Positions 1 to 54,791 of a stretch of 54,791 bases of DNA are shown piece after piece; position 1 is the first letter of the stretch; each line of letters opens with the position of its first letter. A program made the translations under genes and the position numbers. The notes under the pieces are model-generated. The model saw nothing but the letters and a program-made list of their open reading frames with translations, did not search any database and was not told where the DNA came from. This stretch comes from Halonotius pteroides (GTDB lineage: Archaea; Halobacteriota; Halobacteria; Halobacteriales; Haloferacaceae): assembly GCF_003605635.1 (NCBI RefSeq), contig NZ_QMDW01000015.1, positions 1 to 54,791 of the forward strand, written 5' to 3'.

Positions 1-392
1 GACTGGAGTATGTCACCGAAATCACTGACAGGGGTGAGATGACATCGGTGCCGAACACGCCAGCGCACGTTGAGGGAGTGATGGATCTTCGTGGCTTGAC
101 GACAACAATTGTCAATCCGCTGGTCGTGCTTGAAGGAGAGTCACTTGATCCAGCGGAGCTCGTTACCGATGGCGGCAAGGCGACAAATCGCATCATCATG
201 CTCGATAGGAAACTTGTCGATGGCGACGGAGCCATCGGGTGGCTTGTCTCGACAGTTTCGAACGTCACCGATATTCCCACAGATGCAATTGAAGCCGACA
301 CGATCACAGATTCACCGCTCTTCGGAGGTGTGGTAAAGCGGGACGAAGAGGGGTTCCTGATCTGGCTCAATCCAAACGAATTGACTGCCTGA
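1..392 (+). CDS. cheW: Chemotaxis coupling protein CheW (5' truncated by window edge)
   Basis: The reading frame is open from the first bases of the window (codons from position 3) and runs to the stop at 390-392, so the true start lies upstream. The visible part reads EYVTEI, then VPNTPAHVEGVMDLRG, the classic CheW segment that precedes the RG motif, followed by a beta-rich C-terminal half ending in LNPNELTA. CheW is a cytoplasmic SH3-like adaptor that joins chemoreceptors to the CheA kinase. An ATG at 39 exists but would remove conserved CheW sequence, so it is not the start. No other chemotaxis gene is inside the window. Family assignment is firm. Confidence 0.9.
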   Translation, partial: LEYVTEITDRGEMTSVPNTPAHVEGVMDLRGLTTTIVNPLVVLEGESLDPAELVTDGGKATNRIIMLDRKLVDGDGAIGWLVSTVSNVTDIPTDAIEADTITDSPLFGGVVKRDEEGFLIWLNPNELTA

Positions 393-687
393 ACCACTCT
401 GCAGTAGACTCCTTCTTATACTAAATCATATTTAAAATCTGTCAGGGTTGACAAACCGCTCAGAGCGAGCACCGGGAATCATCGACGAAGCAGATGCCGA
501 CCGCACGCCAGTTTGGCACACACCAGAGGCAGCCGGTCTGCAAATCCTCGTAGATCGTAGTGAGGATCATCTCGATCGTGGTCGTGGTGCTCTTATTAAC
601 AACGACGCCGTGAGACGCAATCCTTCTAGTAATATACGCGCTATTTAGCAGTTGAGTTAATAACCATCGAGCGAGTAGTCCCACTCA
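393..687. other. Intergenic region, promoter of the P-type ATPase
   Basis: This 295-base gap holds an AT-rich patch at about 410-440 just after cheW, and a TATA-like stretch (gttaataa, about 655-662) some 25-30 bases before the ATG at 688. That spacing fits a leaderless or nearly leaderless transcript for the ATPase gene. A 66-codon frame from a TTG at 448 has no recognisable family and is not called as a gene. Confidence 0.4.
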
Positions 688-3078
688 ATGAGCGACGATC
701 CCGCTGAGGCACCCCCGTCTCCACCACCGGATGCGACAGGGTCGACCACGACTGACCTGGCCGAAGGCGGTCTCGATACCCTCTCGCTGTCGGTGCCCTC
801 GATGGACTGTCCATCCTGTGCTGGCAAAGTTGAATCCAGCGTGAGCGATCTCGCGGGGATCGCCGACATCGATCCTCGAACCGCCTCAGGAACGCTTGTC
901 GTCGGTTACGATCCCGACCAGACAACACCCGAATCGATCCGTGGCCGTGTTGAGGCCGCCGGCTACGAGGTCGACGACGACGACGAATCCGCCGACCCGA
1001 TGGCGATCTGGACAAGCGGGCGGGCGATCCGCACCGCCGTCGGCGGGGTGTTGTTGCTGGTCGGGATCCTGTTTGAGTGGGTGCTCCCGGCTGCGAATCC
1101 AACGCTCACAACGATTGCTGGCGCGCCGGTCGGCCTCGATACGGTCGCCTACGTGGCCGCGGCGACGGCCCCGGGTGTAATCATCCTGCGGAACGGCTAC
1201 GCCTCGCTTCGCAACCGCAGTCTGGATATCGACCTGCTGATGAGCGGCGGGATTCTCGGCGCGCTCGCGGTCAACCTTCCCTTCGAGGCGGCGACGCTGG
1301 CGGTGTTGTTCAGCATCGCCGAACTGCTGGAACGGTATTCGATGGATCGTGCCCGCGGCTCGCTGCGGGAGTTGATGGCGCTGTCCCCGGAGACCGCAAC
1401 CGTCAGACAGGACGGCGAGGAGCAGGTCGTCGCCGCCGACGCCGTCGAGATCGGCGACCGCGTGATCGTCCGGCCCGGCGAGAAGATCCCTGTCGACGGC
1501 GTGATTCGTGAGGGTTCCAGCGCGATCGATGAGTCGCCGATCACCGGCGAGAGCGTCCCCGCGGATAAGGAACCGGGCGCGGAGGTGTATGCGGGCAGTC
1601 TGACCGAGACCGGCTACATCGAGATCGAGGCGACCGCGCCGGCCAGTGAGTCGACGATCGCCCGCGTGATCGACCTGGTTGCAGCCGCCGAAGGCGAGGA
1701 GACCAACACCGAGCAGTTCGTCGACCGCTTCGCGGCCGTTTATACCCCGATCGTCGTCGCCGCCGCGTTGTTGACGATGGCGGTGCCGCCGCTGCTCGGC
1801 TGGGGCGCGTTCACCGAGTGGTTCGTTCGCGGGCTGACGCTGCTGGTGATCGCCTGTCCCTGTGCGTTCGTCATCTCAACGCCCGTTTCTGTTGTCTCTG
1901 GGCTGACGAGTGCGGCGCGCAACGGCGTGTTGATCAAGGGTGGCCCGCATCTCGAAGCGATGGGCGATGTTGAAGCGGTTGCGCTCGATAAGACGGGGAC
2001 GCTGACGACCGGTAATCTCGGTGTCACCGACGTGATCCCGCTCAACGACACAACCGAAGCTGAGCTCTTAGACTGCGCGAGCACGCTTGAACAACGCAGC
2101 GAACATCCGATCGCCGACGCGATCGTCGACCAGGCCCGCGAGGCCGGTGCCGTCGGCGACCGCCCGGTTGAGGATTTCGAGGCGCTGACCGGTGAGGGCG
2201 TTCGCGCCGAGATCGACGGCGTCACCCACTACGCCGGCAAGCCATCGGTGTTCACCGAATTGGGCTTCGAACTCGATCATGCCCACCTCAAAACGGACGG
2301 CGGGCTGACGACCGACGCGATCGACGCCGATGAAACGGGTGCCGCCGACCCCAGCGACGAGCACCCGACGGTCGTCGAGGAGGCAACCGACTGCGAACAC
2401 GGTCGGTACGTCGACCTGCTGGCGGAGACGGTCCCACGGCTTCAACAGGCTGGTAAAACTGTCGTGCTCGTCGGCACCGACGAAAAACTGGAGGGGCTGA
2501 TCGCCATTGCTGACACCGTACGCCCCGAGGCGACGTGGGCTGTCGATCAGCTTCGAGCCAACGGGATCGAGCGGATCGTCATGTTGACCGGCGACAACGA
2601 GCGCACCGCCCAGGCGATCGGCGAGCAGGTCGGTGTCGACGAGGTGCAGGCGAGCCTGCTCCCCGAGGCGAAGGTCGATGCAGTGGGTGATCTCCGGGAG
2701 GCCCACTCAGGTGGGGTGGCGATGGTCGGTGACGGCATCAACGACGCCCCCGCGTTGGCAACGGCGACCGTCGGGGTCGCCATGGGTGCTGCCGGCACCG
2801 ACACCGCACTGGAGACCGCCGACATCGCGTTGATGGCTGACGATCTGGGTCGGCTCCCCTACCTCCATACCCTCTCGGAGACCGCCGATGGCGTCATCCG
2901 GCAGAATATCTGGTCGAGTCTGGCCGTGAAGCTGCTGTTGGCGGTCGCCGCGCCGTTCGGCTACGTCTCGGTGCTTGGCGCGATCGTCATCGGCGACATG
3001 GGGATGAGTCTCGGGGTCACCGGCAATGCGATGCGACTGGCCGGCCTGACCCCTGATGAGCCGCCGGAACCGGAATAG
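688..3078 (+). CDS. Heavy-metal translocating P1B-type ATPase, Zn/Cd/Co-type
   Basis: This 796-residue membrane pump exports a soft metal ion using ATP. After an acidic, proline-rich N-terminus there is one heavy-metal-associated domain with SMDCPSCAGK (around residues 37-46). The actuator motif TGES lies near residue 284, the metal-binding transmembrane motif CPC is at 390-392, the phosphorylated Asp is D434 in DKTGTLT, followed by SEHPIAD in the nucleotide domain and GDGINDAP in the hinge. CPC followed by AFVISTPVSVVSG is typical of the ZntA/CadA branch rather than CopA. A stretch of about 45 acidic residues containing His and Cys (DHAH, CEH) is inserted in the nucleotide-binding domain. 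The gene stands alone, without a visible metal regulator beside it. Metal specificity is inferred. Confidence 0.93.
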   Translation: MSDDPAEAPPSPPPDATGSTTTDLAEGGLDTLSLSVPSMDCPSCAGKVESSVSDLAGIADIDPRTASGTLVVGYDPDQTTPESIRGRVEAAGYEVDDDDESADPMAIWTSGRAIRTAVGGVLLLVGILFEWVLPAANPTLTTIAGAPVGLDTVAYVAAATAPGVIILRNGYASLRNRSLDIDLLMSGGILGALAVNLPFEAATLAVLFSIAELLERYSMDRARGSLRELMALSPETATVRQDGEEQVVAADAVEIGDRVIVRPGEKIPVDGVIREGSSAIDESPITGESVPADKEPGAEVYAGSLTETGYIEIEATAPASESTIARVIDLVAAAEGEETNTEQFVDRFAAVYTPIVVAAALLTMAVPPLLGWGAFTEWFVRGLTLLVIACPCAFVISTPVSVVSGLTSAARNGVLIKGGPHLEAMGDVEAVALDKTGTLTTGNLGVTDVIPLNDTTEAELLDCASTLEQRSEHPIADAIVDQAREAGAVGDRPVEDFEALTGEGVRAEIDGVTHYAGKPSVFTELGFELDHAHLKTDGGLTTDAIDADETGAADPSDEHPTVVEEATDCEHGRYVDLLAETVPRLQQAGKTVVLVGTDEKLEGLIAIADTVRPEATWAVDQLRANGIERIVMLTGDNERTAQAIGEQVGVDEVQASLLPEAKVDAVGDLREAHSGGVAMVGDGINDAPALATATVGVAMGAAGTDTALETADIALMADDLGRLPYLHTLSETADGVIRQNIWSSLAVKLLLAVAAPFGYVSVLGAIVIGDMGMSLGVTGNAMRLAGLTPDEPPEPE

Positions 3079-3152
3079 CTGACACCTGCTGTCCCCGCTT
3101 TCGACGGTCTACCCAACGCAAGTCCTATTCGGCTCGGTGATGTATCTGTTCT

Positions 3153-3623
3153 ATGACAATCGAATCCGGCGATGAGGTCGTTATCGAGTATGTTGGCCGT
3201 GACGACGATGGAACGGTGTTTGACACCTCACGCGAGGCTGTTGCAGCCGAATCCGGATTGGCTGAGGCTCAACCAGACCGAAAGTTCACCCCGTTGACCG
3301 TCTCCGTTGGGGCCGGCGAGGTTATCGCTGGGATCGAAGAAGCCCTCCCAGGGTTAGACGAGGGTGAGACCACATCTGTCGACGTGCCGCCGGAGAAAGG
3401 CTACGGCGAGTGGTCGGAAGACCGCGTCCAAGAGTACGAGACCGACGAGCTTGCTGCCACGCTCGGTGGCCAACGGCCGGCGGTCGGCCAGTACGTCGAA
3501 ACCGAGCAGGGCGCAGCCGCCGAGATCACCGACGTTGCCGACGATGTCTCGAAGGTAGATTTCAACCCGCCGCTGGCCGGTGAAACGCTCCACTTTGAGC
3601 TTGAAGTGGTCGCTATCAACTGA
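3153..3623 (+). CDS. FKBP-type peptidyl-prolyl cis-trans isomerase, SlyD-like
   Basis: The 156-residue protein catalyses proline isomerisation during folding in the cytoplasm and may act as a chaperone. It begins with the FKBP strand GDEVVIEYVGRDDDGTVFDTS, continues with VGAGEVIAGIEEALPGLDEGE, and has PPEKGYGEWSED, the point where SlyD-type enzymes carry an insert-in-flap domain. The sequence ends FELEVVAIN, the usual last FKBP strand. It lacks the His-rich metal-binding tail of bacterial SlyD. It follows the P-type ATPase by 74 bases; co-transcription is possible but not evident. A T-rich stretch follows the stop. Confidence 0.92.
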   Translation: MTIESGDEVVIEYVGRDDDGTVFDTSREAVAAESGLAEAQPDRKFTPLTVSVGAGEVIAGIEEALPGLDEGETTSVDVPPEKGYGEWSEDRVQEYETDELAATLGGQRPAVGQYVETEQGAAAEITDVADDVSKVDFNPPLAGETLHFELEVVAIN

Positions 3624-3657
3624 CGGGTTACTGTCGACGCTGTATGGCGTCGCGGAT

Positions 3658-3682
3658 GCCGTTTCTTTACAAGCCGTTTTTA
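3658..3682 (+). terminator. Candidate T-rich terminator after the FKBP gene
   Basis: Two T-rich runs (tttcttt and ttttta) lie 35-60 bases after the FKBP stop. Haloarchaeal transcription commonly ends at T-rich stretches without a strong hairpin. Only position and composition support this. Confidence 0.3.
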
Positions 3683-3690
3683 CCTGAATT

Positions 3691-3712
3691 GAGGCGCTAA
3701 GGCCCCTTCCTC
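3691..3712 (+). repeat. Left-end hairpin of the IS1341-type element
   Basis: GAGG (3691-3694) pairs with CCTC (3709-3712) and AAGG (3699-3702) pairs with CCTT (3705-3708), with an unpaired CGCT on one side. Subterminal imperfect hairpins of this kind are what the single-strand transposase of the IS200/IS605 family recognises. Bases just upstream would contain the target-adjacent motif for TnpB. Confidence 0.55.
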
Positions 3713-3843
3713 AACGAGCGATCGAAGAGAGCGAGTAGGGAGGGGATACGGCGCCGTACGAGTAGCAAACACGTTCGACGCTCGGCCCACAGGCCCACGC
3801 AATCGCAACAACTATACGCACAAATACGTATAATGCGTATGTC

Positions 3844-3963
3844 GTGAGACGGAAGAACATCACCATCCGCGAAGACCAAGCCGAGTGGGTCGAGGAGAAC
3901 CACCTCAACCTCTCGTCGTTCGTTCGCGGACAACTTGACGAACTCATCGAAGAACGCTCGTGA
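3844..3963 (+). CDS. Small ribbon-helix-helix-like protein of the IS element
   Basis: A 39-codon frame starts with GTG at 3844 and ends with TGA at 3961-3963. Its sequence, VRRKNITIREDQAEWVEENH then LNLSSFVRGQLDELIEERS, has the beta strand plus two-helix layout of short RHH (CopG/MetJ-type) DNA-binding proteins. The final GTGA overlaps the start of tnpB by 4 bases, so translation of the two is probably coupled. Comparable short ORFs precede tnpB in other haloarchaeal IS1341-type elements. A role as repressor of tnpB or as an end-binding factor is inference. The ATGs at 3833 and 3839 reach a stop almost at once, so GTG is the likely start. Confidence 0.65.
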   Translation: MRRKNITIREDQAEWVEENHLNLSSFVRGQLDELIEERS

Positions 3964-5183
3964 ACTACAACTACCGGTATCGACTCCGACCGTCCGACGC
4001 TCTCGAACAACAGTTAACGTGGACTGTCGATACCTGTAGGCAGGTCTACAACCACTTCCTCCATCGACTCAACCGCACCGAGGACACCTCGGCATACTCA
4101 GAGCAGAAGCTCCTGCCGGGACTCAAGAAGTGGTGGACTGACCTGAAAGACGTACACTCGAAAGTCCTTCAGAAAGTCGTACAACGGCTGTACGACAACC
4201 TCTCAACGCTTCGCGGTCGCAAAGAGAACGGTTATCACGTCGGCACACTCAAGTGGAAAGCTCCGAGCGAGTACCGCAGTTTCACCTACAGTCAATCCGG
4301 CTTCAAGCTCAAAAACACGAGCGGTCGGACAAAACTGTGGCTCTCGAAACTCGGAGAAATCCCGCTCACCTTCCACCGCGCCCTCCCCGAGGACGCTGAA
4401 ATCAAGACGGTCACAGTCAAACAGGAACCGACTGGGAAGTGGTATGCCATCCTGGGCGCCGAAACCCCGGACGACCCGCCCGCGAAACCGGAGAACCCCG
4501 AGAAGTGCGTCGGCATCGACGTAGGGATTCTCAAGTACGCTCACGACACCGACGGAACAGCTGTCGAATCGTTCGACCTATCCGACGAACGCGAACGATT
4601 GGAACGCGCACAGCGGGATCTCTCTCGGAAAGAACACGGCTCTGCGAATTGGGAGAAACAACGCCGAATCGTGGCCGAGCGTCACGCCGAGTTGAAGAAC
4701 AAGCGGCGGGACTTCCTCCACAAGCTCTCGAACTACTACGCCCGCGAATACGACTTCGTGGCCGTGGAGGACTTGGACGCAAAGGGCTTGGTTGAACTGC
4801 CGGGCAACTCGCGGAACCGAGCGGGAGCGGCGTGGGGAACGTTCCTGCGGATGCTCGAATACAAGTGCGAACGGGAAGGAACGCATTTTGTCGCGGTGAA
4901 TCCTCGTGGGACGACGAAAGAGTGTGCGTCCTGCGGCGTTTCGACGGAGAAACCACTGTGGGTGCGTGAACACTCCTGTCCGGCGTGTGGTTTCGAGGCG
5001 GATAGAGACGTGAACGCGGCGTGGAACATTCTTTCTCGCGGTATCACAAAGCGGTTAGGAGCGGGACGCTCCGAATCAACGCCTGTGGAGACTGCGCTCC
5101 CTGTGGATACCTCGGTATCTGCAAAGCGCGTCGTAGAAACAGGAAGCCCCACCCTCAAGCGCGAGCCGTCAGGCGAGCGGTAG
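3960..5183 (+). CDS. tnpB: RNA-guided endonuclease TnpB (IS1341/IS605 OrfB family)
   Basis: The 407-residue protein is a full-length TnpB. It has an N-terminal helical/OB region, then a RuvC-like nuclease with all three acidic residues: D187 in GIDVG, E270 in VAVEDLD and D350 in RDVNAAWN. A four-cysteine zinc ribbon, CASC at 322-325 and CPAC at 340-343, sits between the last two. TnpB proteins bind an omega RNA made from the element's 3' end and cut DNA next to a target-adjacent motif, helping the element to be retained. Nothing in the frame is broken. The last codons and the stop lie inside the right-end hairpin. The start GTG overlaps the RHH-like gene. Confidence 0.93.
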   Translation: MNYNYRYRLRPSDALEQQLTWTVDTCRQVYNHFLHRLNRTEDTSAYSEQKLLPGLKKWWTDLKDVHSKVLQKVVQRLYDNLSTLRGRKENGYHVGTLKWKAPSEYRSFTYSQSGFKLKNTSGRTKLWLSKLGEIPLTFHRALPEDAEIKTVTVKQEPTGKWYAILGAETPDDPPAKPENPEKCVGIDVGILKYAHDTDGTAVESFDLSDERERLERAQRDLSRKEHGSANWEKQRRIVAERHAELKNKRRDFLHKLSNYYAREYDFVAVEDLDAKGLVELPGNSRNRAGAAWGTFLRMLEYKCEREGTHFVAVNPRGTTKECASCGVSTEKPLWVREHSCPACGFEADRDVNAAWNILSRGITKRLGAGRSESTPVETALPVDTSVSAKRVVETGSPTLKREPSGER

Positions 5184-5198
5184 GGTGGGGTAGTTCAC
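5147..5198 (+). ncRNA. Right-end hairpin and predicted 3' part of the omega RNA
   Basis: CCCCACCCT (5147-5155) is perfectly complementary to AGGGTGGGG (5182-5190), and inside it GCC-GTCA-GGC (5165-5174) forms a second stem. The tnpB stop codon (5181-5183) overlaps the stem. In characterised TnpB systems the omega RNA scaffold covers the 3' end of tnpB and the right end, and the bases just beyond the end act as guide. Sense overlapping transcripts at the 3' end of IS1341 tnpB genes are known in Halobacterium. The RNA 5' end cannot be set from sequence. Confidence 0.6.
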
Positions 5199-5240
5199 AC
5201 AGTGGATCGCTCTGAAATAGGCCAAGCAGGGCTTTTGTCG

Positions 5241-5561
5241 CTACCGAAGCTTCTGTACCTGCCAGAGAATCCCCGCGCCGGATACCAACAGGATTGTGAG
5301 GTTGAACAACGCTTGAAACAGCGAGCGATACTCCCGTGTAACCCACGTATCGATCGTTGCCCCGGCCGCGAAATAAAAGCGGAGCGTCGCGATCAACGCC
5401 AACAACGCGAGGCCGGCGACGACCGCATACCGAAGCGTCCGCTCGATATCACCGGAAAGAAGCCGGCTCTTGCCGGTGTACCCGTCTACCGATGGCGGTG
5501 ATCCGGGATCAGTCGACGCCTGTTCGTCTGTCGTCGTGGGGTCGTTGTGGTCAGAGCTCAT
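5241..5561 (-). CDS. Small membrane protein, partner of the PGF-CTERM protein
   Basis: The 106-residue protein has a hydrophilic Ser/Thr/Asp-rich N-terminal half (about 1-40) and two predicted transmembrane helices (YAVVAGLALLALIATLRFYF and ALFNLTILLVSGAGILW) ending in a short basic tail. I do not recognise a named family. Its ATG overlaps the stop of the upstream PGF-CTERM gene by four bases (ATGA), so the two are very likely co-translated and their products may work together at the membrane. The stop lies close to the right end of the IS element. Confidence 0.75.
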   Translation of the reverse strand: MSSDHNDPTTTDEQASTDPGSPPSVDGYTGKSRLLSGDIERTLRYAVVAGLALLALIATLRFYFAAGATIDTWVTREYRSLFQALFNLTILLVSGAGILWQVQKLR

Positions 5562-6562
5562 ACAGTTCGCCTCCGTGCAAGCAGCCCACCGACCAGGAGA
5601 GCCAGTGCCGCGACCGGAACACCGAACCCGGGGGTTGCTGAATCGCTTTCGCCCGCTGTGTCCGCCTGTTGTTCCTCACGATCCAGCCGTCGGTCGCGTT
5701 CGAAATCGCTGACCTCGAGTTCGACCGACTGTCTGGTCTCGTTGACCGCGATCCGCTCACTTGGGTTGAGATTCACCGCCGTCCGGGTTGTATCAACGAT
5801 AACACCGTCCTTTTTCAGGACACCATCGACGTAGTAGTTGTAGTTGTTTGGCACCGAGACGGGCAGCGTAGTGCCGGTTGTGCGTCCGGGCTCGATCGTA
5901 GCCACATCAGCGGTGTCACGGGCGGCCACGAGATTTGAATCCGCCTGTCGGGCGATCACGCTTACTTCCACAGCATCCGACTGCACTGATCCTCGGTTGA
6001 TCAGTTGGGCGGTGATATCCAGCGTTGCTTGGCGCTCGGTTGCCGCCTGGACTGAGACGCCAAGCGGTGGCAGCGTCGTTTCGTCGGCAAACTGGATCGG
6101 TGTGCGCGCGTATTCGGGCACCAACGCCGCCAGTCCACGCACCTCCTGACGGCCGGTATCGACCCGCTGGCCGTCCTGATACACCACCGTTTCGATGCGG
6201 TAGCCACCCTCACGGGCGACGCCGAGCGTTGCGGGAACGACCCGCTCGCGGCTATCCGCCAACTCGCCGACGTCGACTGTTCGGGTGGTCTCCAGCAGTC
6301 CGGACTCGGCGTCGATGGCTCGCAGGCGAACCGTGACATTCGGGCTTGGATTCCCACGGTGGCGCAGTGTTGTGTTGACCCGGAGGGCGACGGTTTGGCC
6401 GCCGACAGCCTGTGGCTGGATGGTGGTGTCGGCGATATCGACGCTGCCGGGTTGGGTCGCCGCACGCGGGGCTGAAAGCGCGCCTGGCGCGAGCAGGGCA
6501 ACAAGGAGAGCCACCACAAACACGCCGGCGGCACCGGCTGTGAGGGTTTTCGTGCGATCCAT
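5558..6562 (-). CDS. Secreted surface protein with PGF-CTERM anchor (DUF7490-like)
   Basis: The 334-residue protein starts with a signal peptide (MDRTKTLTAGAAGVFVVALL, cleavage expected after a stretch of Ala). The middle is rich in beta strands with paired motifs such as VALRVNTTLRHRGNP and LDITAQLINRGS, resembling repeated Ig-like or CARDB-type modules. After a charged linker (RDRRLDREEQQ) comes the tripartite C-terminus: TPGFG, a hydrophobic helix, and LARRRTV. This is the PGF-CTERM signal that archaeosortase A processes before lipid attachment. The exact ligand or role is unknown; the haloarchaeal DUF7490 family is the best match I can name. It forms a two-gene operon with the membrane protein downstream. 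Confidence 0.82.
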   Translation of the reverse strand: MDRTKTLTAGAAGVFVVALLVALLAPGALSAPRAATQPGSVDIADTTIQPQAVGGQTVALRVNTTLRHRGNPSPNVTVRLRAIDAESGLLETTRTVDVGELADSRERVVPATLGVAREGGYRIETVVYQDGQRVDTGRQEVRGLAALVPEYARTPIQFADETTLPPLGVSVQAATERQATLDITAQLINRGSVQSDAVEVSVIARQADSNLVAARDTADVATIEPGRTTGTTLPVSVPNNYNYYVDGVLKKDGVIVDTTRTAVNLNPSERIAVNETRQSVELEVSDFERDRRLDREEQQADTAGESDSATPGFGVPVAALALLVGGLLARRRTV

Positions 6563-6790
6563 ACCGGCGAACCACCCGCCGCCTGTAAGTGTTTTTGGGA
6601 GGCTATAACGTCGGCTTGAGTCACGGTTGTGACGGTGTTGATGTCTTGGTGGACGGGTTGACGCTTGGGTGGGTACGACCGTCGGTGTGAGTGACCGTGT
6701 CGGCTATTACTCTGCCGCGGTGACATTTTATCCAGCCGGTATGTGTACGTAGCCAGTATTTTTTTACTCTACCGATCATAGTATGCGACA
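6563..6790. promoter_or_regulatory. Divergent promoter region between the surface-protein operon and the HEAT-repeat gene
   Basis: The 228-base gap lies between two divergently transcribed genes. On the plus side a T-rich TATA-like element (about 6757-6766, atttttttac) is 25-30 bases before the ATG at 6791, which predicts a leaderless transcript. No clear dyad was seen. No gene is supported inside. Confidence 0.45.
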
Positions 6791-8017
6791 ATGGCACAAG
6801 AACCCTCCTCGGAGATGTTCGACCAGTTCTATTCGTTGTCGAGCCGGGGAGCATACGGGGAACTTGTCCGCTATATTCGGGATCACGACGACGAGGATGT
6901 GCGATACGGTGCGGCCGGGGTGTTGTCAGAGTCCGTGTCAGGGTTCGCCGAGCAGATGACGCCGTCGGTACGGAAGGCCCTCGTTGATGTCGTACTCAAC
7001 GACCCCAGCGACGCTGTTCGGGCAAACGTCGTCAAGACGCTGCTTGCTATCGATGAGTCGATCGCCGACAACATCATTACGCGGTTGGGGATAGCCCCGA
7101 AATCGACGCCGACCGACACGCCGTATCCGCTGCTTTTGACCAAATGGCACGAGCGACAGTGGCCCGAGCTTCGATTTCTCGCTGTCGTCGGGTTTGGACG
7201 CGTCGGCAGCCACACTACGATCGAAAAGCTGCGGACGACGATCCAACGGGAGACCGATCTGCGGGTGATCCGCCGGGCGATCGAAGCCGGCGGCACGGTT
7301 GGCGACGAGACGTTCGTCACACCGATCAAGAGCTATCTGCGGATCGACGACGAGAGTATGTATCAGTCGGCCGATGCCGAGGAGATCAGACGCACCAAAC
7401 AGGCCGCCGTTGAGGCGTTGGTCACACTCGGAACTAACGGTGCCTACGAGGCGTTACACACAGCCTCCCGCGGGACGGATGCCGAGCTCAAAGCCTGCGC
7501 GCTCAGCGAGATCGGCCGGCTCGAACCCGACGAGGCGGTCGATCTGATCGTCGACGAACTGCACAACGGTGGTGACGATGTGGTACGCGAGGAGGCCGCT
7601 GAGGGGTTGATCACCACCTTCACCGAATCCGACTTCGAGGACGGCCACACTGTCCGCGAGCAGGCCCTTGCTGAGATGGGCGACGATGTCGACGCCGCGG
7701 TGTCGGCTGAGTTTGCCTCGATCGTCGACGAGTCGCCCCGCAAACCCGAACAGCGCAACGCGGCGTGGGTGTTAACCCAACTCGGATCCACCACCGAAGA
7801 GACCGTCGAGAGTCTGCTTTCGGCGTTGGATGATGACGACGACTATCTTAGAATCATCGCCGCCGCCGGGTTGACGACGCTTGACCCCTCGCTGGTCGAA
7901 GCGAAGCTTGAGGAGTTCCTTGCGTCGGTCGACGAGGAGTCTGTCGCCCACAACTTGGCGTCGTCAGTTCGATCAAATCTACAGGACGGCCCGGAGAAAG
8001 TGATCTGGGGCTCGTAG
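6791..8017 (+). CDS. HEAT-repeat (PBS-lyase type) scaffold protein
   Basis: The 408-residue acidic protein is composed of helical repeats of about 30 residues, for example DVRYGAAGVLSESV, AVRANVVKTLLAID, VVREEAAEGLITTF and YLRIIAAAGLTTLD. These match the short HEAT repeats of the PBS-lyase group, which build protein-binding superhelices. There is no signal peptide, membrane segment or catalytic motif, so it is a cytoplasmic scaffold or adaptor of unknown partner. A second, longer HEAT protein lies at 22687-24495. The gene is monocistronic and probably leaderless. Confidence 0.85.
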   Translation: MAQEPSSEMFDQFYSLSSRGAYGELVRYIRDHDDEDVRYGAAGVLSESVSGFAEQMTPSVRKALVDVVLNDPSDAVRANVVKTLLAIDESIADNIITRLGIAPKSTPTDTPYPLLLTKWHERQWPELRFLAVVGFGRVGSHTTIEKLRTTIQRETDLRVIRRAIEAGGTVGDETFVTPIKSYLRIDDESMYQSADAEEIRRTKQAAVEALVTLGTNGAYEALHTASRGTDAELKACALSEIGRLEPDEAVDLIVDELHNGGDDVVREEAAEGLITTFTESDFEDGHTVREQALAEMGDDVDAAVSAEFASIVDESPRKPEQRNAAWVLTQLGSTTEETVESLLSALDDDDDYLRIIAAAGLTTLDPSLVEAKLEEFLASVDEESVAHNLASSVRSNLQDGPEKVIWGS

Positions 8018-8039
8018 GGTAGCTGTCACCAACACCGTC

Positions 8040-8279
8040 TCAAGGGTTGATATCCTCGTCGTTGCGGATGTAGTAGGTCACCCCACCGTTGAAGCCGAAG
8101 GACTCCAATACGTTCCATTCGATCATCGTCGCTACGGTGTCATCGATCGTGTCCCGTGACGGTGCGTCCTCGCCAAACAGCTCCTCACAGACACGGCTGA
8201 TCTCCTCGATCGAGAACCCAGCCTGTTCGTTCGATACCCGAAGTACCCCCGCCCAGACGCGGTCACGATCGGTTCCCAC
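8040..8279 (-). CDS. Small winged-helix-like protein
   Basis: The 79-residue frame starts with GTG at 8279. Residues about 12-60 (FSIEEISRVCEELFG, then APSRDTIDDTVATMIEWNVLE) followed by a beta hairpin (GGVTYYIRN) look like a winged helix: two helices, a recognition-type helix and a wing. A PadR/ArsR-like or Replication-A-like small regulator would fit, but no family can be named. The TATA box at about 8303-8312 places transcription start at or next to the GTG, so the message is probably leaderless. The dyad around that TATA box suggests self-regulation. Confidence 0.7.
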   Translation of the reverse strand: MGTDRDRVWAGVLRVSNEQAGFSIEEISRVCEELFGEDAPSRDTIDDTVATMIEWNVLESFGFNGGVTYYIRNDEDINP

Positions 8280-8295
8280 GAGACATGTCTACAGC

Positions 8296-8318
8296 CGGTA
8301 GTGATAAAAATACTACCG
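8296..8318 (-). promoter_or_regulatory. TATA box enclosed by a perfect dyad (candidate operator)
   Basis: CGGTAGT (8296-8302) and ACTACCG (8312-8318) are perfect inverted repeats separated by nine A-rich bases. Read on the minus strand, the spacer is a TATA-like element whose centre lies about 27 bases before the GTG start at 8279. A protein bound to the dyad would block TBP/TFB access. The binding protein is probably, but not provably, the small winged-helix-like product of the same gene. Confidence 0.55.
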
Positions 8319-8374
8319 CTAAGCGTGGGCACGACAGTATCGCGTCGCTGACAGACGGCGACGGATCTACTACA

Positions 8375-8388
8375 TGGACTCGGCGGGA
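8375..8388 (-). repeat. 14-nt copy of the tRNA-Ala 3' end (att-like)
   Basis: The 14 bases are identical to 8471-8484, the acceptor/T-arm 3' end of the tRNA-Ala gene, in the same orientation and 96 bases downstream of the tRNA in its own direction. The bases between include an imperfect hairpin built from gagcgaacgcagtgagcgag-like sequence. A duplicated tRNA 3' end is the usual scar of integration of a tyrosine-recombinase element; here no integrase gene is present. Confidence 0.55.
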
Positions 8389-8470
8389 CTCCCGCGAGCG
8401 AACGCAGTGAGCGAGTGGGAGTTAGCCGAGTTCACTGAACGAGTTCGAGCACAGCGAGAACGAAGTGAAG

Positions 8471-8542
8471 TGGACTCGGCGGGATTTGAACCCGCGGCCT
8501 TCCCCGTGCCAGGGGGATGATCTACCGCTGATCTACGAGCCC
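8471..8542 (-). tRNA. tRNA-Ala (anticodon GGC)
   Basis: The minus strand reads GGGCTCG (acceptor 5' side, 8542-8536) and ends CGAGTCC plus discriminator A at 8471. The T arm is CCGCGGG-TTTGAAC-CCGC type and the anticodon arm CCCCC-TGGCACG-GGGG has anticodon GGC flanked by T and A, for codon GCC (Ala; GCU by wobble). No intron is seen and CCA is not encoded. Its promoter lies upstream on the minus strand at about 8571-8590. Confidence 0.95.
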
Positions 8543-8570
8543 ACGAATGCAACCTGTGATTTCCCGGTTT

Positions 8571-8590
8571 TAGTATTAAGGCCTTCGACT
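8571..8590 (-). promoter_or_regulatory. BRE/TATA promoter of tRNA-Ala
   Basis: On the minus strand the bases read GAAGGCCTTAATACTA, a purine-rich BRE followed by a TTAATA-type TATA box. The distance to the tRNA 5' end (8542) is about 30-35 bases, as expected for archaeal tRNA genes. The same GAAr-N-CTTAA pattern precedes uS15 and the SRP RNA. Confidence 0.55.
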
Positions 8591-8616
8591 CGGGGTAATG
8601 AACCCATCAGCAAATA

Positions 8617-8630
8617 GAAAGCCCTTAACG
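8617..8630 (+). promoter_or_regulatory. BRE/TATA promoter of the uS15 operon
   Basis: GAAAGCCCTTAACG resembles the promoters of the two stable RNAs in this window. A start about 25 bases on (near 8653) would give an untranslated leader of about 145 bases before uS15. Confidence 0.5.
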
Positions 8631-8654
8631 CCCACAACGGAGACAGATCAGTGG

Positions 8655-8796
8655 GAACAGCGCAGTCGTAACTCTGACTCGCCCACACGGGCTTGGGATT
8701 GCGACAGTGCGCCACCAGCCCGCGACGATCAGTTGGTCGTCTCTGGGCTGTGTGGACACGTCGTTTCTGCGGCCTGTGCCGTTCCAATATCAGACA
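8655..8796 (+). other. Predicted structured 5' leader of the uS15 operon
   Basis: The region has no supported coding function; the open frame from 8707 is a read-through of the uS15 frame without conserved residues. It can fold locally: GCCC-ACAC-GGGC at 8681-8692 and GACGATC-AGTT-GGTCGTC at 8724-8741 (one G-U pair). A leader this long is unusual in haloarchaea, where most mRNAs are leaderless, and ribosomal protein leaders are often autoregulatory targets. Confidence 0.4.
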
Positions 8797-9261
8797 ATGG
8801 CACGAATGCATACCCGTCGCCGCGGCTCATCCGGTTCGGATCGCCCGGCGGCAGACGAACCAGCCGAATGGAGCGATGTCGACGCCGACGCCATCGAGGA
8901 TCGCGTCGTTGAACTCGCCGAACAGGGCCACGACCCCAGCGTCATCGGAATGAAACTCCGCGACGAGGGCGTCAAAGGCACGCCGATCCCAAATGTCAAA
9001 CTTGCCACCGGCAAGAAGGTCGGCGAGATTCTTGGGGACAACGACGCCGCGCCGGAACTCCCCGAGGATCTCCGCAACCTGATGGAGCGAGCGATCACCC
9101 TGACCGAACACCTCGATGAGAACGGCCAGGATCACCAGAACAAGCGCGCACTCCAGAACACGGAGTCGAAGATCCGTCGCCTCGCCAACTACTACCGCGG
9201 CGACGAGATCGACGCCGACTTCAATTACAGCTACGAGCAAGCGAAAGAACGCCTCGAATAA
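8797..9261 (+). CDS. rps15: 30S ribosomal protein uS15 (S15/S13e)
   Basis: The 154-residue product starts MARMHTRRRGSSGSDRP, the archaeal S15 N-terminus, and contains VVELAEQGHDPSVIGMKLRD and VKLATGKKVGEIL, then the conserved S15 core LRNLMERAITLTEHL. It binds 16S rRNA early in small-subunit assembly. ATG 8797 is chosen because the conserved N-terminus starts there, although the frame stays open to 8707. It is the first gene of a four-gene operon: RecJ-like, Pcc1 and eS1 follow with gaps of 9, -8 and 2 bases. Confidence 0.97.
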   Translation: MARMHTRRRGSSGSDRPAADEPAEWSDVDADAIEDRVVELAEQGHDPSVIGMKLRDEGVKGTPIPNVKLATGKKVGEILGDNDAAPELPEDLRNLMERAITLTEHLDENGQDHQNKRALQNTESKIRRLANYYRGDEIDADFNYSYEQAKERLE

Positions 9262-9270
9262 GGATTCACG

Positions 9271-10518
9271 ATGTCGGACTCCCGGACGAACGCTGCGACC
9301 GCACCCGATCCCGACGCCGCCAACAGGGTCGCCGCGGCGGTAGCGGCCGCGCCGTTCGTCCGCATTTTCGGCCACGCCGACGGCGACGCACTCGCCGCCT
9401 GTGGCCTGCTGGCGGTCGCACTCCGCGACCGGGAGATCCCCTTTCGCGTCCACGTCTCGCCCGATCCGGCCGGCGACGCTGTCGACGGTGCGGAAAGCGA
9501 CGCTAGCGAGCCCGATGACAGCCAATCCCTCGTGGTCAGTCGCGGCCAGCGCGGCCCTGCTGACCTCGCGGTGCCGGCCCGCGGCGACCGCCAGTCGGCG
9601 AGCGTCGCGGCCGCGACGGTCAGCCGCGACCTCGGCGTCGACCCCGATCCGGTGCTCGCTTTGGCAGGTGTTATCGCCGCCGGTGGGACACCTGGCGGCA
9701 CCGGCAGCGACGATCTCCTCGCGGCGGCCGAGTCGGCCACCCTTGTTGAGCGTCGCCCCGGTGTTGCGGTGCCAACCGCGGATCTCGCCGCCGATCTCGC
9801 CCATTCGACACGGCTCGACGCGCCGTTTTCCGGCGATGTCGACGCCGCACGTGACCTCCTCGCCGACCTTGCCATCCCGACAGATTCGGACGCCGGGCTC
9901 GACGCGGAGACACACACCCAACTCGCTTCGGCCGTTGCCGTCGCAACTGCGACCGCCGAGCCGGCTGCCCCACAGGCTGCCGATTCGGTCGAGGCCGCAC
10001 TCCGGCCGTACGCGACACCGACCGCCCCGTTTGCCACGCTCGGCGGCTACGCTGACGTGGTGTCAGCACTCGCCCGCGAGGCTCCAGGCGTGGCGGTGTC
10101 ACTGGCGTTCGGCGCGCCGGGAGCGGTCAGCGAGGCGGTTGACAGCTGGCGCGATCATACTGCCGCAGCGCATGCCGCACTCGACTCGCCGACGACAGGC
10201 CGCTACGATGGCGTCTACGTCTTCCGTGTCGAAACGGATCGCCCAGCAGTGTTGCCGACAGTCGCCCGCCTTGCACGTGCGTACCGCACACCAGAACCCG
10301 TCGCGCTTGTTGTCACCGACGAGCCGGTCGATGACCGCCGTCGAGCAGCCCTTGCGGCAGCCGAGTCACACAGCCTTGACGACGTGACGGCGACCGTCGC
10401 CCGCGAGTTCGACGGCGACGCCGGTGGGACGCCGACGCAGGCGACACTCGCTGTCGACGACAGCGTGGCCGACGGCGAGTTGATCGCCGCGGTCAGGGAG
10501 GCTCTCGACGATGACTGA
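9271..10518 (+). CDS. RecJ-like DHH-superfamily protein, catalytic motifs degenerate
   Basis: The 415-residue protein sits between uS15 and Pcc1, a position held by a RecJ-like protein in haloarchaea. Residues about 31-48 (FVRIFGHADGDALAACGLLA) keep part of DHH motif I (H-D-D), but the second Asp cluster and the DHH triad are not recognisable; where they would be expected the sequence is PARGDRQSASVAAATV. The glycine-rich segment GVIAAGGTPGGTG and the C-terminal substrate-binding-like half (YDGVYVFRVE, PEPVALVVTD) remain. It is probably a non-catalytic or altered member related to the RecJ/GINS-associated nuclease group. Start ATG 9271 lies 9 bases after uS15. Confidence 0.75.
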   Translation: MSDSRTNAATAPDPDAANRVAAAVAAAPFVRIFGHADGDALAACGLLAVALRDREIPFRVHVSPDPAGDAVDGAESDASEPDDSQSLVVSRGQRGPADLAVPARGDRQSASVAAATVSRDLGVDPDPVLALAGVIAAGGTPGGTGSDDLLAAAESATLVERRPGVAVPTADLAADLAHSTRLDAPFSGDVDAARDLLADLAIPTDSDAGLDAETHTQLASAVAVATATAEPAAPQAADSVEAALRPYATPTAPFATLGGYADVVSALAREAPGVAVSLAFGAPGAVSEAVDSWRDHTAAAHAALDSPTTGRYDGVYVFRVETDRPAVLPTVARLARAYRTPEPVALVVTDEPVDDRRRAALAAAESHSLDDVTATVAREFDGDAGGTPTQATLAVDDSVADGELIAAVREALDDD

Positions 10519-10882
10519 CGCCACCCACAGCGCGGTCGCCACCAGCGCGACCGTGACGACGGCGTACGCGACACCGACGCGCGCCGGGCGTGTCGCCCGC
10601 GCGGTCGCCCCCGACAACACCGCGTCGATGACGACGCAGGTTGAGTCGGCGACCGTGACGACCGAGATCGATCGGGACACAACCGGCGGGCTGCAGTCGA
10701 CCGTCGATGACTACGTTGTCAATCTTAGCGTTGCCGAGGGCGTATTCGACGCTATCGACACGGCAGCCGACGCGGCTGCTGTCGACGTTGTCGACGACGC
10801 GGCCGACGCTGACACGGAATCCGACATCGCGCCCACCGAGGATAGCACAGCAGCCGAAACCACGACAGACGAGACAACCTAA
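10511..10882 (+). CDS. pcc1: KEOPS complex subunit Pcc1
   Basis: The 123-residue protein has the Pcc1 pattern: strand TSATVTTAY, helix GRVARAVAPDNTASM, strand VESATVTTEI, then GGLQSTVDDYVVNLSVAE. Pcc1 is the dimerisation subunit of KEOPS, which with Kae1, Bud32 and Cgi121 makes the t6A modification at position 37 of ANN-decoding tRNAs. About 35 acidic, low-complexity residues follow the domain. Its ATG overlaps the end of the RecJ-like gene by 8 bases and eS1 begins 2 bases after its stop, so it is translated as part of a ribosomal protein operon. Confidence 0.92.
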   Translation: MTDATHSAVATSATVTTAYATPTRAGRVARAVAPDNTASMTTQVESATVTTEIDRDTTGGLQSTVDDYVVNLSVAEGVFDAIDTAADAAAVDVVDDAADADTESDIAPTEDSTAAETTTDETT

Positions 10883-10884
10883 CT

Positions 10885-11538
10885 ATGAGCGAACGATCAG
10901 TATCTAAGCAGCAACAGGACGGCAAACGATGGTACACCGTACAGGCCCCCGAGCAGTTCGACCGGGCCGAACTCGGTGAGACCATCGCCGCAGAGCCACA
11001 GCAGGTCGTCGGCCGCACGATCGAGACGACCCTCGGCGACATCAACGATGACGCCGGATCAGACAACACCAAACTCACGTTCAAGATCGATGACGTGGGC
11101 TCGGATACGGCCTACACCGAGTTTATCAAACACGAGCTGACGCGGGATTACCTGCGCAGCCTCGTGCGACGCGGAGCCTCGAAAACCGAGGCCAACATCA
11201 CGGTCGTCACGACCGACGACTACCGCGTGAAGATCCAGCCGGTCGCCTTCACGACGAAGAAGGCCGACAACAGCCAGGAGCACGCCATTCGGCGTGTCAT
11301 GATCGACCTCGTCAACGAGGCCGCCGCAGAGCGTACCTTCGAGGAGCTGGCCGACAGTGTCATCGAGGGCCGCCTCTCGTCGGCGATCTACGGCGAGGCA
11401 AAACAGATCTACCCGCTGCGACGCGTTGAGGTGACGAAACTCGAACTCGAAGCCCGGCCCGAAGAGCTGGCCGAAGAGGAAGCCACGGCCGTCAGTGTCG
11501 ACGAAGACGACGTGGCCACCGACGTCGCAGACGACTAA
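10885..11538 (+). CDS. rps3ae: 30S ribosomal protein eS1 (S3Ae)
   Basis: The 217-residue product carries the archaeal S3Ae landmarks KRWYTVQAPEQFD, GRTIETTLGDI, LRSLVRRGASKTEANI and RVMIDLVNEAA, with YPLRRVEVTKLELEARPEEL near the end. The tail is highly acidic, as usual in haloarchaea. eS1 is a small-subunit platform protein of archaea and eukaryotes. Last gene of the uS15 operon. Two T-rich runs follow the stop. Confidence 0.97.
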   Translation: MSERSVSKQQQDGKRWYTVQAPEQFDRAELGETIAAEPQQVVGRTIETTLGDINDDAGSDNTKLTFKIDDVGSDTAYTEFIKHELTRDYLRSLVRRGASKTEANITVVTTDDYRVKIQPVAFTTKKADNSQEHAIRRVMIDLVNEAAAERTFEELADSVIEGRLSSAIYGEAKQIYPLRRVEVTKLELEARPEELAEEEATAVSVDEDDVATDVADD

Positions 11539-11549
11539 GCTGGCGACCA

Positions 11550-11567
11550 CATTTTCGACTTCTTTTG
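11550..11567 (+). terminator. Candidate T-rich terminator of the uS15 operon
   Basis: Two T-tracts (attttc and tctttt) lie 12-28 bases after the eS1 stop, in the gap before a convergent gene. Composition only. Confidence 0.35.
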
Positions 11568-11583
11568 CCGCCCAGCGGAGCGA

Positions 11584-12009
11584 TTACTCCTCAACGATGA
11601 CTGTTCCAACCATGCTACTGGTCTCATGAGGGATGCAGACATAGCTGTACGTTCCGGGCACGTCGAAGGTATGGCTGAACGTGTCGCTGGTTTCGAGGCG
11701 ACCACCGCTGTCGCCGTGCCACGCCGTCCGTGCCGCCTCAGTTGATTCATACCCCCCGCTGGCGAAGAAGGCCGCTCCCGCCGGGAGCGTGCTTCCGTAA
11801 GCGGTAACGGTGTGCCCGCGGGCGCTCGTGTTCCGCCAGACGACAGTTGTGCCGGCCTCGACGGTGATCTTTTCGGGGGCGAAGGCTGTAGCTCGCATTC
11901 CGACGTCATACTCCGGGCGACTGAATGTGCTGAGACAGCCCGCGAGACCGCCTGCCGCGGTGGCCCCGAGGGTGGCCAACAGACGCCGTCGCGTCCGCAG
12001 TTCGACCAT
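11584..12009 (-). CDS. Halocyanin-like blue copper lipoprotein (Tat)
   Basis: The 141-residue protein begins MVELRTRRRLLATLGATAA with a twin-arginine signal and a lipobox-like GLAGC, so it is exported folded and anchored by a lipid at that Cys. The rest is a cupredoxin: EKITVEAGTTVVWRN, the first copper His in RGHTVTAYG, and the terminal loop CIPHETSSMVG, giving Cys, His and Met ligands. Such proteins shuttle electrons at the outer face of the membrane. The frame extends upstream to 12135, but the Tat signal sets the start at 12009. It converges with eS1. Confidence 0.88.
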   Translation of the reverse strand: MVELRTRRRLLATLGATAAGGLAGCLSTFSRPEYDVGMRATAFAPEKITVEAGTTVVWRNTSARGHTVTAYGSTLPAGAAFFASGGYESTEAARTAWHGDSGGRLETSDTFSHTFDVPGTYSYVCIPHETSSMVGTVIVEE

Positions 12010-12129
12010 ACAAACGGTAGGGGCGGCAGGCATATATGCCGCGTGGTTCGGCCGACTGTCAGTCACCTGTGCCGCAGCCTCGGCCACGGAGATAACAACA
12101 CATAACCTCCCACTGGCCAACGAGCAGAT

Positions 12130-12855
12130 ATGCAACCGCGGTTCGTCGGGCGACTCGGGGCTGCCGATGCGGTCACCGTCGCCAACGCTGCGCTTGGCTT
12201 TCTGGCGACCGCGGCCGCGCTTATCGATGTGACGCTGGCTGCCCGTCTCATCCTCGTCGGTGCGATCACCGATGCCCTCGATGGGATCGTCGCTCGCCGC
12301 CGAGGAAGCACGCCTGCCGGCGTTTATCTCGATTCCCTAGCCGATGTCGCCTCCTTCGGTGTTGCTCCCGCTGTTCTCGTTGTCGCCGTCGTCTTCGAGC
12401 AGTGGATGCCAAACGGCGATCCCACGGTCGTCGGCGTCGGCGTCTGTCTGCCCGCCCTATTCGTGGCGATGGCGGTCACCCGGCTGGGGATGTACACCGC
12501 CTACGACTACGACAGTGCGGAAACCCAAGGCGTCCAGACGACACTGGCGGCAACGATCCTCGCGGCGGCTGTCTTGGCTGGCTTCACCGTGGTCTGGCAG
12601 CTTATCGGCCTTGTTGGCGTGCTCGCGGTGCTGATGGTGTCACAGATCACTTATCCGGATCTCCACCCCCAGGACGCGCTGATCATGGGGGTTGTCCAAG
12701 GGTTGGCGATTCTCACGTCGGGCTACTACGGCCGCGTTTTTGCCTTCGCGCTGTTGTTTCTGGCGGTGGCGTATCTCGTTTTCGCGCCGCGATTCTACTG
12801 GCGGGATCACCTCGACAGCGACTTCCTCCGGTCGTCGTTTGGCGAGAACGGCTGA
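12130..12855 (+). CDS. pssA: CDP-alcohol phosphatidyltransferase, archaetidylserine synthase-like
   Basis: The 241-residue integral membrane enzyme carries the complete CDP-alcohol phosphotransferase motif, DALDGIVARRRGSTPAGVYL followed by DSLAD (D-x2-DG-x2-AR-x8-G-x3-D-x3-D), and about seven hydrophobic segments. The enzyme transfers a polar head such as serine to CDP-archaeol. In Haloferax, PssA-type archaetidylserine synthase is needed for lipid attachment of PGF-CTERM proteins after archaeosortase cleavage, and two PGF-CTERM proteins are encoded in this window. Substrate (serine versus inositol or glycerol phosphate) is inferred from length and motif. It is convergent with the next gene, with 5 bases between stops. 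Confidence 0.85.
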   Translation: MQPRFVGRLGAADAVTVANAALGFLATAAALIDVTLAARLILVGAITDALDGIVARRRGSTPAGVYLDSLADVASFGVAPAVLVVAVVFEQWMPNGDPTVVGVGVCLPALFVAMAVTRLGMYTAYDYDSAETQGVQTTLAATILAAAVLAGFTVVWQLIGLVGVLAVLMVSQITYPDLHPQDALIMGVVQGLAILTSGYYGRVFAFALLFLAVAYLVFAPRFYWRDHLDSDFLRSSFGENG

Positions 12856-12860
12856 TCCGA

Positions 12861-13184
12861 CTACATCCCCATGTCGGCGGCCGCCTCGGGAACCGGGAGC
12901 CCGTTGGGGTCGACACCGAGCAGTTCCGCGGCGTGATCGAGTGCCATATCGAAGCCGTAGTAACGTTCGAGCTCGTCGCCGTCGGCCTGCTGTCGCACCC
13001 GCAACATCGCATACCCCTCGCTGTTTTGGGCGACGACCGCGGTCTGGCCGTCTCGATCAAAGCTGAGGCGGCGCTCACCGGCGGTCTCGGCGTAGGTAGC
13101 GTGGATGTCGCCGGCGGCTGCGGTCGTCTCGCCGTCAGTCTTGGGTGTTGTGTCGTCGCTGTCAGTCGTCGCGTTGTCGACCAT
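12861..13184 (-). CDS. Conserved haloarchaeal small protein (DUF7111-like)
   Basis: The 107-residue acidic protein has a disordered N-terminal third (TTDSDDTTPKTDGETT) and a small folded part with strands GERRLSFDRDGQTAVVA, YAMLRVRQ and a helix LDHAAELLGVDPN. No catalytic motif or membrane segment is seen. It is found next to pssA and the SRP RNA in related genomes as far as I recall, but no function is known. ATG 13184 is chosen because the upstream extension of the frame runs through the SRP RNA gene. Confidence 0.65.
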   Translation of the reverse strand: MVDNATTDSDDTTPKTDGETTAAAGDIHATYAETAGERRLSFDRDGQTAVVAQNSEGYAMLRVRQQADGDELERYYGFDMALDHAAELLGVDPNGLPVPEAAADMGM

Positions 13185-13262
13185 ACAAACCCAAGGCACT
13201 GCTGATAGTCGAACCTGTCGGTGGGTTGGACGGGGTGATCGGAGAAATCGCGTATGAATGGC

Positions 13263-13563
13263 GGACAGACCGGGTTGCCGGCCGTTCCAAACACAGGGAT
13301 TCTCGGTTGCCTTCTCCACCCCGCGATCCGGCGAGCGACTGGCGTCCGGCGATGGGCTGCTCGCTTCCGCGCCTGACCCACTGTCGCCGACAACCCGGCG
13401 TGGAACACCCCTGCGGGTGTACACACCGAGCCGCTGTCCCCGACGGACGAGGTTTCCACGTTGGCTCCCGAGGCCTGTGTCGGTTCGACCGACGCCCCGG
13501 CTGTTCGGCCCCCGCTAAAGACTGTCTCACGGGTGCAGAGCAGGGCCTACCTGCCCGGCCTAG
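13263..13563 (-). ncRNA. ffs: 7S RNA of the signal recognition particle (SRP RNA)
   Basis: On the minus strand the RNA starts near CTAGGCCGGG (13563) and ends near CCCGGTCTG (13266); these ends pair with one or two G-U pairs. The helix 8 apical sequence GTCAGGCGCGGAAGCGAGCAGC (minus strand of about 13356-13377) carries the GGAA tetraloop and the asymmetric loop bound by Ffh/SRP54. The length of about 300 nt matches haloarchaeal 7S RNA. The RNA is the scaffold for SRP19 and SRP54 in co-translational membrane targeting. The start is supported by a BRE/TATA box about 27 bases upstream. Confidence 0.93.
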
Positions 13564-13585
13564 TCCACTCCTGGGTACAGGCGAG

Positions 13586-13604
13586 GGCATTAAGTCCCTT
13601 TCGG
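13586..13604 (-). promoter_or_regulatory. BRE/TATA promoter of the SRP RNA
   Basis: The minus strand reads CGAAAGGGACTTAATGCCC. The TTAAT core is centred near 13592, about 27 bases before the predicted RNA 5' end at 13563. Same pattern as the tRNA-Ala and uS15 promoters. Confidence 0.6.
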
Positions 13605-13649
13605 CTCGCCGTCAGCGCAGGCCGACGCAATCGGGGGGTTGTCACAGCG

Positions 13650-14219
13650 TCAGCGGTCGTCCCATGTCGCCGCGATCAGCAGCGTTTCGCCGCGTTCCTC
13701 CGCGCGATCGACGTTGAAGCCGGTCTCGGTCAACGACTCCCGCAGGTCGGCCGCGCTCAGGCGTTCGCTTCGCGGCGGCCCGGCCTCCCCTTGTCCCTCG
13801 GCTGACCAGTCGACGATCACGAATCGCCCGCCCGTGCCGAGCACCCGCTGGAGCTCCGCCAGCGTCGCCGCAAGCGGGAGCTCGTGGGCCGTCATCGTCG
13901 ACAATACCGCATCAACCGAGCCATCATCGAGTGGAAGGCTATCGGTCGAACTCTCGACCAGCGAGACGTTTGTTGGCACCCCGTTCTCTCGAAAGTGGTC
14001 GTGCATTTCTGACTGGATATCGACCGCCGAAACCTGCCCAAAGAAGGGGGCAAGCGCGGCCGTATAGAAGCCGGTGCCGCTGCCGAGATCAACAAGGTGG
14101 TCGTCGGCCCCGTTGTCGGTCGCAAACGCGCCGAGCAGCTCCTCCCGCGAGCAGAACTGATAACGGCCTTCGTCGTCTAACTTGGCTGCCTTTGCCGGAT
14201 CAAACGTGTGAAATCCCAT
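13650..14219 (-). CDS. Class I SAM-dependent methyltransferase
   Basis: The 189-residue protein has a Rossmann methyltransferase fold: motif I DHLVDLGSGTGFYTAALAPF, motif II VSAVDIQSEM, then DGSVDAVLSTMTAHE and GGRFVIVDWSAEG. It most resembles UbiE/Methyltransf_11-type enzymes; the C-terminal region SAADLRESLTETGFNV is the usual alpha/beta end. The substrate is unknown. ATG 14219 is chosen because MGFHTFDPAKAAKLDD is the conserved start; the frame continues upstream without similarity. Confidence 0.88.
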   Translation of the reverse strand: MGFHTFDPAKAAKLDDEGRYQFCSREELLGAFATDNGADDHLVDLGSGTGFYTAALAPFFGQVSAVDIQSEMHDHFRENGVPTNVSLVESSTDSLPLDDGSVDAVLSTMTAHELPLAATLAELQRVLGTGGRFVIVDWSAEGQGEAGPPRSERLSAADLRESLTETGFNVDRAEERGETLLIAATWDDR

Positions 14220-14361
14220 TGGTCGATTGTGGGAACCAAGCCCAATAGAGCCTCGGATTTGGCTCCTCGTGGGCGAGGATCTATGTGGACAGCGGCGAAA
14301 GCGAGGGTATGCTCGGCTCCTCGCTGTCCGCATTCGATTCCGCACTGTCAGGTGGTCGTCG

Positions 14362-14796
14362 ATGACCGACCGGTCGGGGCTGCTCACGCGGCCGGTTGTC
14401 CCAGTCTCGGATGGTGACGACGCCACCGAAACCTACGACGCGCTTCGCCCGGAGATCGACCCGGCGTGGTGTCACCCACTGGTGGTCAGCGTCGCCGCGG
14501 CCACCGATGGCGGCGACACCACCCAGCGCGCCGCGACTGATCGCGCAACCGACGCCGTCGATCGGTTTGCGTCGCTTGCGGCCGCCGACGGGATCGATGT
14601 TGCGACCGAGGTACTGACCGGTGAGGACATCGCTGCCACCATCATCGAGGCTGCCAACGATAGCGACGCCTCCGCGATCGCCTTCCATTCCCGTGGCGGC
14701 AGCGACTGGCTGGATATCGTTGCTGGTGGCGTGCGAACCGCACTCATCGTCAAAACCGATATCCCGGTTGTCGTGTTGCCGGCCGACAAGCAGTAG
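14362..14796 (+). CDS. Universal stress protein (UspA-like), atypical
   Basis: The 144-residue protein keeps the Usp fold outline: an N-terminal strand LTRPVVPVSDGDDATETY, helix with RATDAVDRFASLAAADG, then IDVATEVLTGEDIAATIIEA and the C-terminal SDASAIAFHSRGGSDWLDIV plus IPVVVLPAD. The nucleotide-binding G-x2-G-x9-G-S/T motif is only partly kept (RGGSDWLDIVAGGVRT), so ATP binding is doubtful. It converges with a two-domain Usp, the stops being about 20 bases apart. Cytoplasmic stress adaptor; precise role unknown. Confidence 0.75.
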   Translation: MTDRSGLLTRPVVPVSDGDDATETYDALRPEIDPAWCHPLVVSVAAATDGGDTTQRAATDRATDAVDRFASLAAADGIDVATEVLTGEDIAATIIEAANDSDASAIAFHSRGGSDWLDIVAGGVRTALIVKTDIPVVVLPADKQ

Positions 14797-14816
14797 CTCT
14801 CAGCTTCCCCCGCAGC

Positions 14817-15701
14817 TTACGCCTCGGTGTCGTGATCTGTCGGTGGGACGACCAACACGGGTATCGATGCGGTTCGGATCAGCGTCTCGGTGACGCTCCC
14901 TAACAGATACCGATCAAGTCCAGTTCGGCCGTGCGTGCCGACGACGATGCAATCGCTGTCAGCGTCGGCGGCGTACGACTGAATCCCTGCGACCACCGAC
15001 TCGTCTTCCGCTACCGCGGTGACAACGTCGTCGACACCGGCGGCTGTGGCCCGATCGTGGGCGTCAGCAACGATCTCGCTGGCGGTCTCGCGCAGGCTGT
15101 CAACGTACTGGTCTGCCTGCAGCTCGCTGCCGAACAGCGAGGTGTCGGTGACTGACAACAGCTGGAGCGTGCTGCTGTTGACGGCCGCAAGATCGATCCC
15201 GACACCGATCGCTGAGCTGGCGGTGTCGCTGCCGTCGGTCGGGACGAGCAGGCGCTCAAACGGTGTCGCCAGCGGCGTGGCGTCGGGTCGAAGCGTGAGT
15301 AGTGGTACCGGCGTCTCACGGCTAACACGCTCGGTTGTACTCCCGAGTAGTCGCTCCTCGATGCCGGTTCGGCCCTGTGTCGGCATTGCGATGAGGTCGA
15401 TGTCGGCGGTCGCCGCGTACTTGGTGATTGTCGCGGCGACACCACCCTGTATCACCGCCGTCTTCGTGGGAATCCCGCGTTCGGCTGCCTGGCTTGCGGT
15501 CTCGGTGACGAGCTCCTCGCCTTTGATTTCGAGGGCATCAACGACCTCGTCGCCGATCCGGGTGACGCTGTCGTGAGCGGTGTCGGCGACATTGAGCACG
15601 TGGAGGGTCGCGTCGTGGGTGGCCGCGAGGGCATAGATGCTCTCGCGGATGGCGACTGCACCGTCGCTATCGTCGATCGGGAACAAGATACGGTCGAACA
15701 T
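14817..15701 (-). CDS. Tandem-domain universal stress protein
   Basis: The 294-residue protein consists of two UspA domains. Domain 1 (about 1-140) begins MFDRILFPIDDSDGAVA and has MPTQGRTGIEERLLGST; domain 2 (about 150-294) begins FERLLVPTDGSDTASSA and has VGTHGRTGLDRYLLGSV. Both keep the G-x2-G-x9-G-S motif of ATP-binding Usp proteins, in contrast to the neighbour on the other strand. ATG 15701 fits the conserved MFDRILFP start. Cytoplasmic, presumably stress-related; no specific pathway can be assigned. Confidence 0.9.
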   Translation of the reverse strand: MFDRILFPIDDSDGAVAIRESIYALAATHDATLHVLNVADTAHDSVTRIGDEVVDALEIKGEELVTETASQAAERGIPTKTAVIQGGVAATITKYAATADIDLIAMPTQGRTGIEERLLGSTTERVSRETPVPLLTLRPDATPLATPFERLLVPTDGSDTASSAIGVGIDLAAVNSSTLQLLSVTDTSLFGSELQADQYVDSLRETASEIVADAHDRATAAGVDDVVTAVAEDESVVAGIQSYAADADSDCIVVGTHGRTGLDRYLLGSVTETLIRTASIPVLVVPPTDHDTEA

Positions 15702-15808
15702 GGTCGTCTCTTCGGGTGGCGACCTAATAACAACCCTTGCCGACACCGCTGTCGATCGACCTGCTCTCTCGTCTTATCGCTCCGCTATACGACGGGTGCT
15801 GCTGTCGG

Positions 15809-16075
15809 TTATTCAGGTGGTCTCTCGGGGGCCGATGACGTGTTGTTTACTCGCCCGTACAGATACCCGAAGTGGACGATCCCCGGGAGCACGAACCCGC
15901 CGATCGCCCAGCCGACCGCCACCGGGATCGACCGCTGTCGACGACGTGCATCCCGAAACAGCCACACCGAGATGGCGAGCGTGATCCCGTAGATGACGAT
16001 CAAAATCGGCTGGCCGATGATAGCGGCAACAAGCAACGGCGAGCCGGCGGCTGCAGGCGACGCCGCTACTGCCAC
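15809..16075 (-). CDS. Small two-helix membrane protein
   Basis: The 88-residue protein starts with GTG at 16075, overlapping the end of gatD by 10 bases, and is transcribed in the same direction. It has two predicted transmembrane helices (LLVAAIIGQPILIVIYGITL and PVAVGWAIGGFVLPGIVHFG) separated by a basic loop RDARRRQRS. No named family is recognised. Translation is probably coupled to gatD, though a functional link is not obvious. Confidence 0.65.
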   Translation of the reverse strand: MAVAASPAAAGSPLLVAAIIGQPILIVIYGITLAISVWLFRDARRRQRSIPVAVGWAIGGFVLPGIVHFGYLYGRVNNTSSAPERPPE

Positions 16076-17349
16076 GGCTGGGATTCCTCGGTGAGTTCGC
16101 CGGCCAGCGACCGCCCCATCGCCTCGGCTGGATCATCGACGTTCGCTAAGGCCCACATCAGCTTCACCTTCGCGGTGCCGGGGAGCGTATCGCCGGCCTC
16201 GATGATGCCGGCGTCCAGCAGATCACGACCGGTGTCGTAGACGCGGTCACAGACCCGCCCCCCTAAACACTGACTCGTCATCGCAACCACGGTTCCGTTG
16301 TCGACGAGCTCCTCGACGCGGCCGATCAGCTCAGTATGGATGTGCCCGAGGCCGGTACCCTCGATGACCACGCCGTCGGCGTCGTCGAGGTAGTCCCACG
16401 CCGCGGGATCCATACCGGGGGTGAACTTGATAAGTTCGACCGCGGGATCGAGGCCGTCGCTGAGCGCGAGGTCGGTCTCGTCGCGGGCTGTGTAGTCGCG
16501 GTTAAACTCGATGGCGTCATCGGCGACCGCGCCGTCGGCGCCATCGTCTCTGGCGGTCGCATAGTCGATTGTCGCCAGCGGCTTGTTGCCAACGGTCTCG
16601 AAGGCGTCCCGCCGTGAGGTGTGGTTTTTCCGGACGCGCGTGCCGCGATGAAGCGCACAGCGGTCGTCGCTGGCCGACGCGTGCATACAGAGCAGCACCT
16701 CCGCGCAGTCAGCTTTTGCGGCCTCGACCGCAGCCACCGCGTTCATGACGTTGTCCGAGGAGGGCCGGTCGGCCGATCGCTGGCTGCCGGTGAAGACGAT
16801 CGGCACCGGCGTGTCGAGCATGAACGACAGCGCGGCCGCCGAGTACTGCATCGTGTCGGTGCCGTGCATGACGACAACGCCGTCCGCGCCGGCCTCGATT
16901 TCCTCGGCGACGGCGGTGGCTAACTCCTGCCAGATCGAGGGCTCCATGTTCTCTGAGAGGATGTTGGCGACGACGCGGCCCCGATAGTTGGCGCGACCGG
17001 TGAGTTCAGGAACGGCCCGCAACACGTCCTCGGCGGTGAACTGTGCGGTCACCGCGCCGGTGCGGTAATCAACCGTTGAGGCGATGGTGCCGCCCGTCGA
17101 GATGAGTGAGATCGTTGGCAGCTCGTCGCCGAATTCGATCGTGGAGACTTCCCCGTCGTCGGGTTCGTCGTCGCCGATGTCGTGGACATCAGCTTCGAGC
17201 ACGTCGACGCTGGCTGCCTCGCGGTCGATGCCGATGTTGTAGCCGCCGTCGAGCTTGAGGACGATGTGGTCGCCCGTCGAGGAGGGCAGCACCACGCCTT
17301 CGTTGGTGGTGTCGCCGCGCTTGACGCGGACGCGGTCGCCTGGATTCAT
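16066..17349 (-). CDS. gatD: Glutamyl-tRNA(Gln) amidotransferase subunit D
   Basis: The 427-residue subunit is the glutaminase half of the archaeal GatDE enzyme that turns Glu-tRNA(Gln) into Gln-tRNA(Gln). It opens with the GatD-specific beta-barrel domain (MNPGDRVRVKRGDTTNEGVV) and continues with an L-asparaginase fold: ISLISTGGTIASTVDYRTGA with the first catalytic Thr, and GVVVMHGTDTMQYSAAAL with the Thr-Asp pair. ALCMH-type asparaginase strand and TSQCLGGRVCDRVYDTG follow. gatE is not within the window. ATG 17349 is the start of the conserved domain; the open frame goes further upstream into the VapB promoter. Confidence 0.94.
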   Translation of the reverse strand: MNPGDRVRVKRGDTTNEGVVLPSSTGDHIVLKLDGGYNIGIDREAASVDVLEADVHDIGDDEPDDGEVSTIEFGDELPTISLISTGGTIASTVDYRTGAVTAQFTAEDVLRAVPELTGRANYRGRVVANILSENMEPSIWQELATAVAEEIEAGADGVVVMHGTDTMQYSAAALSFMLDTPVPIVFTGSQRSADRPSSDNVMNAVAAVEAAKADCAEVLLCMHASASDDRCALHRGTRVRKNHTSRRDAFETVGNKPLATIDYATARDDGADGAVADDAIEFNRDYTARDETDLALSDGLDPAVELIKFTPGMDPAAWDYLDDADGVVIEGTGLGHIHTELIGRVEELVDNGTVVAMTSQCLGGRVCDRVYDTGRDLLDAGIIEAGDTLPGTAKVKLMWALANVDDPAEAMGRSLAGELTEESQPWQ

Positions 17350-17470
17350 ACGCCTGCCTTGCCCGGGGGTCGACTTGAAACCACGCTTTCGCGGTTTCGA
17401 TAGTGGGAACTCCACTGGAAGCTTTCGACGCCGCTTATGTTGAAACCGGAGAGACCGGGAACAAGCTTGA

Positions 17471-17492
17471 TGTGTACCCAAACATATACACA
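17471..17492 (+). promoter_or_regulatory. Candidate VapBC operator (inverted repeat)
   Basis: TGTGTA (17471-17476) and TACACA (17487-17492) form a perfect inverted repeat with a 10-base spacer, ending 8 bases before the vapB ATG. Toxin-antitoxin pairs are normally repressed by the antitoxin or complex binding such repeats at their own promoter. Confidence 0.5.
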
Positions 17493-17500
17493 AAACACGG

Positions 17501-17761
17501 ATGGGATCGAAAAATATCGGCATCAAAAAAGATGTCTACGAGCGGCTAAAAGCGCACAAACGCGGTGATGAAAGCTTCAGCGAGACGCTTGATCGACTCA
17601 TCCACGAGCGTGAGTCCGACTGGCGGACGAACGCTGGCTTTCTCTCTCAGCACGAGGCTGACGACCTCGAAGCGGCGGTTGAGCAAGGCTTTGTGGATCT
17701 CAATGTTGCGTTCGATGAAGATGGTACCCGAATCGACGAGCGGCTTTCAGAGGAACCGTGA
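17501..17761 (+). CDS. vapB: VapB-family antitoxin
   Basis: The 86-residue protein has an N-terminal RHH-like DNA-binding segment (KNIGIKKDVYERLKAHKRGD, then ESFSETLDRLIHER) typical of archaeal VapB (DUF217-type) antitoxins, and an acidic C-terminus (LEAAVEQGFVDLNVAFDEDG) that would neutralise the toxin. The stop overlaps the vapC start by four bases (GTGA). The candidate operator lies just upstream. Confidence 0.85.
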   Translation: MGSKNIGIKKDVYERLKAHKRGDESFSETLDRLIHERESDWRTNAGFLSQHEADDLEAAVEQGFVDLNVAFDEDGTRIDERLSEEP

Positions 17762-18144
17762 AGCTCGTCGACGCGTCGTTTCTTATCGACTACGCCCGCG
17801 GTGACGACGCCGCAATCGCGTATTTAGCCGCCCACGACACCGAAGAGATCGGTGCACCGACTATCGTCCTCTCGGAGCTGTATCGCGGGTTGATGATCAC
17901 CCAAGAGATGACACAAGCTGAGGCGATGTCGAAATACGAGTGGGTGCAGCCGGTGCCGTTCACGAACGAAACGGCTGCGGAAGCCGCCGAAATCTACGTC
18001 ACGCTCCGTGCCGATGGCGAACTGATCAACAAAAGCGACATCTACATCGCTGGCACTGCTCGCTCGCTCGGTGTGCCACTCGTCGTCGACGACACTCATT
18101 TTGCTGCTATCGAGGATCTGAAAACTGATACGTATCGAAGATAA
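17758..18144 (+). CDS. vapC: VapC-family PIN-domain ribonuclease toxin
   Basis: The 128-residue protein is a complete PIN domain. The acidic active-site residues are D5 (MKLVDASFLIDY), E40 (VLSELYRG), D94 (INKSDIYIAG) and D111 or D112 (LVVDDTHF). PIN toxins cut structured RNA such as tRNA or rRNA in a metal-dependent way. GTG 17758 overlaps the antitoxin stop, so translation is coupled. The frame is intact, so the module is probably functional. Confidence 0.9.
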   Translation: MKLVDASFLIDYARGDDAAIAYLAAHDTEEIGAPTIVLSELYRGLMITQEMTQAEAMSKYEWVQPVPFTNETAAEAAEIYVTLRADGELINKSDIYIAGTARSLGVPLVVDDTHFAAIEDLKTDTYRR

Positions 18145-18232
18145 TTCGCAGCTGTTGTGTGACAGACGGCAAGCCGCACAGTGTCGTCGCTGTCGGCACA
18201 ACAGCCAAACCGCTGGGTCGCCACGATTGGGT

Positions 18233-18697
18233 ATGCAGCAGTCGGATGAACTAACCGAGACGGTCGACGGGGTCGACACCGAGATCCCATCGAGTGCCGA
18301 TGATGACGGCGATGCGGGTCGCCTCGGTGGCCGCTTTTCGGCGAAAGCCCTCCTCGTGTCGCTGGTCGCTGTCGCCATCGGTGTCGTTGGCGGCGGCGCG
18401 ATCCCGATCATCGGTAGCATCGGCTCGGTTGCCGGTGTTTTCGCGGCAACGTTCGTCCTTGGCATCCTCGCCGGCGACGCTCGGTATCTCGAAACCGGCC
18501 TTGCCGGCGGTGTGGTCGTCGGCATCAACTTTGCGCTGAGCCTGCTCACCTCCGCCGCGCTCCCGATTGGCGTCGACTTCTTCCAGCAGTACGGGCTCGC
18601 CTTCGGCGGCCTTGGCGTCGTTCTCGGTGCGGGCCTCGGGCTCGTCGGCCACTACTTCGGCCGGGATCTGCGCGACGGGCTGACGCGAGAGATTTAG
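18233..18697 (+). CDS. Glycine-rich multi-helix membrane protein (DUF456/DUF5518-like)
   Basis: The 154-residue protein has an acidic N-terminal tail of about 40 residues and four predicted membrane segments rich in Gly and Ala (ALLVSLVAVAIGVVGGGAIP, SVAGVFAATFVLGILAGDAR, GLAGGVVVGINFALSLL, AFGGLGVVLGAGLGLVGHY). Small Gly-zipper proteins of this type are common in haloarchaea and their function is unknown. The ATG at 18233 directly precedes the acidic tail. The stop overlaps that of the convergent DUF1405 gene. Confidence 0.65.
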   Translation: MQQSDELTETVDGVDTEIPSSADDDGDAGRLGGRFSAKALLVSLVAVAIGVVGGGAIPIIGSIGSVAGVFAATFVLGILAGDARYLETGLAGGVVVGINFALSLLTSAALPIGVDFFQQYGLAFGGLGVVLGAGLGLVGHYFGRDLRDGLTREI

Positions 18698-19374
18698 TCC
18701 GTCCGCACGTCGCCCAGCCGGTCGAACTGCCAGGCCGCCAGCGCGACAACACCGACCGACAGCGCGACTGTCAGCGTCGGCACCACCACGCCGGGCTCAT
18801 AGCGCAACGGCGGATAGAACCCGAAGCCGTAGTCGACGATGTCGTTTGCGAGCAACAGCCCAAGCGACAGGCCGAGAGCCCCCCGTGTTGTTCGCCCGTA
18901 GTGGAGGATGGCGAAGGCCAGCGCGACGAACAGCAGGTGGGTGCCGATAATACCCCAGTAGGCATACAGCGCGTCGGCGTCGAACCCGATATACAGCCCC
19001 ACGCGGCGGTTGAGCGCGACGACGACCCACAGGCCGTACTTGATGAGCCAGACATAGGCGAGCGTGTGAAGATACGCTAGTGGACGGTTTGTCGGCGTTG
19101 ACGCCAACGGTTGGTTGAGCGTCGGCAGCAATGTTGCCAGCGACAGCGTCGCCAGCGCGATGGCGGTTGGCGAATCCGCATACAGCGGCCACAGCAACGT
19201 CGAAACTGCGGGCATGGTGTCGACGTAGAACTGCACCCCAACCAGGAATGCGACCGCGCCGGCGACGAGCAACATGACCAGACTCGGGCCATGAGAGAGA
19301 TACGACTCGGCGACCGCTCTCGGTATCGGTCGTCGGCGCGTCGGTGTCGTCGCTCGGTCATCCGGCCGCGACAT
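18694..19374 (-). CDS. DUF1405 membrane protein
   Basis: The 226-residue protein has about six transmembrane helices and the DUF1405 signatures VGVQFYVDTMP, LWPLYADSPTA near the N-terminus, IKYGLWVVVAL in the middle and LANDIVDYGFGFYP with a conserved Asp near the end. The function of DUF1405 is not known. It is 48 bases downstream of the MacB-like permease on the same strand and may be co-transcribed with the transporter. Its stop overlaps that of the convergent gene. Confidence 0.88.
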   Translation of the reverse strand: MSRPDDRATTPTRRRPIPRAVAESYLSHGPSLVMLLVAGAVAFLVGVQFYVDTMPAVSTLLWPLYADSPTAIALATLSLATLLPTLNQPLASTPTNRPLAYLHTLAYVWLIKYGLWVVVALNRRVGLYIGFDADALYAYWGIIGTHLLFVALAFAILHYGRTTRGALGLSLGLLLANDIVDYGFGFYPPLRYEPGVVVPTLTVALSVGVVALAAWQFDRLGDVRTD

Positions 19375-19422
19375 AGCTGGGTTCTGTGCGGCCAGCTACA
19401 GGTGTTTATCGGTCGGCCCCGC

Positions 19423-20658
19423 TCACTCGTGTCGGAGCGCGTCGATCGGGTCGATGCGGGCGGCCCGCCAGGCCGGATACAGGCCGGCGACGATCCCGAC
19501 AACAACGCCGACACCGACGGCGAGAGCGATCCAATCAGGGGCCAACGCGAACGTCACGTCGGCGTAGGCGGCAGCCCCGCGGCCGACAAGGAGCCCGAGC
19601 GGGACGCCGAGCAGCGAGCCAAGCGTTCCTAACAGCGCGGCCTCGATAACAAAGATACTCATTATATCGCGGTTGCGCGCGCCGACAGCTTTCATGATCC
19701 CGATCTCGCGGGTGCGCTCGGTGACGCTGACCAACATCACGTTGGCGATACCGATCGCGCCGACGACCAGCGAGATAACGCCGATCCCGGTCACAAACCG
19801 GGTGATGCGCTCGATCACGTCGCTGATCTCATCGATGAAATCACTCCCCGAGCGGGCGACCAACTCGGTGTCGCTCGCCGACAGCTGACGGGCATCGGCG
19901 TCGTCAGCGAGATAGGTCTCGATCGCTTCGCGCGTCTCGGCGGTCTGTCGTGGATCGCTGACGACGGTTATCTGTGGGTAGGCCCGTTGTCGCACCCCAG
20001 CCGAGGGGCTTTCGACGACCGCCGCATAGAAAGGATCGACCGGCGCGTAGAGCCGCGGCTGGCGGGCAAAGTTGCTCACCGGCAGCTCGCCGCGGGTACC
20101 GTTGACGATACCTGTTACCGTAACCGGTCGCTCCTCGCCGTCAGGATACAGCAGCGTCAGCGTTGACCCGGTTGTCAGATTCTCACGAAAGCCGGTCGCC
20201 AATCGCTCGTTGACGACCACCTCGCGGTCGCCGCTGGTGAACGAACGCCCTGCCACGGTCGACCCGGCGGTGATGCTTTCTGGTGTCGTTGCGGTCACCT
20301 GTGATCTGGCAAGCGTCTGATTTCCGGCACGTATCGACGACACCTGGATTGAGCCGCGTGGTAAGGCAGCCGTCACACCATCGATCTCGCTGATCGCCGC
20401 AAGATCAGTGTCGGTGAACACCGGCTGCAACACCCGGTCGAACCCCTCGTCGTCGCTGGGGGTACCGAAAACGTAGATGTTGCCCGCGTTGCTGTCGCCG
20501 ATATCGCCGATGATCTCGGCTTGGACGCTGGCTCCGAACGTCGCAAACGTGATCACCGAGGCGATGCCGATGACGATGCCGACGACGGTCAACGCCGAGC
20601 GAAGCTTGTGGGCCCGCACCGACCGCACAGCGATTCGGAGCCCTTCACGGCCATCCAT
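19423..20658 (-). CDS. ABC transporter permease, MacB/FtsX type
   Basis: The 411-residue permease starts REGLRIAVRSVRAHKLRSAL, then transmembrane helix 1 (VVGIVIGIASVITFATFG), a large extracellular domain of about 220 residues (MacB core-like, with VTAALPRGSIQVSSIRAG and GDREVVVNERLA), and three C-terminal helices starting with GVISLVVGAIGIANVMLVSV and TREIGIMKAVGARNRDIM, the FtsX domain landmark. Such permeases do not import solutes; they act by pulling on substrates or partners outside the membrane. Its ATG shares one base with the stop of the ATPase gene. Confidence 0.92.
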   Translation of the reverse strand: MDGREGLRIAVRSVRAHKLRSALTVVGIVIGIASVITFATFGASVQAEIIGDIGDSNAGNIYVFGTPSDDEGFDRVLQPVFTDTDLAAISEIDGVTAALPRGSIQVSSIRAGNQTLARSQVTATTPESITAGSTVAGRSFTSGDREVVVNERLATGFRENLTTGSTLTLLYPDGEERPVTVTGIVNGTRGELPVSNFARQPRLYAPVDPFYAAVVESPSAGVRQRAYPQITVVSDPRQTAETREAIETYLADDADARQLSASDTELVARSGSDFIDEISDVIERITRFVTGIGVISLVVGAIGIANVMLVSVTERTREIGIMKAVGARNRDIMSIFVIEAALLGTLGSLLGVPLGLLVGRGAAAYADVTFALAPDWIALAVGVGVVVGIVAGLYPAWRAARIDPIDALRHE

Positions 20659-21398
20659 CAGGCCTCACCCGTAGCTTCGATCGACCCGATCTCGCCGTCG
20701 GTGATATGGACGATCCGGTCGGCGCGCTCGGCGACATGGCGTTCGTGGGTGACAAGCAGGATTGTGTTGCCCGCGGCATGGAGCTCATCAAAGATGTCCA
20801 GCACGGTCGCGCCGGTGTCGGTGTCGACGTTGCCGGTGGGTTCGTCGGCCAGGATGAGCGCCGGATCGGGTGCAAGCGCGCGAGCGATGGCGACTCGCTG
20901 GCGTTGGCCGCCGCTAAGCTCGTTGGGGACATGGTCGGTGCGATCGCCCAGTCCAACCGCCTCTAAGCGCTCGACCGCGCGGTCGATCCGGTCGGCCCGC
21001 GACCAGCTATCGAACACCAACGGGAGGGCGACGTTTTCGACGGCGGTCAGCCGCGGCATCAGGTTGAACGTCTGGAAGACAAAACCGATGTCAGTGCCAC
21101 GGATCGCGGCGCGTTCGTTTTCGCTTGCTGTCGATATCGGCTTGCCGTCGACGGCAACATGGCCAGCGGATGGCGTATCGAGTCCGCCGATCAGGTTCAA
21201 CAGGCTGCTTTTGCCGGAGCCACTCGGCCCCATGATCGCGGTGTACGAGCCTCTTGGGAGCGTAAGGGTCACCTCATCGAGTGCGGTTACCTGCCCCCCG
21301 ACAGTGTAGTGTTTCGACACCTCATCGACGACGACTGTGGGCTCGGTCTCGCCGGCCTCGGTTACGGCTGTTGTCGCGGTCGCGGCTGTCTCGCTCAC
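20658..21398 (-). CDS. ABC transporter ATPase, LolD/MacB type
   Basis: The 246-residue protein has Walker A GPSGSGKSS, Q-loop FVFQTFNLMPRLTAVENV, signature LSGGQRQRVAIARAL, Walker B LILADEPTGNVD and the H-loop LLVTHERHVAE, all typical of the LolD/MacB/FtsE branch. It powers the adjacent permease. GTG 21398 is preferred because a TATA-like cgttgatag on the minus strand lies about 27 bases upstream; longer in-frame starts to 21452 exist and would only add non-conserved residues. Confidence 0.9.
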   Translation of the reverse strand: MSETAATATTAVTEAGETEPTVVVDEVSKHYTVGGQVTALDEVTLTLPRGSYTAIMGPSGSGKSSLLNLIGGLDTPSAGHVAVDGKPISTASENERAAIRGTDIGFVFQTFNLMPRLTAVENVALPLVFDSWSRADRIDRAVERLEAVGLGDRTDHVPNELSGGQRQRVAIARALAPDPALILADEPTGNVDTDTGATVLDIFDELHAAGNTILLVTHERHVAERADRIVHITDGEIGSIEATGEA

Positions 21399-21505
21399 AC
21401 ACAGCTGTTGGCCGGCTGCGCCTATCAACGTTGGCCACCGGTTGATTCCCACCAGCTACCTCCCTCATCGGAGCAATGTACTTACGGCGCAAGCACGTAC
21501 ACTCG
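21399..21505. promoter_or_regulatory. Divergent promoter region of the LolD-like and LolA-like genes
   Basis: The 107-base gap has a TATA-like tgtacttacg at about 21477-21486 on the plus strand, 25 bases before the ATG at 21506, and cgttgatag on the minus strand near 21422-21430 before the GTG at 21398. Both predict leaderless transcripts. A shared control region would link the ABC transporter to the LolA-like protein. Confidence 0.45.
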
Positions 21506-22579
21506 ATGATGAGTTCTACTCCCTTCAGTCGTCGCCTCGGCGTGCTAGCCGCCCTCCTTGCGGTCGGTCTGTTGGCCGCTGGCGCGGCGACCGGCCTCCC
21601 CGGCATGGCTGTCGATGACCAGCCGTCCGGCGACGAGATCCTTGATCGCGTTGAGACCCGATACGATGCCGCCGACACGCTCAGCGGGACGGCGACCGTG
21701 ACGGTCGAAAACGAGACAACAACGTCGACGGCGACCGTCGAGTACGCCGCCAAACAACCCGAAAAGGTCGCCTACACGGTTGAAAAGGCCGGCACAACCT
21801 ACGAGGCTGGCTCGAACGGCAGCGTCGCCTGGGCGGTCGGCGACAACCGATCGTACGCCCGCGAGATCCCAACCGACGCCGAGATTGAAGCCTACGAGGC
21901 GAGCGGCGATCGCGAGCGGCTCCCGGGCGAAGCTACCCAGTACGGCTCGCTAACCGATCCGGTCTCCGGATCGAACGTCACCGCGACGCTCGTTGAGACC
22001 ACCGACCTCGACGGCGAGTCCGCCTACGTTGTCGACATCGAGTCGACCGGCGACGCTACCGCCGCCGGCACGCTTTGGGTCGACACCGAGGACAGCCGCC
22101 TACTGCAGGCGACCGCGACCGACGGCACCAACGAGACGACCGTTCGGGTCACCGAAACCAACTTCAACGTCAGCATTCACGACAGCACCTTCGAGCCGCC
22201 GGCCGACCGGGTGTCGGTGACAACGACTGACACCTACGACAGCTTCAGGGCGGTTCAGTCGGCGACCGAGCTCTCGCTATCGTCATACAACGCTGACACG
22301 TTCACGACCGCTACCGTTATCAGTCGAGCAAACGGCCAGGCTGTTGTCCAGCAGTACGGTGTTGACGGCGACACCGTCTCGGTGATCACGACAAGCGGCG
22401 TGTCGATGCCGTTCGATCAACTCGACGATGCGGCGACGGTGACCATCGATGGGCGGTCGGCAACCGCCGTCGAGCGTGACGACCGCGCGGTCGTCTTCTG
22501 GACGACTGATGGGGTTACTACCGCCGTTGCTGTCGAGGGAACGATCGAGGACGCGACCGCGGCCGCGGCGGAGCTGTAA
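21506..22579 (+). CDS. Secreted LolA-like (outer-membrane lipoprotein carrier fold) protein
   Basis: The 357-residue protein begins with a signal peptide (FSRRLGVLAALLAVGLLAAG). Residues about 37-200 match the LolA/LolB beta-barrel pattern: DEILDRVETRYDAADTLSGT, VEYAAKQPEKVAYTVEK and GTLWVDTEDSRLLQATAT followed by VRVTETNFNVSI and STFEPPAD. A C-terminal domain of about 110 residues (VISRANGQAVVQQYGVDG) resembles DUF4367-like modules. LolA homologues carry lipoproteins between membranes in bacteria; archaeal ones have been noticed recently, but their task in a single-membrane cell is unclear. No lipobox is evident, so it is probably released or held by its signal peptide. Confidence 0.8.
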   Translation: MMSSTPFSRRLGVLAALLAVGLLAAGAATGLPGMAVDDQPSGDEILDRVETRYDAADTLSGTATVTVENETTTSTATVEYAAKQPEKVAYTVEKAGTTYEAGSNGSVAWAVGDNRSYAREIPTDAEIEAYEASGDRERLPGEATQYGSLTDPVSGSNVTATLVETTDLDGESAYVVDIESTGDATAAGTLWVDTEDSRLLQATATDGTNETTVRVTETNFNVSIHDSTFEPPADRVSVTTTDTYDSFRAVQSATELSLSSYNADTFTTATVISRANGQAVVQQYGVDGDTVSVITTSGVSMPFDQLDDAATVTIDGRSATAVERDDRAVVFWTTDGVTTAVAVEGTIEDATAAAAEL

Positions 22580-22686
22580 CGCGCTGTTGTGAGCCGCCGT
22601 TCGTGCGTCGTTTTCCTAATTATCGCTGGTGATACCCGCGGGCGAACGCTTTTTGAATGAGCTACCAACCATCCGATATCAGGTAG

Positions 22687-24495
22687 ATGGCGTTCCAGTC
22701 ACCACACCACCACTGCTGTTGTTGCGGCACACCCGTGTCGTGGGCGGCCACCGACACTGACGCCGCAGAGCCGACCACACAGCGGTCGGTCGGATCGGGA
22801 TCGCCCCCGGCTCTGGGAGGCCCGCCGACGATCGGCTCCGACCCGGCGGGGGAGGGAGCTCCCGAACCAGACGGCGGGGTTCAACTCCCGCCACCGATCC
22901 CCAACCCGGTGTGTCGGGACTGTGCGACCACGGCAACCACGCCCACCGGCGACCCGATCGACCCACCGCCGACCTCTTCTGGGGCGTCTGCCCCCCCGGC
23001 CACCGTCCCCGACTTCGGCCCGAATCCCGTCGTTGTCGACGGGGTCACCTGTTGGCGCGTCGGCACCGACGACCGGTGGCAACTCGCCCGCGACGCGGTC
23101 GGCTGTGACTCAGCCCGTGCGTTTCTCCGACAGCATACCGACGCCGATGGCACCCCACTGCGATGGTTCGGGATCGATCACCGCGGCTCGCCCCGACAGG
23201 TGCGGATCGACCCCGACAGCGTTGTCGACTTACTCAGCTTTTGTGAGACGTTTGGCTCCGGCACCGCCTTCGAGATCGAGACGGCTCGTCCTGCGTCACC
23301 GATCGAGCCGCCGGTTGTTGATCCTCAGCGCGCAACGGCATCACACCCAACGCACGACACCCCGCAGGTGTCAGCGTTGACAGCCGAGCCTGCCCCACGT
23401 CGGGTTGTGGTGTCGATCGATGCGGTCGAGACTATCGCTGTGACGCCACAGCCAACGGTAGCGGCCCCTGATCCCGGAGCCACCCCGAAGCAACTCGATC
23501 GCTACGGGCAGTTGGCGGCGGTTGCGCCCGGGGTTATCAACCCCAGCGGCCTCGAAACGCTGCTTCGGACGCCCGATCCACAGGCGCGAGCGACCGCCGT
23601 AGAGATCTTTGAATCCGTTCTCGCCGCGGCAGCCACCTCCGGGTTGACAGCGATCTCGTCGCTGGTGGACTGTCTTGATGCGGGGCGGGTGAGCACACTG
23701 TATGCCCTGCGCTCGCTGGCGCATATCGCGGAGCTGTATCCCGATATCGTCGCCGAAGAGATCGATCCCGTCGTCGACACCGTCACCGCCGATAGCCGGC
23801 TGGTGGCGGCGGCGGCGACACGGCTGTTGCTCTACGTTGCGGAACACAACCCCGAGGCCGTCTTGGATGCTGTCCCCGCCTTCGGCTCGTTGTTGGCTCC
23901 GACGCCGACCCGTGCCCGCCGGCAGGCGTTGGCGACGGTCGGTCTGCTCGCCAAGCCCCATCCCGGGGCGGTACGGCCGCTTGTTCCACAGCTGTGTTCA
24001 CTGTTGGACACCGATGACACTACTTATCGGATCAGCAGTACCGCCGCGCTCGGCCGCGTGACGGCTGTCTACCCAGCGGCGGCGACACCGGCGGTGCCGA
24101 CGCTGGTGGCACAGCTTGAGGCCGACCATCCGGAGCTCCGCGCCAACGCCGTCGGCGTCCTCGGCGATATCGCCAAGGAATTCCCCACCGATATCGCGCC
24201 GTATACCGACGAACTTGCCGCCCGCCTCACCGACGATGATCCAACCGTGCGGTCGAACGCCGCGGGCGCATTTGCGCGTATCGCATCGGTAAAACCCCGA
24301 CGCGTCGAGCCGTTTACCGATACGTTGATCAAGCTGTTGGATGACGAGTGGACGCGAAGCCGTGTCCATGCCTGTTGGGCGTTGGGTCGGTGTGATGCCA
24401 CCGCGGCTGCCGACGCACTCGCCGAGTGTCACCACACTGATCCCGAGGAGTCAGTGCGACAGCGGGCAGCGTGGGCGCTGGAACGCATCGAGTGA
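22687..24495 (+). CDS. Zinc-ribbon plus HEAT-repeat protein
   Basis: The 602-residue protein starts MAFQSPHHHCCCCGTPVSW and has NPVCRDCATT about 75 residues later, so a CxxC...CxxC zinc ribbon is split by a Pro/Gly-rich, low-complexity segment. Residues about 120-200 form a small domain (DGVTCWRVGTDDRWQLARDA, HRGSPRQVRIDPDSVVDLL). After another linker, residues about 265-602 are HEAT repeats, such as RALATVG-like RRQALATVGLLAKPHP, YRISSTAALGRVTAVYP, LRANAVGVLGDIAKEFP and VRQRAAWALERIE. It is cytoplasmic and probably a scaffold. Upstream ctttttgaa at about 22649 is a TATA candidate. Confidence 0.8.
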   Translation: MAFQSPHHHCCCCGTPVSWAATDTDAAEPTTQRSVGSGSPPALGGPPTIGSDPAGEGAPEPDGGVQLPPPIPNPVCRDCATTATTPTGDPIDPPPTSSGASAPPATVPDFGPNPVVVDGVTCWRVGTDDRWQLARDAVGCDSARAFLRQHTDADGTPLRWFGIDHRGSPRQVRIDPDSVVDLLSFCETFGSGTAFEIETARPASPIEPPVVDPQRATASHPTHDTPQVSALTAEPAPRRVVVSIDAVETIAVTPQPTVAAPDPGATPKQLDRYGQLAAVAPGVINPSGLETLLRTPDPQARATAVEIFESVLAAAATSGLTAISSLVDCLDAGRVSTLYALRSLAHIAELYPDIVAEEIDPVVDTVTADSRLVAAAATRLLLYVAEHNPEAVLDAVPAFGSLLAPTPTRARRQALATVGLLAKPHPGAVRPLVPQLCSLLDTDDTTYRISSTAALGRVTAVYPAAATPAVPTLVAQLEADHPELRANAVGVLGDIAKEFPTDIAPYTDELAARLTDDDPTVRSNAAGAFARIASVKPRRVEPFTDTLIKLLDDEWTRSRVHACWALGRCDATAAADALAECHHTDPEESVRQRAAWALERIE

Positions 24496-24541
24496 AAGGG
24501 CGCACAAAGGGCTCAATAGCGTTGCCGCCAAAGAACTGGTA

Positions 24542-24910
24542 ATGAGCTTCACTGTCACCTACTACTGTCCTCACTGTGAGGCCCTCGTTGAACTCGACCG
24601 CGAGGGCTATCTCGATGACAAGGCCGTCACCCCATACCCGTTCGAGGGCTGGTCGTATGTTGCCCCTGATGAGCCATTCGAGGACGAAGCCGATGTTGAC
24701 GGCGTCGCCTTCACCTGTGGCGAGGACGGCACGCTCCGGGATGGCGAAACCGGCTGTGGGGAGTCGTTTTATCTTAGCTTCATCAGATTCGACGACGGCC
24801 GTGAGATCGATCCACGGCAGCCGAGTGAACAGGTCGAACTCGCTGATGAATCGCCCTCGGCACCCAGTGGCCCGCGCGGCCCGTCGGGGCCGGGTGGCTT
24901 CTGGTCGTGA
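24542..24910 (+). CDS. Small protein with two Cys pairs (zinc-binding), unknown
   Basis: The 122-residue protein starts MSFTVTYYCPHCEALVELDR, a CxxC zinc-knuckle start, and has CGEDGTLRDGETGCGESFYL later, giving four cysteines able to bind one zinc. The C-terminal tail is Ser/Pro/Gly-rich and ends GPSGPGGFWS. The family is not known to me by name; it looks haloarchaeal. It follows the HEAT protein by 46 bases and converges with rtcB. Confidence 0.7.
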   Translation: MSFTVTYYCPHCEALVELDREGYLDDKAVTPYPFEGWSYVAPDEPFEDEADVDGVAFTCGEDGTLRDGETGCGESFYLSFIRFDDGREIDPRQPSEQVELADESPSAPSGPRGPSGPGGFWS

Positions 24911-26371
24911 TCAGCCCTTGATATTGCAGACCGGCACGGTTCTGGCTACCGGATCGGCCAGATCAAGATCCTCGGAGACGGCGACCACGTCGTCGATATC
25001 CTTGTAGACACCGGGGGCCTCCTCGGCGATGGTCTCGCCGTCCTCGGCTTTGATGTAGATCTGCTGGTGATCGCGGAGGTCGGTTTGGACGTCGCTCGCG
25101 CCGTACTCGCGTGTGGCCTGCGTGCGGCTCATGATCCGGCCCGCGCCGTGGGCGGTCGAGCCGAAACTCTCCGACAGCGAGCCATCGCCGCCACGCAGCA
25201 CGTAGCTCCCGGTTCCCATACTACCCGGCAAAAGCACGGGCTGGCCCACGTCGCGGTAGGCCTGCGGCACTTCCTCGCGGCCGGTCGGAAAGGCTCGCGT
25301 CGCACCCTTTCGGTGGACGTAGAGTTCCTGCTCTTCGCCATCAACCTCGTGAACCTCCTTTTTCGCAATGTTGTGGGCGATATCATACAGCAGTTCCATC
25401 CCCATGTCTTCCCAAGAGCGACCAAATACCCGTTCGAAGACCTGCCGTGTTTGGTGGGTGAGCAGCTGGCGGTTGACCCACGCAAAGTTGATCGCCGCGC
25501 CCATCGCCCCGTAGTACGCCTCGGCGACCTGGCTGCCGGCGGGAGCGGCCGCGAGGTTGTCAGCGGGGAGGTCAGCGTTGAACTCGGCGTGTTCCTCGCT
25601 GATCCGGTTGACGTAGTCCTTACAGACTTGGTGGCCGAGCCCGCGACTCCCACAGTGGATCATGATGACGACCTGGTCGGCCTGAAGCCCGTAGGCGTCG
25701 GCCACGTCGTCGTCAAAGATCTCGCTGACGCGCTGGACTTCGAGAAAATGGTTGCCGGAGCCGAGACTGCCGATTTGGTTTTTGCCGCGGTTTTTGGCGT
25801 CCGCTGAGACGAAGTCGCTGTCGGCGTTCGGGCGACGGCCCGCATCCTCGCAGTGTCGCATGTCGTCCCGTGTGGCATACCCTTCGTCGACCGCCCAGTC
25901 GAGCCCGCGGTCGAGCACCTCGGTGACGGTCTCGATGTCGGTTTCGACAACACCGCCGTGGCCGATCCCAGTCGGAGTATTCGCAAAGAGTGCGTTGACG
26001 AGTTCTTCCTCTCGGCCGCGGAGGTCATCGTAGGTGAGGTTCGTCCGGATCAGTCGGACGCCGCAGTTGATATCGAAGCCGACCGCACCCGGCGAGAGAC
26101 AGCCCTCCTCGGCGTCGATTGCGCCGACGCCGCCGACCGGAAAGCCGTAGCCTTGGTGGCCATCAGGCATACAGAGCGCGTGGGTCGTGATTCCCGGCAG
26201 TTGGGTGGCATTGGTGATCTGATCGAGGGTGTTGTCGTCACCAATCTGATCGAGGAGGGCCTCGCTGGCGAGGAGCCGCGCCGGGACACGCATCTCTCCT
26301 TCTTGAGGGATCTCCCAGACGTGTTCCCGAACCCGGTGTAGCTGATAGCCGTTGATCTCCCGTGTGGTCAT
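24911..26371 (-). CDS. rtcB: tRNA-splicing ligase RtcB
   Basis: The 486-residue enzyme joins tRNA exon halves left by the splicing endonuclease, using GTP and Mn2+. The metal ligands are visible in VGFDINCGVRL (D100, C103) and SLGSGNHFLEVQ (H208), and the guanylylation His is in the STAHGAGRIMSRTQA segment near residue 410. Length is standard for archaeal RtcB. ATG 26371 is the only sensible start. It lies 41 bases downstream of trm5 on the same strand, which suggests a tRNA-maturation operon. Confidence 0.96.
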   Translation of the reverse strand: MTTREINGYQLHRVREHVWEIPQEGEMRVPARLLASEALLDQIGDDNTLDQITNATQLPGITTHALCMPDGHQGYGFPVGGVGAIDAEEGCLSPGAVGFDINCGVRLIRTNLTYDDLRGREEELVNALFANTPTGIGHGGVVETDIETVTEVLDRGLDWAVDEGYATRDDMRHCEDAGRRPNADSDFVSADAKNRGKNQIGSLGSGNHFLEVQRVSEIFDDDVADAYGLQADQVVIMIHCGSRGLGHQVCKDYVNRISEEHAEFNADLPADNLAAAPAGSQVAEAYYGAMGAAINFAWVNRQLLTHQTRQVFERVFGRSWEDMGMELLYDIAHNIAKKEVHEVDGEEQELYVHRKGATRAFPTGREEVPQAYRDVGQPVLLPGSMGTGSYVLRGGDGSLSESFGSTAHGAGRIMSRTQATREYGASDVQTDLRDHQQIYIKAEDGETIAEEAPGVYKDIDDVVAVSEDLDLADPVARTVPVCNIKG

Positions 26372-26412
26372 AGCTGGCTGTCGGCGGCCGAACCGAAAGA
26401 GGGTTGCGTCCG

Positions 26413-27474
26413 CTATCGGTCAGCTCGCCGCAGCCGAACGTCAAGACAGACGTTCAGTTCGTGTGGCGCGTACGACCGGACGACGTGTTGGGTTTCGACG
26501 CTGACGGTGTACGCTGGCTCGGCGGCCGATTTGATCGCTTCAATCCCCGGGCCAAACGGATCGTCCTCGTGTTGGATATCATAGTAGTGGAGGACACACT
26601 CCTCGCCGGCAAGTTCGACCGCCGTGGCAACAAACTCGTCCGCGCTGTGTGGAAGGTTCATCACGAGCCGGTCGGCCCAGCCGTCGTAGTCGTCGGCGAC
26701 CCCGCGTACGTCGCCGGCGATCGCGGTCACCGCGTCGACGACACCGTTGCGGCGGGCGTTTTCTCGGCAGTAGTCGACAGCCGTCTCGTTGAGATCGACG
26801 GCGACAGCGCTTGCTCCGCGGCTGGCAGCGGGGATCGCAAAGGGGCCGACACCGGCAAACATATCCAGTATCTGTTCGTCCGGTTCGATCTGTTCGACAA
26901 CGCGGTGGCGTTCGGTGGCGAGTCGCGGCGAAAAGTAGACGGAAGCGAGATCAAGGCAAAACTCGTGGCCGTACTCCCGGTGTACCGTTTCGGTCGGCGT
27001 GAGGTCGTTGCCGGCGGCCGCGTCGGTAGCCTCGGCTGTCGCCGCGCTGTCGACAGCCACTACCTCCCAGTCTCGCACCCGGAGCTCGCCTTTGATCTTT
27101 GAGGCACGGTTGAGCACCGACCGAGCCGGCAGGTCGGCGTCGATAACGGCCGCAGCGATCGTCGCCGCGCGGTCGGGGTCGTCCTCATCGATGACGACGA
27201 TGTCGCCGATCCGCTCTACGGAGGGCTCAAAGCCGAGGATGTCGGCGGGTGTGCGGACACCCTGGCGAACGGGGAGGTCGTAGGTCGTCACCTCGGTGTC
27301 GCAATCGAGTTCGGCAACAGCGTCGGCTGCGGCGTCGGCGTCGGTGACCGGGATGTAGAGACGGCCGTCCTCAACGGCGATCTCGTGGTCGTCGTCAAGC
27401 ACCGCCGCCTCCGCCAGCGCGGTGCGGGTCGCCTCGCCGGCTTCGCGGGCGACGGCGACAGACGGAACGTCCAT
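26413..27474 (-). CDS. trm5: tRNA (guanine(37)-N1)-methyltransferase Trm5
   Basis: The 353-residue enzyme methylates N1 of G37 in tRNA. The N-terminal D1-like region is followed by the recognisable VLNRASKIKGELRVRDWEVV segment, then HREYGHEFCLDLASVYFSPR that precedes the SAM fold. Motif I is ILDMFAGVGPFAIPA, motif II AVAVDLNETAVDYCRENARR and the catalytic motif is MNLPHSADEF. Trm5b is the most likely subtype by length. Together with Pcc1/KEOPS (t6A37) and RtcB it adds to the tRNA-maturation content of the window. Confidence 0.93.
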   Translation of the reverse strand: MDVPSVAVAREAGEATRTALAEAAVLDDDHEIAVEDGRLYIPVTDADAAADAVAELDCDTEVTTYDLPVRQGVRTPADILGFEPSVERIGDIVVIDEDDPDRAATIAAAVIDADLPARSVLNRASKIKGELRVRDWEVVAVDSAATAEATDAAAGNDLTPTETVHREYGHEFCLDLASVYFSPRLATERHRVVEQIEPDEQILDMFAGVGPFAIPAASRGASAVAVDLNETAVDYCRENARRNGVVDAVTAIAGDVRGVADDYDGWADRLVMNLPHSADEFVATAVELAGEECVLHYYDIQHEDDPFGPGIEAIKSAAEPAYTVSVETQHVVRSYAPHELNVCLDVRLRRADR

Positions 27475-27559
27475 ACCGGCTTTCCGCTATCGCCGCGCCT
27501 AAGCGTGACGTTTGGCGGCGACCACGAGGGCTTTGAGGGTGGCACCCCAACGAACAGCA

Positions 27560-27847
27560 ATGAGCGACAACGAGTTTCCGGCTCCCCGCCCCGGGCCGTC
27601 GTGGGAACGACTGCGGGTGCGAGCCGTCTGCAGCGCGGGTGTCGCGGTGCTCCAACTCGCCGTCTTCTGGGAGTTTGTCGTCCGGACGATCCCGATGCTG
27701 TGGCCACCGGTCGAGCCGTTGACCCAGTGGGTGAGCTTTCTCATGGTTTCGATTGGCTCGTTTGTTGTCATCTCCGGGCTGTTCGGGACGTTGCTCGGCG
27801 ACCAACTCTACGACCGATATCTACGCGACGCGTCGAAACCGACGTAA
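27560..27847 (+). CDS. Small two-helix membrane protein
   Basis: The 95-residue protein starts MSDNEFPAPRPGPSWERLRV and has two predicted membrane helices (VCSAGVAVLQLAVFWEFVVR and SFLMVSIGSFVVISGLFGTL) separated by PMLWPPVEPLTQW. No named family is recognised. It is alone on its strand between trm5 and btuD. Confidence 0.65.
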   Translation: MSDNEFPAPRPGPSWERLRVRAVCSAGVAVLQLAVFWEFVVRTIPMLWPPVEPLTQWVSFLMVSIGSFVVISGLFGTLLGDQLYDRYLRDASKPT

Positions 27848-27877
27848 CTCAGCTGGTTTCCGCCTGCGACGAATGAT

Positions 27878-28690
27878 CTATTCTTCCTCGTCAGCGGTCG
27901 GTGTCGACTCCGCAGGTAGCGCGGTCACCCGTGGTGTGTCGGTCACCTCGTCGTGTGAAACGACCGCGGTCGCATCGAAGGCGTCAGCCAGGGTTTCGCT
28001 CGTCAACACTGTGTCCGGGTCGCCAGCGGCGACAACGTCGCCCTCGGCCAACAGCACAAGCCGATCGCAGTAGCGGGCTGCCAGATCGAGATCGTGGATC
28101 GCGGCGACCGCGGCGGTGCCGTCGTCGGCGACCGCCCGAACGGTTTCCAGCGTGCGGATCGCGTGGTTGATATCGAGGCTTGCGGTCGGCTCATCCAACA
28201 ACAGCACCGGCGTCGCCTGTGCCAGTGCCCGAGCCAACAGTACCCGCTGGCGTTCGCCGCCGCTGAGGTCGGTGACCGGCCGATCGGCCAGCGATTCCAG
28301 AGAGGTTCGTGCTAAGGCATCGGCGATCGCCGCCTGATCCGTCTCGTCGGGGGTGCCAAACCGGCCGATGTGGGCGTGTCGACCCATCGCCACGGCCTGC
28401 TTGACCGAGAACCCAAAGGAGAGTTCGGTCTCCTGTGGCACCGTTGCCACCCGCTGACCGATCTCCCTGGCTGACAGCGACGACACTGATTGGCCCGTTA
28501 CCGTCACCGCGCCGGCCGCCGTGGGCACGCCGCCGCGGATCGCCCGCAGCAACGTGGTTTTCCCCGCGCCGTTCGGGCCGATAAGGCCGACAAGTTCACC
28601 GCGCTCAGCTGTGAGTGAGACTCCCGACAGCACCTCCCGCCCACCGAGGGTGACTGATACGTCGTCGACGACGAGTGGGGAGTCGCTCAC
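27878..28690 (-). CDS. btuD: Cobalamin ABC transporter ATP-binding protein
   Basis: The 270-residue ATPase has Walker A GPNGAGKTT, signature LSGGERQRVLLARAL, Walker B VLLLDEPTASLD and the switch IHDLDLAARYCD, the pattern of BtuD/FecE/FhuC-type subunits. It powers the BtuC permease, whose gene overlaps it by four bases. The 45 residues after the ATPase core are acidic. The B12 assignment rests on the cbiZ gene next to btuF; iron-siderophore transport is the alternative. Confidence 0.9.
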   Translation of the reverse strand: MSDSPLVVDDVSVTLGGREVLSGVSLTAERGELVGLIGPNGAGKTTLLRAIRGGVPTAAGAVTVTGQSVSSLSAREIGQRVATVPQETELSFGFSVKQAVAMGRHAHIGRFGTPDETDQAAIADALARTSLESLADRPVTDLSGGERQRVLLARALAQATPVLLLDEPTASLDINHAIRTLETVRAVADDGTAAVAAIHDLDLAARYCDRLVLLAEGDVVAAGDPDTVLTSETLADAFDATAVVSHDEVTDTPRVTALPAESTPTADEEE

Positions 28691-29784
28691 AGCGCGTGCA
28701 CCTCCCGATTGCGGAGCAGGTACAGAAAGAAGGGCGCGCCCAACGCGGCGGTGACGATACCGACCGGGATCTCCGTCGCGCCCGCCCGAGCGATCGTATC
28801 CGTGATCACGAGAAACGACGCGCCACCCAGCGCGGCCGCCGGCAACAACACCCGATGATCGGGGCCGACAACCAGCCGCAGCATATGCGGGACGATGAGG
28901 CCGACAAAGCCGATCACACCGGAGACGGCGACCGCGGCGGCAGTCAATACCGCCGACACCGCAAGCAGGAGTCGCTTTGTGCGCTCGACTTCGACACCCA
29001 GTCCGGCGGCGGCCTCCTCGCCGAGCAACAGCACATTCAGGTCGCGGGCATACGCCAAGAGAATCACAAACAGCACGGGCACGATGAGCAGCGTGATCGT
29101 CACATCACTCCAACCGGCGTTGCCGAGATGGCCCATCAGCCAGTGGACAACTGCCCGAAGCCCCTCGCCGCTGTACAACTGCAAGGCGGCGATCACAGCT
29201 CCAAGAAATGCCTGGATCGCCACCCCTGCCAACAGCAGCGTCGCCACCGGCGTCCGGCCGCCCTCGGTGGCGATCAGATAGACGGCGAAGGCTGTCAGTA
29301 TCGCGCCGACGAACGCCGCGCCGCGAAGCCCCAGTCCGAACGGGATCGCCGCAGGGACGACGATAGCGGCGACCGCGCCGACAGCGGCCCCCGAGGAGAC
29401 GCCGATGATCGAGGGGTCAGCCATCGGATTGCGGAAGAAGCCCTGCATCACCGTGCCGGCGGCCGCCAGCGCGAAGCCGACCGTTGCCGCCAACACAATT
29501 CGTGGGAGCCGCACGCGCATGATGATCGTCTCAGCCGTCTGATCGACCGGGAAAGCAATTGCTGGTCGCCACCGCAGTGTCGGCACCGGGAGTTGGAGTG
29601 TGCCGGCGACCGACAGCGGTGCGATCTCGATTCCGGCCGGCACCGACACCGCGTTGAGGAGGATCTTCACAACGGTTTCCGGCGGAATCCGCACCGGGCC
29701 GATCCCCGCACTGAGCGTAATCGCGACAGCGAGCACCGTGGTGAGCCCCAGCGACCACGTTGCGGCACGCTGTCGCACTCGCAT
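28687..29784 (-). CDS. btuC: Cobalamin ABC transporter permease
   Basis: The 365-residue permease of the FecCD/BtuC family has about ten transmembrane helices, with the hallmarks RLPRIVLAATVGFALAAAGT, MQGFFRNPMADPSIIGVSSG and FVGLIVPHMLRLVVGPDHR. The ATG at 29784 starts the conserved basic N-terminus; the frame is open further into the btuF promoter. A TATA-like element on the minus strand (aataagtattt, near 29812-29821) would place transcription start close to this ATG. Confidence 0.92.
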   Translation of the reverse strand: MRVRQRAATWSLGLTTVLAVAITLSAGIGPVRIPPETVVKILLNAVSVPAGIEIAPLSVAGTLQLPVPTLRWRPAIAFPVDQTAETIIMRVRLPRIVLAATVGFALAAAGTVMQGFFRNPMADPSIIGVSSGAAVGAVAAIVVPAAIPFGLGLRGAAFVGAILTAFAVYLIATEGGRTPVATLLLAGVAIQAFLGAVIAALQLYSGEGLRAVVHWLMGHLGNAGWSDVTITLLIVPVLFVILLAYARDLNVLLLGEEAAAGLGVEVERTKRLLLAVSAVLTAAAVAVSGVIGFVGLIVPHMLRLVVGPDHRVLLPAAALGGASFLVITDTIARAGATEIPVGIVTAALGAPFFLYLLRNREVHAL

Positions 29785-29846
29785 GGATGAAAGCCGAGTT
29801 GCAGTAGGCAAATACTTATTGTCTTCACCCGGAGGTGGCGTATATA
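29785..29846. promoter_or_regulatory. Divergent btuC-btuF promoter region
   Basis: This 62-base gap has aaatacttattg (29810-29821), readable as a TATA box in either direction, and a strong Shine-Dalgarno GGAGGTG at 29831-29837, nine bases before the btuF ATG at 29847. A leadered btuF message contrasts with the leaderless style of most genes here. Confidence 0.5.
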
Positions 29847-30923
29847 ATGAATCGACGACTGTGTGTTGTGTGTCTGTTGGCACTTGTGGCCATCAGTGTG
29901 GGGCTGGTCGCTGTCGCACCTGTGTCGGCTACAGCGTCGCCGTCTGCGGGTGAGTCCGTGTCGACCACAACCGACACCTTCCCGGTCACGCTCACCGACG
30001 CGACCGGCACGGCGGTCACTGTTGAGTCCCGTCCTGAGAATGTGACGACGACCAACCCGAGTGCGGCCCAGACGATGTGGACGCTTGGCGCGGCCGACCA
30101 GGTCGTTGGCGTCACACAGTACGCGAGCTACCTCGATGGGGCCGAGAAGCGGGACAACGTCTCGGCGGCCGGTCTCGGCGTCAGCATCGAGCGGGTGGTA
30201 GCGACCGAACCAGATCTGGTGCTCGCACCGAATGCGACCAGCGTTGAGACCGTGCGAACGCTTCGCGCAGCCAACCTCACCGTGTATCAGTTCCCGACCG
30301 CAACCGATTTCGAGGCGGTTGCCACGAAAACACAGACCATCGGTCGGCTGACGGGCAACACCGCCGCGGCCGCTGAGACGAATGCGTGGATGTGGCGCAA
30401 TGTTGCGGCGACCGAGTCGGAACTGAACGATGTTGATCGCCCACGCGTGCTCTACCCGCTACTGGGTGGGTTCGCCGTCGGCAACAACACGTTTATCGAT
30501 GAGATCATCACTACCGCTGGCGGCACAAACGTCGCTGCCAGCGAGTTTGATGGCTACCGACAGCTGAACGATGAAACTGTCATCACCCTCGCCCCGGAGG
30601 TACTGATCGTCACAGGGCAAACGAAGGGACAGATCCTCGGTTCGGAGCCCTACTCGCTCACCCCGGCGGGTGAAACTAATCGCACGGCCACCCTCTCGGT
30701 GCAGTATCTCAACCAACCCGCCCCACGGAGTGTCGTCTATGCGACCGGTAATCTCAGTGCTCAGTTGCATCCGGATGCGACGGCCGACGTGACCGACACA
30801 CCCAATGTCGGCGGCGACGGGGGGCCGGCGACAGACGTTTCGGCCCCCGGATTCGGTACTGTCGTCGCTGTCCTCTCCGTGGTGGCAGTCGCTGCCAGCG
30901 CGCGATTCTATCACCGTCGGTAG
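29847..30923 (+). CDS. btuF: Cobalamin-binding protein with PGF-CTERM anchor
   Basis: The 358-residue substrate-binding protein begins with a signal peptide (MNRRLCVVCLLALVAISVGL). The mature part follows the periplasmic-binding-protein-2 layout of BtuF/FepB proteins: FPVTLTDATGTAVTVESRPE, TMWTLGAADQVVGVTQYASY, EPDLVLAPNATSVETVRTLR and TLAPEVLIVTGQTKG. After about 300 residues comes SAPGFGTVVAVLSVVAVAAS and a basic RFYHRR end, a PGF-CTERM signal for archaeosortase processing, so it is anchored at the C-terminus rather than as an N-terminal lipoprotein. Divergent from btuCD. Confidence 0.9.
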   Translation: MNRRLCVVCLLALVAISVGLVAVAPVSATASPSAGESVSTTTDTFPVTLTDATGTAVTVESRPENVTTTNPSAAQTMWTLGAADQVVGVTQYASYLDGAEKRDNVSAAGLGVSIERVVATEPDLVLAPNATSVETVRTLRAANLTVYQFPTATDFEAVATKTQTIGRLTGNTAAAAETNAWMWRNVAATESELNDVDRPRVLYPLLGGFAVGNNTFIDEIITTAGGTNVAASEFDGYRQLNDETVITLAPEVLIVTGQTKGQILGSEPYSLTPAGETNRTATLSVQYLNQPAPRSVVYATGNLSAQLHPDATADVTDTPNVGGDGGPATDVSAPGFGTVVAVLSVVAVAASARFYHRR

Positions 30924-30941
30924 TCGTCGACGCTGGTGGGG

Positions 30942-31676
30942 TTATTTTGGTGTCGACACGGTCGCTGTCGCCGTCGTTGCAGCGCCATAATCAGCGTCGG
31001 CTACCGATTGCGGCAGCTCACCGTCTGGATACCGTGCGTCTACGGCGGCGGTGAGGCCGTCTCTGACACAAGCCCGAGCCGCCTGGCCAACTGTCGTCGC
31101 CGAGCCAACAAACTGTGCTGGCTCACCGGCGGGGTCGCTGCCGATAATTACCGCATCGCTTGTCGTGCCGGTAAAATCGGTTCGGTGGCTGAGTGTCGCG
31201 GTTTTCGCCTCGGCGACCCCTGCAAGCAGGCTGGCCAGCGCGGCCGGTGGGAGGGCCCGCGTGGTGCCGACGATGATGTTGATTGTTCCACAGTGTTCGG
31301 TAGCGTCTGGGGTCGTCCTGTCAGCCGTGGTCGTCGTCGACGACTCGGTGGCATCCCCCGGCGGCAACGTAGCCGGATTTGAGAGCCCAGCGGTGACGAG
31401 TGCCTCAACCGGGTCGAGAACAGCCCGTCTTGCGTGTTGTTGCTCGACACCTGTCAACAATGCCGGCCCATCAGTCTCGAAGCCGGCGGCTGCCGTCCGC
31501 CGGGCGACGTACTCGCTGAGGTCGGTGTCGTCCCACCCGCTCGGCACCGTGATGTTGTAGGCGGCGTCGGCGCGCCCTCGACCGCCATCGACGCCCGTCG
31601 AGAGCCAGTCGGTATCGGGCCGGCCAGCCTGTAGCGCGCCGTCGCTGATCGTTATCTCGAAGACCTCATCGGTCAT
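30942..31676 (-). CDS. cbiZ: Adenosylcobinamide amidohydrolase CbiZ
   Basis: The 244-residue enzyme removes the aminopropanol-linked nucleotide loop from pseudocobalamin or adenosylcobinamide to give adenosylcobyric acid, which archaea then rebuild to cobalamin. The motifs PVEALVTAGLSNPATLP, GTINIIVGTTRALPPAALAS and EAKTATL with GTTSDAVIIGSD match the CbiZ core. An acidic, Thr-rich insert (SSTTTTADRTTPDATEH) lies in the middle. Start ATG 31676 follows the conserved MTDEVFE. It converges with btuF and completes a B12 salvage set. Confidence 0.9.
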   Translation of the reverse strand: MTDEVFEITISDGALQAGRPDTDWLSTGVDGGRGRADAAYNITVPSGWDDTDLSEYVARRTAAAGFETDGPALLTGVEQQHARRAVLDPVEALVTAGLSNPATLPPGDATESSTTTTADRTTPDATEHCGTINIIVGTTRALPPAALASLLAGVAEAKTATLSHRTDFTGTTSDAVIIGSDPAGEPAQFVGSATTVGQAARACVRDGLTAAVDARYPDGELPQSVADADYGAATTATATVSTPK

Positions 31677-31719
31677 CGTTGGTGGCAATCTATCGCAGGA
31701 CAGGTAGCCCTGTCGACTC

Positions 31720-31856
31720 TGAACGCAGCCTAATTATTCATAAATACGAGATTAAAACGATATTAACCAAATGAATATACAAACAAATTCGTATTGAGAT
31801 TGTACTTCACAGATATATCCACAATTCTTTTTACAACCGCAGTTATTACTGTCTAC
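31720..31856. promoter_or_regulatory. AT-rich divergent region upstream of cbiZ
   Basis: This stretch is far richer in A+T than the rest of the window. AATACGA (31743-31749) and TCGTATT (31789-31795) are perfect inverted repeats 39 bases apart. A TATA-like ctttttaca (31825-31833) lies about 27 bases before the plus-strand ATG at 31859, which predicts a leaderless transcript there. It may carry regulatory sites for cbiZ. Confidence 0.45.
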
Positions 31857-31858
31857 GT

Positions 31859-32113
31859 ATGAAGACGGAGCGATCAAAACCACACGAATACCGCGTCATC
31901 GACGAAATGAATGCAAACGATGCGATTAATCTCCTCAATCCCTCAGCAAACCGTGTGTTTCAGGTCGTTGCCTACGAGGATGATGCGCTCCGCGAAGAGC
32001 TTGCAACGCTGCCGGCCGGCAAACTCGTCGAGCTTAAACTTGATCGCGTCGGGGCGCGGGCCAACGTGTGGCGGGCCCATCGCCCGGCGAATGTGACCTC
32101 GCTTACCGCGTGA
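31859..32113 (+). CDS. Conserved haloarchaeal small protein, unknown
   Basis: The 84-residue protein begins with KTERSKPHEYRVIDEMNAND and contains LNPSANRVFQVVAYEDDALR and PAGKLVELKLDRVGARANVW. It is predicted to be soluble with mixed alpha/beta content, with no Cys pairs and no membrane segment. I do not recognise a family or function. The stop is directly adjacent to that of the convergent surface-protein gene. Confidence 0.7.
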   Translation: MKTERSKPHEYRVIDEMNANDAINLLNPSANRVFQVVAYEDDALREELATLPAGKLVELKLDRVGARANVWRAHRPANVTSLTA

Positions 32114-33373
32114 TCAGCGTGCTTCGTCTCTGGTGATCTCGTAGCTGAAGTCGATCGTATCTTCCGGCATGATCCGCACCGACCACTCGCCGGCAGTTGG
32201 CGCATCCAGCTTGTAGGTGAACGTCTGTTGGCCGCCGCGGGCGGCGTAGGTGCCGTCGGTTGTTTCTCTCGGTCGCTGCGCGCCGAGATTGACGCTGCCG
32301 GAATCCGTCAGGCTTGCTCGCTCGGCGTCGATCTCACGACCGTCCGGGGCGACAAAGGTCACATCGAATGATGCGTCTTGGCTTCCCTCGCCGGCCCGCC
32401 GCCGCTGGTTGGCGGTGAGTTCCAGCGTTGCATTACTCGTCGTCTCGCTCACGCTGAAGCTCGTCTCGAAGGGCTCCTCGGGGGCAGTCCACACCTGAAA
32501 GTTGAGGTCGACCTCCTGCCAGTAGGTGTTGTCAGCGTTGCGGGCTGGATCGGTGAGGCCGAGATCAACGGTCGCGCTGTAGTCGCCGCGCTCGGCGTCA
32601 GCGGGGGGTTCAACGGTGAGCTCGATTGTCTCGGTCTCGCCTGGGGCGATCTCATTCGGATCCTCGATTGTCACCCACGAGCGATCCAGTGTGGTGCGAC
32701 CGCCGGGGCGACGGTGGCGTCGATTCTCGGTGTTGACCGTCGGGTTGACCGGAACCGCCTCGTCGCCGGTGTTCGAGACAGAGACCTCGCGAGTGATTGT
32801 TTCGCCGGCTTGGAGGTGGGTGTAGATGTGTGTTTCCGAGTTGAGCTGGACGGTCGGCTCCTGCCAGACAGTGACGCTGAGGGAGACGCTGTGGATCGGT
32901 TGCGGCGGCCGACCCGGATACTGGACTGTTTCGTCGGTGAAGGCGATGGTGCCGCGATAGTCGCCGATCTCGGCGTCATCCGGCACGTCGACTGTAATCT
33001 CGACGTCGGTGGATTCGCCGGCATCGAGCGTGGTTTCACCGTCCGGAATCGACACCCAATCGGGGTCGACCGGTGGCTGGCTTCGAGTCGGTGGGGTGGC
33101 GAGCTGCGGATCGATATCGACGGCCTCGTCCTCACCGTTTTCGACGCTGACGGTGACGGTGTCGCTTTCGCCCGGCTTGAGTTCGAGGTTTCGGTACCCC
33201 TCATCAACATAGAGTCGGGTGTAGTTGCCGGGATCAGGGGCGGTGGCCCCACCGTCGGCGGTCGCTGTCTCGGTTGCTGTGGCGGTGCTTCCTGTCGTTG
33301 CGGCGACCACGCCCGTGGCAGCGACGGCACCGACTACCACCAGCGTGATCAACATGAGCGTTCGACTGTTCAT
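32114..33373 (-). CDS. Secreted protein with tandem NEW3/Ig-like domains
   Basis: The 419-residue protein has a signal peptide (TLMLITLVVVGAVAATGVVA), then a Thr/Ala-rich linker. Two similar domains of about 100 residues follow: the first contains LELKPGESDTVTVSVENGED and VPDDAEIGDYRGTIAFTDE, the second TREVSVSNTGDEAVPVNP and PADAERGDYSATVDLGL. These are NEW3-like (COG1470) beta sandwiches. A third beta-rich region ends with WSVRIMPEDTIDFSYEITRD. No C-terminal anchor is seen, so it may be secreted or retained by partners. Exact role unknown. Confidence 0.75.
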   Translation of the reverse strand: MNSRTLMLITLVVVGAVAATGVVAATTGSTATATETATADGGATAPDPGNYTRLYVDEGYRNLELKPGESDTVTVSVENGEDEAVDIDPQLATPPTRSQPPVDPDWVSIPDGETTLDAGESTDVEITVDVPDDAEIGDYRGTIAFTDETVQYPGRPPQPIHSVSLSVTVWQEPTVQLNSETHIYTHLQAGETITREVSVSNTGDEAVPVNPTVNTENRRHRRPGGRTTLDRSWVTIEDPNEIAPGETETIELTVEPPADAERGDYSATVDLGLTDPARNADNTYWQEVDLNFQVWTAPEEPFETSFSVSETTSNATLELTANQRRRAGEGSQDASFDVTFVAPDGREIDAERASLTDSGSVNLGAQRPRETTDGTYAARGGQQTFTYKLDAPTAGEWSVRIMPEDTIDFSYEITRDEAR

Positions 33374-33593
33374 AGTGGACGCCAGCGTGTGTCGATCCGG
33401 CCTGCATGGAGGGCGGTGTACTGGCAGCTACAACTCGGTGGTCGTGGGTAGTACCCCTTGTGAAGACTCAAAGCTCGATTTGTGTTATACGTTCACACCC
33501 ATTTTGTCACCGACGGCGGCGACATGTGAAGTTGATTCCCAGTTCGTGAGAACAGTAGCCCCCGTCTTTTATCTCCTTGTCGTACCCCCTGAT

Positions 33594-33998
33594 ATGTCGC
33601 AGCCACCGAACTCACGCCGACAGTTCCTGCGTGTCGCCGGTGCCGCAGCCATCACCACCAGCCTCGCCGGCTGCGGTGGCAGCGGCGGTGGTACAGACAG
33701 TTCGGAATCTACGACTGAGAGTACTGACGAATCGGGCGACGGCAGCAGCGAATCTGCACCGGTTCCGGAGTCCGAACGCACCGCCGAGGCGCTTGGCGGC
33801 ATCGAACGCGACCCTGACGCGCTCCAAGATCCCAAGGCACTCAACTACCAGTCGACGCCGAACAACGGCCAGCAGTGTAACGGCTGTCAGTACTATGTCC
33901 CGGATCAAAACGGCGACGGGATGGGTGCTTGTACGCTGATCGCTGGCCAGATCGACCCTGAAGGCTGGTGTATCAGCTACGCCGCGTACAACGGCTAA
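33594..33998 (+). CDS. High-potential iron-sulfur protein (HiPIP), Tat lipoprotein
   Basis: The 134-residue protein starts with a twin-arginine signal (SQPPNSRRQFLRVAGAAA) and a lipobox-like SLAGC, followed by a Ser/Glu-rich linker of about 40 residues. The C-terminal domain has the HiPIP cluster CNGC (about residues 98-101), GMGACTLIAG and GWCISYAAY, giving four cysteines for one [4Fe-4S]. HiPIPs carry electrons on the outer membrane face. The frame is open far upstream, but the Tat signal sets the start at 33594; a TTTTA-type TATA lies about 25 bases before. Confidence 0.87.
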   Translation: MSQPPNSRRQFLRVAGAAAITTSLAGCGGSGGGTDSSESTTESTDESGDGSSESAPVPESERTAEALGGIERDPDALQDPKALNYQSTPNNGQQCNGCQYYVPDQNGDGMGACTLIAGQIDPEGWCISYAAYNG

Positions 33999-34075
33999 CC
34001 TGACTCGCCGTCGTCACGCCCGTCACCGCGCCGTCGTGCAGTAGGCTCTTGCCACGATAGGGCTAGCTATCGAGT

Positions 34076-34609
34076 ATGCGTCGCCCTCGCGGTGATCGCC
34101 TGACTCGCCTCCGACAGCGAGTCCGAACGGCGGTTGAGGCCTCGTTCAACGACGACCAGCCGCCCGCGGAGATCGCCGGCAGCGTCGCGATCGGTATCTT
34201 TCTGACCACGCTGCCAACGTTCGGCGGCAACCTCCTTGTGATGGTCGCGTTGGCCGCCCGCGTCGCCTGGATCAACCCAGTCGCGCTGTTTAGCTCAGGG
34301 ATCGTCATCAACCCCCTCGTCAAGTGGGGGGTGTATGCGGTCAGCGTCCCGATCGGTGTCGCGCTGCTCGGCCCGATCGATGGCGGCCTCAGCATCGACC
34401 TCTCGCTGTCGGGCAACCGACCCGTATTGATTCGCCTTGTCGTCGGCTCAGCGATCATCGCGGTTCTCGGGAGCCTGCTCAGCTACTGGCTTGTCCGTCG
34501 CATGGTCGTCGCCCACCGCCGCCGTGAGATCGATGTTGTCGAGGAGCTGGCTGATACCGTGCTCACCGACGGCGACGAGCCCACCGTTTCCACCGACGAG
34601 AGTAAGTAG
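34076..34609 (+). CDS. DUF2062 membrane protein
   Basis: The 177-residue protein has three to four transmembrane segments and the DUF2062 pattern: PAEIAGSVAIGIFLTTLPTF then GGNLLVMVALAARVAWINPV and GIVINPLVKWGVYAVSVPIG. DUF2062 proteins are small membrane proteins, sometimes fused to glycosyltransferases, and no reaction is established. The gene is followed after 93 bases by the tenA pair. ATG 34076 precedes a basic tail (RRPRGDRLTRLRQRVR). Confidence 0.85.
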   Translation: MRRPRGDRLTRLRQRVRTAVEASFNDDQPPAEIAGSVAIGIFLTTLPTFGGNLLVMVALAARVAWINPVALFSSGIVINPLVKWGVYAVSVPIGVALLGPIDGGLSIDLSLSGNRPVLIRLVVGSAIIAVLGSLLSYWLVRRMVVAHRRREIDVVEELADTVLTDGDEPTVSTDESK

Positions 34610-34702
34610 TCGATCAGCTGAGGGTGACCTACCGCGGCTCTCGCCGACTGATAAGTTAGTGTTATTAGCAACTTATAACTGCGAGAAACCGAACACACAG
34701 CT

Positions 34703-35362
34703 ATGGCCGGCAGCGACCACCTCCTCGATGCAGGCGAATCGATCTGGCAGGCCCAGAAAGCCCATCCGTTCGTTGTCGAACTTGCCGATGGCAGCCTTGA
34801 CCGCGCGGCGTTCGAACACTGGGTCAAACAGGATTATCGGTATCTCCAAGATTACGCCCGATTGTGGGCTCTCGCCGGAACGAAAGCCCGCGATGAGACG
34901 ACGATGACCGACCTATTGGGTGTCGCACACAACATCCTTGAGACCGAGATGGATCTTCACCGCTCGTTTGCGGCCGACTACGGCATCTCACGCGACGAGT
35001 TGGAGGCCACCGAGAAGACACCAACCTGCGTTGCCTACACCAACTTCCTGTTGCGGACGGCCTACGAGGGCAGCCTTGCCGAGATTGCCGCCGCGCTGTA
35101 CCCCTGTATGCAGGGCTATCTCGATATCGCCGATCACATGGTCGAGTTGGTCGACGACACCCACGAGTACACACCGTTTGTTGAGACCTACACCAGCGAC
35201 GAGTTCCGCGAGGACGTGGCGTGGGGTCGGGCGTTCGTCGACGACTGCTGGGAGCGATATCCGGGTGAACACAAGGCGATGGAAGAGGCGTTTCTCACCA
35301 GCGCGAAACTCGAATATCGGTTCTGGGAGATGGCCTACAGCGAGGAGGGGTGGGGCCTATGA
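34703..35362 (+). CDS. tenA: Thiaminase II / aminopyrimidine aminohydrolase, TenA_C class
   Basis: The 219-residue all-helical enzyme hydrolyses 4-amino-5-aminomethyl-2-methylpyrimidine to HMP, feeding thiamine synthesis. Visible landmarks are HWVKQDYRYLQDYARLWAL with the substrate-binding Asp, CVAYTNFLLRTAYEGSLAEI, the catalytic C135 in ALYPCMQGYLDIA, and the conserved KLEYRFWEMAYSEEGW end. Presence of the Cys places it in the TenA_C class. Its stop overlaps the start of the next gene by four bases (ATGA), so both are co-translated. Confidence 0.92.
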   Translation: MAGSDHLLDAGESIWQAQKAHPFVVELADGSLDRAAFEHWVKQDYRYLQDYARLWALAGTKARDETTMTDLLGVAHNILETEMDLHRSFAADYGISRDELEATEKTPTCVAYTNFLLRTAYEGSLAEIAAALYPCMQGYLDIADHMVELVDDTHEYTPFVETYTSDEFREDVAWGRAFVDDCWERYPGEHKAMEEAFLTSAKLEYRFWEMAYSEEGWGL

Positions 35363-36078
35363 GCGGCGACACAACAGCAGCGACGGCCGGCGACGCCTTC
35401 GACGCCTACGCCGCCGACCGCGACGAGCCGCGATTTACCGACTGGCTCCGGGAGCGAAGCGGGCCGGCGTGGAGCAACGCTGTCGACCACAGATTCACCC
35501 AGGAGTTGGGTGCAGGCACGCTTGATGAGGCGGTGATGGCTGACTATCTCCGACAGGATTACGCCTTCGTCGACACGCTGGTTGGCGTTTTCGGCTACGC
35601 TGTCGGGCAGGCCCCGACGATGGCTGAGAAACGCCGCTTTGTCGAGTTCCTTGACGTAGTCACCGACGACGAGGACGACTACTTTGAACGCTCATTCAAC
35701 GCTCTCGATGTGCCGGCCGAACGGTGGCAAACACCGACGCGAACCGAGACAACGGGGTCGTTTATCGACCTCTTGCTCGCGGCGAAACAACAGGGCGGGT
35801 ATGCCGAAACATTGGCTGTGTTGGTGCCGGCTGAGTGGATCTACCGTGCGTGGGCAACGCGTGAAGCCGACGACCGCCCCGAACAGTTCTATTTCGCCGA
35901 GTGGATCGACCTCCACGCCAACGACGGCTTCGTCGCTTTCGTCAGCTGGCTGCGAGAGCAACTCGATACGGTTGGCCCGACACTGTCGCCCCGCCGCCAA
36001 CAACGGGTGGCTCGATTATTCGAGCGCACGGTCACCCACGAGGTCGCCTTCTTCGACGCCGCCTACGAGTCGTCGTAG
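35359..36078 (+). CDS. TenA-like protein without the active-site cysteine (TenA_E class)
   Basis: The 239-residue TenA paralogue has DYLRQDYAFVDTLVGVFGYA and SFIDLLLAAKQQGGYAETLA, but where TenA_C has LYPC it reads LVPAEWIY, with Glu at residue 159 next to the lost Cys. TenA proteins lacking the Cys and using Glu (TenA_E) are proposed to act on formylamino-HMP, making amino-HMP for the Cys enzyme. The four-base overlap of the two genes supports sequential action. It ends with EVAFFDAAYESS. Direct proof of substrate is lacking. Confidence 0.85.
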   Translation: MSGDTTAATAGDAFDAYAADRDEPRFTDWLRERSGPAWSNAVDHRFTQELGAGTLDEAVMADYLRQDYAFVDTLVGVFGYAVGQAPTMAEKRRFVEFLDVVTDDEDDYFERSFNALDVPAERWQTPTRTETTGSFIDLLLAAKQQGGYAETLAVLVPAEWIYRAWATREADDRPEQFYFAEWIDLHANDGFVAFVSWLREQLDTVGPTLSPRRQQRVARLFERTVTHEVAFFDAAYESS

Positions 36079-36251
36079 CCGGGATTGTCAGGTGGCGACT
36101 CGACGACGTGGTGTGGGCCAAGCGGCCCGTGAGTCGGACAGATCCCGTCGATCGTGGTTGCGTTAAGACAGCAGGCACGCTGCTCGCTGGCGATGGCACC
36201 TTGTTGGAGGGCACCCCCACAGAGCCGGCAGTACCCCACGTCGTTGTCCAT
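36063..36251 (-). CDS. Small zinc-binding protein
   Basis: The 62-residue protein carries CRLCGGALQQG, ACCLN and ICPTHGPLGPHH, enough Cys and His residues to bind one or two zinc ions. It is overlapped at its end by the 3' end of the TenA_E gene on the opposite strand. Such small zinc-finger proteins (CPxCG-like) are frequent in haloarchaea and many act in regulation. No family name can be given. Confidence 0.6.
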   Translation of the reverse strand: MDNDVGYCRLCGGALQQGAIASEQRACCLNATTIDGICPTHGPLGPHHVVESPPDNPGYDDS

Positions 36252-36307
36252 GCAAGCTCTTGTCGTGGCAACGAATAGGCCTCTCGGTTGTCGATTTGCT
36301 CGCGGCG

Positions 36308-36880
36308 TTAGTCGGTCAGATGTCGTGTCGCCAGCCCAACAAGGTGTGGACCCTCGGGCAGAATGATCGCCTCGGTCGCTAGCTCAACGGCGTTGGTGCT
36401 GCCCGGCAGGACGAAAACGGGCGTATCGCGGGCGATGCCGCCGGTCGCCCGCGAGGCGATGGTTCGTGGGCCGATCTCCTCATACGAGAGCTCCCGGAAC
36501 AGCTCGCCGAACCCAGGTAGCTCACGGTCAACCCGGTCGGCAACGGCATCAGGGGTTACGTCGTCGACGGTCGCGCCGGTGCCGCCGGTGGTGACGACCA
36601 GATCAACGGTATCGTCGTCAAGGAGGTCATCGAGCGCGCGCTGAATCCCGCCAACACTGTCGGCGACAAGTCGGCGGTCGACAACGCGATGGCCGGCGTC
36701 CTCAAACAGCGATTCGATGCGGTCGCCGCCGGGGTCGTCGACATCGCCGTCAGTCTCGGCTCGGGAGGTCGAGACTGTCAGAATCGCCGCCTGAAGCGGC
36801 GAAACGAGATCGTGGCCGTGGTCGTCGGTTGTTCGGCGCTCGGGATCGGTCGTCGGTGTCGGCGGCCCGTTGGCTGTCAT
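36308..36880 (-). CDS. moaB: Molybdenum cofactor biosynthesis protein MoaB/MogA-type
   Basis: The 190-residue protein belongs to the MoaB/MogA family that adenylates molybdopterin. Key motifs are [40 protein letters not shown] and [18 protein letters not shown] with [19 protein letters not shown]. An unusual 40-residue polar extension precedes the domain. ATG 36880 is used; ATG 36904 is an alternative. It is 38 bases downstream of the EamA gene on the same strand. Confidence 0.9.
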
Positions 36881-36918
36881 GTCTCTTCTGGGTGTCGCTG
36901 TCATCTTAGCGGTGGCGG

Positions 36919-37344
36919 CTATTCGATACTGACGAGGGCGACAGCAACGACCGCCAACACGATGCCAGCTAGCTTTCGCGGTGTCGGTGCCTCCCCGAGG
37001 ACGGCGATCCCGAGAATCGAACTCGTCACCAGAAACATCCCGAAGATGGGCGTCACAACGCTGACCGGGCCGCGAGCCAGCGCGCGGTAGTACGCCAAGA
37101 TCCCCACCGTGAGACACACCCCGGCGGCGAGGATGTAACCGGCGTTCGGCCCGCGAAGATGTGACACAACCGGCTGATCGGTGGCGACGACGAGTGTGCC
37201 GACGACGCCGATCAACAGCCCGTTGGTGAGCAACATGGCTACGTCGCTCGGCACCGCGTTTGGCCCGGTTGTCGCCACCCGCAACAACACGGGCACGAGT
37301 GTGTATCCAACTAATGCTACGAGTGCCCATGGCAGATAGCTCAT
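36919..37344 (-). CDS. Single-EamA-domain DMT-superfamily membrane protein
   Basis: The 141-residue protein has about four or five transmembrane helices and one EamA unit: YLPWALVALVGYTLVPVLLR, YRALARGPVSVVTPIFGMFL, and GIAVLGEAPTPRKLAGIVLA, the usual last EamA segment. Most DMT transporters contain two EamA units, so this one probably dimerises. Substrate unknown. ATG 37344 precedes the first helix. Confidence 0.85.
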   Translation of the reverse strand: MSYLPWALVALVGYTLVPVLLRVATTGPNAVPSDVAMLLTNGLLIGVVGTLVVATDQPVVSHLRGPNAGYILAAGVCLTVGILAYYRALARGPVSVVTPIFGMFLVTSSILGIAVLGEAPTPRKLAGIVLAVVAVALVSIE

Positions 37345-37461
37345 ACTGTCACTCGGTTCGCTGCAATCATAGCGGTTCTGGATGTCGGCTGCGCCGGCCT
37401 GCATAGAGCGTCGTCGGCCGAGTGTCGCAAATGCTATGCAGCCTGGGATCCCAACATATGT

Positions 37462-37950
37462 ATGGACGAGAAACAGGAACTCCTGTCGCTGCTGTCGACC
37501 GATGCGCGGGAGGATGTCGACGACATCGCTCGCCAGCTCGGTACCGATGCTGAGACGGTTGTGAGCCTACTCGATGAGCTGGAGTCCGACGGCACCGTCC
37601 GTGGCTACCAGGCGGTCATCGACTGGGACAACACCGACAGCCAGCACGTCGCCGCGTTCGTCGAACTCAACGTTGAGCTCGACCGCGAGACCGGCTACAA
37701 GGAGATCGCCGACCGGATCGCTAGATTCCCTGCGGTCGAATCGCTTCGGCTCGTCTCCGGCGATTACGACTTTGCGATCGAGGTAACTGGCGACTCGATG
37801 CAGGACGTTTCCCAGTTCATCTCCGAGCAGATCGCGCCGATCCCGGAGATCACCCAGACGGTGACCCACTTCATCATGGAGACCTACAAGGAGGCCGGCA
37901 TCGATTTCGGTGACCGCGACGACGATGATCGACTCTCTGTCTCGCCATGA
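37462..37950 (+). CDS. Lrp/AsnC-family transcriptional regulator
   Basis: The 162-residue regulator has an N-terminal helix-turn-helix (KQELLSLLSTDAREDVDDIA, then RQLGTDAETVVSLLDELES) and a C-terminal RAM ligand-binding domain (HVAAFVELNVELDRETGYKE and VSGDYDFAIEVTGDSMQD). Lrp proteins bind amino acids and control amino-acid genes. Its ATGA overlap with the downstream aminotransferase indicates co-expression and a direct link with that enzyme. Confidence 0.92.
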   Translation: MDEKQELLSLLSTDAREDVDDIARQLGTDAETVVSLLDELESDGTVRGYQAVIDWDNTDSQHVAAFVELNVELDRETGYKEIADRIARFPAVESLRLVSGDYDFAIEVTGDSMQDVSQFISEQIAPIPEITQTVTHFIMETYKEAGIDFGDRDDDDRLSVSP

Positions 37951-39092
37951 CGCTGCAGCCGAACGACCGCGTCGCGACCACCCCCGAGTCCGGAATTCGA
38001 AAGTTCTTCGAACTCGCCGAGGAGCGCGACGACGTGATCTCCCTTGGTGTTGGCGAGCCCGACTTCTCCGCGCCATGGGCCGCACGCACCGCCGCGATCC
38101 ACTCACTAGAAGCGGGCAAGACATCCTACACCGCCAACCGCGGGAAGCTTGAGCTCCGGCAGGCGATCGCTGACCACGTTTCACAGTGGGGACACACATA
38201 CACCCCGGACAGCGAAATCCTCGTGACGACGGGCGCAAGCGAGGCGGTTGATCTCGCGTTGCGAACGTTTCTTGATCCCGGTGACACGGTTGCTGTCCAC
38301 CAGCCGACCTACATCTCCTATAAGCCAGGTGTTCGTTTTGCGGGCGGGGAGCCACTGTCGGTGCCAACGGGTGCCGACAACGACTTTGTGTTGACGCCGG
38401 AAGCGCTGCGTGAAGCCGGCGCGGCCGAGGCTGACGCGCTCATCTTCTGTTATCCGAACAACCCAACCGGCGCGGTGATGAGCGCCGATGAGATCGCAGC
38501 CGTCGCCGAGTTCTGTGTCGACAACGACATCGACGTGATCGCCGACGAGATCTACGCCGCCCTCACCTACGACGGCGACCACACCTCGATCGCGACGATG
38601 CCGAACATGCGGGAACGTACGGTCGTCATCAACGGCTTCTCGAAGGCGTATGCGATGACAGGGCTGCGGCTTGGCTACGCGATGGGGCCGGCCGACGCGA
38701 TTGAAGCGATGAATCGCGTCCACCAGTACACGATGCTGTCGGCGCCGACAACCGCACAGTACGCCGCCATCGAGGCCCTGCGCAGTTGCCAGGAGAGCAT
38801 CAACGAGATGGCGACCGAATTCAACCGACGGCGACGATTCGTTATCTCGCGGTTCGAGGAGATGGGATTGGACTGCTTTACAGCCAAGGGTGCGTTCTAC
38901 GCCTTCCCGGCCTGCGGCGGCGACGACGAGGCCTTTGCCGAGAACCTACTAGAAGAGCAGGGTGTTGCTGTCGTTCCCGGCAGTGTCTTCGGCCCCGGCG
39001 GCGCGGGTCACCTCCGTATCTCGTATGCGACGGGGATGCGTGATCTCAAAGAAGCGATGACCCGGATCGAATCGTTTGTCGCCGATCGATAG
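37947..39092 (+). CDS. PLP-dependent class I/II aminotransferase (aspartate-type)
   Basis: The 381-residue enzyme binds pyridoxal phosphate through K233 in NGFSKAYAMTGLRLGY. Fold-type I features include VISLGVGEPDFSAPW, SYTANRGKLELRQAIA, FCYPNNPTGAVMS with the ring-stacking Asn, and DVIADEIYAALTYDG. It is most like aspartate or aromatic aminotransferases of the MalY/PatA group; the amino acid is uncertain. Co-translated with the Lrp-type regulator. Confidence 0.93.
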   Translation: MTLQPNDRVATTPESGIRKFFELAEERDDVISLGVGEPDFSAPWAARTAAIHSLEAGKTSYTANRGKLELRQAIADHVSQWGHTYTPDSEILVTTGASEAVDLALRTFLDPGDTVAVHQPTYISYKPGVRFAGGEPLSVPTGADNDFVLTPEALREAGAAEADALIFCYPNNPTGAVMSADEIAAVAEFCVDNDIDVIADEIYAALTYDGDHTSIATMPNMRERTVVINGFSKAYAMTGLRLGYAMGPADAIEAMNRVHQYTMLSAPTTAQYAAIEALRSCQESINEMATEFNRRRRFVISRFEEMGLDCFTAKGAFYAFPACGGDDEAFAENLLEEQGVAVVPGSVFGPGGAGHLRISYATGMRDLKEAMTRIESFVADR

Positions 39093-39111
39093 CTGGCCGC
39101 TGTTGTGAACG

Positions 39112-39705
39112 TTACTCAAAGGAGACTTCTTCGTCGGCGTCGTCGAACTCCTGATAGAAGCCGGCGTAATCCTCGTGGTCGGTGAAGGCATCCATCGTGT
39201 CGTCGAGATCATCCCGAATCTCGTTGATCTGCTCGGTGAGTTCCTGATACTCCTCGTTGTCGGCAAGGGCGGACTGGCTCTTTTCAGACTCCAAGAGTGC
39301 CTTCTTTGAGGACAACGAGAACAGCTGTTGAACGCCTGCCTCGTATGAGTTCCGTGAAAGCAGATCCTCGATCGTCTCCTCAAGCGTTTCACGGGTGACC
39401 GGTTTGACGAGGTAGGTGTCGAACCCCATCTCGATGATGTCGAAATCGGGTTCAACGGCGGTCACCATCGACACCCGGCAGTCGATTCCGCGGTCACGGA
39501 CTTCCTCCAGCACCTCGTCGCCGGAGAGGCCGGGCATCCGCCGGTCGAGGAGGATAACATCGATCTCGTCGTCTAGCTGTTCGACAGCCTCTTCGCCGCC
39601 GTAAGCCGTCCGAACCCGGTACTCCGCTTGGAGCCAAGTGGCATACAGATCAGCAAGGTCAGGTTCGTCTTCGACAACGAGTACGAGTGGGGGTTCGTCA
39701 GTCAT
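39112..39705 (-). CDS. HalX-type response regulator
   Basis: The 197-residue protein has a receiver domain (VLVVEDEPDLADLYATWLQ, phosphoacceptor D54 in ILLDRRMPGLSG, Thr in VTAVEP and K101 in YLVKPV) and a C-terminal HalX domain with coiled-coil-prone segments (LSRNSYEAGVQQLFSLSSKK, EYQELTEQINEIRDDLDD). HalX proteins are unique to haloarchaea and have no DNA-binding domain. No histidine kinase is adjacent; the nearest is at 44523. ATG 39705 starts at the receiver. Confidence 0.94.
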   Translation of the reverse strand: MTDEPPLVLVVEDEPDLADLYATWLQAEYRVRTAYGGEEAVEQLDDEIDVILLDRRMPGLSGDEVLEEVRDRGIDCRVSMVTAVEPDFDIIEMGFDTYLVKPVTRETLEETIEDLLSRNSYEAGVQQLFSLSSKKALLESEKSQSALADNEEYQELTEQINEIRDDLDDTMDAFTDHEDYAGFYQEFDDADEEVSFE

Positions 39706-39824
39706 ATGTCGATGGATCCCTCGTCGCTCATAGAGGATATGATGGCCGAGGATATATGAAAATACCCCTTCCGGCGACGAGGCACAAACAGTGTTTTCAA
39801 GCCCCCACCGACCTACCACCACAC

Positions 39825-40247
39825 ATGAAGGACGACGCCGCGGAGACGATCGCAGCCTACTACGAGGCGTTAGAAGCCAGCGAGCCGCTGTCGCCGTTTT
39901 TCGCGGAGTCGCTGTCGACGGTCAAGATCGGCCTCAGCGAACAGCTGGTCGGTTACCCCGATGTTGCCGACGGCTTGGCCGAACAGACCGCAACGACGGC
40001 CGATTGGCGCGTCGAGAACGCCGATCCATCGGTCACCGAACGCGAGTCGTTTGCGTGGTTTCACGACCGGTTGACGCTGGCGTGGACTGATACAACCCTC
40101 GACACCGACTACGAGTTTGACACCCGGTGGACGGGCACACTGGAAGCGAACCCGGATGGTACCTGGCAGTTTGTTTCACTTCACGTCTCATCCCCTTCTG
40201 CGGAGCTCGAAGACGCTGCGAACGACCTGTTCTCCTGGGACGGCTAA
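39825..40247 (+). CDS. NTF2-like (SnoaL/DUF3225-type) protein
   Basis: The 140-residue protein has the cone-shaped NTF2 fold pattern: helix AAETIAAYYEALEASEPLSP, then AESLSTVKIGLSEQLVGYPD, FAWFHDRLTLAWTDTTLDTD, and YEFDTRWTGTLEANPDGTW followed by QFVSLHVS. This fold houses many small ligands and enzymes, so no specific reaction can be given. The stop shares a base with the start of the next gene. Confidence 0.8.
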   Translation: MKDDAAETIAAYYEALEASEPLSPFFAESLSTVKIGLSEQLVGYPDVADGLAEQTATTADWRVENADPSVTERESFAWFHDRLTLAWTDTTLDTDYEFDTRWTGTLEANPDGTWQFVSLHVSSPSAELEDAANDLFSWDG

Positions 40248-40471
40248 TGGTTGGCTCAAGCCTCACCGACGACGAGAAAGACACCGCGAACACGCGGCTC
40301 AAGGCCGGCTTCGTGTTGCTTGTCGCTGCCTCAATGGGGCTGATGGCACTACAGGTCGATCCAACACCGCTACAGTTGGCTGCCGTTTTTGCTGTTGGGA
40401 TCGTCGTTGGCGTCGGGTTGTTGTGGTTCGTACTGCGGAATCTCGCGGAGTATCGGTCGTCACTGCGGTGA
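40247..40471 (+). CDS. Small two-helix membrane protein
   Basis: The 74-residue protein begins SSLTDDEKDTANTRLKAG and has two membrane helices (FVLLVAASMGLMALQV and LQLAAVFAVGIVVGVGLLWF). Its ATG shares one base with the stop of the NTF2-like gene, so co-translation is likely. Unknown function. Confidence 0.7.
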   Translation: MVGSSLTDDEKDTANTRLKAGFVLLVAASMGLMALQVDPTPLQLAAVFAVGIVVGVGLLWFVLRNLAEYRSSLR

Positions 40472-40556
40472 GCATCGACTGTCGCTGTCCGCAAGAGACT
40501 CACTCTTCCTTGGGGTGGATCACTGCACACTAAGTGACTCAGCCCATTGGGCCGGT

Positions 40557-41993
40557 ATGGTCGAATTTGGAACCGCCGGCATTCGCGGTTCGGTCGTTGA
40601 GACGGTTACCCCGGCTGTCGCCCTCCGCGTTGGGGGTGCGGTTGGCCGCCTTGCGGTCGCGGATGCACCGGCCGATCACCCCGAGATTGTCATCGGCCGG
40701 GATGGCCGGCTGACAGGGCCAGCCCTCGCCGCGGCGGTTGAAGCCGGCGTCGCCGCTGTGGGCGCGCATCCGGTTCGGATCGGAACCGTGCCGACGCCGA
40801 CGCTGGCATTCGCATCCGACGGTCGCTACGGGGTGATGCTCACAGCGTCACACAACCCGCCAGCCGACAACGGTATCAAGTGTTTCCTCGATGGCGAAGA
40901 GTTCGGCGACGAGCTAGAGGCACGGGTCGAATCACTCGCCGGCGATGCGACCGCCAGCCCAGCCGAGTTTGCGGACTGGGGGGCTCCACGCCGCCACGAG
41001 CCACTGCCTGACTACCGGGCTGCGGTCGCCGCGTACGTCCGCGAGCAGCTCCCAACCGACGGCGAGTCAGCCGCCTGTGATGGCCTGCGTGTCGCTGTCG
41101 ACTGCGGCAACGGAATGGCCGCGCTGGCGACGCCGCAGGTGCTGGACGATCTCGGAGCGACTGTCATCGCACTCAACGCCAACGTTGACGGCCGCTTTCC
41201 CGGCCGGCCAAGCAAGCCAACCCCCGATACGCTTGGCGATCTCCAGACCTTTGTTGCCGACGGCAACGTCGATCTCGGGATCGCTCATGACGGCGACGCC
41301 GATCGGATCGTGCTGCTTGATGATGCCGGTGAGATCGTCCACGAGGACAGCGTGGTGGCGATGCTGGCGGGCTACTACACGCGCCGAGCGGCCTCGGACG
41401 ACGCCGGCACCGACGGCGGTGAGGCGGGTGGTGACCCGGTTGTTGTCACAACCCCAAACGCCTCCGGGCGGATCGACGAACAGGTGACCGCCGCCGGCGG
41501 GCGCGTCGAGCGGGTACGCCTCGGCGCGCTGCATGAGGGGATCGCCGCCGCCGAACGTGACGGCGGCTCAGTTGTGTTTGCGGCCGAACCGTGGAAACAT
41601 ATCCACCCTGGATTCGGCGGCTGGATCGACGGCGTCGTCAGCGCGGCCCTGCTTACCGGCCTCATCGGGATCCGCGGGCTTGAGCCACTCCGTGAGCCCA
41701 TCACCGAACGACCCTACAGCAAGGGCAGCATCGATTGCCCAGACAGGATCAAAACCGCGGCGATGACGACACTGGAATCGTCGTTACCCGATGCCTTTTC
41801 GGAGGCAACGGTCTCCGTAGATCATGGGGTTCGGCTCTCCCTACCGGATGGCTCGTGGCTACTTGTGCGACCCTCCGGCACCGAGCCATACATTCGGCTG
41901 TATGCTGAGAGTGAGTCCGTCGATGAGCTTGTCGAGGCGGCAACCGAGCGGATCGAAGCCGCTGTCGACGACGCTACTGAGACGGCGGACTGA
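40557..41993 (+). CDS. Phosphoglucosamine / phosphomannomutase family (alpha-D-phosphohexomutase)
   Basis: The 478-residue enzyme has all four phosphohexomutase signatures: the phosphoserine loop MLTASHNPP (S98), the metal-binding loop GIAHDGDADRIV, sugar-binding residues in the FAAEPWKHIHP region, and the phosphate-binding RPSGTEPYIRLY near the C-terminus. It interconverts hexose 6- and 1-phosphates for sugar-nucleotide synthesis. Preference for glucosamine or mannose cannot be told. ATG 40557 starts the conserved VEFGTAGIRG. Confidence 0.93.
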   Translation: MVEFGTAGIRGSVVETVTPAVALRVGGAVGRLAVADAPADHPEIVIGRDGRLTGPALAAAVEAGVAAVGAHPVRIGTVPTPTLAFASDGRYGVMLTASHNPPADNGIKCFLDGEEFGDELEARVESLAGDATASPAEFADWGAPRRHEPLPDYRAAVAAYVREQLPTDGESAACDGLRVAVDCGNGMAALATPQVLDDLGATVIALNANVDGRFPGRPSKPTPDTLGDLQTFVADGNVDLGIAHDGDADRIVLLDDAGEIVHEDSVVAMLAGYYTRRAASDDAGTDGGEAGGDPVVVTTPNASGRIDEQVTAAGGRVERVRLGALHEGIAAAERDGGSVVFAAEPWKHIHPGFGGWIDGVVSAALLTGLIGIRGLEPLREPITERPYSKGSIDCPDRIKTAAMTTLESSLPDAFSEATVSVDHGVRLSLPDGSWLLVRPSGTEPYIRLYAESESVDELVEAATERIEAAVDDATETAD

Positions 41994-42037
41994 CGGCTCT
42001 CTGCGATCGAAAAATATGGTGAAAGCTGCGGCTCGCG

Positions 42038-42511
42038 TTAGGCGTCTTCGGCGGCGGCGACGAGTTCCTCGTAGTCGGGTTCGTCGGTCGGCTCGTCGGC
42101 AACCCAGTTGTAGGTGACCGTGCCCTCGTCGTCAAGCACGTAGACCGCGCGGTTGGCGATCCCGTGGAGGCCGAGCTCCGGGATCTCCATCTCAAGACCG
42201 TAGTCGCGGATCGCCTCGCCGCCCATATCGCTGACGAGCCTAAAGGAAAGCTCGTGTTCGTCGCTGAAAGCACCCAGCGAGAACGCCGAGTCGGCACTGA
42301 GGCCAAGCACAGTCGCGCCAGCATCCTCGAAGTCATCGAGGTGTTCTTCGAGGGCAACCATCTCGTTGGAACACGGCGGCGTGAACGCGCCGGGGAAGAA
42401 GGCCAACACGACAGGGCCGTCGCCGAGATGCTCCGAGAGCTCGAAGTCTTCGTGGTCGGCTGTGCCGATCGTTGCGGAAATATCAGGGGCGGTGTCTCCG
42501 GTTGAAATCAT
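42038..42511 (-). CDS. Peroxiredoxin, AhpC/TSA family (1-Cys)
   Basis: The 157-residue (from the ATG at 42511) peroxide reductase has GDTAPDISATIGTADHEDFE, then the active-site loop FFPGAFTPPCSNEMVALEE with the peroxidatic Cys, and the conserved Arg region later (RLVSDMGGEAIRDYG). No resolving Cys is seen, so it is likely a one-cysteine type. An upstream in-frame ATG at 42517 is an alternative start. Alone in its operon. Confidence 0.9.
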   Translation of the reverse strand: MISTGDTAPDISATIGTADHEDFELSEHLGDGPVVLAFFPGAFTPPCSNEMVALEEHLDDFEDAGATVLGLSADSAFSLGAFSDEHELSFRLVSDMGGEAIRDYGLEMEIPELGLHGIANRAVYVLDDEGTVTYNWVADEPTDEPDYEELVAAAEDA

Positions 42512-42669
42512 ATGCATGCAGATTGTTGAGTGGGATCATCATAAGCCCATTGTGCCACTAAATCGCACACGCAACCACTTCTCGCTACACTGTCGGGTTC
42601 GCTCGGCGTCGACCCGCTCCACCAAGCGATGATAGCAACTGTTGTTCCGATGGCGACCATAACTGTCGT

Positions 42670-43437
42670 GTGCACACCAACGACAACGGTCACTACGCGG
42701 CGGCGGTCGCCGCACTCGCTGATCGACGCTACGAGACAGCCGGCGACGCATACACCCGGGCCGGCTGGTCGGTGCTTGCTGACCCTCGTGATGACCACGA
42801 CCCATTTGCCCCGGACGACCGCGGGTCAATCGGTGACGCTCCCCGCCACCTGCTGACAGCCGCGCTCTGTTATCGCGTCGCCGACTGTCCGGCGCGAGCG
42901 ACCCGTCGGGCGACCGCCGGGATCGCTGTCGTCGGCGATCTTGGGGCGACGATGGCAACGCCGCTACAGGCCGCCTGTTTCGATGAGTTAGCCGCTGATT
43001 TCCGGGTTGCCGGTGGGCTAAACGGAGCCGCAGACGCATACGCCGATGCCGCTGACGCCTACCGGACGGCTGCTGACGGGTCAACTGAACCACAGACGGT
43101 CGGGGCGACACCCCTCTTTTTGGCCGCGGCCGCACCGGCAAAACAGCTCGCTCGCACGCTTGAAAACGGCGAGATCGCTATCGAGTGGGAAGATCTCCAT
43201 GGGTCAGATCCGTCCGCCCCGGGAGACTTCTTAGCCGCCCGAGCCGAATACAAACGCCAGCGATTCCCGTCGTTGGTCGACGGCTGTGTCGAGAACGGTG
43301 TTCTCGCCGCACCGCGTGGGACGACCGAGTATGCAACCGATCACCACGCGTGTCCGGCCTGTGGCTCCCGCGATGTCAACTGGGTTGCCAACAGCACCCT
43401 CTGTCTTCGCTGCTCACGCCCAACCGAGCCACAGTAG
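42670..43437 (+). CDS. Haloarchaeal helical protein with C-terminal zinc ribbon
   Basis: The 255-residue protein starts with GTG at 42670. Its N-terminal 200 residues are helical, with Ala-rich repeats such as YAAAVAALADRRYETAGDAY and LNGAADAYADAADAYRTAAD that look like TPR units. A C-terminal zinc ribbon, CPACGSRDVNWVANSTLCLRC, has two CxxC pairs. This suggests a protein- or nucleic-acid-binding adaptor; no named family is recognised. Confidence 0.7.
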   Translation: MHTNDNGHYAAAVAALADRRYETAGDAYTRAGWSVLADPRDDHDPFAPDDRGSIGDAPRHLLTAALCYRVADCPARATRRATAGIAVVGDLGATMATPLQAACFDELAADFRVAGGLNGAADAYADAADAYRTAADGSTEPQTVGATPLFLAAAAPAKQLARTLENGEIAIEWEDLHGSDPSAPGDFLAARAEYKRQRFPSLVDGCVENGVLAAPRGTTEYATDHHACPACGSRDVNWVANSTLCLRCSRPTEPQ

Positions 43438-44037
43438 CTACCCGGTGTATTCGGCGAGGACAAACTCAGTGCTGCTGCCGAGTGGATCAGTCGCCGTTGG
43501 CGTGGCGAGAATCTCGAAGCCGGCTGTCCGCAACTGCTCCAGCGTGCGGTCTCGTCCCGGCGCCGAAAAGAACATCTCACCGCCCATCCAGCCGCGTCGC
43601 ACCGTCTCGAAGCGACCACCGGGAAGCGTACTCAACAGCACCCCGCCCGAGCCCAACACCCGGGCGAACTCCGCGTACACATCCGGGTGCCGCGCCCGCG
43701 GGACGTGAAAGACCGCGTGGTAGGCGGTCAGCCCGTCGGCGACGGCTTCAGCCACAGGCAGGTGCCGCATATCGGCCTGTGCCAGCCGTGCCTCAGGAAC
43801 AGTATCGGCTGCCAGTGAGAGCCCGGTGCGAGCAAAGTCGACGCCGACGCTGTCAGCCGGGAGGTTCGCCAGCGTGCGCGCGCCATCACCACAGCCGATG
43901 TCGACGATCGTTGGGTCGGCCGGACACTGGTCGAGCAGGTCGTTGATGAGGGCTGCATCCGAGCCGTCCGGATCGCGGCGATCGGCGTAGGTTGTCGACA
44001 GCCCTTCCCATGCCGCCTGTCGCTCGTGTGGTTCCAT
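43438..44037 (-). CDS. Class I SAM-dependent methyltransferase
   Basis: The 199-residue enzyme has motif I TIVDIGCGDGARTLANLP, DSVGVDFARTGLSLAADTVP, and the Methyltransf_11 signature GGVLLSTLPGGRFETV. It matches small-molecule methyltransferases of the UbiE/BioC group. Substrate unknown. ATG 44037 begins at the conserved MEPHERQAAWEGLSTTYADR. It follows the 2Fe-2S ferredoxin gene by 47 bases on the same strand, so the two may be in one unit. Confidence 0.88.
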   Translation of the reverse strand: MEPHERQAAWEGLSTTYADRRDPDGSDAALINDLLDQCPADPTIVDIGCGDGARTLANLPADSVGVDFARTGLSLAADTVPEARLAQADMRHLPVAEAVADGLTAYHAVFHVPRARHPDVYAEFARVLGSGGVLLSTLPGGRFETVRRGWMGGEMFFSAPGRDRTLEQLRTAGFEILATPTATDPLGSSTEFVLAEYTG

Positions 44038-44084
44038 ACGACGACTATGGGCGCGATCGCAATGAGTGGTCGCCCGCCTGTCCC

Positions 44085-44411
44085 CTATGAGTCGCGGCCG
44101 CCCCAAACCAGCTTGTCATCGAGCAGTTCGACCCGCATATCGCGGTCAACGGTCACCTGACACGACAGCCGCGGGTAGCCAAACCGATCGGCCAGCCGGT
44201 CGTGCCAGTGGTCGGCTGCCACGTCGGCAGCGAGTCGCACCCCACAGGTCGCACACAGCCCGCGACCGCCGCAGTTTGCCCGCTCGGAGAGTCGCCCGTA
44301 CGGCGAGCAATCGGCCGCCAGCAACGCATCTCGGAGCACCGTCCCAGCTGGAACCGATAGCTCGGTTTCAGTTCCCTCGCTTGCAACAACAACACGGCAG
44401 GACTCATCCAT
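44085..44411 (-). CDS. Plant-type [2Fe-2S] ferredoxin
   Basis: The 108-residue protein has a beta-grasp fold with Cys ligands in SERANCGGRGLCATCGVRL and PRLSCQ, plus one nearer the N-terminus (AADCSPYGRL), giving a C-x(n)-C-x4-C-x2-C-type cluster arrangement. It is likely a soluble electron carrier. Start ATG 44411 is the first Met before conserved residues; the open frame goes further upstream without similarity. Genome neighbours suggest a small redox/methyltransferase unit but no pathway. Confidence 0.82.
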   Translation of the reverse strand: MDESCRVVVASEGTETELSVPAGTVLRDALLAADCSPYGRLSERANCGGRGLCATCGVRLAADVAADHWHDRLADRFGYPRLSCQVTVDRDMRVELLDDKLVWGGRDS

Positions 44412-44522
44412 GGGGGAACCCTGTCGCTGCAGCGACCTGAATCCGTTGTCGCAGCCGCGACAGCGGCAAGTGTGACACGACGAGACAGGAAAATTGATAC
44501 CCCCCACGGCCAAACGATAGCC

Positions 44523-46178
44523 ATGAGCAGTGCGGAGGCGTCGTTTCAGCTGTTGTATATCGACGCCGATGCAAACCGCCGTGAGGCGGTTCGGGGGGCG
44601 TTTGAACCAGCGTGGGCGGTGACAGCCGTCGAGAGCGGCGCGGCGGCAACAGCCGCCGCTGATGTCGCTGTCGACTGTTTTGTCGCCTCGGCAACGCTGC
44701 CGGAGGCGACCTGGCAGTCGCTGTATGAGTCGCTGACGGCCTCATCCGAGGTGCCGTTTGTCCTGTTTGCCGAGGAGCCTGATGCGGATATGGTGCGGCA
44801 GGCGTTCCGGCTCGGTGTCGACGACGTTGTCTACACAGCGAGCGACAGCGGCGCGGCAACGCCAACTACCGCAGGGTTGGGGTCACCGACCGACCCGGCC
44901 GGCGAGTCAGCCGTCGACACCGGCACCGGATCCTTCAACGCTGAGGCTATGACCGTTACAGAGCCCTCGGCGGCACAGTCGACCGTTGAGCCGCTCGACG
45001 GGGTCGTCGGCCTGCGAACCCGCGTCGAATCGCTTGTGGCCGCCCAGCGACTCGATATTCAGGATACAACCCTCGATGTCTCCCGATCGCTGATGAGCGC
45101 GGCCATCGACGAGGTTGACGTCAAAATCGAGTGGGCACTGCAGTCGCTGGCGACCGAGCTTGAGGCGGTACAGTGCCTGCTGTATCACTACGATGATGAA
45201 ACCGGGCTTCTCACCGAGGACTTCGGTTGGCGGGATACCGATGCTGCCGCCGCCGACCTTGCTATCGAGCCGCTGGACGACGAGGAGATCCCAGCCGCTG
45301 AGTTCCCCGGCTTCGCCGAGCGGTTAGAGCAGTTCGAAGCCGTCTGTTATGATGCGACGACCGATGACTCACCGTTTGACGCCGAGACGGGGACGCTGCT
45401 TGCGGTGCCGATCGTCATCAACTGGGAGTTAGCCGGCACGCTCGTCGTGACGACAGCCACCCCGCGGCGGTGGCCCGAGTCGGTGCGCCAACAGCTGACC
45501 TCCGTCGGTGAGTTCATCGGCTACACCGAACGCCGCCGCCGCCGGCGCGCTGAGCTCGAACGGCAGAACGAACGGCTCGAACAGTTCACCTCGGTTATCA
45601 GCCACGACCTCCAAAACCCCCTCAGCGTCGTCACCGGCTATCTTGAGTTGGCAACCGAAACCGGCAACGTTGATCGGCTTGCCCCTGCGGTCGACGCCGC
45701 CGAGCGCATGGAGACGATGCTCAACGAGCTGTTGACACTCGCCCGCGAGGGCCGGGCCGTCGGCGACACCGAACCGGTCGCGATCGACACGATCGTCGCC
45801 AACGCGTGGGACGGCGTCGACACCCCTGAGGCGACGCTGGAAACTGAGGCGTTAACACCGATGGCGATGGTTGAGGCCGACCCAACACGGCTCCGTGAGG
45901 TCTTCGAGAACCTGTTCCGCAACGCGATCGACCACGCTGGCGCAGACGTGACGGTGACTGTCCGGGCGACCGACAACGGCGTTGTCGTCGGCGACGACGG
46001 CGAGGGGATTCCCGACGATGAGCAGGACGCCGTCTTCGATCACGGCTACACCGGTGGCGGCGGCACCGGGCTTGGGCTCTCAATCGTTGAAACGATCGTC
46101 GAGGGCCACGGCTGGGAGATCTCTCTCGGCGACAGCGAGGCCGGCGGCGCGGCGTTCCGGATCGATTTTGACCCCTGA
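44523..46178 (+). CDS. Sensor histidine kinase with degenerate receiver and GAF domain
   Basis: The 551-residue protein begins with a receiver-like domain (LLYIDADANRREAVRGAFEP) in which the phosphoacceptor site reads VDCFVASATLPE, with no Asp, so it is a pseudo-receiver. A GAF-like domain spans about 180-340 (VDVKIEWALQSLATELEAV, LLAVPIVINWELAGTLVVTT). The kinase core follows: H361 in SVISHDLQNPLSVVTGYLEL, N box NLFRNAIDHAG, G1 GDDGEGIP and G2 GGGTGLGLSIVETI. No membrane segment is seen, so it is a cytoplasmic sensor. The HalX regulator at 39112 is a possible partner. Confidence 0.92.
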   Translation: MSSAEASFQLLYIDADANRREAVRGAFEPAWAVTAVESGAAATAAADVAVDCFVASATLPEATWQSLYESLTASSEVPFVLFAEEPDADMVRQAFRLGVDDVVYTASDSGAATPTTAGLGSPTDPAGESAVDTGTGSFNAEAMTVTEPSAAQSTVEPLDGVVGLRTRVESLVAAQRLDIQDTTLDVSRSLMSAAIDEVDVKIEWALQSLATELEAVQCLLYHYDDETGLLTEDFGWRDTDAAAADLAIEPLDDEEIPAAEFPGFAERLEQFEAVCYDATTDDSPFDAETGTLLAVPIVINWELAGTLVVTTATPRRWPESVRQQLTSVGEFIGYTERRRRRRAELERQNERLEQFTSVISHDLQNPLSVVTGYLELATETGNVDRLAPAVDAAERMETMLNELLTLAREGRAVGDTEPVAIDTIVANAWDGVDTPEATLETEALTPMAMVEADPTRLREVFENLFRNAIDHAGADVTVTVRATDNGVVVGDDGEGIPDDEQDAVFDHGYTGGGGTGLGLSIVETIVEGHGWEISLGDSEAGGAAFRIDFDP

Positions 46179-46202
46179 TTTCTGTGTGGCTGTTTCGGCA
46201 GT

Positions 46203-46607
46203 TCAGTGGAGTTTGAGTTCGACCCGTCGGCCGTCGGGATCACGGACATAGATCGCCCAGTCGTTGCCGTACGCGCCGTACCGCTCGTATGGCTCGCCCG
46301 CCTCGACGGCGTAGCCGGCCTCCTCGATCTCGTCGATCAGGGCGTCACTCTCCGCCCGTGTGTCAACCGCGTCCGATCGCACCAACAGACAGAGGTGCTC
46401 ACCACCAACGTCGATCGGCTCGTCGGTTGGGACGAGATGGATATGGCGGCCGCCGGCAACGACCGCGACAAACGGCACCTCGCCGGCGTTGAAGCGATCC
46501 TCATCTCGCGTGTCCAACCCAAGCAGATCACGGTAGAAACGAAGCGATTTCTCAAGGTCGCTGACGCGGATCGCACTGTGGTCGATATCGACAACGTCGA
46601 TCGTCAT
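46203..46607 (-). CDS. VOC-family (glyoxalase-like) metalloprotein
   Basis: The 134-residue protein has two VOC modules: IDHSAIRVSDLEKSLRFYRD and GGRHIHLVPTDEPIDVGGEH in the first half, then YGNDWAIYVRDPDGRRVELK at the end. His and Glu residues in these are candidate metal ligands. It could be a dioxygenase, glyoxalase or resistance protein. ATG 46607 is chosen; ATG 46616 is also in frame. Confidence 0.88.
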   Translation of the reverse strand: MTIDVVDIDHSAIRVSDLEKSLRFYRDLLGLDTRDEDRFNAGEVPFVAVVAGGRHIHLVPTDEPIDVGGEHLCLLVRSDAVDTRAESDALIDEIEEAGYAVEAGEPYERYGAYGNDWAIYVRDPDGRRVELKLH

Positions 46608-46682
46608 AGCGGGCAAACGACCGCGAGCGACTAAGCGATACTGGTGGTTCGTTGACGGTGAGAACGTACTGCTGTGGGTCGA

Positions 46683-47231
46683 TCAGGTGTTGTCCTCGGC
46701 AGCTTCTGGTGTGTCACGGTCGACAGCCGGCATCCAGTCCGGAGAGGAATCACCCTCCAGCAGGGCCTTTGTCTGACGATGCCGGTACCGAAACATCGGT
46801 TCGAAGCCGACGACAGCAAGCCGATCGACAAGTGGGCCAACTGCCCCGGCTGGGAATTCGTACTCAACGGTGTCGATCATGACCGTCTCATCGCCGTCGC
46901 CGTAGAACTCGTGGGTGTGTACCCACACCGAAAACGGGCCACCAACCATGTCGTCGCGGAACAGCCGATAGCCGTCGTCGCGCTCGCGGGCGACGATCCG
47001 GGAGCGCCACCGGCTTTCGGGGGCGACACCGAACGGCCGACTGGCCATCGAGATCTCGCTGCCCTCGAACAGCTCCGCGGGCGCAGCATCGCCGTCGGGG
47101 CCGACGACGCCCTCAACGCGGAGCCCCATCCACCCCGGCGTCAGCGCCTCAAGCCCGTCGATCTGCCCGTGAAACGCCCAGACGGCCTCCAGTGGGGCCG
47201 CAATCCGTGTCCGGCGGCTGTAGGTTGCCAT
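46683..47231 (-). CDS. SRPBCC-family protein (START-like)
   Basis: The 182-residue protein begins YSRRTRIAAPLEAVWAFHGQ, the standard SRPBCC first strand and helix, and has SRWRSRIVARERDDGYRLFR, GPFSVWVHTHEFYGDGDETV and VEYEFPAGAVGPLVDRLAV. It forms a hydrophobic pocket for lipids, polyketides or cofactors. No specific ligand is evident. It is alone, upstream of the glucan pair. Confidence 0.85.
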   Translation of the reverse strand: MATYSRRTRIAAPLEAVWAFHGQIDGLEALTPGWMGLRVEGVVGPDGDAAPAELFEGSEISMASRPFGVAPESRWRSRIVARERDDGYRLFRDDMVGGPFSVWVHTHEFYGDGDETVMIDTVEYEFPAGAVGPLVDRLAVVGFEPMFRYRHRQTKALLEGDSSPDWMPAVDRDTPEAAEDNT

Positions 47232-47267
47232 ACCACCTGTAGGCACGGGGGTCGCAAAAACACCCGG

Positions 47268-50200
47268 TCAGATGGTGATGCGTTCGACCGTCGTGCCCGC
47301 CGCCGTCAGGTCAGTGTCGGTCGCAGCGGCGACCGTAACTGTGGTCTTCCCGTGGCCGGCCGGCAGCGTCAACTCAAACGTCCCGTTGTCGACGGTGACT
47401 GTCGTCGATTCGCCGCTGGCACCGGCCGCAACAACCGCGCCATCGGTTTCACCGGCGATCGTTACTGTGTCCTCCGACACGCTGTGCTCGACTGACAGCG
47501 TCGGCCCAGCCGGCCGCGGGCCGCTGCGATACCGGTCAGCGACGGCTGTCGGCGTTTCGACTGGTTCGCCCTCGGCGATGCCGTGGGCCAGACGGATGAA
47601 CTGTGCCATACTCCACGCCAGCGGTGTCGCCGACCCGGTGCCGTCGCCGATCTCCCAGTTGTACTCGTTGTCGATGTGGCGATCCCAGACCTGCTCGGCG
47701 ATCATCCGGCCGCTGTTGGCGAACCGAGCCATCGTCGCCAGGAGATTCCGCGGGGCAAGCTCGCCATCTTCGGTGCCGGCCAACAGCTCGTACTCGCCGC
47801 GCTCGCCGGTGAAGATCGGCCACAGCCGGCCTTTGCCTTTGGTTTGAACCGACCACGGCGCGCCCTTCTCGCCCATCGCGCGCTCACCGTAGCCGTCGCC
47901 GTTGTAGCGGTAGAACGCCGGCCCCTGGGGGGTGTCCAGCCGAATCGTCTCGTCGACCTCAACCAGCGAGTTGGTGATAATCTCGTCGTCAGGCGATTTG
48001 ATCCCGAGTCGCGTGAGCTCGAGGAAGCCGCCGTCGATGATCTCCCGCTCATCGAGTGTTGGGCCGGCGTTGGCCAACGTCCGCAGGTGGCCGGCTTCGG
48101 GGTTGCCGTCGCGGGTCACACGGACGTAGTACGGCGTGTTTGTGTGAAGTTGCGTGCCGGTTTCGGTTGCACACCACTCCTCGACGCGGTCGGCCCACTC
48201 GTCGGCCAGCGCGAGCCAGACGATCGCATCGCCGGTCTCGCCGGCGTCGACGGCGATATCGGCCGCACAGACGAGGCCGGCGACCTCGGCGGCGATTGAG
48301 GAGGGTGAGTAGCCGGCTTCTTCCTCCCAGCGCTCTTGAGCGGTCGCCGGCCCGTTTCGGGCGACGTAATCGGCCGACCGCTTGACGTTGCTGTAGTCGT
48401 AGCTCACGTCCTCGAAGGCGATCCCCACCTCGGCCAGCTGATAGGCCATGATCAGCGGGAAGGAGATGTTGTCGATCTGCTCGCCACCCCAGCGCGTCAG
48501 GCCGTTGACGTAGGTGTTCTGGGGGATGAAGCCTTCCTCGTCTTGCTGGTATTCGAAGATATACTGGAGGGCGTCGGTTGCGGTTTTGTGGTCGCCGATC
48601 GCCTCGAAGACGGTAAAGACCTGATACAGATCCCGCGACCACACGAAGTTGTAGCCGTACCCTTTCGGCTCGTCGGCGGTGACCGCCTCACCCCATGGCA
48701 CCGAGGGGCTGGCGATCCCCGCCCCAAGATAGGTTTTGTCCTCAACGGCCCGCAGAGCCATTAGACAGCTTTTATACTGTTTGTAGAGTGTCTCGTCGTC
48801 GACGACGAACTCGGGGATCTCCTTGTCGGCCAGAAAGTCTCCCCACGTCTCGCGGTAGTGTGCCCGCACGTCGTCGTAACCGGTCGCCAACGCGCCTTCG
48901 GCCTCACCGAGGGCAGCGGCGGTGTCGGCGTTCTCGCCGAACCCGATCGCCAGCGTCTCGGCGACGGTTGCTCCGGTTCCGAGCAGGCCCGCAAGCACGA
49001 TGTTGTCGTCGTCAAGACGGTCGTTCGGGAGCGGCTGATCTCCCTCGCTGAATAGCTCTGTGAGGTGTTCGGAGCCCGCAGCCCCGACGGTCGCCCACTC
49101 GAACTGGTTCGGCGTCGTCATCGCCACAGCGACGCTGTAGATATCGCCGTCCTCGTCGGTCAGGAGGGCTTCCGCGCCGGTATCGTAGGCCTCGGCGTCG
49201 CGGGCGGCTAGATGGTAGTTGCCGCGCTCACCGAGCCGGTAACCGCGGTCGCGGGTGCCGGTGTTGGTCAGCGAGATGTCGGCGACTGAGTAGATAGCAT
49301 ACTCGTTGTCGTCGTCGCTTTCGAACTCGATGTCGGCGACGATGGCGTCGTGGTCGGGATCGATCGCGTACTCGACGGTCAGCGTCCACTCGTGGCCGCG
49401 GCCGTCGCCCTGTTCAGTGATGATATGCCGGAAAAGCAGTGCGTCATCGTCAGCCGGCTCGACCCGCCGATTGATCGTTTCGGTGTCGTCGTCGGTGCGG
49501 GTCTCGTTGTGGGTTCGGGCGGTGTAGTCGGCGGTGTCACCGGCGTCAGCCACGACAAAATCGACCGTCCGGAGGTTCATCATGTCGACTCGGGGGAACC
49601 GCGCCTCGGTGAGCGCGCCCTCGGTGAGGGTAAACCACACCTTCGAGGCGTCGTCGTCGCCGTGGTCGGCGACCGTCGCCACACCGTATTTCTCACCGGT
49701 CGTCCACCGGGGTCGGCTCTCCGGCCCGGATGGTGCGGGTGAGATGATCGGCAGCGCGTTCTGTTCTCGCAGCGTCGCCGTCGCTCGCAGGCGCAGGGCG
49801 TGTGACCACCCCAGCGGGGCCGCGCTGTCGACGGTGCCGTCGTCGAAGGCCTGTTCGGCGAGATAGCCGGCTCGCGTTGTCAACGGCCCGTTTGGAAGGA
49901 GATGCTCGTACAGCGTGCCGGCCTGATCGAAACACTCCTCGGCGTCGTTCTCGCGGTCATACGTTGACAGCAGCACGCCGAGTTCGGTTGCGGTGACCGC
50001 TCCCCACGCCGTTGAGGGCGTCCAGACCTTCTCGCCCTGTTGGCCCTCCGATCGCCAGGTGTCGCCCTCGAACCGTGCGAGCCCGGCGACAGTGCTGTCC
50101 TCAGGATCGCGGTACAGCGCGTCGAAGACATGTTGGACATGGTCGGTGAGTCGATCAAGCGTCTCCGCAGACAGCTCCGTGTCGACAAGCTCGTCGTAGG

Positions 50201-51809
50201 CAGCGACCGCCTCAACGATCATGAAGCTCGCCGAATCGAGCCGGTCGTCGAGTTTGCCGCTGTTGTTGAGCCGGATGCCGTATGCCCCACGGGTCTCACT
50301 CCAGAACCGATCAAGGTTATCAAACACTGTTGTTGCCTGCGCCCGTGCGTGTGACCGTAGGTCGGCCCCGACCGGGGCGTCGGCAACCGCCACGTAGGCC
50401 GCAAGATACGTTGCTGCGGTGTGGCTGAACTGTCCGGTCATGTTCTCCCAGAGGTTCTGGCAGGCGATCGGTAGCCCATCGTCGGCCAGCGTCTCATCGA
50501 GAACATCGACCGCATCGCTGATTGTTGTGTGGATCTGCTCCTGCAGTGGCTCTGAGAGGGCCTCGCCCCGGTCGGCCAACAGCTTTGCGAGGAAGCTGAC
50601 CGCACTCGCTGTCTGGTCGGCCTGGTAGTCGTCGTTGCCACCCTCAATTCGGCCGTGGGCCCACCCTGGGGCGAGAGAGCCATCCATCGCCCACACGCGG
50701 TGTGACCACGAGCCGTCGTCTTCCTGTGTCTCACAGAAGAACTCAGCGGTCGCTGCCAACGACTCTTCGAGGTCGAGATCCAACAGCGAGTCCGCTGTCA
50801 GGAGATGGCGGCCAACCTCCGCCTCATCGCGGAACCAGGTGTAGCCGTAGCCGCCGGAGTGCGCATAGAAGGGGTCGAACTCCGGAGCCGCGACGTGAGC
50901 GCCGGTCGGGGCTTTCAACAACGAAATGGCTCGCAGATCCTCACGGACGACATTGCCGTTGGGAGCCGACTCCGGCACCGAGACCTCCGCGCGCTGACGG
51001 CCGGCGTTGCGGATATCGTCGGCACTACGGTGGGCGGCCGCACACTGTCGGAGATCCGCGAGGGCGGCCTCCCGGTCAACCCGCTCGTGATCCGACAGCT
51101 GGGTGACGATCGTCGTCTTTGCCGCCCGGCCGCTCTGTTCCAGCGGGGCGTTGACGACGACATCGCCGCTGAGGTGGGTGTCCTCAAAGCGGTTGATGAC
51201 GGCCTCACGTGGGAACTCGTAGGCCTCCTCGGAGAGAATCTCCTCGAAGCGTTCGGGGATCTGGCCTCGCACGTCGACGATACCGGTTGAGGCGGTGACG
51301 TAATCGTGTTCGCTTCGATGGAACACCTCGACAACATCGGTATCGTTAGGGCCGGCCTTGCCGTGGATCAGCCGACCGACCTGGGATTCCTGGCCTCCGG
51401 GGGCGAAGGTGAGAAACGCCGTCAGCTCGGCGTTCGGTGGGATCGCCCCTCGAAGCTCGATGTGGGTGACGTGGGCCCGTCCAAGTGTGAGATCGTACTG
51501 GTGGACGGTGAACCCGTCGGCGGCGTACTCGGTTTCGACAACGTTCGTCTCTCGGTAGTAGTGCTGGCGAACCGTCGAAAACTCATCGAACCACTGGGTG
51601 TCGGTTTCGGTTTCGATGCCGAGTCGTGCCCGGTCAATCCCAGAGAGGCCTGACAGCGGCGCGGAGTAGTCTCGGAGCCCGCCATCCGGATCGACGTAGA
51701 CAAGCCGATCCCCGTGCGCAGAAAACGCCCCCTCGGTGGTTCGGCACTCGGCCGGAAATCGCCCATCGTGGGTGCGTTTGAACTCGTTGAGCGCGGTGCG
51801 GAGTCGCAT
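47268..51809 (-). CDS. Large glycoside hydrolase with two GH15 (glucoamylase/glucodextranase) modules
   Basis: The 1513-residue protein carries two GH15-like halves. Module 1 (about 1-680) has YGYTWFRDEAEVGRHLLTAD, CETQEDDGSWSHRVWAMDG and LWENMTGQFSHTAATYLAAY, with a second region KVWTPSTAWGAVTATELG. Module 2 starts with a glucodextranase N-like domain (TTGEKYGVATVADHGDDDAS) and has the full (alpha/alpha)6 set YNFVWSRDLYQVFTVFEA, TRWGGEQIDNISFPLIMAYQ, EERWEEE-type WEEEAGYSPSSIAAEVAGLV, and RMIAEQVWDRHIDNEYNWEI with the second acid. A short beta-sandwich (about 1440-1513) closes it. No signal peptide, so cytoplasmic. It removes glucose from alpha-glucan ends. Divergent from the amylase gene. 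Confidence 0.9.
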   Translation of the reverse strand: MRLRTALNEFKRTHDGRFPAECRTTEGAFSAHGDRLVYVDPDGGLRDYSAPLSGLSGIDRARLGIETETDTQWFDEFSTVRQHYYRETNVVETEYAADGFTVHQYDLTLGRAHVTHIELRGAIPPNAELTAFLTFAPGGQESQVGRLIHGKAGPNDTDVVEVFHRSEHDYVTASTGIVDVRGQIPERFEEILSEEAYEFPREAVINRFEDTHLSGDVVVNAPLEQSGRAAKTTIVTQLSDHERVDREAALADLRQCAAAHRSADDIRNAGRQRAEVSVPESAPNGNVVREDLRAISLLKAPTGAHVAAPEFDPFYAHSGGYGYTWFRDEAEVGRHLLTADSLLDLDLEESLAATAEFFCETQEDDGSWSHRVWAMDGSLAPGWAHGRIEGGNDDYQADQTASAVSFLAKLLADRGEALSEPLQEQIHTTISDAVDVLDETLADDGLPIACQNLWENMTGQFSHTAATYLAAYVAVADAPVGADLRSHARAQATTVFDNLDRFWSETRGAYGIRLNNSGKLDDRLDSASFMIVEAVAAYDELVDTELSAETLDRLTDHVQHVFDALYRDPEDSTVAGLARFEGDTWRSEGQQGEKVWTPSTAWGAVTATELGVLLSTYDRENDAEECFDQAGTLYEHLLPNGPLTTRAGYLAEQAFDDGTVDSAAPLGWSHALRLRATATLREQNALPIISPAPSGPESRPRWTTGEKYGVATVADHGDDDASKVWFTLTEGALTEARFPRVDMMNLRTVDFVVADAGDTADYTARTHNETRTDDDTETINRRVEPADDDALLFRHIITEQGDGRGHEWTLTVEYAIDPDHDAIVADIEFESDDDNEYAIYSVADISLTNTGTRDRGYRLGERGNYHLAARDAEAYDTGAEALLTDEDGDIYSVAVAMTTPNQFEWATVGAAGSEHLTELFSEGDQPLPNDRLDDDNIVLAGLLGTGATVAETLAIGFGENADTAAALGEAEGALATGYDDVRAHYRETWGDFLADKEIPEFVVDDETLYKQYKSCLMALRAVEDKTYLGAGIASPSVPWGEAVTADEPKGYGYNFVWSRDLYQVFTVFEAIGDHKTATDALQYIFEYQQDEEGFIPQNTYVNGLTRWGGEQIDNISFPLIMAYQLAEVGIAFEDVSYDYSNVKRSADYVARNGPATAQERWEEEAGYSPSSIAAEVAGLVCAADIAVDAGETGDAIVWLALADEWADRVEEWCATETGTQLHTNTPYYVRVTRDGNPEAGHLRTLANAGPTLDEREIIDGGFLELTRLGIKSPDDEIITNSLVEVDETIRLDTPQGPAFYRYNGDGYGERAMGEKGAPWSVQTKGKGRLWPIFTGERGEYELLAGTEDGELAPRNLLATMARFANSGRMIAEQVWDRHIDNEYNWEIGDGTGSATPLAWSMAQFIRLAHGIAEGEPVETPTAVADRYRSGPRPAGPTLSVEHSVSEDTVTIAGETDGAVVAAGASGESTTVTVDNGTFELTLPAGHGKTTVTVAAATDTDLTAAGTTVERITI

Positions 51810-52049
51810 GTAGATAGGGATTCGCTGTCCATAACTAAGTATTGGCGGCTTTTGATTCGCTCAGATTCGGCCATACTACTGCATAACTGTGATAAAATAA
51901 CGTGGATCTCTCCGACACGATACGCGTTGCTACCAGCGGATTCAAACAGTCCTTGTTGGGTATGAGTGCGTGCCGCTTGATTTATTATGTTTGTACACTG
52001 TTTCTCGGAGATACACAAGAGCAAAGTAACCCTCTGTGTAGATGTGGGT
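51810..52049. promoter_or_regulatory. Divergent promoter region of the glucan-degrading genes
   Basis: The 240-base gap separates the two hydrolase genes. The minus strand has atacttagttat (about 51831-51842) some 25 bases before the GH15 ATG; the plus strand has tttattatg near 51979-51987 about 65 bases before the amylase ATG, implying a leader. No clear operator was identified. No gene is visible inside. Confidence 0.4.
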
Positions 52050-54023
52050 ATGAACCATCCAGGGCAGCCGCAGTTCATCGCCGTTGGGGATGCTGTTCAG
52101 TTAGCCCCTCGTGACCCCGACCCGGATGCCGACTACAGTTGGACGATCACCGACGCACCGATCGACAGCGATACCACGCTCGGCGACGACCCTGTCGAGC
52201 AGTTCGCCCCCGATGCGCCAGGGCAATACGTGGCGACGCTGACGACCCCAGAAGCTAGCTTCGACCAGACCATCCGCGTTTTCCCCAGTTCACACCAGCC
52301 GATGGGTGAGGGTGCCGGCGCGACCGGTGTTAGCGGCTACAGCGGTCAAAGCGGCTACAGTGGTCAAAGCGGTTCCGCGCGACCACAACAGCGCAGCGGC
52401 AGCGGCTCTGTCTCGGGCTCCGGCTCGGGCGCACTCGGTGAGTCACAAGGCGAGGGCGAGGGTCGCCCGCGAATCCGTCTTGACGGCGACATCGTCGACG
52501 ACGAAGCCGTTATTACGGCGACGCCGAAACCCCACCCTGATTCGTCGCGTGACGCCGAGGAGCTCGACGTTGAGTTCCTGCTCGACGACCGCGACGGTGT
52601 CGAGGAGTCCGCGGTCACCATCGACGGTCACGAACTCCGTGCGCCGCTTGACGTGATTGAGGATGAACTCCGCGTTCACGCCGTCGCCATCGGTGACAGT
52701 TACAGCGTGGCCGACGCCGTCAGCATCGACCGCCTCGGCGGCGAGGGCGACTTCGCTGTTCACCGGTTGTACGATCCGCCGCAGTGGGGCAAAGAGATCA
52801 CCCTCTATGAGATCTACGTCCGCGGCTACGCGGCCGACGACGACGAGGCCGAGACGACGTTCGAGGCCCTCGAAAAACGGCTCGACTATTTGGAAGATCT
52901 CGGCGTCGACTGCCTGTGGATGACGCCTGTCCTCCAACATGACGGCGCGCCACACGGCTACAACATCACGGACTTCTTTTCGATCGCCGACGACCTCGGC
53001 GACCGTGCCGACTACGAATCCTTCGTCGATGCCGCCCATGAACGTGGGATGTCGGTGTTGTTCGACCTCGTGTTGAATCACTCCGCGCGTGACCATCCGT
53101 ACTTCGAGGACGCCTATCAGAATCCGGACTCGGAGTACTACGACTGGTATGAATGGCAGGACAACGGTGAGCCAGGCACCTACTTCGGCTGGGAGTTCAT
53201 CGCCAACTTTGATTTCACGAATCTCAACGTTCGCCGACACCTGCTGGACGCGCTCGACACGTGGGCGGAGGTCGCTGACGGCTTCCGGTGTGATATGGCG
53301 TGGGCCGTCCCCGAATCCTTCTGGAAGGAGATGCGCGAGCGGCTGAAGGCCGTCGACCCCGAGTTCCTGCTGCTCGATGAGACGATCCCGTATATCGCCG
53401 ACTTCCATGAGGGGATGTTCGACATCCACTTCGATACGACGACGTACTTCACGCTCCGGCAGGTCGGCGACGGCAACGAGCCCGCTGAGGCGATCCTTGA
53501 CGCTGTTGAGGGCCGCCAGCGATCAGCGTTCCCCGACCACGCTGCGTTCATGCTCTACATGGAAAACCACGACGAGACACGCTATATCGTCGACTGTGGT
53601 GACGCCGCGACGAAGGCCGCCGCGGGTGCGGTGTTCACGCTGCCCGGCGTGCCGATGCTGTACGGCGGCCAAGAGCTCGGCCAGCGTGGCCGGCGCGATC
53701 ATCTCGCGTGGGATCACGCCCGCGATGAGATCCGCGACCACTACGACCAGTTGATCGATCTCAAACAGGAGTACCCCGCACTGAGCTCGAACGGCGAACT
53801 CCAGCGGATCGACTACGACGCCGACAACGAGAGGGAGGTCGTTGCCTTCGGTCGCGAAAGCGACGACGATCGGTACATTGTCGTACTCAACTTCGGTGAG
53901 GGTGAGACGGTCGTTGGCGTCGACGAAACCGTCGATGCGACTGATCTTGTCTCCGGCGAATCCCGCGCCGCAGAAGATGGGCTGACCGTCGACAGCGTGG
54001 CCGTCTTCGAGGCCGCCGACTAA
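52050..54023 (+). CDS. GH13 alpha-amylase/cyclomaltodextrinase-like enzyme
   Basis: The 657-residue enzyme has an Ig-like N-terminal domain, a Gly/Ser repeat linker (about 85-130, containing two GYSGQS units), a second beta domain, then a GH13 barrel from about 250. Catalytic residues are visible: DLVLNHSA (region I), D415 nucleophile in GFRCDMAW, E444 acid/base in LLLDETI, and D508 in ENHDE. A C-terminal beta domain has YIVVLNFGEGETVVGVDE. No signal peptide is seen. It probably hydrolyses internal bonds in maltodextrin and cooperates with the GH15 enzyme across the divergent promoter. Similar to haloarchaeal MalA-type enzymes. Confidence 0.92.
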   Translation: MNHPGQPQFIAVGDAVQLAPRDPDPDADYSWTITDAPIDSDTTLGDDPVEQFAPDAPGQYVATLTTPEASFDQTIRVFPSSHQPMGEGAGATGVSGYSGQSGYSGQSGSARPQQRSGSGSVSGSGSGALGESQGEGEGRPRIRLDGDIVDDEAVITATPKPHPDSSRDAEELDVEFLLDDRDGVEESAVTIDGHELRAPLDVIEDELRVHAVAIGDSYSVADAVSIDRLGGEGDFAVHRLYDPPQWGKEITLYEIYVRGYAADDDEAETTFEALEKRLDYLEDLGVDCLWMTPVLQHDGAPHGYNITDFFSIADDLGDRADYESFVDAAHERGMSVLFDLVLNHSARDHPYFEDAYQNPDSEYYDWYEWQDNGEPGTYFGWEFIANFDFTNLNVRRHLLDALDTWAEVADGFRCDMAWAVPESFWKEMRERLKAVDPEFLLLDETIPYIADFHEGMFDIHFDTTTYFTLRQVGDGNEPAEAILDAVEGRQRSAFPDHAAFMLYMENHDETRYIVDCGDAATKAAAGAVFTLPGVPMLYGGQELGQRGRRDHLAWDHARDEIRDHYDQLIDLKQEYPALSSNGELQRIDYDADNEREVVAFGRESDDDRYIVVLNFGEGETVVGVDETVDATDLVSGESRAAEDGLTVDSVAVFEAAD

Positions 54024-54116
54024 GCGCGATATCGCGTTTCGGCTTCTTTACCGACAGTTTTGAGATTGGCCGTCACAGGGCCATATATCTACGGCCGATT
54101 TCTCCTGTCAACAGCT

Positions 54117-54536
54117 ATGAACCCCGGCGTCAACCAAGCGACCACCCACGCGATCGACGCCGCTATGCGGCATGACGCCGCGTTGCACGTGCTCTCTGCT
54201 GTCGACTCCAACGCTTAAGCTCGCACCCGGGCGACGAGTACGCCCACGAGTTTGGGGGCCTTGAGGGCGCGCCTGAACAGGCTGGTGTGGATGCTATCAC
54301 AATAATCGTCGAGTAGACCGCTGATCCGGCGTTGAGGTCGAGTCAGCCATCCGACACGGTGTCCACACTAAGAGACTCTCGCTTACCTTGATGATGCCAA
54401 GATCGACCTGACAATCGTGGGCTCGAAACATCGCTCCGGGGAGTATCGGAGCCTGCTCGGGAGGGTCACCGAACGTGTTGTGACGGTGGCTGACGGGCCG
54501 ATGGCCGTGGTGAAAACGCCGGTCGATGAGGACTAA
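54117..54536 (+). pseudogene. Universal stress protein, broken by frameshifts
   Basis: Three frames together spell most of a UspA domain. The first (from ATG 54117) reads NQATTHAIDAAMRHDAALHV and stops at TAA. A second frame reads HPGDEYAHEFGGLEGAPEQA, then ESAIRHGVH. A third, to TAA at 54534-54536, reads LTIVGSKHRSGEYRSLLGRV followed by TERVVTVADGP and VVKTPVDED, the ATP-binding end. The usual N-terminal ILVPTDGS is missing. At least two frameshifts separate the pieces; sequencing error is possible. Confidence 0.85.
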
Positions 54537-54791
54537 TCGGTCATGTTGCGTCCCTCAGCGGTGTCGACGACGATGCCATGTGAGCGGTCGACACACAATC
54601 ACCTATGTGTCCAATTCTCATGGCTTGTTGTCGCTGCTAACGTGACGAATGGTTGAAATTCCTGCTTTGTTTTTGAATCTCGGACTGTATCAGAGGCCTT
54701 TTGTAGTAACCCCATCTTCGATAGAATGCACTGGTTGTGTGTGGAAACACGCCCGACCACCGCCGTCCGGAACCGCCGGACGGCACCCAGT
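54537..54791. other. Non-coding end of the window
   Basis: No gene is supported in these 255 bases. They are less GC-rich than the coding parts, with T-rich runs near 54670 and 54700, and contain a perfect hairpin close to the window edge. Confidence 0.4.
54762..54784. repeat. Perfect 9-bp inverted repeat
   Basis: GCCGTCCGG (54762-54770) and CCGGACGGC (54776-54784) are exact reverse complements around the loop AACCG. It lies 7 bases from the window edge, so context is missing. It could be an intrinsic hairpin of an RNA, an end of a mobile element or a protein-binding site. Confidence 0.5.

Follow-up and report, generated by a model that had tools for sequence, protein, structure and literature searches.

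In bacteria the non-lipidated LolA acts together with an ABC transporter, whereas LolB or LprG are lipid-anchored, and LolA, LprG and LppX are LolA-fold proteins that bind lipids or lipoproteins. RseB is built from a LolA fold and a small C-terminal domain; its partner system RseA/sigma-E is bacterial, and sigma factors are not used by archaea. Type VII ABC transporters are described as extractors that work at the outer leaflet, and two Gram-positive MacAB-like systems are protective, YknWXYZ against the SDP toxin and Spr0693-0695 of pneumococcus against LL-37 (PMC8277102). LhaT (YpjA, a DUF1405 protein) of Bacillus subtilis is an N-acetyltransferase of surface lipoproteins with an acetylated heptaprenylglyceryl carrier as donor, and its authors already proposed an archaeal counterpart because Natronomonas pharaonis has an N-acetylated halocyanin (PMC12345273). 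In the literature we found no archaeal system described for lifting or moving lipoproteins once they are anchored, and nothing relevant on LolA in haloarchaea, on DUF4367 or on archaeal MacB.

The locus analyzed here is located in a stretch of 54,791 nucleotides from Halonotius pteroides (contig NZ_QMDW01000015.1, referred to as the window), and its closest named relatives are the loci of Halonotius aquaticus and H. roseus. The four genes described in an earlier note on this DNA are all real and present in the window as open reading frames, and the fold of the LolA-like protein is confirmed by its family and a predicted structure. The plus strand encodes a LolA/RseB-fold extracytoplasmic protein of 357 amino acids (21506..22579). 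Divergent from it, the minus strand encodes an ABC ATPase of the LolD/MacB/FtsE type (20658..21398, 246 amino acids), identified by NCBIfam, motifs and homologs, and a permease of the MacB/YknZ/Spr0695 type (19423..20658, 411 amino acids), identified by Pfam and predicted structure, with a one-base overlap (TGATG) of ATPase stop and permease start. A DUF1405 membrane protein (18694..19374, minus strand, Pfam PF07187) follows 48 bases downstream of the permease on the identical strand and is judged to stand outside the conserved unit. For the divergent intergenic region (21399..21505) between the ATPase and LolA-like starts, a shared promoter region of 107 bases had been claimed. This length is correct for the starts used, 21398(-) and 21506(+), with 21452 and 21476 as alternative upstream starts, but a shared promoter is not conserved, since in Halonotius aquaticus a gene for an HTH regulator is inserted into this gap. 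At the same locus (L153:3710-4366 and 398-1615), which has this HTH gene between the ATPase and the LolA-like gene, DUF1405 is separated from the permease by a gene for an MFS transporter, and thus insertions flank the ABC genes on both sides.

The LolA-like protein consists of a hydrophobic N-terminus (residues ~9-33), a LolA-like domain (~38-242) and a small C-terminal DUF4367/RseB-like domain (~245-357). From the single sequence the LolA call is weak, with 16.2 bits against Pfam LolA_like (E 0.0086, below the cut-off of 30) and 19.2 bits against NCBIfam LolA1 (E 7e-4, below the cut-off of 100), and of 18 members of its family, 13 give a LolA_like match (2e-7 for the best one) and nine a DUF4367 match. 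As a search of solved structures with the sequence profile of the LolA-like alignment gave no significant match, a structure was needed to assign the fold, and an AlphaFold2 model of moderate confidence was built from the 18 sequences (pLDDT 72.9, pTM 0.55). Alignment of residues 38-242 of this model to the solved LolA 4mxt gives Z 15.3, with 169 residues at an rmsd of 2.5, and many other LolA structures give Z 10-14; the LolA fold named in the earlier note is thus confirmed at the level of the predicted structure. In Foldseek, RseB ranks first over the full length (E 1.7e-11, 336 columns), and this match, together with the succession of LolA domain and small C-terminal domain, points to an RseB-like build, so that the modelled protein as a whole appears to resemble RseB/MucB most. 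It differs from RseB/MucB in being encoded with a transporter; an anti-sigma partner is not expected in archaea, and no RseA/MucA anti-sigma gene was found among the scanned locus neighbours. The earlier note had tied its proposal to linked genes and a hydrophobic cavity. Linkage is indeed the rule (see below), and for the cavity only a crude proxy speaks, the hydrophobic/polar alternation in the LolA-domain strands (1.88 versus 1.24 in shuffled sequences, p 0.012), which fits a LolA domain with one hydrophobic face.

The assignment of the neighbouring genes to a LolD-type ATPase and a MacB/FtsX permease with an outside domain was upheld. The ATPase shows the Walker A (GPSGSGKSS), signature (LSGGQ) and Walker B (ILADEPT) motifs, LolD is its best NCBIfam model with 219 bits, which is below the cut-off of 307.75, and its homologs encoded divergently to the LolA-like gene in linked loci are 59-90% identical. 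The permease scores above the Pfam cut-offs for both FtsX (82.7 bits) and MacB_PCD (80.8 bits) and reaches 65.7 bits against NCBIfam lolCE, below the cut-off of 362.45. Its model shows four long helices (18-56, 271-314, 329-365 and 374-400), with the MacB-type outside domain (MacB_PCD) between TM1 and TM2 and FtsX at the C-terminus. Both proteins together form a type VII (mechanotransmission) ABC transporter. Among solved structures the permease model comes closest to the pneumococcal Spr0695 (Streptococcus pneumoniae; Z 29.1, 25% identity), with LolE (Z 26.6) and MacB (Z 23.1, 29% identity) also matching. As Spr0695 and MacB are nearest, the permease belongs to the monoderm MacB/YknZ type and is not specifically a LolC. 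With LolA-LolCDE of diderm bacteria the haloarchaeal set shares a type VII ATPase and an FtsX/MacB permease accompanied by a non-lipidated LolA-fold protein, and LolE is among the nearest solved permeases. It differs in having a single permease gene at the locus and no LolC/LolE pair, in lacking an outer membrane as target, in the extra C-terminal domain of the LolA part and in sequences that stay below the LolA and LolD cut-offs. With the Gram-positive Spr0693-0695 and YknWXYZ it has in common that ATPase and permease are encoded by two genes in cells with one membrane and, for the pneumococcal system, the nearest solved permease fold. There the partner is a MacA-like adaptor, whereas the conserved haloarchaeal neighbour is the LolA/RseB-fold protein, and a Pfam scan of the permease neighbours (17758-24495) gave no MacA-like adaptor.

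In a family profile search the LolA-like family was found in 32 of 195 haloarchaeal genomes, the family being set by a score gap between at least ~180 bits for its members and at most 136 bits for other full-length LolA-like proteins. The co-occurrence with the ABC genes, suggested in the earlier note as a check, is clear, as all 32 genomes contain the permease and in 30 of them ATPase and permease are divergently adjacent to the LolA-like gene; the exceptions are one genome with the two parts on different contigs (G138) and one fragmented assembly (G139). In a second collection of named organisms linkage is seen at 26 of 33 loci, among them those of Haloarcula, Halococcus, Halosimplex, Halovenus, Halobellus and Natronomonas, and four of the other seven are on short contigs. 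As a control, 12 other genes of the window recur beside the LolA-like gene in 0-2 of 22 loci, whereas ATPase and permease do so in 19 of these 22, and the linkage is far above chance. It holds across proteins down to 30% identity, and mapped on the permease tree it takes three changes versus 8.4 for shuffled labels, with none of 500 shuffles as low. Distances between LolA-like proteins correlate with those between permeases (r 0.92), of which species history alone could account for much. Halosimplex and Halobellus clavatus (L167, L171, L180) have several kilobases between ATPase and LolA-like gene, with the divergent orientation kept. The converse does not hold, as many related ABC pairs occur without the LolA-like gene: permeases with 56-57% identity (G077, G093) and ~90 more distant ones are encoded in genomes without this LolA-like gene, which was absent nearby in all 19 permease loci checked from genomes without the family. 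Thus, the transporter can work without the LolA-like protein.

Two kinds of archaeal LolA-like protein can be distinguished. None of the 21 ABC-linked members has a lipobox, suggesting that the linked family is non-lipidated, while most of the unlinked relatives from haloarchaea, methanogens and other organisms carry one and are predicted lipoproteins. A single group of all haloarchaeal and methanogen LolA-like proteins was therefore dropped, as those below ~140 bits are distinct, mostly lipobox-bearing and without the ABC genes. This split resembles the bacterial one between LolA and LolB/LprG, which we take as a parallel and not as proof. LprG/LppX and the archaeal LolA-like lipoproteins share with the linked family the LolA fold at the cell surface but are lipid-anchored, and those archaeal ones that were checked are unlinked to this transporter. 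Some LolA-like genes occur as tandem pairs or triplets (L121, L127, L128, L130, L238), several with lipoboxes, in haloarchaea and in a methanogen-group genome, again unlinked to this ABC transporter.

The DUF1405 protein, which the earlier note had introduced as a new component, belongs to the same family as LhaT. It matches Pfam PF07187 with 99.6 bits (cut-off 25) and the LhaT equivalog model with 32.2 bits, far below its cut-off of 255, compared to 81-111 bits for the universal haloarchaeal DUF1405 copies, and the motif following the common ND..DY differs in its subgroup. On these sequence comparisons it is a divergent haloarchaeal paralog of LhaT. As the family is present in 157 of 157 good-quality haloarchaeal genomes with one to three copies (three in Halonotius pteroides), its co-occurrence is uninformative. 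The window-type DUF1405 adjoins the ABC genes in Halonotius only and is thus not a conserved neighbour; its orthologs in other genera have a different neighbourhood, and in G084 and G092, both genomes from one related genus, they lie beside GatD and a DUF5518-like gene, away from the ABC/LolA unit. As GatD and the DUF5518-like gene are neighbours of DUF1405 in the window too, this is most simply read as an arrival of the ABC/LolA unit next to the block with DUF1405 within the lineage of Halonotius. On this synteny DUF1405 was rejected as a component of the unit; nor would it be new, as the family already includes LhaT (PMC12345273), and its tie to lipoprotein biology is retained for the family as a whole and not as a part of this unit. 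A second DUF1405 copy of the Halonotius pteroides genome (G000:C38:16625-17197, L081) is broken by an in-frame TGA, being either a decayed gene or an assembly error. At L197-L200 the divergent DUF1405 subgroup has a gene for a winged-helix regulator nearby and often one for a secreted protein, which are candidates for partners of its own. Between GatD and the DUF5518-like gene the window has a PIN/VapC-type toxin-like gene (17758-18144), which is kept in H. aquaticus.

Given the fold, the conserved divergent pairing and the missing lipobox, the LolA/RseB-fold protein is probably a dedicated extracytoplasmic partner of the transporter, a partnership that rests on genomics and predicted fold. 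With genes, predicted folds, divergent pairing and lipobox contrast established, for the physical partnership, the ligand and the direction we infer the following model, to which we give somewhat better than even chances: a two-part haloarchaeal device of a type VII ABC transporter and a dedicated, non-lipidated LolA/RseB-fold partner at the outer face that handles a hydrophobic ligand. The transporter would probably consist of two ATPases and two copies of the one permease, and ATP hydrolysis in the cytoplasm would be converted into movements of its outside domain. The LolA/RseB-fold protein would receive, hold or hand over the ligand at the outer leaflet, with an ether lipid, a lipoprotein anchor or a hydrophobic peptide as candidates. 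DUF1405 would be a separate LhaT-like protein and an incidental neighbour in Halonotius. A more specific proposal, a Lol-like extraction with only one membrane, is conceivable but tentative: the ABC transporter might lift lipoproteins anchored by diphytanylglyceryl, or ether lipids, from the outer leaflet onto the LolA/RseB-fold protein, so that they could be released, relocated or quality-checked at the cell surface, and lipid-anchored LolA-like relatives might, where present, play the part of LolB.

The main rival is efflux of or protection against surface-acting peptides such as halocins, with the LolA-fold protein replacing the MacA-like adaptor and binding the peptide. The known ligands of LolA, LprG and LppX are lipids or lipoproteins, which speaks against a peptide, and we regard this reading as rather doubtful, even if the permease is nearest to Spr0695 and MacB, no MacA-like adaptor was found by Pfam among its neighbours and the patchy spread over 32 of 195 genomes suits an optional defence. 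The protection by YknWXYZ against the SDP toxin and by the pneumococcal system against LL-37 (PMC8277102) also agrees with it. The full-length architecture, being closest to RseB/MucB, would suit a sensor, in which the LolA-fold protein, instead of carrying a ligand, detects lipids or lipoproteins that are mislocalised and acts as a regulator of the transporter or of a signalling protein. This appears unlikely to us, as RseA/sigma-E, with which RseB acts, is bacterial and sigma factors are not used in archaea, and as the conserved partner gene encodes a transporter and no regulator; the HTH gene between ATPase and LolA-like gene in Halonotius aquaticus is not conserved there across loci.

The two remaining readings concern the neighbourhood itself. 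That the genes are merely co-localised, together for no functional reason, agrees with the two genomes in which they are unlinked but is very improbable in view of 30 linked genomes out of 32, of proteins down to 30% identical and of other neighbours that are not retained. A four-part system for lipoprotein maturation, with DUF1405 as N-acetyltransferase, would build on the acetylation of lipoproteins by LhaT, the Bacillus DUF1405 protein (PMC12345273), on the weak match of the window protein to the LhaT model (32.2 bits) and on the 48 bases between permease and DUF1405, which make co-transcription plausible in Halonotius. We consider it highly improbable, since the adjacency is limited to Halonotius with the orthologs located elsewhere, in two genomes beside GatD and the DUF5518-like gene, and since the universal-group haloarchaeal copies suit LhaT better.

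In summary, the role of LhaT in the DUF1405 family was already known (PMC12345273), and what is added here is the conserved pair of a LolA/RseB-fold protein and a MacB-type transporter in haloarchaea. It offers a defined gene pair for deletion in Haloarcula. Haloarchaea have many lipoproteins, and if a LolA-fold protein and a type VII ABC transporter do act as a pair in these single-membrane cells, the Lol design would need no outer membrane. Even if the ligand should be a halocin or a lipid, this would still be the first archaeal LolA/RseB-fold partner of a MacB-type transporter that we are aware of.
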